This document shows, piece after piece, positions 1 through 64,000 of a stretch of DNA of 64,000 nt. Positions within the stretch are counted from its first letter, which is position 1. Every line of letters begins with the position of its first letter. The notes under the pieces were generated by a model that saw nothing but the letters and a program-made list of their open reading frames with translations, was not told the origin of the DNA and ran no database searches. Position numbers and translations under genes: made by a program. The stretch lies in contig JAPDRO010000008.1 of the NCBI GenBank assembly GCA_030247885.1, positions 1,196,954-1,260,953 on the forward strand, given 5' to 3'. Source of the stretch: Taxawa tesnikishii (nom. ined.) (lineage: Eukaryota; Ascomycota; Dothideomycetes; Dothideales).

Positions 1-397
1 AGGTCAATGGGCGAGGTTGTGCTGGGTGGATCCGAGTAAAATTACACATGCGGGTTCCTGAAGCCGTTCGGCGCTAACAAAGGAAGCTAATGCCGGAATA
101 ACGCACGGCGGCTCCTTGTTTCCACGCAAGCAGCGCAAGCCAGTCTGTTTTATCTGGCCGCATTCCTCCCTCCCCAGCCTCTCTGTTTCCTCCTACACTC
201 GTTTCTTGACGCAAACACTACATTCACTACATTGACCGTCAGTCATTCTTTATATACTGCACGCGCGCCGACCATTCGTTGCCAGCACACCACTATCAAC
301 GAATTAACGACCATCTGCACCACTTGCTCCTATCAGAAACAGTGATACCATTTTTGCGACTACAACCTCTGGAAGGCTTACCGAAACCATATCCACA
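1..397 (+). promoter_or_regulatory. Upstream region and 5' UTR of the TOS1-like gene
   Basis: No gene is visible here. A TATA-like element (TATATAC) lies near 251-257, about 140 bases before the ATG at 398. It is followed by a C/A/T-rich stretch typical of a fungal 5' UTR, and the ATG sits in a good context (CACAATG). Confidence 0.45.
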
Positions 398-1876
398 ATG
401 AAGCGATTCCTCACCGCAACCGCAGTCTTCGCTGCTGCCATCACGGGCGCGACCGCAGACCTCTGCGCCGATGGCTCGACCGACGACGGCGGCAACTGGT
501 ATTGTCAGGAGGTCAGCGCTATCACCTACACAGGCGTCGGCGGCTCTGGGTCCTACAACAAGGTCACCAACATGGACAGCTCCAGCGGTGCCTGCTCCTC
601 TTCTCCATTCGGTTACTCTGGCTCCATGTCCCCCTTGACGAGGAAGTAAGTTCCACATGACAATCATGAGTAAGAAAACAGTGACTGACTCTGCGCAAAG
701 GTCTCTCTCCACTTCCGTGGACCCCTCCAGCTGAAGCAATTCGCCGTCTACACTCCATCGGGCTCCTCTTCCAAGAAGGCCAAGCGCAGCGCACACGAGC
801 GCCGCCACGCCCACGGTCACGCACACTTCCACCAGCACCAAAAGGAGGTCCGCGAGGCGCAAGACGCCGCCGAGAAGCGCGCTGTTGGTGACTGGGTCAC
901 TGCCACCATCAACGGCCAGGTTGTCTCCTGGGCTAACAGTTACGACGGCTCCTCCTCGCCAGCTACCTCGGCTGCCGCCGTTGCCGCCTCCTCTACCCCA
1001 GCCTCTTCTGCTGCCCCAGCAAGCAGTGCGACCTCTATCTCCGTGGCGATCAAGCAGGCTGTCAAGCCCTCCAGCGCTTCCTCCGCTGCCGCCAGCACCA
1101 AGGCTTCCTCTGCTGCTTCCTCTTCCTCTTCATCCTCGAGCTCCGGCGGCTGGACCCAGCAGGCCTATTACAACGCCGAGTCTGGCACCGCCAACGGCGT
1201 GACCTTCCTTAACCACAACGGTGGCTCCGGGTCCGGTGTCTTCGACTACAAGTTCGGCAACTCTCTGTCTTACGCCTCTGCCGATGGTTGCAGCGGTGCC
1301 TCCTCTCCCCAGGTCCTCAGCAACACTCAACTGCCATCCAACGAGGAGATTGTCATCATGTCCGACAAGGAGTGCAACGACGGTGACTGTGGCTACGTGC
1401 GCCCAGGCACTGTTGCCTACCACGGCTTCGACGGTGCTCAGAAGGCTTTCTTCTTTGAGTTCCAGATGCCCCTCGATGGCAACACCGATGCCACCACCAA
1501 CGGTGACATGCCAGCCATCTGGATGCTCAACGCCCAGATCCCCAACACTTTGCAGTACGGCCAGGCTGACTGCTCCTGCTGGACCAGCGGCTGTGGTGAG
1601 TTCGACATTTTCGAGGTTCTCGCTCCAGGTGACCTCCGCTGCAAGTCTACTCTGCACGGCAACGTTGCTGGTGGAGACTCTGACTACTTTGCTCGCCCAA
1701 CCGGCAGCACCATCAAGGCCGTTTTGGTCATGAATCAGGACAACCTCCACATCAAGGTCCTCGACGACAGCTTCGACTTCAGCAGCACCATCGACGCCGC
1801 CACCATCAACGACATCTGCGATTCCACTCTCACGCAAGTGAAGAACCTCGTTTCTCTCTTCGCTCTCTCCTCGTAA
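398..1876 (+). CDS. TOS1-like secreted cell-wall glycosidase-related protein (one apparent frameshift)
   Basis: Secreted cell-wall protein of the yeast TOS1/YJL171C type (DUF2403 N-terminal plus DUF2401 C-terminal domains), probably acting on beta-glucan. Exons are 398-645 and 701-1876, giving about 475 aa. A signal peptide (MKRFLTATAVFAAAITGATA) opens the protein. A Cys-containing N-terminal domain continues across the intron into SLHFRGPLQLKQFAVYTPSG, then a His-rich stretch and an Ala/Ser linker (about residues 190-250). The C-terminal domain carries CSCWTSGCGEFDIFEV; EFDIFE resembles the ExDxxE catalytic motif of GH16-type glucanases. The intron has GTAAGT and CAAAG ends. The frame breaks before the donor: the C run at 629-634 has five Cs where six would give the expected PLDEE then VSLHFRG. 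No C-terminal GPI signal is obvious. Family call is firm; enzymatic role is inferred. Confidence 0.88.
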
Positions 1877-2698
1877 GAAGCAGACGGATGCTGGACATAC
1901 CTTTCATTCTCATGATCCAGCACAGAGCATAGGGTAACGGCGTTTTTTCTTCCTCATGATGGGCGGCTCAGCTGTGAACCTTGGATGTGAATATCAATAG
2001 GCTGGCGCGGGGCGCAAAGGGCGCTTTGTCGATACTCGCCATAGTAGGCAACATATCATTTATGTAGAATGCAATCTGCAATACCTTCTGAGCATTCACA
2101 CAAACGTCTCTGTCCCGAAAATGTGTTCAACTCGGTATCGGGTCTTGAGAGGCTTGCCGTAGTATGTCTAGCGTTGTGGTTGTACGAGAGTTGAGGTTGC
2201 TGTCCTAACGGCCTCGATCACTTCTCCATGGGGATAAGGATGAGGATGAGGATGAGGATGGGGATGGGGATCGTCATCTTTTGATGATGAGTGAAGGCTC
2301 GGCAGGAGGCGTTGTGTTGTTCTTCGGAAGCCGAGGCTGTGGCTCTTTCTTTCCTTCCTTTCGTCAGCCGTCAGCCGTCAGTGTTGCGAAACTCAGAAAC
2401 ACCTTCGCAAACCAACCATCGCATTTTCAGCCGTAATTATACAGTAGCCAGACACAGCACACTTCCACGTCCTTCTTACCGACTCTTTACGCGTGCCATT
2501 GTTGCCCCGGCCCGTCCGCCATTCTTTTGCCGCCATCCCCGCATTTCGTGTGAGCCGATTCCGCCGGCCGCATTCAGCTGAACAGCCACCGACACCGATC
2601 ACACTACGTCTGTGAACCACCACTCGCGCCGCCCCGACCTCACCTACGATTAGCTGTCGTTGCTGAGCACAAGGAGAAACGGGCAGGCCGAGCCTGGT
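1877..2698. other. Intergenic: TOS1-like 3' flank and PEX13 5' flank
   Basis: No convincing gene. The region holds a short GGATGA-type tandem repeat near 2231-2270. A C-rich, T-rich leader precedes PEX13, and the open frames at 2291-2755 lack coding character. Confidence 0.5.
2231..2270 (+). repeat. GGATGA/GGATGGGGA simple repeat
   Basis: About five imperfect copies of a 6-bp GGATGA unit drifting into GGGGAT. It lies about 430 bases upstream of the PEX13 start. Confidence 0.7.
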
Positions 2699-4187
2699 AT
2701 GGCCACGCCGTCGCCGCCAAAGCCATGGGAAAGAGCGGGTAGTGCCGCGCAACAAGGTACGATATGCTGCCGACAGACAAATCCTTGATCGCGCATGGGC
2801 ATGAGCTTATGGTCTAGCAGCTACATTATCTTCTACACCAGCAGCAGGAGCCTCCACTAGTGCTGCTATTCCTTCTACTCCATCAACCTCAACCACATCT
2901 GGAGCGCCGGTCCTCCCTTCCCGTCCGGAATCGCTCAACGCCGTCGTCAATCGCACCGCCTCAAATTACTCGGCATCTCCTTACGGAGTGAACAGAATGA
3001 ACAGCTCACCTTACGGCTACGGTGGCATGTCCTCCTACTCCTCTCCTTACAACCGGTTCGGCTCCGGCTACGGCGGTGGCATGTACGGCGGCATGGGCGG
3101 ATATGGAGGCATGTACGGGAACGGCTACGGCGGCATGTATGGCAACGGTTATGGTGGGATGATGGGTCCCAATCAAGACCAAAGCCTTACTCAAAGCTTT
3201 AGCCAGAGCACGCAAGCCACCTTCCAAATCATTGAGAGCATTGTGGGCGCATTCGGAGGGTTCGCGCAGATGCTGGAAAGCACATATATGGCCACTCACT
3301 CAAGCTTCTTTGGTATGTGTTTACTACAGATCGATCTCCAGCGACGTTGCTAACGCGAGGTTGTTCTAGCTATGGTCTCTGTAGCCGAACAATTCGGTAA
3401 CCTCCGACAGACACTGGGGTCTGTCCTTGGAATATTCACACTCATTCGCTGGGTTCGGACGGCCATTGCCAAGATCACCGGGCGGCCGCCACCGGCAAAC
3501 TCGAAGGAGCTGACGCCGCTCAACTTCGCTCAATTCAGTGGCAAGAGCCCAGATGGCTCTCCAGCTCCACCAAGGGCGAGCAAAAAGCCCTTCATCATGT
3601 TCATCGTCGCCGTCTTCGGACTTCCCTACCTTATGGGCAAGCTCATCCGCGCTCTCGCCCGCAGCCAGGAGGAAGAAGAGAAGCGGCGCATGCAGGCCGA
3701 TCCGCAGGCCTACGCGGCCCAGAACGGGCAACCGATCGATCCATCCAAACTCGACTTCTGCCGCGTCCTATACGACTTCATGCCCGAGGCCAACCCCAAC
3801 ATCGCAAACGGCGTCGATCTTGCCGTCCAGAAGGGCGATCTCGTCGCCGTACTCAGCAAGACCGATCCCATGGGCAACCCGTCAGAGTGGTGGCAGTGCC
3901 GCGCTAGAGACGGGCGCAAGGGCTATCTGCCATCCAACTACCTCGAGACCATCCAGAGGAAACAGCAGGCGCAGATCACGTCTGGCAGCCAGCCCGTCAG
4001 CCCTGTCGGAAGCAGAGCGCAGACGATGACGACGACCAGCTTGAGCGCTCCCGGCAGCAGGAGCAACACCATGGTCGACCGCGAGAAGGAGCTCGTCAAG
4101 TCTACGAATAGGCAACCGCCCAAAGTCGAAAGCAAGATGGGTGATTTGACTGTCGAGAGTTTCCAGAAGGGCCAGTTTTATTCTTAG
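2699..4187 (+). CDS. PEX13: Peroxisomal docking protein Pex13 (SH3 peroxin)
   Basis: Integral peroxisomal membrane component of the docking complex for the Pex5/Pex7 import receptors, partnering Pex14. Exons 2699-2756, 2818-3312 and 3370-4187 give a clean 456-aa frame. The N-terminus has the typical PKPWE motif, a Ser/Thr/Pro stretch, then a Gly/Tyr/Met-rich region built on YGGMYGNG-type repeats. Two hydrophobic segments follow (LGSVLGIFTLIRWV and PFIMFIVAVFGLPYLMGKLI). The C-terminal SH3 domain runs from FCRVLYDFMPEANP through EWWQCRARDG to KGYLPSNYLE, showing the ALYDF-like, WW and PSNY landmarks. The low-complexity tail after the SH3 probably does not affect the call. Introns are 61 and 57 bp with TCTAG acceptors. 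No frame break is seen. Confidence 0.96.
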
Positions 4188-5266
4188 AAAGGTGAACGTG
4201 AGTTTTCGACTCGCTCTTGCGCGCAAGGGAAAGCGGTTTCCCCGTCTTCTGTGCTGGGCGTTCTAGCGATCTTTGATGCCTTGACTTGACTGGCTCGTTG
4301 GCTGGCGTTGGGTGGGGAAAAGAAATCATGTACATGAGTGGGGGCTTGAACATGGGAGGATGATACGTTCGTTCGCGACATGCTTACTGCTCTGTATAAA
4401 CTCCAGGCCATCGTTTTTCCGATATCTATAATGGCACTCTCTCATGTCCCTCAACCTCAAACACCGCAAGGGCTTCCCAATGAGCATACCGATAGTGTAG
4501 GGGTGCGTGATGCTCAGGTGCAGCTGCTGCAGGCTGCAGTGACGTGGGAAGCATGGGAGAGGGGAGATGCCATCACGTTCCTTTTTCCTCTCTCTATCTC
4601 TCCCTCTTCGACGCGATTTCCTTGACGCTCCCCGTCTTGTTAACAACCTGCTGCATTCACGACTGGAAGCGAACAGTTCAGTAGCGCTTGCGTGAGAAAC
4701 TCGACTGAGGGCTCCTCAAAGTAAGACTCCAGTGCAGCTTGAGTGAAGCCGCAGGCAGCCCGCTCACTTTCGGCTCCTAATCGCCTTTTTCAAGAGACGG
4801 AGGAGATTAGTGAGAACCGCCACGGAGCTTCGAGGGGAATACGGGAAGGGTTCGTCCACGGGGATTACTCCAGTATCGCTGGCGACGATAGCTCGTACCG
4901 ACGTCGATGGAATGGGGCAGATGGGTAGATGTCAGTAGTGACCTGTACGCTTGGAGCGTCGTTGCCCTTTGATGACCAGCGGCAGATTCTGATACCAACA
5001 ATGGGGGCGCCGTAGACCACCTCCCCATGTATGTTACCGACGAACAATGTGTTTGTATATCAGTTGAATGCAGACGGATTTTGTTGGTCTGGAGGCGAAC
5101 GTGATTGACCGAAGGATTGCTTCTGCGAATCACTTTTGGACATGGCAGGAATCTTGCCAGTAAGCTAGCGTTCACCCGCCTACGTCGGCGTAAACTGCGA
5201 TGGGTTGTATATGCCTTTCCTGGAACGGAGAGTGGTTTCCCTGCTGGGAGTCAGCAGCCGTTGCTC

Positions 5267-5297
<31 letters not shown>

Positions 5298-6798
5298 CGC
5301 GCGTGTGTGTGTGAGACTCTGTGTCCGATCTCGACGACCCAGTGGCCTCCATCGCATATGGTCAGTTCAGTACTGGTCTTGAAGGGGATCTGTCGCGAAC
5401 AGCTTTGATGAGGCGGGAAGAAGGGGGCTCGTGGATGTAGTTCTTACCATGACGGTGCGAAGTGTTCATCAGTGAAGGACAAGCGGAGGATGACATGGCT
5501 GCTATGAGAACAACGGCCGGTGTTCCTTGGAGGTGCCACGCGGGTTCTATGAGTGCCTCAGCTGGCACCGTGGCGATCGCAGTCCCACTCATACCACAAG
5601 AACGATGGACTCGCCATTTCCCGCCGTCCAACCTCCCTCGAGAAGGCGAAGCTATTGACGTCTAGCCTGCTGCAGTGGCTACCTTAGAGCGAGTATCCTA
5701 GGTCCGGGAAACAGGCACGACGGTTTCCAAAAACGGAGAATATATCCCTAGAAGATATGTGGAGGATGTGGAGTCAAACCCCACGATGTCTGCTGCACAG
5801 GAGAATCGGAATGAAATCCACTCTCGTGCTGCTGACGACCGCTTCAGACGGCGAGCTTACCGTCACGGAGCCTGTCATATTGCTAGGTGGGCCCGTCACC
5901 CTTTGTGGAGATGGAGACTAGGAAAATGCTCCCACCGCCTGAACGGGGAGGATGGCAAGGTAGTGCGGACCCTTTACCTCCACAGCCAGCTGCCTACCTC
6001 ATCTGCCGTCCGTGAATCCATTCAAGCCCTGCGATATAAGTGGACCTTGCATTCCAGCCGCTGACAACTAGCCCGATCGGGGCTGGAGCGACAGCGCGGT
6101 GAAGTTCACCGACTGCACCCGTCCTGCCGTTAGGTAGACATCCTCCCCACGCTACCAGAGGATCCATTAGTTCGATCTTACCGGGGAACAATGATGCAAG
6201 GAGGGGGAGCCGGAGCTTGTGCAAGAGCCGCAGATCAAGCTCTCCTAGGGCAGCTGAAGCCTTTGCTGACACGAGACGTGTGTACCACCCTTCGGCGTCA
6301 GATCGCCCGGGCACTAGGTGAAGCGGTTAGGAGTCCGGTGCCGTGGGACCGCGAAGCAGTAATGTGAGACAAGATCTTGTGGCTCTTTTCGCGGATTGCG
6401 GGCCTCTGGGCCCTGATAGTCTGCTTGATGGCATGCCAGTAATCTTATCGATTGACGGGCAGGGGCGTTGCAGACACCGCCGTTGCAAATCAACGATGCC
6501 CTCTTAACCGAAGAGGCTATTTACAGAATGAAGCAAAGGCCAAGAAGTGGTGAAGACACTCAAGCAAGAGTTGTGGAAGTTTTGTGCAGAATCACAATTT
6601 CATTCCCCGTTGTATCTCGTAGCAGCACATTGCAATCTGCTTAAGGCGATAATGCTTGATGGTCTGACAAAGCGGGTTTTTGCTATTGTTACGAGTTTCT
6701 TCGTCGTAATTGTGTTGCTACTCGAAGGAAGGCCACTGCGTACCTTCCCGTGATGTGATAACACGTTGTTCGGATACCACAGTGCGAACTATGGGTTT
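4188..6798. other. 2.6-kb intergenic region
   Basis: No conserved protein is recognisable on either strand; open frames are short and overlap in both strands without domain matches. It holds the PEX13 3' flank, a long alternating GT/GC tract at 5266-5313 and the 3' flank of the regulator at 6799. A lineage-specific gene or non-coding RNA cannot be excluded by eye. Confidence 0.4.
5266..5313 (+). repeat. Alternating purine-pyrimidine (GT)n(GC)n(GT)n tract
   Basis: About 48 bases of perfect purine-pyrimidine alternation: roughly twelve GT, six GC, then six GT dinucleotides. Such tracts can adopt Z-DNA, and they are prone to length change. Confidence 0.9.
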
Positions 6799-8755
6799 TC
6801 AATATGCTGATCTTTTGAGCCGTTGCTCAAGCCCCTGGCAGACGTCGTGGCGGACCCAATCTCTACCTTTGTAAAACTCCTTGACAGCAGCGAAGGGGAG
6901 ATTGCCGACGAGACGTCCTTCAGTCATACCAGGGCCTATCCGGCCATCGAGACCGAAAAATTGCACTGGGAGAGCATTGAAAAGCTTGTCAGCTACTTTG
7001 AAGGCATGGATCTCTAACTCAGCTCGAGCCGTCGTGCCGAATATGTGCACGAGTCCTCCTGGTTCACGGCCACCGATGGTTCTCCCGCTGCCTGCGCTGT
7101 TAATGTCGTACAGTTCTAGTCCGGTTAACGCAATCAGAAGTCGAGTTGCCCAGTAGTAGACCTGCGTACAGTCGTATCCTTGAGTCTCCACGCACACATG
7201 GTGTGGGAACTTTGCCAAGTGTTCCGTCGCCCCTTCGCTCTCGATCACAAGCTCTCTCGGAAGCTGGTCGCGGAAAGAAATGAACCAGTTGTCCAAGCGG
7301 ACAGCCAGTACGTCGCACTCTGTGACCATCTTTCGTAGTCTGGTCCCATCATGAATGAGAGATGCGTACCGTTCATACTCGGTCGGTAGAGGGATCTCAG
7401 CACGGAGGTTGGCGAAAAGCGCCAGAACATCAAATAGCTGCGCTTTGATGGATTTGGGGATTATTCTCCACGGTTTGGTCAACCAGTCTTTGCTCGCCAA
7501 GGTGGTTGGCAGCCTGTTGTGAACGGCCACCACAATCTGTACGAAGGTGAGAGTTTTTCGTAAGCGCATAGGTCTGATGACTTACCGACATGTTGCGGAT
7601 TCCGAGGAAGTAATGGTGCTGCGCACCATGTGCAACAAATGAAGGATCCATGTTCCGTGAGAAGGTTGTCACACCCATCAGCAGGTGCATCTTCGCTCCC
7701 TCCGATGTGAGGGGAAGTCCATTGCCAAGCATTGCCTCGAGAATAGCGTATAAAAGACAGACGGCCATTCGAGCAGCGCTCATCCGAGAATCGCCTGCCT
7801 TTACAACCTCCTCTCGGAACGTTCGCATACTGTGCTGATATGCGGCGATGCTCAATTCACTATACCTCCGATTCTCCGTCAAGCCAAGCTGCTGTGATGC
7901 CAAAGCAAGCAGTGCAAGGTTGAAAGACTCTGTATTTGGCAACCAAAGAGCATAAGAACAGATGGCCCGGGATTCCTGAGATCGACAGTAAGTCTTGGTG
8001 AAGCCCGTCCAAGCGACTGTGACGTGATCTCCCAAATCCGTGTCAGAGACAAGAACATCCTGGAACGATACGGAGCGCTGGTAGCGCTGCTGGAGATTCG
8101 CGTAGAAATCTAGCAGGTCACTACTGGACTCGCCTTCGGTAGGGGAGGGCGCGGCAGCGGCCAGGTCGTACACTCGGTCATGGAATTCGTCTTCGGTAGG
8201 GTTTCCCGCCAAGAATTGAATGAAGGCCTGTCGGTAGGAACTCAGGTAACCGCTTTCTGCTGGATGTCCCACAGCTGAGGTTTGAGGTTCAGTAGCGTAC
8301 GCGTCCGGCACCTGTTGTAAACCCTGAACTGAGGAGTTGGCATCGAATGGCGACGTGGAATATGCACGCAATGGAACGACAACAGGAGGGAGCCACTCCG
8401 AAGTATCTGTCGCGCCACACGAGGTACTGCACTTTTCAGAATGTAGTGTCTCAACCGTTGAGTTGGATTGGGCACGTATTGCGGGTGGCCTCACACGCCC
8501 CGCGCTAGGCTTTTGTTCCGAACGAGATGCTACAGATGGCAGAGGTAAAATGAGCAAAACCCATCACGGCCCGAGCGGGGACATGTCACACTCACGCTGC
8601 TGGGGTTTTGTGCGCGCGTTAGCACCCTGGCTCTTTGTACGCTTGTGCTCTCTCTGCTGTTGGCGGAAGTTGAGCATGACCTTTGTCCGAACAAGTTTGC
8701 GCGTCTCGTTGTCGAGCGGGCGTGTTGGGTCTGAGAGGTTGATGAAAGGAAGCAT
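6799..8755 (-). CDS. Fungal-specific transcription factor domain protein without zinc cluster
   Basis: Likely transcription regulator or derivative with the fungal-specific TF domain 2 (Fungal_trans_2-like). Exons in reading order are 8755-8596, 8529-7586 and 7536-6799, giving a clean 613 aa. The N-terminus (MLPFINLSDPTRPLDNETRK... VRTKVMLNFRQQQREHKRTK) matches a family that opens with an F-[IV]-N-L-[ST] motif plus a basic stretch and has no Zn(II)2Cys6 binuclear cluster. No CxxCxxxxxxC pattern is seen upstream of the start. The middle and C-terminal parts are helical with conserved-looking stretches such as ESFNLALLALASQQLGL and CTQVYYWATRLLIALTGLELYD. The first ATG in exon 1 is chosen because upstream residues are not conserved in character. 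Function and targets cannot be told. Confidence 0.78.
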
Positions 8756-10516
8756 GGCTCGATCGATTCGATTGGTCAAGAGTTTGAAGCAGCAGCAGCA
8801 CTTGCTGTATGTGGATGAGTATTCAACCAACGACGGCGGCAGGCGCCTGCGGCCCTGTATCGAGGAAGCGCTCTCATATAGTAGCCGGACTTACGACGTA
8901 ACTGGAGTTCTTGTCGTAGACGGGATGATTAGATGCACGCAAAGGTGACACGGGCTATCCAGGTGCCAGTCGGGTGGGAATGTGCCGGGCACGCGAAGTA
9001 CTTTTCTTAGCTGGAGGCCGAAATGCTTCGCCTTTCGATGCTCCTGCTTCTTTGGTGCCTGTGCGGGATGTTTCTGGAATCCATCGCTATGTGGTGCCAG
9101 CAGAGCCTCTCCGATCTAGCAAAAACGCGTGTGACAGGTGTCGTGCAGCGTTGGCTTACCTCGACCCCTGTCACTGATAGACAGCCAGCTGTGCATCGTC
9201 TTGCAGCTAGAGAGGAACGAGGAAGGGCTTCAGTGTTCTCAGCTGGTCAGCGGGCGCCTCCTGCCTCAAGCTGCCGCAGGGCTAGGGTTAAGACCGACCG
9301 TTTTCCTAATCCGGAAGAACCTCTAGGGCTTTCCCTCCGTACGTTTGTAGAGAACCGAAAGCCCGGAATGTTCCATTGATGGGCGTCTGTCGGCTTATAG
9401 ATTGCGGCAGATAGCGAGCCAATAGATGTGGTTGACTATTCATAAATCTGATACATAATGTTGTTTACTAAGCGAGCAAGCAGAACAGCCGCGCAAAACC
9501 ACAACCATGATACCCTGGATCTCTGGACTTGTGCTGGGTTTCTTGGTATCCTTGACGCATCGACATTACTCCTCTCACTTCCACCAGCACAAGCTACTAC
9601 AGAAAGCCACCGTATGGCCCTACGAGACAGCCTTATAGAGCCACCATCGTCATCCGGTCGCAGAATCGGCCCGCATAACCTTCTTCTTGCCTCACTGGGA
9701 ATCCATCTTACGTCCGCTCTCCCGGCAGCTATCGGCTTAACACGCGGAAGCAGATCAGCAGACGACGTAGTTGTGTCCCTATGGTTCGTCGACGAGACTC
9801 ACGACGCAAGTTGCATCTCAGCATGCCTGTCTCATATCGTCTTTCCGCTTTCCGCTTTCCGCTTTCCACTTTCGCCGGCTTGGTTTCTCCCTTCCACACA
9901 TAGCTGCAAGCTCGGACACGCCTGCCTCCTGCTTATCACAGTTCTTTCGCAATCTTGGGTTTGTGGAGGCGCGGTTACGCACGAAGACGCTTCTGAATCT
10001 CTGCATGCCCAAATGTTCCCGTGTTATGACGTAGAAGGCGTGGCACAGTGGAACACGGAAAGCTGAATGCTGACACCAGCTGCACTTCGACCTCCAACAT
10101 CACGGAGACTATCATCAAGCTTCTCCATATTGGCTCCTATGGGACAACCCTAGAGCTGAATGCACATTCCTTCGAAAAGCGAAATGCGTGTCTGCGTGAG
10201 GAGAGAAATCTTCTCCGCTGACTTGTCTTGATAAAGGATACGGTCCACGACCCAAACAACCACCAATCCTCTATCGCACAGCTGCACCTAGGTAGGATTC
10301 GTTACCCAGTATCTGGACGCCACTCAAATCCAGGGACTACGGCCGCAAACGCCTGCATGTCTACACGTAGCTAAGACGACGGAAAGTTTCTCCTGGCTGA
10401 CATGCCACGGACGTTCAGCCTATTCGGATCCGAACACATTAGGATCTCATGAACGACAACCTTTGCTTGTGTTCAACCTCTTGAGTTCTCCAGACGTTCA
10501 TGGATAAAGCTTTCAA
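8756..10516. other. 1.8-kb intergenic region
   Basis: Upstream region of the regulator at 8755 and 3' flank of the secreted protein gene. An open frame at 9458-10066 (+) has no recognisable domain and contains a CTTTCCG-type short tandem repeat near 9838-9875. I do not call it a gene. Confidence 0.4.
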
Positions 10517-12816
10517 TCAGGTGCAGCATTGAACATCTGCTGCTCCAGGACACAAGCCGGCTGTTGTCGTGCCTTTGCAACTGGACGTAGGCTGACACAA
10601 TCCCTTCGTGTTACCTACCTTGCAAGTCCCATACGTGCAACACTATGCGGTTGTCAATACCACCATCAATGTTCGAATCCCAAAGACTCACTTGAATGTT
10701 CGCCGCACCAGGACACAATCCTGCTGTGGAAGATCCCCCAGATTTCGAACAAGAGCTCGTGGAAATACATTCGCCAAATTGGCCGCTGGAAATCTTGCAA
10801 CTACCATAACTGCTGGACCCGCTATCGCCTGGTTTGTCGCTCGACTGAGTGCAGCACTGGAACACTATCAGTATCTCTTAGGACTCTCAGGGTTGTATGC
10901 CCATTTGCTTACCTGGATGTTGGCCGCTCCCGGGCAATGACCCGCTTCAGAGCTACCTCCGGCATCCGAACAAGCGCTGGTGGAGATACACATTCCGCTT
11001 ACTCCAGCATTGTTTTTGCAACTCGTCTCTTCAGGGAGGGTCGAAGGCGAGGACGGAATACTGGAAGGCGTCGATGTAGCATCCGCAGAGCTCCTGCCGC
11101 TGTTACTCTCCACAAGGGGACCGAGGTCGAGACACTGTTCGCCATATTTGTGGGACACGGTCTATATTGTCAGTATGAGATATACCGAACGTCAGATGCG
11201 CTAGAGTCTCACCGCAAGGGTAGCGTCCCACATTGGATTACTTGGATCTTGTGTCTTGGCGAATTTCAGTTTCAACGAGCCACCGATCTGTGGCGTGAAC
11301 TTGAAGCCCAGTTGGTGCAACGGCGGAGGGTTCTTAGGACAAGCCCCAGATTTCGCTATACGGTTGCGGTCAGTAACTGCAAATTTCTCCAACCCTTGTG
11401 GTCGGAGCCATACCGGAAACGAAATCGAATTTCGTTTGAATTTGTGGCAGCTTCATTTCTACGCCTGTGGCCCATCCGTGTTCTGTGAAAGCACACATCA
11501 GCAAAAAACGTTGATCCACTGCAATCTACCAACCTAATGCCTCAGCGGCGATGTCAAACGTCACCTTCTCGTATAGTTGCAAACCAGTCGAGATCCTGGA
11601 ATCAAGTTCGAAAGGTAGGAGACTCACAGACGGCGTCCAGCCTGAGAACTTGTTGTTGGATGGTTGGAGAAAATCAAGATCCGCCATCGCCCCGTTCGGC
11701 AAGCTCGCTGTTGCTCCTCCAGTTAGGTCCAGACTGGCAGTCAGGTCGCTGACTTCTACCCCAGTTGCGAAGGTGACCCGCGGTCCGACATCCAGAAGTC
11801 CTTCAATGCCGATAGGGTCGAGCGGAATGCTGACTGGCACAAAGTCCTTGCTAAAGATCTTGTCCTGCAGCGTTCCTGTTGCGGAAATCTTGAGCTTGAC
11901 AACTGCCGATAGATCTTGCGGTGCGATCTTGATACCCGCATCGTACGGGACTCCGTACTTGGTCTTGACGCGCATCTCGAACCGCAGCTTACCACTCGTC
12001 TCACATTTCGCACAGTCAAGCGTACCGGCTATGCCGCCCGTGGAAACCTTAATGCTCGCTGGAAACGAGGACGAGACATCCACGGCGGCGCTCTTAGTCC
12101 AGTCGCGGGCTTGCAAACTGCCGTTGGAAGACGGAAGATGACCGACTTGCAAGTCGTACGTGTGTGCTGCAATCCGCCAGCCGATGCTCGTGGCATTAAG
12201 ATGCGCGACGGAGCTTGTGGTGTCATAAGCAAGTGCAGAAACCACAAACGGCTGACGCTGAGTATTCCAGCCGCAAACGCCCTTGCCGACAACCATGACG
12301 AAGGAGTGGTTGTCCGCTCCATTGACCCAGTCCCAAACCTGTAGCCAAGTAAGTTGACATCTCTAATCTTCGGCCTTCGCGAGGCGCATCCATGGTGAGA
12401 ACACACCTTCTGCGCATATCGAAATGCAGCACCATCCTTGAACCGCAACATCATGCTGGTGTTGCTACACTCAACAGACTCGAGCAGACCATCGAACTTC
12501 TCCATGTTTAGAATATTCTCCTCATTGTCGGGCATGGACACAGTAAAGTTTGCAATCACCGCGTCACTCGAACCTGCTTGCGTTCAGTCAAGTGCTATTG
12601 CCTTGAAGCAGAACGGAACTTACCTGAGTCGCCCCATAGGAAGACCTCTTCGCTGCGCAGATCCAATTCCGGAAACTCCGTCCGCTTATGGAGACAAGTG
12701 GCGCAGTATCCACTGGTAATGGGCCGAATGGGCTCAAGATTTCTCGCATGCACGATGGAAGAAAAGAAGGGCAGCAGAGTGCTGAAGAACAGTACGAAAC
12801 TCATGGCTGTCAGCAT
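10517..12816 (-). CDS. Secreted cysteine-rich protein (DUF7029/DUF7223-like) with three C-terminal CPGAANIQ repeats
   Basis: Predicted extracellular fungal protein of unknown function. Eight exons in reading order: 12816-12624, 12573-12407, 12338-11534, 11482-11414, 11376-11213, 11161-10913, 10856-10692, 10618-10517. They join into a continuous 637-aa frame. A signal peptide (MLTAMSFVLFFSTLLPFFSS) leads into an N-terminal domain ending near WDWVNGADNHSFVMV, then a long beta-rich domain with CAKCETSGKLRFEMRVK and repeated L-D-L segments. This order resembles fungal DUF7029 plus DUF7223 proteins (from memory). The C-terminus holds three copies of a Cys motif, G-x-C-x-x-T-S-x-C...AG-x-CPGAA-[ND]-[IV]-Q, the last ending QCCT-stop. 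Introns follow the IQ codons of copies one and two in the same phase. The intron at 11377-11413 is only 37 bp and could instead hide an indel. Confidence 0.75.
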
Positions 12817-13620
12817 TGTGCTGTGGATCCGCTTGCACTTCGCTGAAGCCTCAAAACGAGTGATTGCTTTCTTCAAAGGGAAGATGTAACAGGCAAGACG
12901 CGAACGAGTACCGGATTATTTCAATGCGTTTGTGTGGTTTCCTTGTGTTGTTGGTTTCGATAGTCCATACCACTCCCTTTTATCGTTCCATGCACCCAAC
13001 CGCCAAGTCCACAAAGCCTCAGATCAGTGTGAGGGTCAGGCAGGTATTGTCGTACCAACACCGCTGCCAAGACGATATCCAATGGTCTGAGGTTGAAACA
13101 CTACATTCTCCACACCAGCATAGCCTCCTCAAATCCCGAGAGATGCAGTCATACAGGAATAGAAGATGAGTTTGCCTGCTGCAGCATCTCACTGGAATCA
13201 CGCCAACGGCAGTGGTTTGGCTCACAGACTATTCCAGGCATACTCGTACCATCACACTCCTACCCCATTGGCCTAAATGGATGCGCAAGCTTTTGGTGAC
13301 ACATTCCTGGGTAGGACATCACAGGAAGGAGATGAGGGGAAGTCGGAGAGGGATAAGGCTGTGGGGACAAGCCACCGCCCACATCTTGGCTCTTCGTCTT
13401 GGCTGTATGCCTGAAAATAGGAAATATTGCTTTTGTTTATTGAAACCTGACAGAACTCATGGCAACAGGTACAATATCGAGGCGCAGAAGGGTGCTTGCG
13501 GTATCCGTACCAGGGCTGCCTTCCCGCCTGCCGTAGTCGAACCGACGCCTAGCAGCTTACAATCTCCTAACAACCACCCTCTCGGCTATGTTCACCCGTC
13601 TCCACGAGCGTTGCATGTCC
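12817..13620. other. Intergenic between secreted protein start and P450 stop
   Basis: About 0.8 kb upstream of the secreted protein gene and downstream of the P450. No conserved coding sequence or RNA gene is seen. Confidence 0.45.
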
Positions 13621-15284
13621 CTACGCCTTCGGCATGCTCATCCCCTCGGGCGTCTTCTTCCACTGCATCGTCACCGGATCCAACTCCCTCTGCGCTTCCT
13701 CCCAACACTTTCTTACCAACTTTGCCCTCTCCTCCGATCTCGGTTTGATCACGCATTGGAAGTCCTCCGGCCTGCACACAAACCCTTGCGTATACCTCTC
13801 CGGGTCCGGCCAGATCTCTCTCCCTTCGCATCCCTCGTGGGCGTGATGTCGAACGCCCACATCAGCCTCGCAATGCCGAGAAACAAGCTCCGCTCGGCAA
13901 CGTGCATGCCTTGGCAGATCCTGCGGCCGGCGCCGAAGACGAAGGTATCACGCTGACTCGGATCTGGAGAGGCGGCGGAGTCGGCGAGGGACTGCGTGTC
14001 ATCGAGGTATCGATCTGGGTCGTAGCGCCGCGGTTCGGGATGCCGTCGTGGATCCATCTGGATCGTGTAGGCGTTGAGCAAGATGCCTGCGCCCTTGGGG
14101 ATGCGGTAGCCCCGGTAGTGATCATCCTCCGTTACAGCGTGTGGGAAGCTGGAAGGCGTTGTGGGCATCCAGCGCAGGCACTCTTTCATGCAGCAGCGGA
14201 CGTAGGGTAAGTTATCGTAGTCGCTCATCTCTGGCATGCGCTGGTCTCCGATGACAAGGTCGAGGTGCTGCTGCAACTTGCGCTGTGCGTCGGGGAATAA
14301 GAGCATAGCTTGCACGAAAGCGTAGAGGGTGTTGGACGTCGTGTCCGAGCCGGCTTCTAGGATCGTGCCCGAGGTGTAGGCCGCAAGGTCGTCGGAGAAG
14401 CCTTCTTCTTCTTGCACTTTGGCCATATCGGCACAGAAGCAGGGAACCGCCGTGCCCTGCTGGATCTTGTGCTTCGTGTCCAGCCAGTGATTCATGTACA
14501 GTTTTTTTCTTGCACGTGCAGGATTCGTGAATGCCTCCTGATTGGAAACAAGAAGCCGGGCAGCCAGCGCAGGATCGGCCAGACCTCCATCACCGCGGCG
14601 GCGTTACCTTGTACAACTTCCGTGAAGCAGTCGACGCTATGGAAAAGCTGGTGCATCTTGGGATCATCCAAGCTAGTCGTCCGGAAACCGAAGGTCATTT
14701 GCGTCGTGAGCGATGTTGTGTATCGGCGGATGTTCTCAAGGCAGCGGTCCGGTTCGTCCAGCATATGCACGAGCATCTGTTTATTCTCAAGGTCTTGGTA
14801 TGGGACGTAGGCTTGAGACTTTACAATGCTTAGGAGGCTGTGAACCATCTTCCGGAGCATACGCCATGTCGGCCCGTAACGCATCATTAGCATGCGCTGA
14901 CCGCCAGAGATGACGGTCTGCCCGAGATAATGGTCTTGACGATCGGAGTAGATGGCACTGCGCTTGTCCAGTAAGTCCTTGACAATTTCATCGCTTGAGA
15001 GAACAATCAATGTCTTCGTGCCGAGAACTAGGGAGTAGATTGGACCGTATTTTTGAGCCCATTCTTGGAACTTTTTATGAACGTCATGAGACGGCATCTG
15101 TGGAAGCGTGAGATGGAGGGTAAGGGTACTTCCGGAGCAGTGTACTCACCAAATGGATGTTTCCAAGAATCGGTATGGTAGGCGGTCCTGGTGGTATGTC
15201 CGAGGGTCGCCGGCCGACCATCAGCAGGCGAGCCAGAAGCGCCACCAAGCCCAAGACAGGCAACACAAGGGCGATTGAGTGCAT
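13621..15284 (-). CDS. Cytochrome P450 monooxygenase (two apparent frameshifts)
   Basis: Haem-thiolate monooxygenase, probably ER-anchored. Exon 1 (15284-15150) encodes the N-terminal membrane anchor MHSIALVLPVLGLVALLARL and the proline-rich hinge IPPGPPTIPILGNIH. Exon 2 (15097-13621) carries the rest. Landmarks are I-helix AGSDTTS, K-helix ECLR (ExxR), RRYDPDRY, and the haem loop FVFGAGRRICQG with its axial Cys. Reading breaks twice, and a one-base addition restores family-like sequence each time: an A run (T run on the plus strand, 14502-14508, seven instead of eight) joins HVQEKK to LYMNHWLDTK, and a G run (plus-strand CCC at 13822-13824, three instead of four) joins TRDAKG to REIWPDPERY. 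Corrected length is about 510 aa, normal for fungal P450s. Substrate unknown; no biosynthetic cluster is evident around it. Confidence 0.92.
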
Positions 15285-16400
15285 GTTCTGTTATGTGCAT
15301 AAGCTGTGGAGCTGACCGCTCACGAGGAACGACCGACGCAGCGCAGAAAGAGGGTGTTTAAGTACGAGTACTCTCTCTCAGAGCTCAAGGCTTGGTATAA
15401 CCCTCCCCTCATCCTTCCTGTGACCTTTCGGCCCAGGTGGCCCAAGGCCATCTAGATGCGGGGACGCCCAGAGCCATGCACCCTGATCCTTGGAGACGGT
15501 AACGTAGCGAGAGGGGGACCAGGGCAGTGAAAGCGAGAAAGCTAATGGTGTCACAGCAAGAGCTGTCAGGCGCCCCATGTAGTACGTGTTTCTTTGCTAT
15601 TAGTTCGTTTTCCTCTTCAAGAACGATTTCGCCTGGCACGCTTCAAGAAAGCGTTCTCATAGAAGTAAGGGAAGACATCCGTCCTCCTGGTACCATCTCC
15701 ATAGTTCCTCGCGTGGGACATCCGAGGCTCTCACTTCCGGTGGCCACGCAAAACGGTCCCTCTAGTCCGCGGTCAGCCATCTGGTACAGGAGCTTCACTT
15801 TTCATCGCCTGATATCCAGCACCGAGTTACATCTTGCAGCATCACAACGCTGTAGAGAATCAGCATCGTAGGTCTTGAGAAACGAGTTCCATTAGCTCGT
15901 TTCTTGACCGCTCAACCCGCGGCTAACGAAGCTCCCACTGCGCTTCGTCCTCTTGAGAGGGCCACGATTCAGCGTACAGACTGCTGTTACAAGGCGAGCA
16001 GCGTCCAGGAAGCTCTGCGTGTTCTCTAAAACCCTCGGCGAAAGCTTGTGCGAGTGACTGAAACCTGTCGCGACCCGTAGAGACAGATCGCCAACATCGG
16101 CGGAATTGTGTGTTCCCAACTCTCCCATTCACGGTAGGTATTGCGATAGTAGCACGAACGGAGAGCTTAGTTGGTCTTAGGAAACGAATTTGCATTACAT
16201 CGACTGCGGCCAGCGCAGGAGTACGGGCAGCTAAATCGGCCCGTCCCATCTTCATCTCCTCTCACTCTCCATCCCTTTCCACTTGCTCCATCTCTTCGTC
16301 TCCACGTAGACCGCTACCACGAGCGCCACCTACCAACGAGAGCGTTACCACACTTCTCCTTCGGGGTCCGTGATCCGATGCGGTCGCTCACCCACGCATC
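15285..16400. other. Intergenic upstream of the P450
   Basis: About 1.1 kb. Nothing recognisable on either strand; short open frames lack domain signatures. Confidence 0.45.
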
Positions 16401-16955
16401 TCAGCATCTCCTATTCGCCCTCCCCTCCATCTCCCTCCCCTTTCCCGCATTGGTATAAGGACCCCAACGCTCCTCGAACGGGGCCCCGGGACCAGCTCCC
16501 TGACCCGCCTCTTCATCGGCCGCGCGCTGCGCGATCGGCGAAGGTGTCAGCGGGCGGGCAGGCATATCCCTAGGTGGTGAGGGAGTGCGAGAACGGCTGC
16601 CTTGCAACAGTGGCCTAAGGCCCAAGCAGCATTCTTGGGGGATCCTGCCGCCGCGGAAAAGTAGGGTCAGCCCGCTTGGAGGACCGGCGGTGATTGTATG
16701 CTGGGACACGAGTTCAAGCCCATTCGGCCCATTGATCAGTATGCGGGGGCCGCGTATGCCAAGTCTAAGCGAGCGGTCAGTAGCTTCGATCTGGGCAGCT
16801 GTGGCGACAGCGGTGGTGGCGGTGGTGGCAGTGGTGACAGTGGTGGCAGTGGTGGCAGTGGTGGCAGCAGTGGTAGAGGGGCCAGCAGTGGCGGTAGTGG
16901 AAGTGGTCGGAGGAGCGGAGGAAGCACCCGCAGTGTTATCCCTTTGACCGGCCAT
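16401..16955 (-). CDS. Hypothetical low-complexity Ala/Thr-rich protein
   Basis: I do not recognise this protein. The frame gives 184 aa from an ATG at 16955 in good context. It opens with MAGQRDNTAGASS, has a long Thr/Ala/Val tract made from a GTGGCA-type microsatellite (about residues 20-52), then a less biased part (LGIRGPRILINGPNGLELVS, LTLLFRGGRIPQECCLG), followed by an SRTPSPP segment and a Gly/Arg-rich tail. The non-repetitive middle argues for a real gene, but the evidence is thin. It could be lineage-specific or spurious. Confidence 0.4.
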   Translation of the reverse strand: MAGQRDNTAGASSAPPTTSTTATAGPSTTAATTATTATTVTTATTATTAVATAAQIEATDRSLRLGIRGPRILINGPNGLELVSQHTITAGPPSGLTLLFRGGRIPQECCLGLRPLLQGSRSRTPSPPRDMPARPLTPSPIAQRAADEEAGQGAGPGAPFEERWGPYTNAGKGREMEGRANRRC

Positions 16956-17401
16956 AGTGACCTGTGAGATGAACTTGGGTTTTTGTGGAAAAGATCTTCA
17001 GTGATGCTAAAGTTATAGTCCGGAGTGACGAATGGCCAAGAAGAAGGAAGGAGGATATAGCTTGAGGTATCTACACTATTGAGTGTTAGCATTCAGATGA
17101 TAGGTTATTGGATCTTGGGATCTGAGATCTGGGAAAGTAAAGTGAACCTACCAGATAGAGGACCATTATTCAAACCGACCTGTCACTGAGACAAGTCGGC
17201 ACATGCATCTGTTGTCTTGTCCTGAAGCTGTTTCAGGCGTCGGCATTGCAATAATACCTTTTTCGTTTTGGAGACTTCCTCTAAGCATGTGGTGTTTTGG
17301 GTAAGTCAAGCACGCTGCATCCACGATGTCCGACCATTCCATCCGGGGCGCGCATCCACTTTGAGCCTTCACGCCTTGAGCAACTACGCTCTCAGACACG
17401 T
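16956..17401. other. Intergenic
   Basis: Between the hypothetical gene start and the Y14 stop, both on the minus strand. No features seen. Confidence 0.4.
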
Positions 17402-18079
17402 TCAGTCCACGACATCGTCGTCCTCCTTGTCCGCTCTCGCGTCAGGGCTTCTGCTCCTTTGCCTGCCCTTAGGTCCCTGCCTTCCTCCGCGTCCACCTCC
17501 CTGCTGTCCTTTGCCAGGCGGCGGCCTCACGAAGGCGAAGTCCACAGAGATGGTCTGATCCAGCAGCTTCGTACCGTTCGCGCCCTCCACAGCGGCCTTT
17601 GCTTCCGATAGAGTCGGGTATTCTATCAGGACGTAGCCCTGTCGCATACCAAATCAGCTCCCATCATCAGGAATTCCCCTCCAAACTTTGCGTCTGTCCC
17701 TGTCTTTTCTTTGCGCGCCTCTCACCCTCTGCGCGCGTCCAGACCACTGCGCCAAGGCGTACCTCCACCTCTTCGTCTGATGTCCCCTACCCAACTGTCT
17801 CCCAAGCATCCCATGACTCACCTTCACGTAACCCGTCCTCCGATCCAAATTCAGATGCAGGTTCTTGATCTCGCCAAACTCTCCGAAGACATCCTGGAGA
17901 TCCTCCTCGCTCGCCTCTTCGTGCACGTTGGTCACGATGATGATCCAGCCTTCGATGCTGCGGACTGCGACTGCGCCGGTTGTAGTGCGTGTGTCGCTGT
18001 TGCTGCCGTTGCCTTTGGTCTGTTGCGGCGATTGTGGCGCGGTTGCATCGACGTCCATTTCGGTGGTGTTGTCGGCCAT
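17402..18079 (-). CDS. Exon-junction complex RNA-binding protein Y14 (RBM8A homologue)
   Basis: Core exon-junction-complex subunit that heterodimerises with Mago and marks spliced mRNAs. Exons 18079-17822 and 17638-17402 encode 164 aa with no frame break; the intron is long for this locus (183 bp). An acidic and Thr-rich N-terminus precedes one [23 protein letters not shown], then [20 protein letters not shown], then [20 protein letters not shown] (RNP1-like), ending [18 protein letters not shown]. The C-terminus is Gly/Arg/Ser-rich (GRQRSRSPD), as in Y14 orthologues. It is divergent from the eS19 gene with 366 bases between start codons. Confidence 0.93.
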
Positions 18080-18445
18080 TGTGAGGGCTGGTGGTGTGGT
18101 GGAGGGGTGAAGCGGTTGGAGGTGTGGATGCGATTGAGCGGTTCGGTCGATGTTGCACGATCGAGAGGCTTCGGACGATGCGCGGACTTCGAAATGCTGT
18201 ACTCAATAACCGACTGTCGCTTTACTACGTATGTTGTCGCAGATTGATCAGTTGTGGCTTCGCCAGATGTTTGAGGTCACAGTCTCTGAGCTCCCTGGAG
18301 TGGCAGGTATGCCGAGTACGGGAGTTGCCGAACGGCATCCACACTTCGAATTATGTCGCGAACTTGTCGAAATCTTCCATCGCAGAACATCAACTCGCGA
18401 CCACCGACGACAACACCTTTCGACAACCACATCACTACCGCCAAA
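18080..18445. promoter_or_regulatory. Shared divergent promoter of Y14 and eS19
   Basis: A 366-base gap separates two start codons facing away from each other, so the region must hold both promoters. No canonical TATA box is obvious. A pyrimidine-rich CGACAACC...ACCGCC leader directly precedes the eS19 ATG, as is common at ribosomal protein genes. Confidence 0.55.
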
Positions 18446-19018
18446 ATGCCAGGTGTTTCCGTTCGCGACGTCCCAGCCGACAAGTTCATCAACAACTATG
18501 CTTCCTTCTTGAAGCGCCAGGTGCGTTGCTACAAATCCCCTTCTCGTCTGTACTCTTACTGACTTTGTTACAGGGCAAGCTTCCCATCCCGTAGGTTTTC
18601 AAACCCTCCTGAATCCTCTGAGATAATGAGGGGAAAATGTATTGACATTTCCTACAGGGGTTGGGTCGACACCGTCAAGACTGGCCACAACCGTGAGCTC
18701 CCACCTCAGAGCATCGATTGGTTCTACGTCCGCGCCGCTGCCGTTGCCCGTCACATCTACATGCGCAAGACCGTCGGTGTCGGCCGCCTGCGCAAGGTCC
18801 ACGGCTCGACCAAGAACCGTGGCTCCCGCCCCAACCACCACGTCGATGCCTCTGGCTCCGTCGACCGCAAGATCATCCAGTCTCTCGAGAAGATCGGTGT
18901 CCTTGAGTACGATGAGGAGAAGGGTGGTCGCCGCATTACCCAGGCCGGCCAGCGTGACTTGGACCGTATCGCCCAGTCCACTGTCGAGGCTGAGGAGGAG
19001 GAAGAGGATGACGAGTAG
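18446..19018 (+). CDS. RPS19: 40S ribosomal protein eS19
   Basis: Small-subunit ribosomal protein required for 40S maturation. Exons are 18446-18520, 18574-18590 and 18658-19018, giving a clean 150-aa frame. The middle exon is only 17 nt and encodes GKLPIP. The protein begins MPGVSVRDVPADKFINNYAS and continues GWVDTVKTG, ELPPQSIDWFYVRAAAVARH, YMRKTVGVGRLRKVHGS and SGSVDRKIIQSLEKIGVLEY, all typical of eS19. An acidic EEEEEDDE tail is normal in fungi. Both introns have canonical GT-AG ends (GTGCGT/ACAG and GTAGGT/ACAG). Confidence 0.97.
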
Positions 19019-21471
19019 ACGCCCTCACCAAAAATTGCGGATTGAAAACATTGGCAATGGGGTGATGTGACGGATCGATGTGAAAAAGCATGGGTTTGGC
19101 GTTTACGGAGGTGCAAAGCAAGCCGCACAGGCAGGCGGGATGGGATTGTAGTTGAAGTCAATGATCAAACGTCTGCTCGGTCTGGGCTTTCTTCCACCTT
19201 CAATCAGATGCGTTACGATATCCTGAAAATTAGCAGCACGCTTTTGGTTGTCTGGTATCGTGCGTATGCGCACATTAAGGGAAAGAGGATTCGAGTTTCC
19301 CCACGCCATTGAGGACTTTCAGACAATCACAAGAGTACCTGTTCCTTTGCCGGCCCTCGGGATGCAGTCACTTCTAGTAATTCGCACTTGCAGTCATGAT
19401 CAACCATACCCTTAATGGGTTGTATCTCAGATGCCCTCTGTGGATCCGCTTTCGTCTGGTACCAATGACGGGACCTATGCTGTAAGTGTGTGAAGAGGTA
19501 GTAATCCTGAATCCTCAACCCAATTGAGAAAAATGGGAGAATTTCCAGGATGAGGAAGGTGTATGTATGCCCTCGGAGACCGCGCTAGTGGGGGCGAGGA
19601 GGCTCACGCGTGCTGGAAGTTGTCTCGAAGGCCAGTCCGATTCTGCTCCACGGCGTAAGGGTCATCACGACAGAAGACTTAGCCAGCATGACATCGCTCA
19701 CCGCTCGGAGTAGCGTGGATCTGCTGGGGATACACACATATCTCTTTCCTTACCACAGCTGAACAAACTGAGACAATGCTGTCAGATACACACGGGTGCG
19801 TACGGTTACAAAGTCCACGGCGGAGGGTTGGAAATGGCTGCGCCAATACCGGACGCCCATCAGTTGTATCAGCCATACTGGTCTTTGAACGATGGATTTC
19901 TGTCCAAAGTGTTGACAACGCTGGCGAAATCCCGTCTCGGAACCATCGAGCGATAGTCGCACAAGTAGCTCATGCCGAGACGCATCGGGCTTTGCAAGGA
20001 ACCAGCCATAGCGATGGCCTCGGGACGTCTTCCTCGGTTCCATTGAAGAGGGTCGTTGATGCTTTGAGAGATCGAGATTTCATATATGCCCATCAAAACC
20101 TTGCTAGTGAAAGCGGTAAGGCTAAAAGCGTTGTGTATTGGAACGCTCCTGCTGCGTAGCCATGAGCACGGCAAGGATGACTCGAACACTCACCACTCAC
20201 GCTAGCGCTTTGTAATGGTGCTATACATTTGCTTATCCCTTTCTGCGTGTTTTACTTGGATCTTTCCGGATATGATCACAGTATCGAAATCGTAGAAACA
20301 AACAGTGCGTAACCTAAATTGAAGAGGTACATACATTAACCTACAACTCATCTGAAGGCATGTCGGTACGCAAGGAGTCACACTCTCCGGCAAATGGTTC
20401 TCCGAAGAGGTAAGAGTGTGAACTATGAAGGTCCGTTCGGTCTCGCAATTTTTTGACCCAAGTCCGTCACGAGGACGAAGCTCAGGCCCCTTGTTACCAG
20501 CCCACAGACCTGCCCAAACGCAAGACGCGAGACGGACAGGCTGCTCCTCCGGAGAGGACCTTGTGGAAATCCTGAATGGTCAAGTAGCTGGTTGAGGGAG
20601 TTGCTGGTCTGCTGTGTTGAAGAGGGAGGAGGAGATGAGGGATCGCAGAGACCAATTTACCTGATGTTGCCACATTTAAGAAAGGGTGTAGCTTGTCAGT
20701 ATTGAAGCGGACTTGTTAGGACTGCGAGAGGGAGACCTGCAAGGTGTGCTCCGAGTGGCCAGTGATGCTCCGGCCCGTCTAGTCAGCCAGTATTTGCTAA
20801 AGAACAAAGGCATACGTAGTAGAGACTTGGCCATCGTTAGCATTCCAACATGTCGGAGTGCGCTTGCAGCCACTGTCAATGAGAACAATAGGTTGTTCGG
20901 AGTTGTTGTTGGACCGCCCATCTTAGCGGCATCTACACAGACGAGACATTCCGTGTTGAACTGCGTGTGTGGGGGTGGAGAGTCTGCCTGATGGCGACAT
21001 TCCTGTATGTCAGAAAGGAGGTTCGTTTACAAGGAGGGCAGTAGATTATTGACTGGCTAGCGGCCCTCTGTAGAGACAGACGCTCAGTGTACCGGCTTGT
21101 CAGATGGACGATTGACGGCCAGCACATCAAAGGAATCAAGGCCCATTTCGGCCATGACCACTCACACAAAGCTCAGGAGCGAAAAGCGAAGCATAGAAGA
21201 GAGGAGGGAAAGTCTTTGGCGCGCCAAGGGAAGGCTTGGCACCGTCACTCGCTCTTGCGCTTGCTCTTTCTCTTGCTGCTCGTCGCATCTCCACATCTCC
21301 ATCTTTCACCAACCACACTTTCACCTTCACCAATACCACATTCACAATCACGTCCGTATCCAGGCCTTTCCACGTAAATCGCCGTCGCCGTCGCCGTCGC
21401 CGTTGCTGCCGCTTGCCACTGCCGTCCGGAGATACTAACATCGCGCGTGTCCAACAAGAAGTCCTGCTAAC
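19019..21471. other. 2.45-kb intergenic region
   Basis: 3' flank of eS19 and 5' flank of the zinc-finger gene. Open frames (for example 19776-20159) have no domain signature. A short (GTCGCC)n run near 21377-21400 lies in the probable 5' UTR of the zinc-finger gene. Confidence 0.4.
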
Positions 21472-22910
21472 ATGGGTAACAAGAAGCGCAAGCAGCCGAC
21501 TCTTCAAGAGATCATTGACCGCCCATGGTGCTACTACTGTGAGCGCGACTTCGACGACTTGAAGATCCTCATCTCGCACCAGAAGGCTAAACACTACAAG
21601 TGCGAGCGTTGTGGCCGTCGCCTGAACACCGCTGGAGGTGAGCTACCCTCGTTTGAAGTGACGCCTCAACATCGCGAAACTGATCCCGCGCAGGTCTTTC
21701 TGTCCACCTAAACCAAGTCCACAAAGAGCAACTGCTGGAAGTTGAGAACGCTCTCCCCAACCGCAAGGCCCCAGACATTGAGATATTCGGAGTCGAGGGA
21801 ATCCCCGACGATGTCATGCAGGCGCACAATTCTCGCGTCACGGTGGAGTTTTACCAGAATGAAGCCAACCACCGTGCCGCTACCGGTAACCCCCACCTGG
21901 TCAGGGAGTAGAAGCAGCGCCAAAGAAGCCCAAGCTCGAGGACAAGGACTCGCTCAAGGCACGCTTGGCCGAATTCAAGGCGAAGAAGGCTGCGCAGGCA
22001 GGAGGGATAGCATCTGGCAGTGGCAGCCCGAGCACATCGACTGTACGTCGCTTCACTTATATGTGTGCTATATCGTGCTTGCTAACAAACGCGACAGCCA
22101 CAACCTGACAACCCGAACGCTGCCTTTCAGCCATACCCACCCGCTCAGGACCCGTTCGCAAACCCTCAACAGCCCTTCGACCCTGCACAGGGCTCACCAT
22201 GGGCGTATGGTGCCCCATATGGCGGCCCATCCCCACCACCGCAGGGCCAGTTCTCAGGTCAGTTCGGCGCTCCGCCACCGCAGTTCTCCCCTCCACCGCA
22301 ATTCGGTCAGCCAGCGCCTGGCTATGGCTACCCACCACAGGGTCCTCCTGCGGGGCAAGGCTACCCTTCAAACATGCCATCACAGCATCAGCGCCCTCAG
22401 CCTTCCGGTTCTCCTGTCCATGCTGGACCACCGTCGCGCCAGAACAGTCTCCCATCTGCTCCTGGCCTGCCACAGAGACCCGCCTTCAACCCACCACCAG
22501 CCAGTCGCCAGCAACTGAAGGAAATGCACAATGGCTACAACCCGGCAACCTCTGAACAGGGCAACGAGAACGACCCAAGCAGCGTTGATGACCTCATCAA
22601 TAGCGGTATGAAGCAGGCCATGGACCGTCGCCGCCTGTCTCACCAGGAGGAAGAGAGCAAGCCCGCGACCCCCGCAGCTCCTGCAGAACCCAACGTTAAG
22701 AAAGAGAAGACTGCAAAGGATACCGGTAAGAAGCCAACCCGCCTCGTTTACTCTGACAACGAAACTTCACCAGAGGAGAAGCTGGCGCTCAGACCAAAGT
22801 ACGCCTTCAAGCGTCACGACACACCTCCGACCGTGCTTGGACCTGTCGAGGCAGCTGTCACTGGCGTGCAGCAGGGACCCGACGACGTTAGGGATATGGT
22901 GCAAAACTGA
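21472..22910 (+). CDS. ZNF207/BuGZ-like C2H2 zinc-finger protein (one apparent frameshift)
   Basis: Orthologue-like to BuGZ/ZNF207, a Bub3-binding, microtubule-associated nuclear protein of animals and plants. Exons 21472-21637, 21694-22042 and 22098-22910 give about 442 aa after correction. The N-terminus MGNKKRKQPTLQEI leads to two zinc fingers (WCYYCERDFDD...HQKAKH and CERCGRRLNT...HLNQVHKE), then EIFGVEGIPDDVM, closely matching the family signature. A Lys-rich helix and a long Pro/Gln/Gly-rich disordered region follow. The frame breaks at the C run 21890-21894: five Cs where six would give ATGNPPPGQGVEAAPKKPK; without it the frame stops at once. A GLEBS (Bub3-binding) motif is not obvious, so spindle-checkpoint function in this fungus is uncertain. 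Confidence 0.88.
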
Positions 22911-24219
22911 GTCGCACCGACGCGAAGGAAGGACGAAAAGGATCGGAGAAGATCAATTCAGGCTGGTGTCTCTCTCTTTGCTTCTACGAACGACATGCAC
23001 GTGGGACACATGACGGGGGGCAGATCAGCACGTTGTGGGCAGTCGTACAACCACCTCACCGCAGTGATGTTTGCTCCAACACATATCACGACACGCCACC
23101 AGATTCTTCTCAACGGAGGGAACAGTACATACCGGACGCAGCAGCTAAGTGTTGCACTTCCAAGAAGTCGCAAGATGGAATGGTTAACGTGCACTAGCGC
23201 ACTCTGGCTGTGGAGGGAGGGCGTGTCTGGCTGGTTGATGGCATTGTTCTTGCTTCGTCGATGAATGGTGGTTCTCAGTGAGTGTTTTTCCTCGACAAGT
23301 AATGCCGGGAGGAGCTGCAGTGGTTTTCCATAGCTTAGCTTCCCCGACCAAGTAAGTACAATACGGTTCGGTAAACCGATTGAAAGCTTTCTTCGCGTAA
23401 ACAGTATACGCTTTGCTTCAGTATCTTAATACGTGCTTGAGTGATGAATGCTGATGAAGTGTGCTAATGCTGTGCTCTAGCCGTGAGGTTCTGTGCAGCT
23501 TCCGCGACTGGCACGTCATGCGCTGGGGACGGCTGAAGACTGGAAAGATCGGACCTTGCCTCAAAGTACCAGGCGCTCAGAGTGCCATGAGTATTTCGTA
23601 CCACTTAGGATCGCTTGGCAGCTATTTTGCGGGCTTGCTTCATGACCCTTTGGAAGTCTCTGAAATGGACACTCATGGCAACAAGAAGAGCATCCGTCAG
23701 TGACTTCTGTTTCGTGTATCGTTCGCTGTTGTGCGCGCAATTGCGGGCTGTTTTTGATGGAAAGGTAAGGTCACGTAATACAAGACTCTGGAAAAACCAC
23801 TGCACGGATCTTATAACAAAACTTGGCAGTCTTGGAGGCAGCATCTTGTGTACGACATCAACGATGCAGCAACGCAAGATATCACTGTTTCCACACTTTC
23901 TGCCTTTCTGCTTTGTGTCCTTTCCGTCGTCTATGTGCACTCTCAACAATGCCCCTACCTTTCCTATTACATATCAGTGTCTTATCAGCATAATACCTAG
24001 ACAGTTCAAGTGCGAAACCGTGCGGGAGCCGGGACTGTCCTGTTACAAGCGCGGTGAGATGATAGTACAAATCAGTTCTTCATTGGTATCATATGTAGGT
24101 GAATCGTAAGCGCCCCTCGACTGGGCAAGCCCCTTCCCGCGCGGTTTCCACTCAAGGGTTCAGGCGTCAGACAACCGTTGATCAGTCGCTCCTTGTCCCC
24201 TCCCCGATCCGGATCGGAT
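22911..24219. other. Intergenic
   Basis: 1.3 kb between convergent genes. No recognisable coding sequence; the longest frame (23615-24109, +) lacks domain character. Confidence 0.4.
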
Positions 24220-24558
24220 CTAGTACGTCCGATTCGTAGTGGATCCAGTAGTCGAGTGCGAATCCGCCATCCTGGCACCAGCATCAAGCTCCCGCTCTCC
24301 CTTTGCAGCAACAGACTGGTTGTGCGAAGACGAAGCGGCGTCGGTGGCCGCGCCTTGACCGCGGTGGTCGTGCGCCAGTGCCTCGTCGGCGGCGCTGTTG
24401 ACGTTGCCGCGAAGGGATTCGCCGAGGCCCTGAGGAGAGGTTAGTGAGGCACGTGAGGATGATGAGGATGGGAGAGTACTCACGTGGATGCCGTGGACGA
24501 AACCTCTGACCTCGTCACCGACGTTCTTTCCGGTGCTGCCGGCGCCGTTGGAAGACAT
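24220..24558 (-). CDS. Small hydrophilic fungal protein
   Basis: Two exons, 24558-24484 and 24429-24220, encode 94 aa without breaks. The sequence MSSNGAGSTGKNVGDEVRGF then VHGIH|GLGESLRGNVNSAADEALA resembles small, disordered, often stress- or starvation-induced fungal proteins that combine a VRGxVHGIHGxGExLRG segment with a polar tail. Exact function is unknown. A TATA element (TTATATAT, plus strand 24687-24694) lies about 130 bases upstream, consistent with an inducible gene. Confidence 0.75.
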   Translation of the reverse strand: MSSNGAGSTGKNVGDEVRGFVHGIHVSTLPSSSSSRASLTSPQGLGESLRGNVNSAADEALAHDHRGQGAATDAASSSHNQSVAAKGERELDAGARMADSHSTTGSTTNRTY

Positions 24559-25539
24559 GGTTGCTTGTTGCGTTGAGGATGTTCGGTTCGAGGGTTTTGG
24601 GTGCGTGGTCGTTTTCGGGGTGTATCGAGTGCACGATGCTCCAGAAGATTGATGACCAGGGGTTAAACGGAAAGACGTGAGCTGTGTTATATATCGAGCA
24701 GTTCCAGTCGGCTGCTTCCGGTTCTGGGAGAGTGATGTCGTTTCGTGGGAGTTGGGTATGACGTATGCTTGGCGTCAACTGTCAGATGAAACCTTTGTGT
24801 AGGGAGAACCGGAACCGGTCCAGCTTTTTGACGGGTGAAGAGATTATCGAGTGGGAAAGACTCGTCCAACATTGTGTACTTCCAAATTGGTCTGCGTTGG
24901 TTGGGGTTTGTCTTACTAGGGGCGACTTTGGAGTCCGGGATCATGGCGTTTGTCGCCCCTCCTCGCGCGAAGGGGGATATGGCAGGAGCGTGCTGTATTC
25001 GCCTCCAAACGTAGGTGTAAACGTAGTATAGTCCAACACACAATCTGACACCCATGCACCGTTCGACGTGGGGGAGACGCATACCGACTACGCTGCTGCA
25101 TGCTGCTGGTTAGCATGAATGAACCGAACATGAAGGTTGTCTGGCTTCTGTCGCAACGTTTCCATCCATTGTTCTTCTGAGAGCTCTCGCGACACGAGGG
25201 CGCGCCAACATCATTCTCTGAATTGGTTGGCCATACACCAGTCTCATGCTGTAACAACTTGCAGCGTCTTCACGATGAAACAAGTTGCAGCGTCCTTACG
25301 ATGGTCCAACGCTCCCACAAGGACCCCTCGATGCTCGATTTGTGTGAAGACCCCGCCAACGACGTCATCGTCAACAAACCTGGACACATTTGGGCAGTCG
25401 CATCAGGCTGAGCGCATGTGATGCAGAAAATGGTGCAACAACACTCATCTTCGAACACGACGTACCTGCCAACAACTGCCTCCGGAAGCTCCAGACCTAC
25501 GCAATCACTCACCTCAACGTCCCTGGCACAACCCACAGA
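24559..25539. other. Divergent intergenic region
   Basis: Contains the promoter of the small protein gene (TATA near 24687-24694, minus orientation) and the upstream region of the LanC-like gene. No other gene is evident. Confidence 0.45.
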
Positions 25540-26764
25540 ATGCCGCCCAGATATTTCAAGAACGACGCGCCGCTCGCGAGTCGAGGTGCAACGCACCGAT
25601 CTGCATACCGGAACCTAGATGGCTGACTAGTTGCTTGTAGACCCATACAAACAACTCATTGCATCCCTCACCCGCCTTGTGACCCAACATCCACCTGCCG
25701 AAATCCGTGCTGGTGGTGGCCTCTACTACGGCCCAACAAGCGTTGCATACCTCTTCATTGTCCTGCAGCAACTCTACTCTGACCTGCTCATCGAAGACAT
25801 CCAGCTCGGAACATGGTCAGCCGCCTACCTGAAGCAAGCGCAGGATCACATCAAGTCGTTCCCAGGCCCGCGCGTGGGCAAGTGCGGGATCGCCGACGAC
25901 ATTCTCGCCCTCCTTGCCATAGGCGCAGCGAGCTCGAAAGATGTGGACATGGCGGCGGAGCTGTGCGACTATGCGGCAGAGGTCACAGACCCAGAGAGCG
26001 AGAACGAGTGGCTGTATGGAAGGGCCGGTTACCTTTACTACCTACGCCTGGTCAAGGCCTCATTCATCGACGATGAGAAGACGACAAAGATGTTGAGCGA
26101 TACCTCAACAGAGGTTATTCAGACCATATTGGATTCTCCGAGACCATGGAAGTGGCACAACAAGGCCTACGTGGGAGCAGTTCACGGGACCGTCGGAATC
26201 ATCACGCAGATAGTACTTACGGATCCGGAACGCTGGGCTCCTGCGGTCGAGGCAGAACTTGCGGTCATCCTCTCCTACCAGTACGACAGCGGCAACTGGC
26301 CGAGCAGCATTCCACCAGGCAAAGACAGGCTGGTTCAAGTCTGCCATGGCGCTCCCGGTGTGGTCATCTGCTTGAACTCGATCAAACACCACTTCCCCAA
26401 CTTGAGGGACAAGATCGAGCACGCTATCAAGAAGGGCAGAGAATGCATCCTCGAGAGAGGCTTGCTGACGAAGGAGCCTTGTTTGTGCCATGGTAAGTGC
26501 CCCTTTCCCGCCAGGACTGCTGTGTGTGTTTGCTCACCCGGTCCAGGCATCTCGGGCAACGCGCTTGCCCTCGAGAACAAGGAGTGCGAGCATTTCCTTA
26601 CCTACACCACGGGCCATGAGATGAAGTCGATGGAGAAGGACGGCATGATGGAGCGATCGGATGAACCCGAGTCGCTGTGGTGCGGCGAAGCTGGTCGAGC
26701 ATGGACTTGGGCCGTCATGGACAAGGGACTGCCCAAGCGACTGCTGGGCTTCAACGACCTGTGA
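25540..26764 (+). CDS. LanC-like (LANCL) protein
   Basis: Eukaryotic LanC-like zinc protein; animal members add glutathione to dehydrated Ser/Thr residues. Exons 25540-25585, 25641-26492 and 26547-26764 give a clean 371-aa frame. The start MPPRYFKNDAPLASR joins in phase to DPYKQLIASLTRLV, which fixes the first exon. Typical features are the alpha-barrel glycine turns (AGGGLYYGPTSVAYL, EWLYGRAGYLYYL, GAVHGTVGIITQI) and the zinc site: VCHGAPG supplies one Cys and CLCHG supplies Cys-His. The final intron (26493-26546) interrupts the CHG-ISG codon and is a multiple of three, so its retention would not shift frame. No lanthipeptide precursor is seen nearby. Confidence 0.93.
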
Positions 26765-27828
26765 TCACTCTTTCCACACGATTCACGAATATTCGTTGAC
26801 CCGGCGGGGACGGGCGTGATTGGGAGGGCGAGATTGGGAGGACGAGGATTTATATGGACGGGTGCAAACGTTAGCTCGTTGTCTTCAGCTGGGTGGGAAG
26901 GCGTTCACGGGTGCTAGATGAAGACATTCGTGCAGTGATAGAACACTGCGGGCCGGGTACGTGCAGCGCAGCGCAGCGTCTCGCAAGAGGACAAAGACCG
27001 TCTCACAGCTGCTTTGTCCGGCGCTTGGCACACTGGTCCTGGTTGCTCAACGAGGCTGGTATTTTCGGACAATGGATTTAGGCCCAGGCTTCGGGTAGCA
27101 CGAGGCATATCTATCTCTTGGTGCATTGCACCACCACGGCCAATGCAGGAAATGCACAAACAAGTCATACTACGGCCATGCAATGCAGCCAATGGACTGT
27201 TTTCTTTCGGCCAAGGTTCATGTAGATCTCGTCGTAAATCCGGTTCAGGGACTGCTGTGATTGGCGAGGAGAGGTCCAGGGTAAATTACGGTCCGTGTAC
27301 CCTCTCGGTCCGGCATGAGTGCTTTTGATGCTTTTGGTGCTTTTTGGTGCTTTGGGTCCTTTCCGGTCCCCATGCTGGCGAGCGGACGTTGAGTCTCCTG
27401 GTGCAACGCATTCCTCTTTCCCTCCTCCTGCGAAGCGACACGACGAGAAGAAGTGGTGTGTGCGAGCATACACATACAGTCGACTGCAAGCCTGCAAACA
27501 CGCTTCCCGAGCCCATCTCTCACCCCTAGTCACTCGTTCGACCCCCCAGCACGACGCAAGCTCGGCCGACACGCTCATTCGCCGCATCTCCGACACCCTG
27601 CAACACACGATCGGCCGCTTGGCCCACAGATCGAGACTTAACCCGGCATCCGCTATACCTCCACCTGCGTACCCAATGTCAACACGTCATTGTACCTCGC
27701 GGTAAAGCCATCCAAACGACCAGCGAAAGCTTCCGTTAACATAATCCAACTGCCCACGCCAAACCTTCCGTCGCGCGAAGTGAAACACGACATCGGCCTC
27801 TCGAACACCCCTAGGGGAGACGCATGCG
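26765..27828. other. Intergenic and RAX2 leader
   Basis: 1.06 kb with no recognisable gene. An ATG at 27824, five bases before the RAX2 start, opens a ten-codon reading frame (including its stop) overlapping the start in a different frame. Confidence 0.45.
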
Positions 27829-30800
27829 ATGGGGAGGTCAACACAGCTGCTGAGCAGTGGCACGCTCGCAGCAGCCATTCTTTCAGGGGTTTCTGGAGTC
27901 ACCGCTGCCAACTACAACGAGATCCCATCACCGAACCTCGATTTATCTCAGCTCGGACGTGTCGCAATCGCCGGAGACTTCGACTCCATCTCGCTCTACA
28001 CCTACGAAGGACAGAATGAGAACGTCTTCAGCACCAACGGCAGCCAATCGCTCCTCACCCGTTATCCGAACGGCGCATTCCAGAGTCTTGCGCTTGCCGA
28101 CGCCTATGTAGAGACAATGTGCCCGTTTGTGCAAAGAGACGGATCGCTGGCTGGAGTCGTGGTCGGGGAAACTTCACTTCACTTGGCGGCGTCGAAGCGC
28201 AAGGAATCGCGCTGTGGAACCCAAACACCACCCAGATCACACCTCTTCCCGGCCTTTCTGGCCGGGTTTCGAGTGTGTACTGCGACTCGTCGTCCGCCAC
28301 TGTCTATGTCGGTGGATCTTTCACCGGTGCCAACTCAACCAATGCCATCGCTTGGACCACCGGTTGGACCAATCTGCCGTTTGCCGGATTCAATGGACCT
28401 GTCACTTCCATCACAAAGGCCTCGAATGGAAACATCATCTTCGGCGGCCAGTTTGACGGACTAGGTAACACCACGACCCCAAAGGTGAAAGATGGTCAGG
28501 TCGTCAACGTTGGCTCCGCCAACATCACCTCCGCATCGACAACCACTCAGTCCGGGTTCAACGACCCGCGGAACATCATTTGCAAAACTGGCGATCAAGA
28601 CGGATCTGGGAACACATGGCTGCTCGCCGACAACACGCCGGGCTTCTGGCAGGCAAACTTCAGCTTTGGCTTCAACCCGACCAAGATTCGTCTCTACAAC
28701 ACGAAGCACGATGGCAGAGGCACCAAGACCTGGCGATTCACGGCGTTGCCAATCAACGGCATCATGAACATGACTTACATTGACAGCAACGGCCACAACG
28801 CATCATGCTCAGCAACGTGCCCGCTCCCTCAGGACAACAGCACTTATCGGGATTTCCACCTCGTCAACCCGATAGGCATGAACGCTTTCCGTCTCGATAT
28901 TTCTGACTGGTACGGCTCGGGTGGTGGCTTGGCTGGCGTGGAACTTTTCCAGGACGACATCTATACTTTCGCTATCAATGACTTCAACGAACCGCAATGC
29001 GACCATGTCAGCACCGGAGCGTCTTCTACTGCTACCGGACCTTGGGAAAGGATCACGTCTGGGCAGAGCACATCTGATTACCTGACGGCGTATCTGACTG
29101 ACTCGAACAACGGAAACAACTCCGCACAGGTCGTTTTCCAGCCGGACATCAAGCAATCCGGAAATTACTCAATCACCGTATACACACCCGGCTGTATGCA
29201 GGACAATTCTTGCGCGACAAGAGGCATCGTGAACATCACTGGGACCATGACCACCGAGAACAATGCGCTTACTACTACTCTTTACCAGACAAACAATTAC
29301 GACAAGTACGATCAGGTTTACTATGGATACGTAGACGTCGACAGTGGCTCGTTCCGCCCCTCTGTCACACTTTCTCCCGTCGTTGGTCAAAACATGCCGC
29401 TCACTGTGGTTGCTCAACGGGTTCGGTTCGAGCTGCAGACTTCCACTGGCGGTCTCAATGGCATCTACGAGTACAACCCGAACGAAGCGGTCGTCAGCAC
29501 TGATTTCTCGACTTCCGCCATTGACACAGCTGGCATGAGCCTGAACACCTACGCTCTCGTCAACGCTCTAGCCGTTCATGAGGGGACCGTCTACGCTGTC
29601 GGAAACTTCCAAACCGACGGGATCAGCAACGTCTTCAGCGTTGGCAGTCAAAACGCCACATCCCTCCCTGGAGGTGGTCTTAATGCCGAGGTGCTCACAA
29701 TGTACCAGAATGATACGATGTTGTACATGGGCGGCAACTTCACCAACACGGCAAACAACGCCAGTCAAGGCATCAACGGCGTGGTGTCCTACTCGATTCA
29801 GAGCAACTCATGGCAGCCGCTGGGAGCTGGTGTGAACGGACCGGTTTGGGCCATCGTACCTCTCCAACTGAACGTTACAGCCAACGTCCCAGAAACGGTT
29901 GTCACCGTTAACGGTGACTTCAGCGAGGTGAACGGTTTCGACAACAACGCCGCTTTCTCGGCCGCTGGCTTCGCCATTTGGGTACCGTCAAGAAGCAACT
30001 GGCTCCACAACCTTCAGCTTTCCACCATCTCAATCAACGGTCAGCTCATCACATATACCGATGTCCCAGGCTTTACCCCGCTTTATGCGGGCGCTATTTC
30101 TTCGCAAGATCTCGGAATTAGTGATGCGGTGGGGCTTACAGGATCCGGTCAACCAACCCTGCAGTCCCTCGGTCTGAACATCCAGCCGAACCAGCAGACG
30201 TCAGGTTCTCTGCGTAAGAGAGCGACCGGGCCAAACAACCAAAACATCACTGGTGTCGCAGCCGGACTCTACTACAACCAGGGTGGCATGAACATTACAG
30301 TCCTCGGAGGTCATTTCTCCGCGAACGCCTCGGATGGCAGCGCAATCAACAACTTGTTGTTCCTTAACAACACTGGGAGCCAGCATGTCTCCGGCCTGCC
30401 AAGCACTGTGGATTCCGCTTCGACCTTCCTGGCTATGGATACACAGGGCAGCACGCTCTTTGCTGGTGGTACCGTCACCGGCACAGCAAGTGGAAACAAC
30501 CTGAACGGGATGGTGGTCTACGATCTCTCCGCCGGCGCTCTCGCCGCCACTCAACCTCCTCCGCTTGCAGGCAACACTGTCTCGGTGAACGCCATCGCGG
30601 CGCAACCGAACGCTCCAGATGTCTATGTGGGTGGCAGTTTCAGCAACGCCGGCTCCCTCAACTGCCCATCCCTGTGCGTCTACGACACCCAGACCTCCCA
30701 ATGGAACAGCCCCGGCACCGGCCTAAGCGGCCCCATCGCCGCAATGACCTGGGCCTCTAACACGCATCTCATCATCGCCGGCAACATTACCGTCGGCGGC

Positions 30801-31879
30801 AACGCAACCACCATGGCCACCTACGATGCCAGAGCCCAAACCTTTACCGAGTTTACCGGCGCTTCCGACCTTCCGGGTCCCGTCTCCGCTCTTGTCGTTG
30901 CAAACTCCGCCTACGACCAGTTCTGGGTCGCCGGCACGGCTACCAATAACAACACCGCGTACCTTGAGAAATACGATGGAAAGAACTGGATACCTGTTTC
31001 CGGTCTCGGCGCCGCGACTTCGATTCGGGGACTGCAGGTGCTTTCGTTGACGGCTAACCACGCCGCTAGCACGCTCGTTGACCGCGACGAGGTTCTGCTT
31101 ATCACAGGCGTTATCGACGTGCCCAACTTCGGCAATGCGAGCGCGGTCCTCTTCAATGGCACGACGTTCCAACCGTTCTTGCTCACCGGCACCGCGAGCA
31201 ATGGACAGGGAGTGTGAGTAGGATGTTTGTCGAGAGGCCGGGGAACTTTATGACGAGGAATGGTGAGTCTCCAACTTTTCTTTCTGTTTGTTTGTGATGT
31301 GATGTGATGTGCCGTGCGCTACTCTGCCCTGCTCCGCCTGTCTTGGAAATAAATCGATCGACGATCTCCGCCTTTTGATTGATGGACGAGGTTTTGAGGG
31401 GAACCATTCCTGCGATGGTTCAGCGATTCGCCCATGAAATCCGTCGACAGCAACCAAAGGGAAGAGAGATGGAGAAAAGGCTAGCGTCGCTTAGGTGGAG
31501 TGCGGCTGCACGACCGGCCTTCTACTTTGTCTTCGCACATCATCCATCGTCTTTTCCTCTTCCACCACCGTTCTCGACACGCAACTGCCACCCTTGATGT
31601 TTCGAGGATTATTCTTATGCATTCTTATCCCTAACACACCATCTAGCACACCACCTCGCCCGCGGCTTCGTCGTCCTCATCGGCCTCGCCATCGCCCTCG
31701 CCCTCATCTTTCTCCTCGTCGTCGCCGGCATCCTGCTCGAGCGCTACCGCCGCAAACGCGAGGGCTACGTCCCCGTCGAGAACTCGCTCCGCCCCGACCA
31801 GCGCGCTAATATCGGTCGCATCCCGCCCGAACATTTGTTCGGGACGCTGGAGAAGGAGAGGGCGCCGCCGAAGATCTAA
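27829..31879 (+). CDS. RAX2: RAX2, cortical polarity marker protein (two apparent frameshifts)
   Basis: Large type I plasma-membrane protein that marks polarity sites with Rax1/Bud8/9-type proteins. Exons 27829-31262 and 31647-31879; corrected length is about 1,222 aa. A signal peptide (LLSSGTLAAAILSGVSGVTA) precedes kelch-like repeats of the form VYVGGSF and GTVYAVGNF, many N-glycosylation sequons, and a C-terminal membrane helix (VVLIGLAIALALIFLLVVAG) followed by a short basic tail ending EHLFGTLEKER. Frame break one: the G run at 28165-28168 has four Gs where five give VVVGGNFTSLGG. Break two: near 31211-31216 one missing base would join NGQGV to VSRMFVERPG. The 384-bp intron before the membrane exon is the longest in the window. 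Domain order strongly supports the call. Confidence 0.93.
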
Positions 31880-32380
31880 ATGCTACCGAGTGGGACTTGG
31901 GATAGGTTGAATGGCTCATGGCAGCGTGGCGTTTCTTGGGCGGGGCCGGTCAATAATACCCTCTGTATATCGTGTTTTCATCTGTTGGATGTATATGGGG
32001 GGTTCTGGTGTTTATCTAAATGTGGAGTCGATTCTTGGGGTGTGCATAGCATCATCATGCCGGCCGGGGCGGATAGCGCGCTCGCTGCTCGTGTCCCTGG
32101 ATGAGCCGGTCAGTTAATGTGTATGGAAGGAAAGTCTCTTTTGTTGATCATTGATCCGTTGAAGCTTCGCATAGTGGTAGTATATCAGGCCGTCTATCGA
32201 ATTTTTGAAAGGGTAACGTTGCACCTTGAGGGAAACCGGGCCATCGAGAGACGTATGTGTATGCTCATTGTTCGATTTAAAGAATCTAAAGGGTATAGCA
32301 TGATTCATGAAAACCAAACTCATCGAAAGACACATTCCAAGCAAGCCAGCAGAGTCACGTGAAGCCACGTCCAGGACCAC
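31880..32380. other. Convergent intergenic region between RAX2 and RIO1
   Basis: 500 bases carrying the two 3' ends. No other feature seen. Confidence 0.5.
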
Positions 32381-34134
32381 TCACTTCTTTCCCCTGCCAG
32401 TGGTGTTGATGAGCCTCTTTTTCATGTGCTTGGGCATCTTCTCCTTCCTCTTCTCGCGCTTCTCCTCCTTGACCTGCTGCTTATGCGCCTTCTTGGCATC
32501 CTTGTCCTCAAAGCGCTTTCCCTGGGTCTCTCGTCGCCCGATCGCCGTTCCCTTGGCTCGTCTCCGGACTCATCCATGTCAGTCTCCGTGGCCTCGACAT
32601 CATCTTCGTCGTCCTCGTCGGCGCCTGTTGTGGAGAGCTCCACGCCGCCGTCGGGGGCGACTTTGTCAGCCAGCAAGGCGCGGTAAACCAGGTCGTCGCC
32701 CTCGCCTCTGCCGATCTTGTCGGCGTCGCGCTCGATGTCGTAAACCTGCTCCAGCGTTTGCGGTATGTACTGCTGACGGAAGACCTCGTTGTCGACTTCC
32801 TCGTCCTCTTTCCCGCCCTGCGCCCTGGCTTCGTACATCTTGGCGACGGTCTCCGCCATCTGGCTCTCCTCGACGCCGGCGTCTGGCGCGATGACGAAGC
32901 CGAACACGTTGCGCAGGGACAAGCAGTCGACGCCCTTGCGGGAGAAGAAATCGGTCACGTTCTTGATGTCCATGCGCAGGAACTCGAGCGAGCGCGGGTG
33001 GTCGTGCTCCACGCTCTGACTCACGTCGATGACCCAGAGCTTGTTCTCGTGGTATAACAAGTTGTACTCGCTCAGATCGGCGTGCACGAGATTGCAGGTC
33101 TGGTACATGGTGCGCATGTACCCGATCAGCTGCACGTACAGCTCCTTCCACTTGTCCGCGAGCTCCTCCTCCGAGCGGTCCGTGAACTCGACGTCGCGCA
33201 ACCGGGGCGCGGGCCAGCCCTTGCGGTTGCCCAGGAAGCTCATGACCATGACGTGCTGGCGCAAGTAGACGGGTTCGGGACACGGTATCCCGGCCGTGTG
33301 CAACCGACGTAGGTTCCTGAACTCCTTTTCCGCCCATACTTTCACCATCGCGCGGTTGTCGCTCTTGTTGTATCCCTTGCGGAAGCGGAATTCGCCCGTG
33401 ACGTACTTGTCCCGGTCCTTGAAGACTAGAATGCTGGTCTTGTATACCTTGATCGCCCTGTGTAGCGGCGCGGCGGCCGCTCCAGGCTCGTCTGCGCCCT
33501 GTGGGATCGTAATGGCGTGGTAGACGTTCGCTTCTTTGCCAGTGGATAGCACGCCGTTGATCTCGGATACGATGTCCCTGTTCAAGAGCTGCAGCAGGAT
33601 CATGCGCGTGCGTGGATCCAGAACCTGCTCGCTCGTAGCCCGATCGCTCTTGTCCCTATCGCCGCCTCTTTCGCCCTTGCCACCAAAACCGGACTCCAGG
33701 TCGTTGAGCCTGAGCTTCGACGCATGTTGGGAGAGACTCCGTATCTGATCGTCCACGTTTGCGCGCGTGTTCGCCGTAGGCTTGTGGCCGGCTGGGTTGG
33801 TCTTGGGCTTCTCAGCGCCGGGTAGGGAGGGGTCGTTCAGTCTCTTCTGGCGATTGTAGGCCTTGGTGTAGTCGGAAGGATTGGATGAGTTGATTTCAGA
33901 GTCGGAGATGTCATCCTCTGAGTCGTCGAAAAGATCGTGGTAGTCTTCCTCCTCGAGAGCGCCGTGGATGTACTGACTGTTGTCGGCCGTCTCGCTCTGG
34001 CCTTGGAGGTTGTAGGTGTTGTTCGCAGACGGCTCGTAACCTCTGTTCTGGGTGAAGGTGTGGGCGGGAGCAAGGCCGGCTGCTGGATCCGAGCCGGAGG
34101 GGTGTAGATTGCTGAAGCCGTGGATGTTCGACAT
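32381..34134 (-). CDS. RIO1: RIO1 atypical protein kinase (one apparent frameshift)
   Basis: Atypical serine kinase/ATPase needed for final 40S subunit maturation and cell-cycle progression. Single exon from ATG at 34134, corrected length about 584 aa. The long N-terminus is acidic (DDSEDDISDSE). The RIO domain begins at STGKEANVYHA (nucleotide loop signature), continues IKVYKTSILVFKDRD and has the catalytic loop HADLSEYNLLYH and metal-binding VIDVSQSVEHDHP. The acidic C-terminus leads to a basic tail. The frame breaks at plus-strand CCC 32520-32522: four instead of three gives PRGKRFEDKDAKKAHKQQ, then EEKREKRKEKMPKHMKKR and a stop at 32381, as in RIO1 orthologues. Uncorrected, a false arginine-rich tail ends at 32422. 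Confidence 0.95.
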
Positions 34135-34367
34135 GGCGGTTGCAGGAGGTTTCTTTTTCTCGTGCGACAGCTGTGAAGATCCAACAGTCACCGATGGAGG
34201 GAATAAGTGACCAGGACCGACTACTTGTGTCCCCACCTGGTTGCTGTGTTCGGTGGAGTGGCGGTGATTTTTCTTCGTGTTTCCATTTCCATTCCCATTT
34301 CCGTTTCCATATCCAGATTTTTATGACTCGTGCATGACTCTAGCGAGGTACAGTAGCGTACGACGTT

Positions 34368-34423
34368 CATTGCACGGTCCACTTCCACACGAGACTCTGG
34401 GGAAGTGAGTGGACCGTGCAATG
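34368..34423. repeat. Inverted repeat with 14-bp perfect arms
   Basis: CATTGCACGGTCCA is followed by its reverse complement TGGACCGTGCAATG. A further CTTCC/GGAAG pairing after a 3-nt bulge extends the stem. It could form a hairpin or bind a dimeric regulator. Confidence 0.8.
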
Positions 34424-34478
34424 TGGTCGGCGTCAGTTCACCACGGTCCACCCCGTCCTGCATAACACGTGCATGTAT

Positions 34479-34576
34479 CCCACTCCCGCTCCCACTCCCA
34501 TTCCCATTCCCATTCCCATTCCCATTCCCATTCCCATTCCCATTCCCATTCCCATTCCCATTCCCATTCCCATTTC
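34479..34576 (+). repeat. CCCATT hexanucleotide array
   Basis: About sixteen copies of a CCCATT unit; the first few are variant (CCCACT, CCCGCT). It lies about 95 bases before the ATG at 34671 and is probably in its 5' UTR or core promoter. Confidence 0.9.
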
Positions 34577-34670
34577 CACCGCCTCTCCCTGTCACACACA
34601 CACACACCCCTCTACTAGACACCCCCTCCCGCCGCTGTAATCTGCCATCGTGTACGTTCATAGCTTCACA

Positions 34671-36343
34671 ATGGCTGTGTGGCTGCCCAGGGGCCTCTGT
34701 GCCTTCTGCAAGCATCAGGCTCCTCTCCCATTCCGAACCTCCATCACGCAACCGCCGCTCAAGAAGCTCCACACCAGCTCGCACTCACCGCCAGCCGACA
34801 AAGACGCTCTCGCAATCGAACACGACCTCCCTTCACTGAGGGAGCTGCAAAAGCTGGAAGGAGATGGACCGGTGCTGTCACCACAGCTCAGCCGGCATCA
34901 GCTGGAGCTGGAGTCCTCTGTAGACCTGGTTCGGGAAGCGCTCTTGAACGACTTTAGCCGCCGGTACAACAACAACGAGATGAGGTTGTCTGTTCAGAGG
35001 GCCTTGGCGGAGACACCCATTCAACTCTCGGAGAAAGCCGTGCCTGTGCCTATGGAGACACCGCTGGCAAAGGTATCTCGGACCACTAGTGCACCACGGC
35101 CTGAGAGTGCAGCATCCGCCTCGCATCCACCCCACCCTTTCCCACTGAACGGCCAACCTCTTCCCCTCGATGCTTTCCGTGAGAACATGGCAACAGCTTT
35201 CGGCCAGAAAGGCATCCGGAGGATCCTGCGTGAACAGCTCCTCCGTTGTCAATGGCCGGAGGAGATACTTCGCGTGGCTGCCGTAGCCATGAAAAAGAAG
35301 GAGACAGCCAAAGAATTCGCACATATGCACCAATCCATAAGGCGCGCCCTGTATCGTATACGCAATAATGTCTCTGATCCAAAGGTACTTTCCACACTTA
35401 ACGTCATTATTGTTCGACTCTCTGTCGAAAACTTGCCTGTGGACGGATCGCTGTTCATCTTGGGTTTAAAATTCGCCGCCCGCTCACGCAGTCTTCAGAG
35501 TATGAAGCGCTACCTGAAGTACATGCGCGACCGGAACTTGACCATAAGCAGAAGTATCTTTCGTGCCATTATAGCAAAATTCAGCGTCGGTTCCCGCGGA
35601 CTCGGCGAGATCAGGAACGGGCGCTGGACACGACAAGACCTCTTGCAGGTGCTTCTCGGCTTCGACGGCACGCCACCAGGGAAGCCCACCATCTCGGAGT
35701 CTGGCTGGATCGGGCAGAGTGGCAGTACCTGCACGGCTGGGTGACGGTTCTGGCACGGTGCAGGGCTGTTGACGAGGTATGGAAAGAATGGGAACTGTGG
35801 CGCGTCAGTGAAACCAGGCGCCGGGACAGGAGATTGCAGAGCATGAACCCGTTCCTGACGGCTAAAATAAGAGGCGACAATTGGTTTATTGAGCAGATGT
35901 GTCACGCTGGCGATACCGCACGCGCTTGGATCATGCTCAAAGAGAGCGGCATTCCCTTCAACAAGCTCAGACCCTACGTTAGGGAGATGTTACTCGACGG
36001 AGCGGATGGCGCTACTGTTTGGGATAAGCATATTGCTGCGGAGTCGCAGGAGAAGCTTTCTCAGGACATCGAAAAGATCGAACAGGCGCTGGGCGTCATG
36101 TGGATCAGCCAAGGTGATAACGGCGAGGGCTACCATGTCACCAAGGGAGTTTTGGAAGAAACGCTGGAGAATTTGGCAAGCCCGGAGTTTGCGCTGAAGC
36201 CTATGCATGGCTTTCCCTGGGATGCTAGCGAGGCGGGTGAGTCGAAGAGCTTGTGGAATGTCGTGCGGATGGTATACTGATCTGGAGAAACAGAGCGCAG
36301 TCGGGAGCAGGAAATCCAGCACGCGGAAGAAGTTGAAGACTAA
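34671..36343 (+). CDS. Putative mitochondrial protein of unknown function (one apparent frameshift)
   Basis: I do not recognise a named family. Exons 34671-36236 and 36294-36343, corrected length about 538 aa. The N-terminus (MAVWLPRGLCAFCKHQ...FRTS...KKLHTSS) is basic, hydroxylated and lacks acids until LHTSSHSPPADKD, so it looks like a mitochondrial presequence. The body is helical with Arg/Leu-rich segments; GDTARAWIMLKESGIPFNKL resembles a pentatricopeptide-type helical hairpin, but this is weak. The frame breaks at CCC 35685-35687; four Cs give PPGKPHHLGVWLDRAEWQYL and continue to the 3' end. The last intron (GTGAGT, CTGAT, CAG) gives a charged tail ending EEVED; reading through it instead would end at 36280. 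Confidence 0.72.
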
Positions 36344-38918
36344 ATGGCGTGACACAAGTATTGATGGGTCTTCCCGACTACTGCATCGTCAAGTTACGGC
36401 GCCCTTCTGAACACGACCAGCACCATGGTCAGCCGCACGCTTTACGATTAACGACCTTACAAAGGCGATCAATGAACCCGATTCGACGATCGTTGGTCAT
36501 TCTCCGCGCATGAACGACGGCCATTAAACTACTGTCGTCGCATCAGATCCATCAACGTAAGTCGTCCAACTCATACCACCAAGCCTTTCCTATCATACGA
36601 CACAATGAAGAAGACTAAAGAGGTCCACCGGTAGCAGCGGCCATGTGCTGCGTTCCTACTCCTGTCTTCGAGAGGCAGCCAACCGCCATGTCGCTGCTGC
36701 TACCAGAGCCGTGGTCCCCGAATCGTCCATTTCCTTCCCTGGTCTCCAGGGAGAATGGCCTGCATGACGATCAAAGAGAGCACTGAGCAACTTCTCGCCG
36801 AGACTAGCTTGAAGAGTGTGTGACTTGGACGGATGCTGAAACAATGCGCGTATAGGGTCATCGCTTTAGCCTACTCAGAAAGGTTCGGGTTTGAATTGAT
36901 CATGAGCAACTGCATATCGATGTTACTTCCGTTGCTTGCGACCATCTTAACCGACAGGATGGATGATCCGTGAGTTTCTTTAATACTATACGAGGTACTT
37001 GTCCTACTTGGCCCGGCTATCTTTCGGTCCGATGAGCCAATCTTATCTCCCCCGCCCTCTCTCACCTCCCAACAATGCATCTTTTCCATCCATTTGACAA
37101 ATCACACTGAAACGTTCTGAATATGGGTGTCGGCAACTTCTCCCGGACTCAGGTTTGTCTCGGCTCCGATGTTTCAACTGGATATGTACGAACGAGGACT
37201 CGGTTTTCACTATCGTTGTTTCGCTCGTTCCTTGCACAGCCTCGGTTTGGAATCTCACTCATCGTCAGCAGCACCAGGCCGCAGGAACTCCTTGCTTCCC
37301 GCGGCGCCCGCACCCGTAGGCTTCCCCTGTCTATCTGAAACCGCTTATGACTTGGCGGTGCCTGCAGGTGCGACGCGTGGCCCGGGGCCCCTTCTTCCAC
37401 TGCACCTTGTCCGACTCGCCCTGTCGCCGGTCCTGCAGACTCCTGGATCATTGTAGATAAGTTTCATGGCAACGCGGGGATCTCCCTTGGCCCTTGGCAC
37501 AGATCCGCACTAAGTCACGAGGTAATCGATATCGTACCCCACACATCCGCTTTGTCTTATCTGCCTTGTCCCCTTGGCGCTTGTCTCGCCAGGACGCGGC
37601 CCGACCTACACTTCCATCTTACCTCAACAGGCGCATGTGCCGCTCCAAAGCCGGATGCGCCACCCCGAGACACTGTCAATGCAGTCAGCCTACAGATATC
37701 CTCACCCGTTCATCTGTCACCGCTTGCCGACAAAGCGATCTCCGCCTGGACCGAAAGCGCCGAGAGCTCAGCCCCTGCTTGGCAGATTTCAAGCTTATAC
37801 AACGAATCATGATTCTGCACCTGGAGAACCGGCTGGCTTGCGAACTCCGGAACATGCTCCTGCACTGCCCGGCGAAGAGGATCTCCGTGCCCATCTCCAC
37901 ACATCCGACAGTCAGCTTCCCAGTCTGTGATGGGTTGCAACGACCCTAGAGATCGCGTCACTGATGCTGACAACAACCCGGGCGAGTTCTCTTCCAGGAA
38001 GATGTCATTGCACTCCCTCTCTAGGACGTCGCTTTGGTCCGCATTGTTGTCTTGGTCACCATCTTGGCCCCACCGAGCCTTTCCCTGGTCTGTCTTGTTG
38101 CACAGATCTGAACGGTCTCTTTTGACCTTCCATTGGAGAACACTCTTGCTGATATGGGAAAAGCCGACCTCCAGTCTCGTTGCACGTTCCGTTGCTTGCC
38201 AGGTACTAGCCAGGATTCCAGTGGACATTTTGCTTGAATGCATATTCTAGGACGCTTTCATTCATGCACCCGTTGAAAGAGTCAACGCAGCATCGCGTCA
38301 CACGTATCGCCTACCGCTGTCCTGTATGCATCCTTCCAGGGTAAGCAGCGTATCTTTCGCCCGGAGAATAGCAGGGTACAGAACACACGATGCCTAGTAG
38401 CGCTTGCTGATCAGATCCCATCCCGCATGCCATCAATGCCATCAATACGAGACCTCGTATGAGCATTACGTGGAAACATTGGGATACTTGGTGAGAACGC
38501 CGAGATGCAGATCTCGGGTTGGTGTCTTGGCCCACATGTGATAACTTCACATGGAGTGGTTCCATATCCAGGGCGCACAATTTTGAAACGCACCTGGCTG
38601 CAAGGCCTCCCTTGCAATCCAACGGGAAACAAGAGGTATGGGCTTCGACTGTGGGGAGCCGTTGATGCGTTGTGCGATACACTTGTGTGAGGAGCAAACC
38701 AATGGTGTCGTGGATGGTGCCCGAGATCAAGGTATGATATTACGCGTTCGCAGGCCGCACTGATCGTTCGGCAAGACAGGTGTATCTCATTGAATATAAA
38801 AGCTCCGTTGTCGTCGCATTAGGTCCACAGTGAATTGGAAGCACACTTTTCATCCTTTCCGTTGCTTGTCTCCTCTCTTGTCCGGTTGCTCACCCCTCAA
38901 AACCTGAAACCGTTCGAA
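36344..38918. other. 2.57-kb intergenic region
   Basis: No recognisable gene on either strand. A TATA box (TATAAAA, 38795-38801) lies about 118 bases before the monooxygenase start at 38919. This gap begins the sparser subtelomeric part of the window. Confidence 0.42.
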
Positions 38919-40619
38919 ATGGAAGCCAAACCTGTTGGGTCCTATCCCAAAACTGGAATTGATGTCTTGGTTGTCGGCACTGGACTCGCGGGTCTGACAG
39001 CGGCCATCGAGTGCACGCGGAAGGGCCACAATGTCCGTGTGCTGGAAAGGAATCCAACTGTCACCACCGCAGGTAAGCCTTGGATCACACCAAGAGCGAG
39101 AAACTGGGGATGACCGGTAACATCCGTGATAGGAGACATGTATTTCATGGGACTCAGTGCGACCAAATTCTTCAAGCATTGGCCGGAGATGAAAGCCGAA
39201 TATGAGGCCATCTCTCTCCACAACGCTTGGATCGAAACAAGAAAGCATGACGGCGAATTGATGATCAAGGCCTCCAAGGTATCGGACCGACTACGTGCCC
39301 AAGGATTAGATCCTGGAACTCCACCTGGTTCTTTCCAGATGAGACCGCTCATCTACAGAATGTTTTTACGGCAAGTGGAGAGGCTTGGGATTCCAATTGA
39401 GTACTGTCGACGCGTTGTGGAATACCTGGAGGAGGCCGAGAAGGGAGTAGTTGTGACGGATGACGGGCAGCGGTACGAAGCGGACCTTGTTATTGCTGCT
39501 GATGGGGTCGGCTCGAAGTCGCAAAAACTGGTTGGTGGACAGGTCAGGGCTCAGTCCTCCGGTAAAGCGATGTGGCGCGCGGCATTTCCCAAACAACACA
39601 TCGAAGGTAACCCTGAAGTCAAAGCCTTCTTTGACTTGGTCGATGGGAAGGACCCGATCGTGAGAACCTTCTTGGGGCAAGTATCAGTCCGAGCGTATCC
39701 TTAATGCTTGAATGGCGCTCTAATTCCTGCGCAGCCCTCAGACATATGCGCTTACTCTGTCACGCGATGACACGATTGTCTGGATCATCAACCATGATGT
39801 GAGTGTCCTTCATCAGGCCACAACTGCTCATTGAGCCACGGATACGGTGCTGAACGTAAGCCTAGGTCAGCGGAAGCGAGGCAGAATCCTGGAACAACAC
39901 CGTCGAAGCAGATGAGGTCCTCAAGGGGATGGACGGTGTCATAGGACCTACAGGATGGGCACCCATATTCAGGGAGCTGGTCAGATGCACCCCTCCAGGA
40001 ACCATCATCAACTATCAGTTGCTCTGGAGGAACCCACAGCCGAGCTGGACATCCCCAGCCGCACGCGTCGTACAGATTGGCGATTGTGCCCATTCTTTCC
40101 TTCCCTCGTCCGGCAATGGCGCAACTCAAGCAATTGAGGATGCGATCTCTCTCGCTTCGTGTCTCCAGATCGGAGGCAAGGAGAACGTTCCTCAGTCAGT
40201 ACACGCGCACGTGAGTCTTCGGTAAGCGAACCACTATTCTCAGCTATCCGTCTCGTGAACGTGCCTGCTGATCCCCTGCTCACCACAGATTCGTCCGCAA
40301 CGCCTGCGCCCAGAAACTGGGCTTTGCGAATGCCGAACTGCTCCAGGACACCAAGTGGGAAAAGGTCAAGCTCGATCCTCGCAGGGCTCAACCGCGCTTG
40401 CCTAAGTGGGTCTGGAGCCATGACCCCGAGGCATACGCGTACGAGAATTACGATAAGATTGTGGAGAGCAACGAGAAGGGCGTCAGGCTGGAAGATGATG
40501 AGAGGATTCCTCCCAACTATCCCCAGGGATACAAGTATGAGCCTTGGGATATTGTGCAGATTATGGATGACCTCAAGGAGGGAAAGAGTGTCGAGCTTAG
40601 CCCGGGAGATTGGTCGTAG
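38919..40619 (+). CDS. FAD-dependent aromatic-type monooxygenase
   Basis: Class A flavin monooxygenase of the salicylate hydroxylase-like type. Exons 38919-39072, 39133-39676, 39735-39798, 39866-40221 and 40289-40619 form a clean 482-aa frame. Dinucleotide-binding motif VLVVGTGLAGLTAAIECTRK, DG motif LVIAADGVGSKSQ, and FAD motif VQIGDCAHSFLPSSGNGATQ are all present. The intron at 39677-39734 needs a GC donor (GCAAGT) to keep frame; the nearby GT alternative leads to a stop. The acidic C-terminal extension (NPEAYAY-like DPEAYAYENYDKIVES... SPGDWS) is common in this subfamily. Substrate unknown. A TATA box lies upstream. Its closest neighbours of related type are a kinase-like gene and a second FAD monooxygenase. 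Confidence 0.9.
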
Positions 40620-41355
40620 GGTTTTGGCAATCGAAGAGTTCCGTCTGTGAGCCAGTGTTCGAGAGTGAATGGCCTTTTTACTTTCGGTCAGGAGTTGGCT
40701 TCCCACTAGATTCTCGCGTTTCCAAGTAACTTCCAATCATGCTTCGTGCCCGAAACACCCCCACTTGTGTCTCTCTGTGAGCGACGACAAGATCGGGTAC
40801 GGAATTGTCTTGCACTGCATATCAGTAGGATTATCTACCGGGATCGGATTCGGGATCGACTTTGCTCTGCTCGGGCCGCCGAGCCGAACTTGCCGTACCT
40901 CAGTTCTACCTTCCGTCTCATCTGCCTTTGGTCCTCGGTTTCTCTTCATCCGCCGCTCTTAAGACGCATATCTCTGACCGATAGACGTGGGAACTTCTGT
41001 CGTGGGCGCTAAGGACGGATTTGGCTCTGACGGTTCGAGCGCATCTACGCGAGCGCTAGCATTGTTTCTATGGTCTTTTCCTGCGTAGCCCTCGACTGAG
41101 TACTAGGGCGCTCGAAGGCTATGGCTAGCTAGTTGCTTTTGACCTATACATCAATTGAGCTTATATCGGAAGAGTTTATATAGTATAAAATGTGGGGTAC
41201 TTAATGTTCCCCGCGCATTGGCAATACTTGGACGGTATCGGATACTTCCATTTTCGTACTGTATAGTGCGGTCATACTAGACACGAACCGAAGCTAGCTT
41301 TTCGCACCCGCCTACCAAACTCTCCACGTCTTCTCGAGGAAGGGTATCTTAAGAT
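40620..41355. other. Intergenic
   Basis: Includes a TATA element (TATAAAA, 41184-41190) for the next gene and a segment (41095-41150) similar to one after that gene at 42464-42520. Confidence 0.45.
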
Positions 41356-42415
41356 ATGGACAACACCCGCTGCATCGTCTTGAGCGGCAAGCTCGGCGAA
41401 AACTCCTCTAATCTTACAATCGTCCGCGGGCCCATGACATTCATCATCTCATTCAGCCACGCCCATATCCAAAACACCCGTTTCGGCACCGCCTACTTGG
41501 CTGCAAGGAAAACACCGATCTCGGACGCAACCTACAAAGACCCTATTGACCTCATCAAAGCGCAATGCCTACCTCTCATGCAAAGGTTAGCTCCGCAGAC
41601 GACAATCGTAGGTCTGACGATAGAACAGCTTTGCAGATCTCCTACCTATCGTGTCGAGCTCGTGGGTCGAGAGGGGAGAATGAGGCGCATGCAGCACTCC
41701 ATGAGATGGTTGATTATACGCCTTCGTATGATATCGTTCCTATGCCGACAAAAGAACTCCCGAAGATATGCAAAGACATCCCACACATCCACGCCTCGAA
41801 CCTGACCATCGCGCCCACTTCCGAGGACTGGTACGTCCAAGGTGCCGTCAACCTGTCCAACTCTGGCGACAGTATCGCGTATCTCAAACCACGGTCCATT
41901 GAGCGAGCTTTCGAGCGGGAGATCTCGATCCTAGCTCAAATCAAAGCATCCGGTTTACCTAGCCCCGGCGTCAGAGTACCAGGGTTACTGGGCATTGTTG
42001 TAACCGGTGAGGAAGGCGAGGAAGTGGTGGGTATGCTGATAACACTTGTCCCCTCCTCGTCCTCCGAGAACAACCATCTCCTGAGTCCCGCCTCCTGGTC
42101 CCTCACCAGCCTCCATACCAAGTGGGAAAACCAGGTTAGGAGAACAGTACAAGCGTTGCATCAGCATGGGATTATATGGGGGATGTGAATCCGTGTAACG
42201 TGGTCATTGACAAGAATATGGATGCGTGGGTGATCGATTTTGGAGGGCTGAATAATCCTGAGTTTGTGGATGATGAGCTAATGGAGACGAGGGAGGGGGA
42301 CTGGCAGGGGGTGGGGAGGTTGTTTGGAAAGTGGTTGCCGGAGAGAGTAGGGAAGGAAGATGGGACGGCTAGGGTTGATGGGCAAGACATGAAGGGAGAT
42401 TGTTCAACGAAGTAG
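41356..42415 (+). CDS. Protein kinase-like fungal protein (two apparent frameshifts)
   Basis: Belongs to a fungal family of kinase-fold proteins with a divergent catalytic loop. Single exon, corrected length about 353 aa. A family-specific N-terminal part (FIISFSHAHI, LIKAQCLPLMQRLAPQTT) precedes the N-lobe (IAYLKP with a possible ATP-binding Lys, then ERAFEREISILAQI). The catalytic loop reads HGIIWGDVNPCNVVID, with WGD in place of HRD, and the magnesium loop reads AWVIDFGG. The frame breaks at two G runs: 41673-41676 (four, five expected, giving GREGENEAHAALHE) and 42178-42182 (five, six expected, giving WGDVNPCNV). Whether it phosphorylates anything is unknown. A splice between 41586 and 41628 was considered but does not restore frame. 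Confidence 0.78.
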
Positions 42416-44104
42416 GGAGATGTTGAATACTTGGTTTTGTGTATCTTGCAATTGCGGCCACTCGACAGAGTGTTAAGGCCCTCGAGGGCTGTAGCTACCT
42501 GGGTACTTTGACCCGTACTAACTACTGCTAGTCGAAGGAATAGTCGAATTGTTCGACGTTGAAACAATACTTTCTGTCCACCGAAGTGCACTCTGCGATA
42601 GCATTTTGGCGTCGGGAAAGATTCGCTAGCTCTTAGGGTGACACAAGGTATACAACGAGTCGCGCACGCTTCACACAGAGCCCGGGAGTGGTAGTTTTGC
42701 ATTGAAGACCAGTTTAGCACCAATTTCTGTCCCCCTCCATCTCGCTTTCTTCAGCCTTCAAGCAATCAACACGATGCCACGACAACGCTCTCGATCACTT
42801 TCGCGCTTCCACGGCTCGCCAAGATAATCGACCATTCCTTCCTGCATCCGACGATGACCAACGCAAATATCTTGTCCGGACTCGCGATCGCGAAGGACTA
42901 TGAGGCATCTCAAATGCCGAGCGGAACAATAGTCGCCAAACAGGAAGATGATGGACTTTTCTGCAATTGGTCGCTCCGAGCCTGAGGTGAGGCAGTCATC
43001 TCAACGGTCAGCCTCATCCAACAGCGCTGAGCATTCGCACGATGGAGCTCATGACGATACAGGGCAGACCGTTCCTCCCTCTGCAAACAATGAATAGCAG
43101 CTACAGGAGGCGATCACGGCAGGGCTGGATTTCAGCGCAACTACGGCATTCGTCGAGACAATGTGCGGTAGACGCAACCGACAGTCTATGCACATACTCA
43201 CACGTCGCAACCATATCTGTACAATGGTAACGTAACCACCGCTGCAGCAGCTCCTGCTTCGGGACAGGACAGTCGAGAGAAACACCTCGTATAGAGGAAG
43301 TCTGCTATGGCAGCAGGAGCTTCGACCTGACGTAATGTGGAACGGTCGGTTCCAAGTTCAGCAGGAAGGATTCTTCTCAGGCTTTGTGGTTTTGGGGCCA
43401 GAGCTATTGTCAATCGAGTGGCACGGTTATCAGGTTGGAGAGCTTACTCTCATAACCTTACGCGACGTAGCATGACATGCGTTTGCTTCTGCACTGCCAC
43501 CGACACTAGCGGCTGGAGGAAAGGACGTTGTCGGTACAGCAGCATGTCATAACTTTATCGGTATCTTGAGGGAGATATCTTGATCACAAAGGTTAACTTG
43601 GAATCCAGCAAAGGTACACTTCTGACGACAGCTCTAGCAGCGACAATGAATGTTAGTGATTGCAGAATAGGCGCGAGATGCAGGGTTTACCAAAGTATGG
43701 TTTCACTGTCGATGGAATATCAGATATGATAAGATCTCAGCCCTGTTCTTCCCCGCATCTTCCCGCACGTCTCCTTTGCTTTCGCTCCTTCTTTGGCCCC
43801 CGGCTTTTCCGAAACCAACACCCGTACAAGCTAATCTCTGACCGGTGTAGTGCAAGCTCGCAATACATCAAACGAACGCAAGTGAAATGAAACTATCTAA
43901 ATAGATTCAACCTAGTCAGGAACCGGCACTTCCGTGCCACGTATTGTCAGGCTGCCACCCCAAATCGGCAAATACAGTAACAGATTGCGGCATTTTGGCC
44001 CCCTAAACATGCGGCCATCAACATACGTATATAGGCAGGCACATTTCCATTTAGTACAAACTCTGAAGTGGCAACGTCTTCTATCTATAGAGTATTCAGA
44101 CCAG
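42416..44104. other. 1.7-kb intergenic region with possible gene debris
   Basis: Contains a TATA element (TATATA, 44028-44033) about 75 bases before the next gene. An open stretch at about 43240-43473 reads plausibly as protein (for example MWNGRFQVQQEGFFSGFVVL) but has no start codon and no recognised family; it may be a remnant. Confidence 0.4.
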
Positions 44105-45397
44105 ATGGAGCAGCCATTCCAAACCCCTCTCAACGTCGCAATCATAGGCGGCGGCCTTGTTGGACTCCTCGCTGCACGTGTCCTACGCGAACAACACACC
44201 GTAACAGTATACGAGCGCTCGCAGCATGGCGGCGAATACGGCGCAGCGCTCGGGTTCGGGCCCAGCGTGACCGCCATACTGAACTCTCTTGACTTCGACC
44301 GCACTAGGGTGCAAGCATGTTCCATGGCGCTCACACTAGCCTACAACAAGCAGGGCGAGCTGATTTTCACCCGCGACACCAACATGGTGCGCCAGAAGCT
44401 CAGCGTCACAGGCGAATACCTCCTCAGTTACCGCAAAGACCTTTATACCGAGTTCCTCCGCCTCGCGACCATGCCTTCGCAGGACCTGAGCGTCACAGGT
44501 CAACCTGCTACAATCATGTACGGCAAAGAAGCTGTCCGCGTAGACACCGAAAGCGGCGATGTTTCCTTCGCAGACGGCTCCAGCGTACGCGCAGACCTCG
44601 TCGTGGGCGCCGATGGCATCAAGAGCGTCATCCGACCTTTCATCGTCGGCGACACAGCGTTCACTACCGCCCGTCCAACAGGGCTTTCCGCCTTTCGCTT
44701 CGTGTTAGAGCGCGAGAAGGTTGTCGAGGCGTTCGGTAGCGTGCCACGGCCTTTGCAAGCGGACCAGCCGGTCCTCATGACCATATGCGATGCCGCAGAC
44801 GGCACACGTCGTTTTTCCAATTGCTACCCGTGTCGCAACTTCGGGCTGCTGAACGTGGTCTGCATGGTCCCTGACTCTTCGCTCAAGCAACCTACGACCG
44901 AATCCTGGACCGCCGACGGAGATAAGGACGAGATGGTGTCACACTTCGCAGATTTTCCGAACTGGGTTCAAGAATACCTCAGATTGGCTGAGGCGCCCAA
45001 GATCTGGCAGTTGCGCGACCAAGATCCGCTTCCCACTTATGTGCGCGGACGTGCTATCATTGTGGGCGATGCAGCGCACTCTATGACGCCGCATCAAGGC
45101 CAAGGAGCGACGCAAGGCATCGAAGACGCCGAAGCCTTTCGACTGTTCCTCTCGCCGCCTGCAAGCCGAGCCGTGACTCGTGATCAAGTACCCGACATTT
45201 TGATGGATATCGATGCCGTCCGCAGACCTCGAGCAAGTCAAGTTCAAGCTAACACTCGGTTGGTTGCCAGTCCGGATAGGCCGACCGAAGATATCATTCG
45301 CCATATGAAGTTTAATTGGATTTACGAGGGGATTGTCGAGGCGAAGCAGAATCTAGGCAAGACGGCTAATGGACAAGACAATGAATCATCTACGTAG
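44105..45397 (+). CDS. FAD-dependent monooxygenase, intronless
   Basis: Second class A flavin monooxygenase, 430 aa, with no introns and no frame break. Motifs: NVAIIGGGLVGLLAARVLRE (Rossmann GxGxxG), LVVGADGIKSVIR (DG motif) and AIIVGDAAHSMTPHQGQGAT (GD motif). It is related in fold to the five-exon monooxygenase at 38.9 kb but clearly divergent. The ATG at 44105 is preferred over the longer frame from 43934 because it sits just before NVAIIGGG and 75 bases after a TATA box. It is the last intact gene before the transposon island; substrate unknown. Confidence 0.9.
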   Translation: MEQPFQTPLNVAIIGGGLVGLLAARVLREQHTVTVYERSQHGGEYGAALGFGPSVTAILNSLDFDRTRVQACSMALTLAYNKQGELIFTRDTNMVRQKLSVTGEYLLSYRKDLYTEFLRLATMPSQDLSVTGQPATIMYGKEAVRVDTESGDVSFADGSSVRADLVVGADGIKSVIRPFIVGDTAFTTARPTGLSAFRFVLEREKVVEAFGSVPRPLQADQPVLMTICDAADGTRRFSNCYPCRNFGLLNVVCMVPDSSLKQPTTESWTADGDKDEMVSHFADFPNWVQEYLRLAEAPKIWQLRDQDPLPTYVRGRAIIVGDAAHSMTPHQGQGATQGIEDAEAFRLFLSPPASRAVTRDQVPDILMDIDAVRRPRASQVQANTRLVASPDRPTEDIIRHMKFNWIYEGIVEAKQNLGKTANGQDNESST

Positions 45398-45769
45398 AAA
45401 GAGGGAAGTTGGGGTTGAATCCCTCTTGGTATCTAGCGGAAAATCCGCAGAACACTTAGCCGTTGTTGGTTGTGGCTTTCTTGCCATCGTATGTTGGAGT
45501 CAGCGTCTAGGAAAGGCTTACGCATTCTCGATAGAGTATACTGAGCTTGTTGTTGTAGGGCTAGCCGAGGGTATAGTCGAGACTTTGGTAGTCGAAGCTA
45601 TAGTCTTGAGGGTAGACGACGTCGTTAGCGCTTCAGTAATGCCCTTAAGAGAGAAATCGACTAAGTATTATCTTAATACAACTACGTTAGGGCTAGTTTA
45701 CTACTTAGTACGTAGGTAAATATTAAGGGTTATAACTATACTTATAGGCTCCGACTTTTCTACTTCTTA
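45398..45769. other. Transition zone into the AT-rich island
   Basis: Composition falls steadily from gene-like to AT-rich over about 370 bases. It contains relics such as a CTAGCCGAGGGTATAGTCGAG segment. No gene is called. Confidence 0.5.
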
Positions 45770-45939
45770 TAACGTAAACCGCGGGAAGCGAGACAGACGG
45801 GGAAGCGAGACACTAAGCCTATCTACGTAGATAAAAGCTCTGTAAAAGAAAGACTTTAGCTCTAAGGAAGAAAAACTAAGACATATTAAGTTAGGTATCT
45901 CGCTTCCCCGTCTATCTCGCTTCCCCGCGGTTTACGTTA
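45770..45939. mobile_element. Miniature inverted-repeat element (170 bp) with intact terminal repeats
   Basis: Left arm 45770-45812 begins TAACGTAAACCGCGG and contains GGGAAGCGAGAC twice; right arm (about 45897-45939) is its reverse complement with only a few differences. TA dinucleotides flank both ends (45768-45769 and 45940-45941), as expected for a Tc1/mariner/pogo-type target duplication. The 84-base interior is AT-rich and non-coding. Unlike its surroundings it keeps CpA and CpG, so it is not RIP-mutated. Its termini match the mutated termini of the element at 49977-54456. Confidence 0.88.
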
Positions 45940-46245
45940 TATAAACTATACTTAATAATTTCTTTATAAGAGTTACTACTACTATTACTATTATATATAA
46001 TTACTATCTTTTAAGAGTTTATATAGTTATATTTTCCCTTAATAATAAAATATAAATACTTATTTATTAGTTTTACTACTTTTATTATAAAGTAAACTAT
46101 ATTTTTTCCTTTACTATTTAGTCTTATATAATACTATTTTCTATTATTTTATTATAAAATATAATACTATTATAATAAATCTTAAAAGTTATATTATTTT
46201 AAAGAATTTATCCCTTAATTAAGTTAATATTATTATACTTATTAT

Positions 46246-48272
46246 ATAATGTATTTTATTACTAAGTAGTCTACTATTACTAAGTAGTTTACTCTTACTA
46301 ATATTACGACTATTATAGACTATTATAATAATACCTTTATAATATAACGCGTAATTAACTTATAATAAAGGTATATTATACTTTACTATTAAGGCTATTT
46401 AAGTAACTTTTCCTAATAGTTAAAGATACGCGTTTAAGGTATTTAACATCCCTTAAATAACTCTAAAATAACGACGTAATAAAAAGCTCGTACGACGTAA
46501 CTATAAGCCTAACTTAAAGAATTTATAAAAGATAAAGGAAGAAGTAATAATAGTACGTATATTCGAGTTAAACTTACGAGAAATAAGTACTATAAAGACT
46601 ATAGTAAAAGAAATAGCTAATAATCTACTAGCTACGCGTAGTAAAGAGCCTACTAGTAAGTACTAGGTAAATAGGTTTAAGATATATACTAAGGAAGTTA
46701 AACTTTAATATAGTTATTTATATAATTGTTAGTAAGTCTTAAATAAAGACGTACGTATTATAACGCTTTAGTTTAAACTAGTTAAAAAGATAAAGGAAAA
46801 GTATAGTATCTTAAATAAAGATATATATAACTTTAATAAGATAGGCTTTATAATAAGTATAATTAATGCTTAAATAGTCTTTATAAGCTTTAAGAAATAA
46901 AGTAATTTTAAAAAGGTATAACTAAGTAACTAGGAATAAGTTATAATTATCTAAGGTATTTATACTACTAAGTAAGCTATCTTACTCTTTATTATCTTTA
47001 GTAGTAAGGTCCTTATATTAAGCTAGTACGTAAACTTACTTTGTAACTAAGTACTTAAGACTAGCGCTAATAGTTAAACGATAAATAAGCTTATAGTTAA
47101 TCTAAGTACTTAATTATAACTAAATATATAGTAGAACTAATTATAACTTATTAATTAATTAAGCTATTTATAATAGTAGTTAAGGGATAAAGAAATTTCC
47201 TACTTAGTTTAATAAGTTATATAACTATCTATTCGGACTAAGTAGCTATTATTTTATAATACTTACTTTAAAGTAGTTAAAGTACTTTAACGCGTATATA
47301 AAGGCGCGTTAAGTAAGTATATACTACTTATTAATTATAAATAGTTACGAGAGTTATAATAGTTATAACTTCTATAACTACTATAAAGAATAAAAGATTA
47401 TTATTCTTTATATATCCTTATACTTATTATACTTATTATAGCTACTTAATGTAAGTTATTTTACTCCTTTAAAGTAAGTATATAACGCGAAGATTAATAG
47501 CTAGTTATAGTACTTTACTATATAAGTTAAGAAAGAAGGCTTTCTACTAGTCTTTTATATTACTTTTAATAAGGCAATTATAAAGAATAATATCTAAGTA
47601 AACTTTAGAAGTACTAAATTAGTTCCTTATAACTTAAAGTAAGTACTATTAAAGCTTAACGTAGTACTTTATATGCTAATACTTATATTATTAGAAGTTA
47701 CTTTATAGGAGTCTAAAATACTAGTTAATTTAAAGGAAATAAAGGCGCAAATAATACTAGTTTATAAGTATATATAACTATATAGAAATTCGCTTATCTC
47801 GCCTCTTTTATAGGCTATAAATTTACTTACTAAAAGTATAGCTATTATAAGTTATAAATTAGAGTTATAAATAAAGGAAATTATAAGTCTTCGGAAGTTA
47901 ATTAAGGCGTTAATAGAGTAGTATAGTCGTAAAAGAAAGTATATTTAAATAAAAGAGAGTCTTATAGTAAGTAATATATAAGATTTAATAGCTAATAAGG
48001 ATAATAGTAGTAACGAGAGTATTAAATAGCTTACGAAGAAGATACGTACGTAAAAGTACTATAAATATTATAGTAAAACTAACTATAATACGCGTACTTA
48101 TACTATAGAAATAGTAGATCTAAATAATAGTAATACTTTTAAATAGTACTATAAACTAAAGTATATTTTTATATAGTATTATAATATAAAGGTAATAGTT
48201 TATAATAGTTGCAATATTAGTAAGAGTAAACTACTTAGTAATAGTAGACTACTCGGTAATAAAACACGTTAT
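46246..48272 (+). mobile_element. RIP-degraded pogo-type DNA transposon, element 1
   Basis: About 2.0 kb bounded by inverted repeats of about 95 bp: 46246-46340 and the reverse complement at about 48177-48272 (ends ATAATGTATTTTATTAC / GTAATAAAACACGTTA). Conceptual reading through many stops shows a DDE transposase of the pogo family: near 46820, DIYNFNKIGFII corresponds to the NFDEKGF first-Asp region. Later sections match the LLxxPPHxSHLLQPLD region, seen as YIPILIILIIAT near 47420-47460. The coding potential is destroyed by stops. Confidence 0.8.
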
Positions 48273-51200
48273 TCCCTTACTTTAGTAATAATAACTAAAT
48301 TAAAGTTATTTATTATTTTTTATATTTTAATAATTAAATCCTTTTCTATTTTTTTGAATTTCTTAGTTTATTTACGTCTTAATAAGATGATTAATTTATA
48401 TTAAGAAAGTAAGTAAATTACTATATTAATTTAATTTAATTTAAAATTAATTTTAAGAGTAAAATATCTCTTAAAATACTAAGACTTTAAAAAGATTAAT
48501 ATATTTTATAAGTAAGTTAGCTACTTAAGTAAGTTAACTACCTTATAAAACTAGAATACTTACATAGTAATATTATGTAATACCTTAATAATATAACGTA
48601 TAATATACTTATACTAAAGGAAATATATATCTTATTATTTCTAATATTATATCTAAGTAAATTTAAAGTAAAAGATATACTATAGTAATATACCTTAATT
48701 AACGCTATAAGACTAACGCGCTAGATAGCGCTCTTAATATAACTATAAGCCGAAATTAAAGCGCCTTATAAAACTAGAAGAAAAGGTAATTATATAGTAT
48801 ATATTAGACGAGAGTTTACGTAGTATATTACCTTTAAAAAAACATTTAAAATATAGCTAATAAGTTACTAAGAGAGTATAATAAGAAGCCTATTAGTAAG
48901 AACTAAGTTAATAACTTTATTATGTATATACTTAAGTTATAAATATAATAGAACTATCTATATAATTACTAGTAAGTTACTTATAAGGACTTAGTACTAG
49001 TTATTTAGTTTTAGTTTACGCTTATTTAGTTAATAAAAGTAAAGTATAATATCGTAAATAGGGATATATATAACTTTAATAAATCTAACTTTTTAATAGG
49101 TAAGATATTATCTTAACTAATTATTATAGGCTTAAAGAAACTTAGTAAATAAAAAAACTATAACTTAGTAATTATAAGTAAGTTACCTTAGTATAAGGTA
49201 TTAAAACTATAAGGTACGTTATCTTACTCTTTATTATCTTTATAAGTAAGGTCTTTATCTTAACTTAGTTTAATAATTTACTTTATAACTAGATTATTAA
49301 AGTCTCTTTTACTAGCTAGACTAATAATAAGCTCGCGCCTATATAGCTTAAGTACTTTAATATATATATAAAGACTTATATTATTAAGGTATATAGACTA
49401 CTTATTATTAATAACTATAAGAGTTACTACTTAGTTAAATTCTAGGATTATTATAAGGAAAATAATATTATAACTTTCTATATACTTTTATACTTTTTAT
49501 ACTTACTATAACTACTTAAAATTATTTATTACTTATTATTAAAGCGCCTATATAGTAATAAGATCTTAGTTTTAATACGTAGTTATATTTACTATATTAT
49601 AAAAGAACCCTTCTTAATTACCTTTAAAGTAACTTTTAAGAAAGTATTTATATAAGAGAATATCTATATAAAGTTTTAAGGCGCTAGGCTAGTTTTATAT
49701 AACTTAGAAGCTATATTATTAAAGCTAAATATAAGGCTATATACGCTAACGCTACCTATACTAGGTATAGTTAAATAAGAAGCGAAAATACTACGTAACG
49801 CTAGTAAAATAAAGGCGTAGTTAACGCTAATTTAAAATAGTATATAAAATATTAAAAGTTTCTAGTAAGCTCTTTAAATAAGTAAGTTAAGTTACTAACT
49901 AAGGGCGCTTAATAAATAACGTATAAGATAATATTAATACGTAAAGAAATAGCGTATTTATAAGATATAATTAAGATAATATAAACTACGAGGAAGTAAA
50001 ATAAGTAAGAAAGTAAAATACTAAAACTCGTCTTCTTAACTTCTAAACTTACTACTATTAATAATAAGTACTTTTATACTAGATAAGTAAGTTTATACTA
50101 AAGTTAATATTTAGAAGTATATTTCTACTTATAAAAATAAAGACTATAAATTAGTTCGAGACGTTACTTATATATTTAATATTTCTCTTACTACTATATA
50201 CTATCGTATAGCTAGACGACCTTTACGCGCTATAGCGTATAAATCGAATTAAATCCTTTCGAACGCGAAAGAAAAGATATTAGTCGAATAAATTATACGT
50301 CTTATATATATCAACTTTCCTACTTTACTTACGTTAATTATATAAATAGCTAAGGAAATCTAACGTATATATATATAGTTATTAAAGAAACTACTACTAT
50401 CTCCTTAGCTAATTAGTAAGAAGTAACTTAATTACTTTAAGACTTACTATCTTAAGATCGTAGGTATTTAGACTCGTTAAATTAAGAGCGCGTACTTTAA
50501 TATAATAAGTTATAACGTTATAAAGAAGTAGTTTAACGTAATAATAAAACTTTTTATAAAATATAACTATTTTCTAGAGCGCGTATATAATATAAACGAG
50601 TCCGACTTCGCTATTAGAGTAAGCTAAATATTAAGAGCTCTAGTTAATATACGCGAGATATTTAGCTAGAAAGTAGTTATAAACTATTAGGAGTAAATAA
50701 CTATAATTAAGTATATAAGTACTACTAGAGCTACCGTACTTCCCTTAATTATCTTTAAGGCTAAATATACTAATACCGCCTAGGTACTCTTATATACGCC
50801 TTTAAACTAAAAGTTCTCGACTAGTAATAATAGTTAAACGTCTAATAGTTATAGTTTTTAATAGTTAACTATAGTTTTTAAGCTCTTAACGTAGCCTAAC
50901 GATTCTATAATACGAAGAATACTAATTATAGACGGCTATAGTAGCTATATAATAGCGAAAGTAATCGCCTTTTATATAGAGAATACGATCGATTTACTTA
51001 TCTTATTACCTTACTATTTATATATACTCTAACTACTTAATATTAGCGTATTTATATCGCTTAAGCGCGCGCTAACTTTAGAGACTAACGCTACTTTACG
51101 ACTCGACTTTAACTATATATTACGCGTAAAGTAAATAGAGATATATATACGCGCGAAAGTTAAGGCTATTATAATAAGGAATATCTTAAGTAAATAAAGA

Positions 51201-51326
51201 GCTACTAGTTTAATACTACTAAGCCCTATAATAGTACTTAATAAGTTACCTATAAAATTAACTATAGCGAATTTATAACTTTATATACCTTTATAATAAC
51301 TCGATCTAGACCTTTCGCTACTTAAT

Positions 51327-51510
51327 AGTATAGTAAAGTAACTTTTACTTCTTTACTATTACTTAAATAGTCGAGTATTACTACGTAACTCTATATTATA
51401 TAACTTTACCCCTTATATTTACCTTTTAGAAGATAATAGCGAGGGATTTATTATAAGAATAAGAACTAAAGATAACTACTTATTACTACTACCTTTCCTT
51501 CCTACTATAA
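51327..51510 (+). repeat. 185-bp direct repeat, copy 1
   Basis: About 88% identical by eye to 53769-53955. The shared core includes TTACCCCTTATATTTACC and AAGAATAAGAACTAAAGATA. Together they frame a 2.26-kb block within element 3. Confidence 0.8.
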
Positions 51511-51589
51511 TTAGTAACTATAGTAGGGAAATTAATTAGCTTAATAAGTAACTTAAGAAGGACTATAATAGTAATAGTAAGTAGTTATT

Positions 51590-51975
51590 AAATAACTAGA
51601 TAGTTTTATTAACTAGACGAGTTATTAGTTAACTAGACGAGTTATTTATTAACTAGACGGGTTTATTATTACTAGTTATATATACTATAAATTACTTATA
51701 AGACCTTTATTTTATTATTTCTAAGTTACTACTTATTTAATCTCGCGTCTTTATACTTATTTTACTCTTTATTTAAACCTCTATTTTACTTACTATCTTA
51801 CTAGCTTATAATATTAATTAAATTACTATCTAATTCGTATATTACTAAATTCTTATAGTACGCTAGTAATAGTAATAACTATAGTCTATTAGATTGTTAT
51901 CCTCTTCCTTATTAGCTTATTAAGTAAGCGCTTATTAAGTAAGCGCTTACTAAGCAAGCGCTTATTAACTAAGCG
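51590..51975 (+). repeat. Short tandem arrays inside element 3
   Basis: Two arrays: a TTAACTAGACGAGTTATTTA-type unit at 51598-51665, and a 16-bp TTATTAAGTAAGCGC-type unit about four times at 51905-51970. Confidence 0.75.
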
Positions 51976-53084
51976 GTCTCTTATTACCTTCCTTATTAGC
52001 TTATTAAGTAAGTAATTACTATAAGGCGTAAAAAGAGTAAAGTACTAGTATTACGTAATTTAAAGAGTATAAAGATAAGTCTATTAGAGTAATATTTATA
52101 ACTATAGAGACTTTACTAAAAGATTACGTTATATTAGAAGAGCGCGTTATATAATAAGACTTATTAATTAAGTAGTTACGTTATAAGATATAAGTATATA
52201 AGGTAGTCTTCTTAATACTACTAAAGGAAATTCGTAATTATAAGGTTATACTTATAACTAGATTTAAAGGTATTATAGAGGTAACTATTATAGTACTTAT
52301 AGTAATATTAGTACTAAAGTAATTAGTACTAGTACGAGGATTAGCTTCTAAGAAACTAGTTACTAACGTTACTATAAGAAGGACTAAAAGTAGTACTAGA
52401 AAATAACTAAAAGAGCGACTTACTATAAGGACTACTATTTATATATAATATAAGAAGACTACTAGTTATATATAACGAACTAATTATACTAGATAAAAGC
52501 GTATCTCTAGACCTTTTACGTTTATATAACGCGCTATAATTATAACTATAAAGTTACTAGTTAAAGAAGTAGTTACTACTAGCGCTAGTATTAGTAGTAT
52601 ATACCTAGAGCTATTAATACTATAAGAGAAAGAATAGTTATAAAGAAAAGGCCGTTATTTTCGCTATTATAATACTAGTTATTAATCTTTCGATTTGTAC
52701 TATTTAAATAACTAGATAGCTAGGCTAGTAAATACCTTATAAAAAATATTAGTAAAACGCGTTATATTAGTATTAAAAGAACGCGCTAAGCTAATACTAG
52801 AATAATACGCTATTACTAGTAAGGCTTATAACTATAATATAGCTATATTAAAATAAGTAAAAAGAGCTAGAAATAAGGATAGTAAGACTATAGCTTATAA
52901 GATACTAAGTTATACTATAGAGATACTAAAGTTTAAGTAGTAACTAGCTAACTAATAAATTACTAGACTAGCTATAAAAGACTAGACTAGAAATTGCTTT
53001 TACTATTATTTTACTAAGAACTTTATATAGCTCGGAGTTATATAAAAACTTAGGGGTAAAAGAGTTATTTAATATTACTAGAAT

Positions 53085-53720
53085 TAACTAGTTACTTACT
53101 ACTAGACTAGCGTTTATTACTAAACTAGCTATTAATACTAAACTAGACTAGCTATTAATTACTAGACTAGCTATTATTTACTAGACTAACTATTAGTTAC
53201 TAGACTAGCTATTATTTACTATACTAGCTATTAATTACTAAACTAGCTATTAATTACTAAACTAACTATTATTAGTAGACTAGTTATTACTTACTATATT
53301 AGCTATTGGGTACTATATTAAACTAGTTATTAACTACTAAAATAGTTACTATACTAAAATAACTACTAGACTAGTTATTAATTACTAAACGAGTTATTAA
53401 TCGCTAGACTAGCTATTAACTACTATACTAAATTAGCTATTAACTACTATATTAAACTAGCTAATAGTTACTACTTACTAGATTAAACTAGTTACTAGTA
53501 ATTAAGCTAGCTACTAGCTACTATATTAAAATAGACTATTAAACTAAAAGTCGTACTATTACTAAGAACTATTTATTATTATTTTTACTAAGAACTTTAT
53601 ATAACTTAGAGTTATATAATAACTTAAGAGCTTAAGAGTTATTTAGCGAGTTATTTAGTAAGTTATTTAGTAAGTTATTTAGCGAGTTATTTAGCGAGTT
53701 ATTTAACGAGTAATTTAATA
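53085..53720 (+). repeat. CTAGCTATTAATTACTA minisatellite and AGTTATTTAGC array
   Basis: From about 53085 to 53560, diverged copies of a CTAGCTATTAATTACTAGA-type unit alternate with variants. From 53636 to 53720 an 11-bp GAGTTATTTAG unit repeats about seven times. Confidence 0.8.
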
Positions 53721-53768
53721 AGCCTATTTAATAAAATACTTAAGGAATAAGTACTATAAAGAATAGGG

Positions 53769-53955
53769 AAGTATATAGTAAAGTAGTTTTCGCTTCTCTA
53801 TTACTACTTAAATAGTTAAGTACTACTACGTAACTTTATATTACGTAACTTTACCCCTTATATTTACCTTTTAGAGGATAATAGTAAGGGATCTATTATA
53901 AGAATAAGAACTAAAGATAGCTACTTACTATTATTACCTTTCCTTTCTACTATAA
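53769..53955 (+). repeat. 185-bp direct repeat, copy 2
   Basis: Partner of 51327-51510, same orientation. It could result from a segmental duplication or a long-terminal-repeat-like insertion later mutated by RIP. Confidence 0.8.
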
Positions 53956-55560
53956 TAGTTCTCCTTTAAATAGTACTAAGTTACGTAAAGTAAATATACT
54001 ATTTAACTTTATAATTAAGGTAATTTAAGAGGCTCTATTCCTAGTAAAGTAATATATAAAGTAAATAACTCGTACTTTTAAAGTAATATATAGTAAGAAC
54101 GTTACTTTACGTAAGTAATTATAAGAATAAGAAAAGCTTCTTAATACGTAAAAGGTTTAAAAGAAGGAAAGTAAGTCGTATTAAAGAGTAAGTTTATATT
54201 TAATATATAAAAAGTACTTAAGATAACTAAAGTAACTAAAGCGAAGTTATCGACTAAAAAACTACGTAGATAACTACGTAAGTATATAATTAAAGAAGTA
54301 CTAGAAGATAAGGAAAATAAAGTACTTAAAAATATATATAGTAACTTAGATTTTAACTATATTATTATTATAGTACGTAAGTAACTATTAAATGTAAATA
54401 TTAGCGTTATTATATCTTACTTCCTTACTTATTTTACTTCCTTATAGTTTACGTTAACTATAAAGCGTAAGAGTTATAAAAGGTAATATATATAAATAAA
54501 AGAAACTTTAATAATAAGTAAAGTAACTAATTTAGTTACTATTAAGGAAAGTAGTAATAGTAATAATAGTAAGAAACTTATAAAGAAAGTATACGTAAAG
54601 TAGCATTATAATTATTATAGTAAGACTAAGTATAATTCTTATACTTATAAAGTAGAAATAAAAGATATAAAAGATAGTAACGTTTCTAAATAATTATATA
54701 CTATTTTATAAATTACTATAAAGTATTATAGTATTACGTAATGTTACTACGTAAGTATTCTAGTTTTATAAGGTAGCCGACTTACTTAAGTAGTTAACTT
54801 ACTTATAAAATATATTAATGTTTTTAACTTAATAAACTAAAACTTTAAAATAAGTAAACTTATTTTTTAAAAGAGTTTAATATATACTTTAAGTTATAAT
54901 TTTCGAACTAGTAAAGAAATATTTCTTAGTTTCTTTATATAAAAAGTTATAATTACTTTAATTATAATAATAAGAGTATAAATAGTAATAAACTAAGTAA
55001 AAAGTATAAAAAAGTAAAATTAATAATAAGATACTATTTTAGTTATTATATTACTTCTTAAGTTACTAAAATATAAAAAGGTTTTATAATTATAATATAA
55101 AGTCTTTTTATCTTATTATTATATCTTATCTACTATTTTTAATATAACTTTCTTATTTTTTATTATTTATTTCTAATAGTTTTTACTTACTTTTTACTTT
55201 AATTATTATATTTTTAATTTACTTATTAGTTTATATAACTAAGTACTTTTAATTTTTAATTTAAAAGTTAATATTTTTTAAATATTTTTATATTTATAGT
55301 TTCTTTACTTTTAAATAGTAGTTAATAAGTAACTTTTTAGGGCGTTAATACTTATTACTCTAAACTAAAGTTACTACTAGTAAGTTATACTTTACTTTAT
55401 TTATAAAGTAAAAAGTAATTTAAATAATATATTTATAAACTTTAAGATACTATACTTAATATATATTAGTTAATATCCTTTAATATAGAGAGATATAAAA
55501 TTGTGTTAGACGAGTATAAATTACTAGGTTAACTAACGTAAGGGTACTATAAGTCTAACG

Positions 55561-56040
55561 ATAATACGTAACCGAGACATCCTTCTACTAACCCCTATGT
55601 ATAATCGCTTCCATGTGCCCCTATTGGCGGGTAGACCGTAGACGGGAGCTAAGGCTAGCGCTACCCTACGAAACAAACTTTGTGGCTTTAGATTCTGTCA
55701 TTATGTGCGGATGGTGGCTGGAACGCCACAACCAAACAAACCTGTCGCATCGACGCTCCAAGGTCGGCTTGTGTTTTCTCAGCGGCAAGGCAGAGACCTT
55801 GGAAGTCGTCGGTAGGTCCCTGCATGTGGTAACTTGGGTACGTCATGCACGGATAAAGGCAGTCACGGCTCGTCACACAGCGTATGTATACGTGACTTCT
55901 TTTCGATCACCTTAATCTTCCCTTGACACTCACACCTCCTTGTCAATCAGCTCAACCATCCTAACCACCTTTGCCACTACCTCACCTCACAATCCAGCAG
56001 CAGCTCATAACCACCATCACACGACCCACAGCAAGCAATC
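55561..56040. other. Flank between the island and the Ser-rich gene
   Basis: Composition returns to normal at about 55,590. The frame at 55613-55915 has no domain signature. The last 120 bases are C-rich, typical of the leader of the gene at 56041. Confidence 0.45.
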
Positions 56041-57252
56041 ATGGGCAACTCAGCCTCCACCACAGCAAAGGGAGCAGTAAATCAAACACCCCACCATTAT
56101 ACGCAATCAAACACCTGACCGTGCCTTGTACAGTCTTCCAGCCTCAACTCAGCAGCTTCCTCCGTCGGCTCCAACGCCGTGTCAGCCGCCAGCCAAGCAT
56201 CTGCATCTGTCGACTCTGCATCCTCATCGCTCGCAGCTCAGGCTGCTACAGCCGCCAGCTCTGGGAGCTCCTTAGTCGGTTCTGCTTCTTCGGTCGTGGG
56301 TTCCCATGCCTCCTCAGCCCTCAACTCGGGGTCGTCGGCGCTAAGCTCAGGTTCTTCGTCGATCGGCTCCAAGGCAGCGGCGTCCCTCAGCATCGCGTCT
56401 AAGGCATCTGCGTCCCTCAGTTCTAAGGCGTCTTCATCCCTCAGCTCCGCGTCGTCGGCAATGGGCGCTTCTTCTCTCAGTAGCAGTGTCTCGTCGGCGC
56501 TCGAAGCCGGATCCAAGTCTTTGAGCTCAGGCTCATCGTCTATCGGCTCCAAAGTATCTACTGCCCTCAGTGCGGGCTCTTCAGCCCTGAGCTCCGGCTC
56601 TTCGTCGTTCGGCTCGAATGCAGCCGCGGCCGCCAGTTCCGCTTCCTCGTCCCTCAGCTCCGGTGCCTCGCGTGGCGCCACAGCAGCTGCCCAGGCGACT
56701 CAGCAGGTGGCTGACCAGGTTGGAGGACGCAGCATGAGCACATACGTCGTGGGCCTCTTGGTCCTCATGGCCTTCCTCGGCGCTTTGTACTTCTTCCTCT
56801 TTTCCGACGCTTCAGCCAAGGAAGATAGGAAGCAGGGTGTCAACGCCACGGCGCAGAACCCAAAGCAGCGTGCCGATACCACAACGCAAGACTTGAAGCA
56901 GCGCGTGGACGCGACCAAGCAAGAGCTGAAGCAGCGTGTCGACGCGGTTCAATCCAACAATGGGCAGACTACGTCCTCCTCTACATCTCAGACTACTGCC
57001 ACTTATCGCCCTGTCGGCCATCAACAGGAGCAGGCAATTCCTGCACGCAACGAGTCGCTGCCCACTTCCTTTCAACCGACCGGCGCTCTGCGTGGCGATG
57101 CCGCGGACATCGCTGCCAGAGTGCTAAACGCACCTAGCACTGGAACAAGTACCGGAGGAGCAGCACCGCGTGGCAAGGCTGCGCCAGGTGGGCAGTTCCA
57201 GTACCAAGATCAGATTCCGAGCAAGTTGAACAACGCTGGCTTTGCCAAGTAA
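56041..57252 (+). CDS. Ser/Ala-rich, potentially myristoylated single-pass membrane protein
   Basis: Unrecognised family. Exons 56041-56076 and 56134-57252 form a clean 384-aa frame. The start MGNSAST fits an N-myristoylation consensus (Gly2, Ser6). Residues of about 13-190 are an irregular Ser/Ala repeat with a recurrent LSSGSSSIGSKA-type unit. One membrane helix follows (STYVVGLLVLMAFLGALYFF). The C-terminal half is soluble, with four diverged copies of a Q(D/N)LKQRVDATKQ-like unit (about residues 240-275, probably helical) and a Gly-rich tail ending NNAGFAK. It sits alone between the RIP island and the telomeric helicase. It could be a cell-surface or organelle-tethering protein; no function is claimed. 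Confidence 0.7.
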
Positions 57253-58114
57253 AGTCATTGCATGACTGGGAAAGGGAATCGAGAGCAAGTGCGACATTGG
57301 GAGTTTCTTGCCGTGAGGTGGGAGACGATCTTCTGGGACCAAGAACCTGCTTATGTCACACGAACGGGTGTCATAAGGTTTGACCAATGCGAGGAGCATT
57401 GACGAGTTATATTTAGCGACATGGAGTTAGTAGGCGACTAGCAATAGTCGAATAACATTTAACTAATAGTACATGTACACAGAATCATGTACTATTACCT
57501 GTTGACCCTAATTGCTTACCCTTAATGTTATTATTCGTAAACATTAACCTAATCTATTCTTAGAAAATAAAAATCTCGAGTTAAGTTATAAAAAATAAGT
57601 TATAAAGTAACTCTAAGAGTTAATAAAAGTAAGTCGAGTTATTCGCTTTATATAAGCCTACTCGTAGAAGTCAAACGAATGGCCACGATTCGTTTGCTTT
57701 TGCGTGGGCTATAACCCTAAGGGTTAGAGGAACGACCACGATTCGTTTGCACCTGTTGACCACGATTCGTTTGCCTTCCCGAGCCCCAACCTTCTCGAAA
57801 CCCACACACTATACTGTCATAAGGTTATTCTCTCTGCATGCCAAACACCACTCATATATATGCCATATACATGGAACATCAAGGGCGGCGGTCTTAAAAG
57901 GAAAAAGATGAGGCGCCTTGTGCATAGGCCACTCCCGCATTTTCGCAGGGCGGCCTCTCCAAACAAAGACCAGCCCTGTGTCTATGCGACGTGATCAGTA
58001 CGCTCTAAACAATTGATCCTGAGCATCACATGGATCCTTTAAATCCTTAGAAAGGTAATATAGCTATGTCTGGCCTCGCAAGTATGGCAGCCGTGAAGGC
58101 AAGCCAAGACTCAG
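57253..58114. other. Intergenic, with AT-rich patch and short repeats
   Basis: Bases about 57400-57660 are AT-rich and RIP-like. Bases 57670-57775 hold three copies of CCACGATTCGTTTGC and a 16-bp head-to-head telomere-like motif. An upstream ATG at 58066 opens an 18-codon frame that overlaps the helicase start. Confidence 0.55.
57670..57775. repeat. CCACGATTCGTTTGC repeats with TAACCCTAAGGGTTAG motif
   Basis: Direct copies of CCACGATTCGTTTGC lie near 57683, 57736 and 57760. The first is preceded by CAAACGAAT, giving an inverted CAAACGAAT/ATTCGTTTG pair. Between copies one and two, at 57712-57727, lies TAACCCTAAGGGTTAG. Confidence 0.85.
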
Positions 58115-61100
58115 ATGGATGATTTTCATCGTCTCTTCCAAGTAGTCGCCCAGCACCGCATCCTTGTTTGCATCCATTGTCAGTATGCAGTCGTACCTTC
58201 GCAGCTCGCCAAACATCTTCGTGTGCATCACAAGCGTCTCAGCTTACAACAACGGCGGGACATTATTGCCAAAGTCGGGTCTTTTACCGAACTTGCGCAA
58301 GTCGAGGCAGATGTCATCTATCCAGCAGCAACAGAGCCTCCCGTAACGGGACTTCCGGTGTACTTCGACGGCTTGAAGTGTGGCGGGAAAGATGGCGAAG
58401 GCAGGCTTTGTCCCTATATATGCCGCACTCCGCGTGGCATGCAAGATCATTGTGAGCGGCAACACGGCTGGGTCAACGGACAGAAGCGAGGCGGCGATGC
58501 TCGTTTGAAGCAGGTCCATACCCACAACAAGCTGTGGTCTTGCGACCGCGCCTGTCAGCGTTTCTTCAAGGTCGGAAGCTGGCAGAGGTACTTCGAGGTC
58601 CAAGTAGCGGACCTGGAGATTTGCGGTCGGAGGCGAGCCGGTCACCAGCGTGACTTCTTCCGGACGCAAGAAGAAGACATCCTTCAGGCAGAGCGCGACG
58701 CCGCATCTGCGGCCAACCGTGTCCGCGGATTCGACGAGCATCGTTCTACCGTGGTACCATGGCTCAGAGAGACCGGCATCGTCGACCATGTCTGCGGCGA
58801 AGAAAGACGAGATCCGAGCAGCGATCGCCGTGCCCTCGCGAGACGAAGGATGTCCTCTGCGGACGATCGTCGATGCGATGGAGGACGTGCTCAGGGAGGC
58901 GCACGGCTGGTGTTTCGACGGACCCGACTGTATGCTCACTTGGCCATGTCGCGTCGTTCTCAGTCGGTTCCAGTCGTCGCAGGTCGAGTCGATTGGGAAG
59001 GTTCGGCCGTTCGATCCTTACAAGGAGCCCGGCACGCTCAAGGTCTACTTCAAGCTGGCGTCACAGTTCCTGTCGTACCTGGAGCGAGTGGCGATCTGTG
59101 ACGAGTACCACTTCAGTGCTGACTCGGAGGAGACGATCCGGCCAGAGGACGTGATCGAACCGACGGACAAGCAAAGGGTGGTGTGGCATAACCTCCGTCG
59201 GTTAGCAGAACGGGGAGCGACGGGCACGGGTGAAGGGATCAAGGGCCAACTGAGAGATGGGCTGGTTGAGTTATGGATGCTCGTTATCCGTCACACTACC
59301 GGAGCCCGACGGTACCGCTCGCCAATAGTGAGCTTCTGCGCGATGCTAAGCATCAAGCCGTCTACGCAAGGCTGGATGGAACCCGGCAACTTCAACAGCA
59401 GTCTGTCTGCGATGATATGGGTCGCGCAGCTGCTGATCTTCTATGACTGTGCTCGCAAAGAGCGGCAGGGTGGGGAGAAACGCTCGCGCTCGTCAAGGAA
59501 TGCTGTGAGAGTTATCTGCAGCAGACGGCCGAGACGCCGATGGGGAGATACTCCGCTGGCGCCTGTTGCTGTTTCGCATCTCGAAGGACAGCGTGGGTGA
59601 TCATGAGGCCTGTTGGGACGAAAGCGAACAGGTCCTGACATACGAAGATACAGAGCTGCGTATGGACCAGATCCCCACGCTACTGCTCTCCGAATACCGT
59701 GAGTGCGAACGGCTACTGTACGACGACTTGCTGCTGGGTCAGAAGGACCTACGCCGCATGCAGTCTTGGGCGCTTAGAGATAGCGGCAACGTCGATACCG
59801 TCGGCTGGAGCTTGATCCAGCATCGTGACAACGCTCTCCTGCTGAGGGGACGGACAAAGCTCTGTTGGCCGCCGTTGAGCGTTCCGAGCAACTGTGCCGC
59901 CTTTTCCTTCAGCAAGACCGTCGATCAGCGAGCGGCTTCGTTTGGAGGGACAGTGCGCTAGCCGGCTACGAGGCAACTGTGCAGGAGTTCTTGAAACGCT
60001 TGTGTGTCCTCGTTCACATCAGTGGCGGTCAGCCCATCCGCGAAAGCGAGTTCTTCTCCATGACCTGGCGGAACACGCAACGACGACGATCCATCACACT
60101 CCGCCACGATCGTGTCATGATACATGTCAAATACCACAAAGGTCAGCAGCAGACGGGCAGGTACAAGGAAAACATCCGGTTTCTCGCCAATCCGGTGGGC
60201 GACCTGTTGCTGGATTACCTCGTCTATGTCGTGCCGCTACGACAGGTCTTTCTGCGGCAGCAATCACCAAAGGCACTGCTCTCCTCGTTCTTGTGGGAGA
60301 AAGACGGAAAGGTGTGGGGCGAAGGACGGTTGAGTCGTTGTCTGGAGGAAGCCAGTGCTCGGGCGTGCACACCCCGGCTTCACGTTTCCAACTGGCGCCA
60401 GATGAGCGTGGCCATCGTCAAGACCAAGTTTGCGAGCAACATAGGCTGCTTCGAAGTCAACGAAGACGACGAGGACGCCGAGGAGATGGAGGAGGATATC
60501 CGAGCGATGACGAGACAGCGCAACCACAAGACACGCACGGTCAACAGGGCGTATGCCAATCAGACGGGAGCGACCTTCGGCAACGTGTGGGACGGGCTGA
60601 TCCGAATGGGACTTCGCGCGTCAACGTTGTGGCAGGACTTCTGGGGAGTGGAGACGATGCTAAAAGGCAAGAAGCGAAAGAGGGACGGAGAAGAGTGTCG
60701 ACTGAAGGAACGACTTGCCAAGGGTGTCTATCGGCCCCGCAAACCGTGGTCGGCAGAGGCTCTGCTGGAAGGGCTCAGAAAGCTCTACGGCAACCAGAGA
60801 ATGATGTGGAAATCGAGGGAGCAGGAACAGACCCTCACCACGATCATGTCGTGGACGGAGCAGGTGGTGGCCATCTTGCCAACCGGAGCCGGAAAGAGCC
60901 TGTCCTTCATGTTGCCGTGTACGCTGCCTGATGCCGGGATCACCATCCTCATCGTGCCGCTCGTATCCCTTCGGGCAGACCTGCTTCGGCGGATACGGGA
61001 ACTGAACATCGCTCACCTCGAATGGTTGCCGGGAGAAAGTCGAGAAGCATCGCTGATAATCGTCAGCGTTGAGGCTGCGGCCACAACACACTTCACGAAA

Positions 61101-62542
61101 TACGCACGAAGCCTGATCGTCCAGCAGAAACTCGATCGAATCGTGATCGACGAATGCCACCTGACGGTGACTGCCGTTGACTACCGATCGAGCATCGTCG
61201 ACCTTACTGCGGTCCGCAATCTCAGGACGCAGTTTGTCTACCTGACAGCCACACTGCCTCCGTCCATGAAGAGGAGTTTGAGGAGCGCAACTACCTCTAC
61301 CGTCCGACAACCATCAGAGCATCGAGCAACCGACCCAACATATTCTACATGGTCCGCAGGGCAGACCCTCGCAAAGGCAGCCTTCTGGAGCAGAGTGCGG
61401 TCGAAGCGCAAGACGCGTGGCGCGACTCCGACCTGTTCGATCATTCCCGTGACAAGATCGTCCTATACGTCCGAACGTGTGAGGACGCGGACAGCCTGTG
61501 CCAACTGCTTGGTTGTGCTGCATACACCGCAAAGAGCGGAACGCCGGAACAGAAGAAGCTCATCGTTGATCGCTGGATCCATACCTCCGACCGCCCGTAT
61601 CTCGTTGCCACGACCGCTCTTGCCGAAGGCTTCGACCACGCTCATGTACGTCTGGTCATGAACGTAGGGAGCCGGACTCGTTGGTCACCTTCGCGCAGGA
61701 GTCGGGTCGGGCCGGCCGCGACGGGATGGAGGCGTACTCGATGGTTCTCCTGCCGGCGACGTGGCAGGCACAGCTCGAAGACGACGTCGACGTCGGTTCG
61801 GAGCAGACGGGCAGCTGCAGGGACGACGTGTCACTTCGCAAGCGACGGGACAAGCAGGCCGTGCACAAGTACTTACGAGGCGAGCAATGTTTCCGAACTT
61901 CGCTGAGCGAACACCTCGATCTCGCTCAGCACCGAAGGTGGTGCATGCCGGAAGACGTGGCTTGCGACGTCTGCAAAGCGGCTCACGAGGATCAATCGCA
62001 GCCTCGGACGCGACAAGACGGCAGACCGCCCACACCGGACTCGATCTCATCCAGCAAGAGCGGCTGCAGGCTCCTCCGAACTTGTCAACTACCGTCTGGA
62101 CCTGGCCAGCGTGCGCGGGACATGCTTGCTCTGCCGTGCGATGGACGAGGAATGGAAGCACGAGTTCTCCAAGTGTGCCCGGCGGCATGAGGTGTTTCAC
62201 GAGCGCAGTCGAGTACGGCAGCGGCACGAGACACGCGGACGAAAGTGGTTGCGTCCGTACACGAGCTGCTTCTGGTGCCTAAACCCTCAGTCCATCTGCC
62301 AAAGGGCTGAGCTCAGCAAGACCAGTAAGGAAGAAGCGTGTGAGCACGGAGACGTGGTCCTGCCGCTCTGTTACGGGATATTCGTGAGCGCCGGAGGAGC
62401 CAGATGGCTAGAGGACCACTTCCGGCGCAGATTCGCCGGGGTGGAGGATTTCTTTGACTGGTTGGGAGAGGAGACAAGATTTGGAGGCGGAATGGCGGTA
62501 CAGGGAGTCAGAGTAGCGGCAAAGGCTTTATTGTCGTTCTAA
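58115..62542 (+). CDS. Telomere-linked RecQ-type helicase with zinc-finger and tyrosine-recombinase-like regions (several apparent frameshifts)
   Basis: Subtelomeric helicase of the fungal TLH type, transcribed toward the telomere; corrected length about 1,478 aa. N-terminus: CIHCQYAVVPSQLAKHLRVHH, a Cys2-His2 motif as in OrsD/DUF3505 proteins. Middle: a region with tyrosine-recombinase landmarks (GGQPIRESEFFSMTW at 60021-60065; Lys 60138; HVSNWRQ with Arg 60396; HKTRTVNRAY with His 60525 and Tyr 60552). RecQ core: LPTGAGKS near 60880, DECH near 61150, LTATLP near 61243, QESGRAGRDG near 61697. C-terminus: Cys/His motifs (CLLCRAMDEEWKHEFSKC, CFWCLNPQSIC). Reading shifts near 58787 (two bases), 59478, 59543, 59847, 61264, 61667, 61989 and 62078; each fits missing bases, mostly one in a short run. 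It may be intact in reality or a decaying copy. Confidence 0.85.
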
Positions 62543-62582
62543 GATAGCGAGGTCAGAGACAACTAATAGCAACGACCTATAA

Positions 62583-62687
62583 GAAAAAACAGAAGAAGTA
62601 GTGAAGGAAAAAACAGAAGAAGTAGTGAAGGAAAAAACAGAAGAAGTAGTGAAGGAAAAAACAGAAGAAGTAGCGAAGGAAAAAAAT
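62583..62687 (+). repeat. 24-bp tandem repeat
   Basis: Four copies of a GAAGAAGTAGTGAAGGAAAA-type 24-bp unit just after the helicase stop. In one frame they encode an eight-residue EEVVKEKT repeat with no ATG. Confidence 0.9.
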
Positions 62688-63824
62688 AGATAATAGCTTA
62701 AGAGGTAAATACGTTAGGTCCTTACTAGCTCCGACAAGCAAGAAAGAGTCCTAACAAAAAGTAAACGCCTAATAATAAGTTAGTTAGAGTAGTTAAGAAG
62801 AAGTCTAATAGATAAGGAAAGTAACTTAGTTAAATAGACTTAAGCTAAGTTATAAAGAAGTTAAGAAAGAATCCTAAAGTATAATAAAGTTCTTCTTAAA
62901 CCTTAGGGATTATATAGGATAATATAGAACTAAGAGTTAGGGTTTAGATAAATAAGGGTAAAAAGTAAGTATATAAATGAAGAAGACGATAATCATAGAA
63001 AAGCTAAGTTTTAAAGAAAGGAACAATATTTCTCTATATAGGATTTTCAAAAAAAAAGGTAATATTTCTCTCTATAACAAGTATAATATTTTAAAGAGAA
63101 AAGATATATCTCTTAAGATAAAAAAAGATAAAAGAAAGAAAAAGAAAAACTAATAGATTTAATAGTAAAGTAAAAGAAATTAAAGTAAAATAGTGGAATA
63201 TAAAAAGAAAAAGGAGATTAGTTAAGAATAAGAAAAAAAAGTAAAAAGGAAAGTAAAGTAAGGGAGGATAATATAAAAGAAAAAGAGAAGATAATAAAAA
63301 AGAAAAGGTAATAAAAAGAGAAGGAATAAAATAAGTAAGTTAGAAAATAAGAGTTATAATAAGGAAGGAATAAAGAAAGAAAGTTTAAGTAATAGGGATA
63401 TAATAATATAGAAATAGAATAAAAGTAAAAAATAGGAAAATAAGAAGAGATAAAATAAAAGAAAGAAAAGAAATAAAAGAAAAAAGTTAAAATAAGAGAT
63501 TTATAGTAAAAGATAAGGAGTAAAGTAATAGAGATATAGTAATATAAGAATGGAATAATAAATTAGTAGAGTTAAAGTAATATTTAAAAAAGAATAAGAA
63601 AGTAATAAAAATATAGTAATAAAGTAATAAAATAATAAAGTAGTAAAGTAGTAAAGTAATAAAATAATAGAGTAATAAAATAGTAGAGTAATAGAATAGT
63701 AGAGTAATAGAGTAGTAAAGTAATAAAGTAGTAGAGTAATAAGATATAAGAAGAATAAAAGAAGTAGAGAGATAAAATAGAAAGAAAGAAATAAAGTAGA
63801 AAGAGAAAAAACATTGAAAAAGAG
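62688..63824 (+). other. Purine-biased AT-rich subtelomeric sequence
   Basis: About 1.1 kb without genes. From 63151 onward the plus strand has a single C (63812) up to the end of the window. Short GTAATA/AGTAGTAA microsatellites dominate 63595-63750; on the other strand these read as an artificial Tyr/Leu/Phe-rich frame. Confidence 0.85.
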
Positions 63825-63899
63825 AGTGAGTGAGTGAGAGTAAGAATGAGTAAGAATAAGAGTGAGTGAGTGAGTGAGTGAGTGAGTGAGTGAGTGAGT
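63825..63899 (+). repeat. GTGA tetranucleotide array adjoining the telomere
   Basis: GTGAGTGA copies at 63825-63838, an interrupted GAGTAAGAAT stretch, then about nine to ten perfect GTGA units at 63861-63899 running directly into the telomeric repeat. Confidence 0.92.
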
Positions 63900-64000
63900 G
63901 GGTTAGGGTTAGGGTTAGGGTTAGGGTTAGGGTTAGGGTTAGGGTTAGGGTTAGGGTTAGGGTTAGGGTTAGGGTTAGGGTTAGGGTTAGGGTTAGGGTT
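63900..64000 (+). repeat. Telomere, (GGGTTA)n
   Basis: About 17 perfect TTAGGG-type units reach the window end with no variants. The G-rich strand runs 5'->3' toward the end, so this is a true right chromosome terminus, not an interstitial block. Confidence 0.98.

Follow-up and report, generated by a model that had tools for sequence, protein, structure and literature searches.

A probable mobile element with one fixed end at the chromosome ends of Taxawa tesnikishii (nom. ined.), and its RecQ helicase gene with a likely tyrosine-recombinase-like domain

Proteins related to the one considered here are widespread in fungi, and the telomere-linked helicases of several species have been presented, in the portions of the literature drawn on here, as genes or repeat families that are associated with telomeres and whose role is uncertain. 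A gene of this kind beside a telomere of Taxawa tesnikishii raises the question of whether it belongs to a mobile element and, if so, by what chemistry such an element could reach chromosome ends. A first-pass annotation of the sequence had reported a complete tyrosine-recombinase-like catalytic set between an N-terminal zinc-finger region and the RecQ motor, and had raised the possibility that the gene is a mobile element or stems from one. Both proposals are followed up below.

The window, that is, the whole stretch of 64,000 nucleotides that was analysed, is the right end of contig C33 in a genome of 29.4 Mb and 34 contigs. Identity to other contig ends sets in sharply at about 57658 and continues to the telomere, so that the following unit can be delimited:

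57658 to 64000, + strand: terminal element, from its fixed left end to the telomere, approximately 6.34 kb
62543 to 63899, + strand: AT-rich tail with no named gene, read from the sequence
63900 to 64000, + strand: TTAGGG telomere repeats, the right end of the element, read from the sequence

The 19 other copies that were compared over their full length are 99.6–99.8% identical to that of the window. Exact matches to the opening 35 bases of the element number 51 in the genome, and each of these left ends is separated by approximately 6.2–6.4 kb from the end of a contig or from a scaffold gap: 27 belong to left contig ends, 23 to right ones (at 6264–6374 bases) and one lies at C2:872 kb, which was counted as a chromosome end because the adjoining gap lies between two telomeres. 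Every copy is oriented outward (51/51), and direct reading showed telomere repeats in the window and in those of the ends that were checked. The gene is therefore multicopy and telomere-adjacent, as is expected of a telomere-linked RecQ helicase. At least one telomere-bearing contig end, the left end of C32, has no element, and neither a copy with DNA on both sides nor a circular form was seen. At C2:865180–865681 of the assembly (G000; positions 181–681 of locus L015) a telomere, a run of N and a second telomere follow one another, and C2 unites two chromosome ends in one scaffold. In the window, a short tandem repeat with a GAAGGAAAAAACAGAAGAAGTAGT-like unit lies directly 3' of the gene (62583–62690).

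The flanks of all 51 copies were read, and in each of them the switch to different DNA falls on the identical base; the 10-mers upstream of the junctions are 51 distinct sequences. Most flanks are AT-rich (48/51, with a GC content of 0.15–0.34, the other three being at 0.46–0.59), and some have a repeat family in common, but its cut points differ. With 51 copies, one exact left end and 51 different flanks, there is strong support for the suggestion of a mobile element. That the unit is mobile and telomere-terminal is a well-supported finding, and a stronger one than the recombinase assignment discussed below. No target consensus was detected across the 51 junctions beyond a C at position −1, present in 20 of them against a background of 0.122 (nominal p 9e-7, for a position chosen after inspection). 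This excess is a possible trace of the joining reaction. Insertion inside telomere repeats, as in nimaviruses, was considered for the left side and rejected, given that 0/51 junctions have a telomere tract; a single telomere unit is found within 200 bases in 5/51 flanks. Just inside the junction of the window copy there is a serine- and alanine-rich open frame (56119–57252).

The gene occupies 58097–62542 and the following domains were located in it:

58133 to 58468, + strand: OrsD zinc-finger domain (PF12013, E 7.2e-24)
59946 to 60660, + strand: tyrosine-recombinase-like domain (R 60039, K 60138, R 60396, H 60525, Y 60552)
60819 to 61271, + strand: first half of the RecQ motor (PF00270 DEAD, E 1.5e-13)
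61439 to 61693, + strand: second half of the RecQ motor, in another frame in the window copy (PF00271 Helicase_C, E 8.9e-7)

The window copy is split over several frames, and the breaks are located outside the stretch of the five residues: these and the DEAD match share the open frame 59829–61661. In other copies, such as L020, the recombinase-like domain and the helicase form an unbroken frame of 1012 aa. The frames that contain OrsD measure 334, 501 or 514 aa in 50 full matches, and since none is longer than 514 aa, the two parts may be separated by an intron, by a frame break common to the copies or by an error in the consensus; OrsD and the recombinase-helicase would nevertheless be parts of one protein. 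The motor is of the RecQ type, like that of the telomere-linked RecQ helicases: in another copy it matches TIGR00614 with an E of 1.2e-35 and 123.3 bits (the curated cut-off of 219.8 is not reached), and its closest relatives in the PDB are RecQ helicases, human Q5 first.

The putative catalytic residues were found at the codons that had been reported for them (R71 at 60039, K104 at 60138, R190 at 60396, H233 at 60525 and Y242 at 60552), with the Tyr nine residues after the His, and the domain does lie between the OrsD region and the motor. As in tyrosine recombinases, the window copy presents Arg, Lys, Arg, His/Trp and Tyr in this order and with the His/Trp–Tyr spacing of nine. The conservation of these residues was evaluated in an alignment of the window with six divergent paralogues from the same genome that had played no part in the original proposal (L029, L030, L031, L035, L050 and L051a, the first gene of locus L051). 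Strongly decayed copies were left out; five of the seven rows were assembled from pieces in different frames or carry stops as X, and the Lys of L051a is read in a different frame from its neighbouring residues. Pairwise identity among the seven members is 15–44%, and only nine of the 277 columns are invariant (G36, Y47, R71, K104, R117, R190, Y242, W268 and F271). Both Arg, the Lys and the Tyr are thus kept in 7/7 members, while the His is kept in 5/7, being replaced by Y in L030 and by R in L031. For a random choice of columns, the probability that all four named residues are invariant is approximately 5e-7, a value that takes all residue types as equally conserved. In known recombinases a Glu follows three residues after the first Arg (the “RxSE” motif), and here E74, in the equivalent position, is kept in 6/7 members. 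The full Arg-Lys-(His)-Arg-His-Tyr set that had been claimed holds in part: R-K-R-H-Y stand in order, but the His of the box-II HxxR motif of the superfamily, three residues before the second Arg, is absent in 7/7 rows (S, S, V, L, Q, S, R), so that the set is better written R-K-(x)-R-H-Y. The box-II His is replaceable in known tyrosine recombinases.

The comparison with known enzymes gives a mixed picture. A recombinase profile was built from 29 of 30 integrase loci of ten bacterial genomes together with XerD, lambda Int and Cre; 31 of these 32 sequences were kept (XerD, lambda Int, Cre and 28 others), and the relatives that viral contigs supplied for XerD (2), lambda Int (80) and Cre (80) were left aside as too scarce or too similar. 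When the two families were aligned locally with hhalign, R71, K104, R190, H233 and Y242 were paired, with no guidance, with R148, K172, R247, H270 and Y279 of XerD. The alignment is weak (173 columns, score 18.44, HH-suite probability 0.6%, E 0.093), and in global mode it comprises only 49 columns with a probability of 0.15%. The reversed family scores 15.95 against the real 18.44; of 600 column shuffles, five score as high and one also pairs five like residues, and in a smaller set (n=60) none exceeds the real score, the maximum being 18.2. The score is not significant by the scale of the program itself, and the point in favour of homology is the register.

Searches with single models gave no significant match. 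An HMM of the 31 recombinases reached a best E of 0.058 against the seven members (for a set of seven sequences), and the recombinase models of Pfam, PHROGs and NCBIfam did not match pieces of the seven members at E up to 5–10, the scan of L030 covering its first half. No match to Phage_integrase (PF00589) was found in the genome, and PF11917 (Starship captain, DUF3435) matched neither the frames of the window (E up to 5) nor the pieces of the six paralogues (E up to 10). Single-sequence AlphaFold2 models of the window domain have a pLDDT of 35 and 33 and are unusable; these untrustworthy models do show a helix over the second Arg and, following the first one, strands, as would be expected for a recombinase, and a Foldseek search with the pLDDT-33 model, uninformative like the model itself, returned no recombinase among the best 50 of 441 matches. 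Relatives of the domain were sought in viral contigs (with alignment A2, with L031 and with a degenerate GQPARGTE pattern) and in genome contigs (with a longer form of that pattern), and none was found. The pattern matches in 2 viral and 12 genome loci were attributed to chance; two of the latter (L046 and L047) also match the helicase part (E 1e-8) and apparently represent an ordinary bacterial helicase. A loose alignment in which the pieces stood as separate rows (A1) was poor, and with it a PDB search gave two unrelated matches (E >2). The label “tyrosine-recombinase-like” accordingly has the conserved predicted residues and the profile register in its favour, and the lack of a significant profile match and of a usable model against it. 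Judged from residue pattern and register, the assignment of the domain to the recombinases is likely, and the region 59946–60660 would adopt the tyrosine recombinase fold.

At the fixed end of the element, where a recombinase would act, the following arrangement is present within the first 120 bases:

57672 to 57696, no strand: left-end inverted repeat CAAACGAAT-7 nt-ATTCGTTTG, candidate recombinase core site
57683 to 57697, + strand: direct repeat 1, CCACGATTCGTTTGC, overlapping the inverted repeat
57709 to 57729, no strand: head-to-head dyad of telomere units (AACCCTAAGGGTTA)
57736 to 57750, + strand: direct repeat 2, CCACGATTCGTTTGC
57760 to 57774, + strand: direct repeat 3, CCACGATTCGTTTGC

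The inverted repeat is perfect and has 9-bp arms and a 7-bp spacer (9-7-9); perfect inverted repeats of at least 9 bp with a spacer of at most 12 appeared in 22 of 5000 shuffles of 100 bases. Recombinase sites typically consist of core-type inverted repeats with a spacer of 6–8 bp. The inverted and direct repeats suggest a protein that acts at this end.

The explanation that we consider the most probable, with somewhat better than even confidence, is that the element is mobile and telomere-terminal, and that its recombinase-helicase attaches the left end to the DNA of chromosome ends. Such an element would have one defined end, the left one at 57658, its other end being the telomere itself, and would encode a protein composed of OrsD zinc fingers, a tyrosine-recombinase-like domain (R-K-R-H-Y, with no box-II His) and a RecQ helicase. 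The recombinase domain would bind the inverted and direct repeats of the left end, where the Tyr would cut the DNA; the left end would then be joined, with little target specificity, to DNA, for the most part AT-rich, that lies at a chromosome end or close to it. The helicase may open the junction or the telomere DNA, and the telomere repeats on the right would cap the recipient chromosome. Older copies would decay, and newer ones would come to lie on their outer side. Strand exchange by the Tyr at chromosome ends, including the catalysis and its intermediate, is inferred. The missing target consensus is unusual for a site-specific recombinase and speaks against this explanation.

That same lack of specificity makes host end joining of a fragment with a fixed end a serious rival, if an unlikely one. 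According to it, the element is captured at broken chromosome ends, a nuclease (possibly the recombinase-like domain) makes the fixed left end and the host joins it; this overlaps in part with the preferred explanation. The absence of a consensus, the exclusively terminal location and the excess of C at −1 agree with capture; it requires, however, a free element end with a defined terminus, of which none was seen, and the repeats at the left end point to a protein acting there. Less probable still is a passive subtelomeric repeat comparable to the Y' elements, spread by break-induced replication or gene conversion, in which the helicase is what matters and the recombinase-like domain is a relic or serves only to bind DNA. 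Helicase repeats of the Y' type move between yeast telomeres, and the near-identity of the copies fits homogenisation. A spread driven by homology nevertheless predicts flanks that are carried along, or junctions that are variable or homologous, and what is seen is an exact left junction on unrelated flanks in 51/51 copies. Homogenisation after insertion is all the same compatible with these fixed junctions. To our knowledge, Y' elements have no recombinase domain or fixed left junction.

Two further explanations carry less weight. The five residues could be a chance set in an unrelated fold, as the lack of a profile or structure match and the weak hhalign score would allow; four of the five predicted residues are nonetheless among the nine invariant positions of 277, and the correct register was obtained unguided, which makes chance quite improbable. 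We regard it as very improbable that the identical chromosome ends are an artefact of assembly or polishing. The 19 long copies do differ mainly by small gaps (10–21, vs 0–4 mismatches), much like long-read errors, and C2 is joined across N between two telomeres, but 51 different flanks joined at one base, and divergent paralogues with the same domain order and orientation, speak against an artefact.

The preferred explanation, a mobile element with a recombinase-helicase, has to be placed among the known systems. The telomere-linked helicases of Magnaporthe, Fusarium, Zymoseptoria and Ustilago (UTASa/b) and the repeats of Colletotrichum higginsianum are, in the descriptions at hand, likewise multicopy RecQ-type genes by telomeres, and these descriptions mention no recombinase domain within the helicase gene and no fixed left end adjoining unrelated flanks. 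The combination of OrsD/DUF3505 with a RecQ-type gene occurs in Colletotrichum and Ustilago, and the helicase-DUF3505 repeats of Colletotrichum form three families of telomere-associated transposable elements, full-length only at subtelomeres and in one orientation, according to parts of two reports (PMC5576322, PMC10532341). Given that earlier listing (PMC5576322, as available in part), the transposon-like character is not new. The word “recombinase” is absent from the main text of the paper on FoTeR (PMC12857005), and the papers retrieved on tyrosine recombinases, RecQ helicases and telomeres deal, to judge by their titles and the opening of their abstracts, with other subjects. No paper that combines a telomere-linked helicase or OrsD with a tyrosine recombinase was found in the full-text literature searched; the recombinase domain and the fixed junction had no counterpart there, and an earlier description is possible.

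Crypton DNA transposons, elements with DNA on both sides, differ from the present one, which has its recombinase-like domain fused to RecQ and ends on the right in the telomere. Starship captains (DUF3435) are fungal tyrosine recombinases located at one end of a mobile element, and the pieces scanned here show no match to their model PF11917. Yeast Y' elements are helicase-bearing subtelomeric repeats, as is the element described here (PMC4522978, in part). In the crustacean nimaviruses that insert at telomeres, tyrosine recombinases, in which five of seven key residues are present, and a C2H2 domain have been tied to insertion into telomere repeats; these are large viruses flanked by telomere repeats and, in contrast to the present element, no helicase fusion is described for them in the parts available (PMC10871703).

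A bolder proposal, which we hold tentatively and with less than even confidence, is that these elements constitute a distinct class of DNA transposons confined to chromosome ends, with a recombinase site and a telomere as their two ends, in which a fusion of tyrosine recombinase and RecQ pastes ready-made telomeres onto chromosome ends, the “telomere-linked helicases” found across fungi being the genes of such elements. If telomere-linked helicases were one-ended recombinase-helicase mobile elements, their spread, their near-identity and their placement would have one testable explanation; fungi would offer a parallel to the telomere-targeting recombinases, and mobile DNA would have a route to cap broken chromosomes.

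A second family bears on this general form of the idea. It consists of a 14.3-kb unit in two copies, 99.5% identical, which run from a sharp left boundary to the telomere and have different flanks; its genes are L031 and the second gene of L051. With two copies, this boundary is little proof by itself. No comparable arrangement of repeats is found at its left end, which counts against the general form. The second copy is flanked by the paralogue L051a; the last frame of that gene ends 276 bases short of the junction and before any helicase, as would be expected if a new element had become attached to an end that had been shortened. Just inside several chromosome ends there are decayed copies with TAG/TAA stops in frame, and eight of these, near contig ends, all point to the end that they adjoin.

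A few further loci were recorded. A facing pair of decayed copies inside a chromosome (C29:699456 and 706011, at 699–706 kb) looks like an old end-to-end fusion. The region C2:774455–783639, one of the few non-terminal loci, is located approximately 80–90 kb from the nearest end and holds two OrsD matches and the divergent copy L029 (an open frame of 645 aa). The 15.9-kb contig C27 (L050, L083) carries one more divergent gene of the helicase kind, and one of its ends is a telomere.
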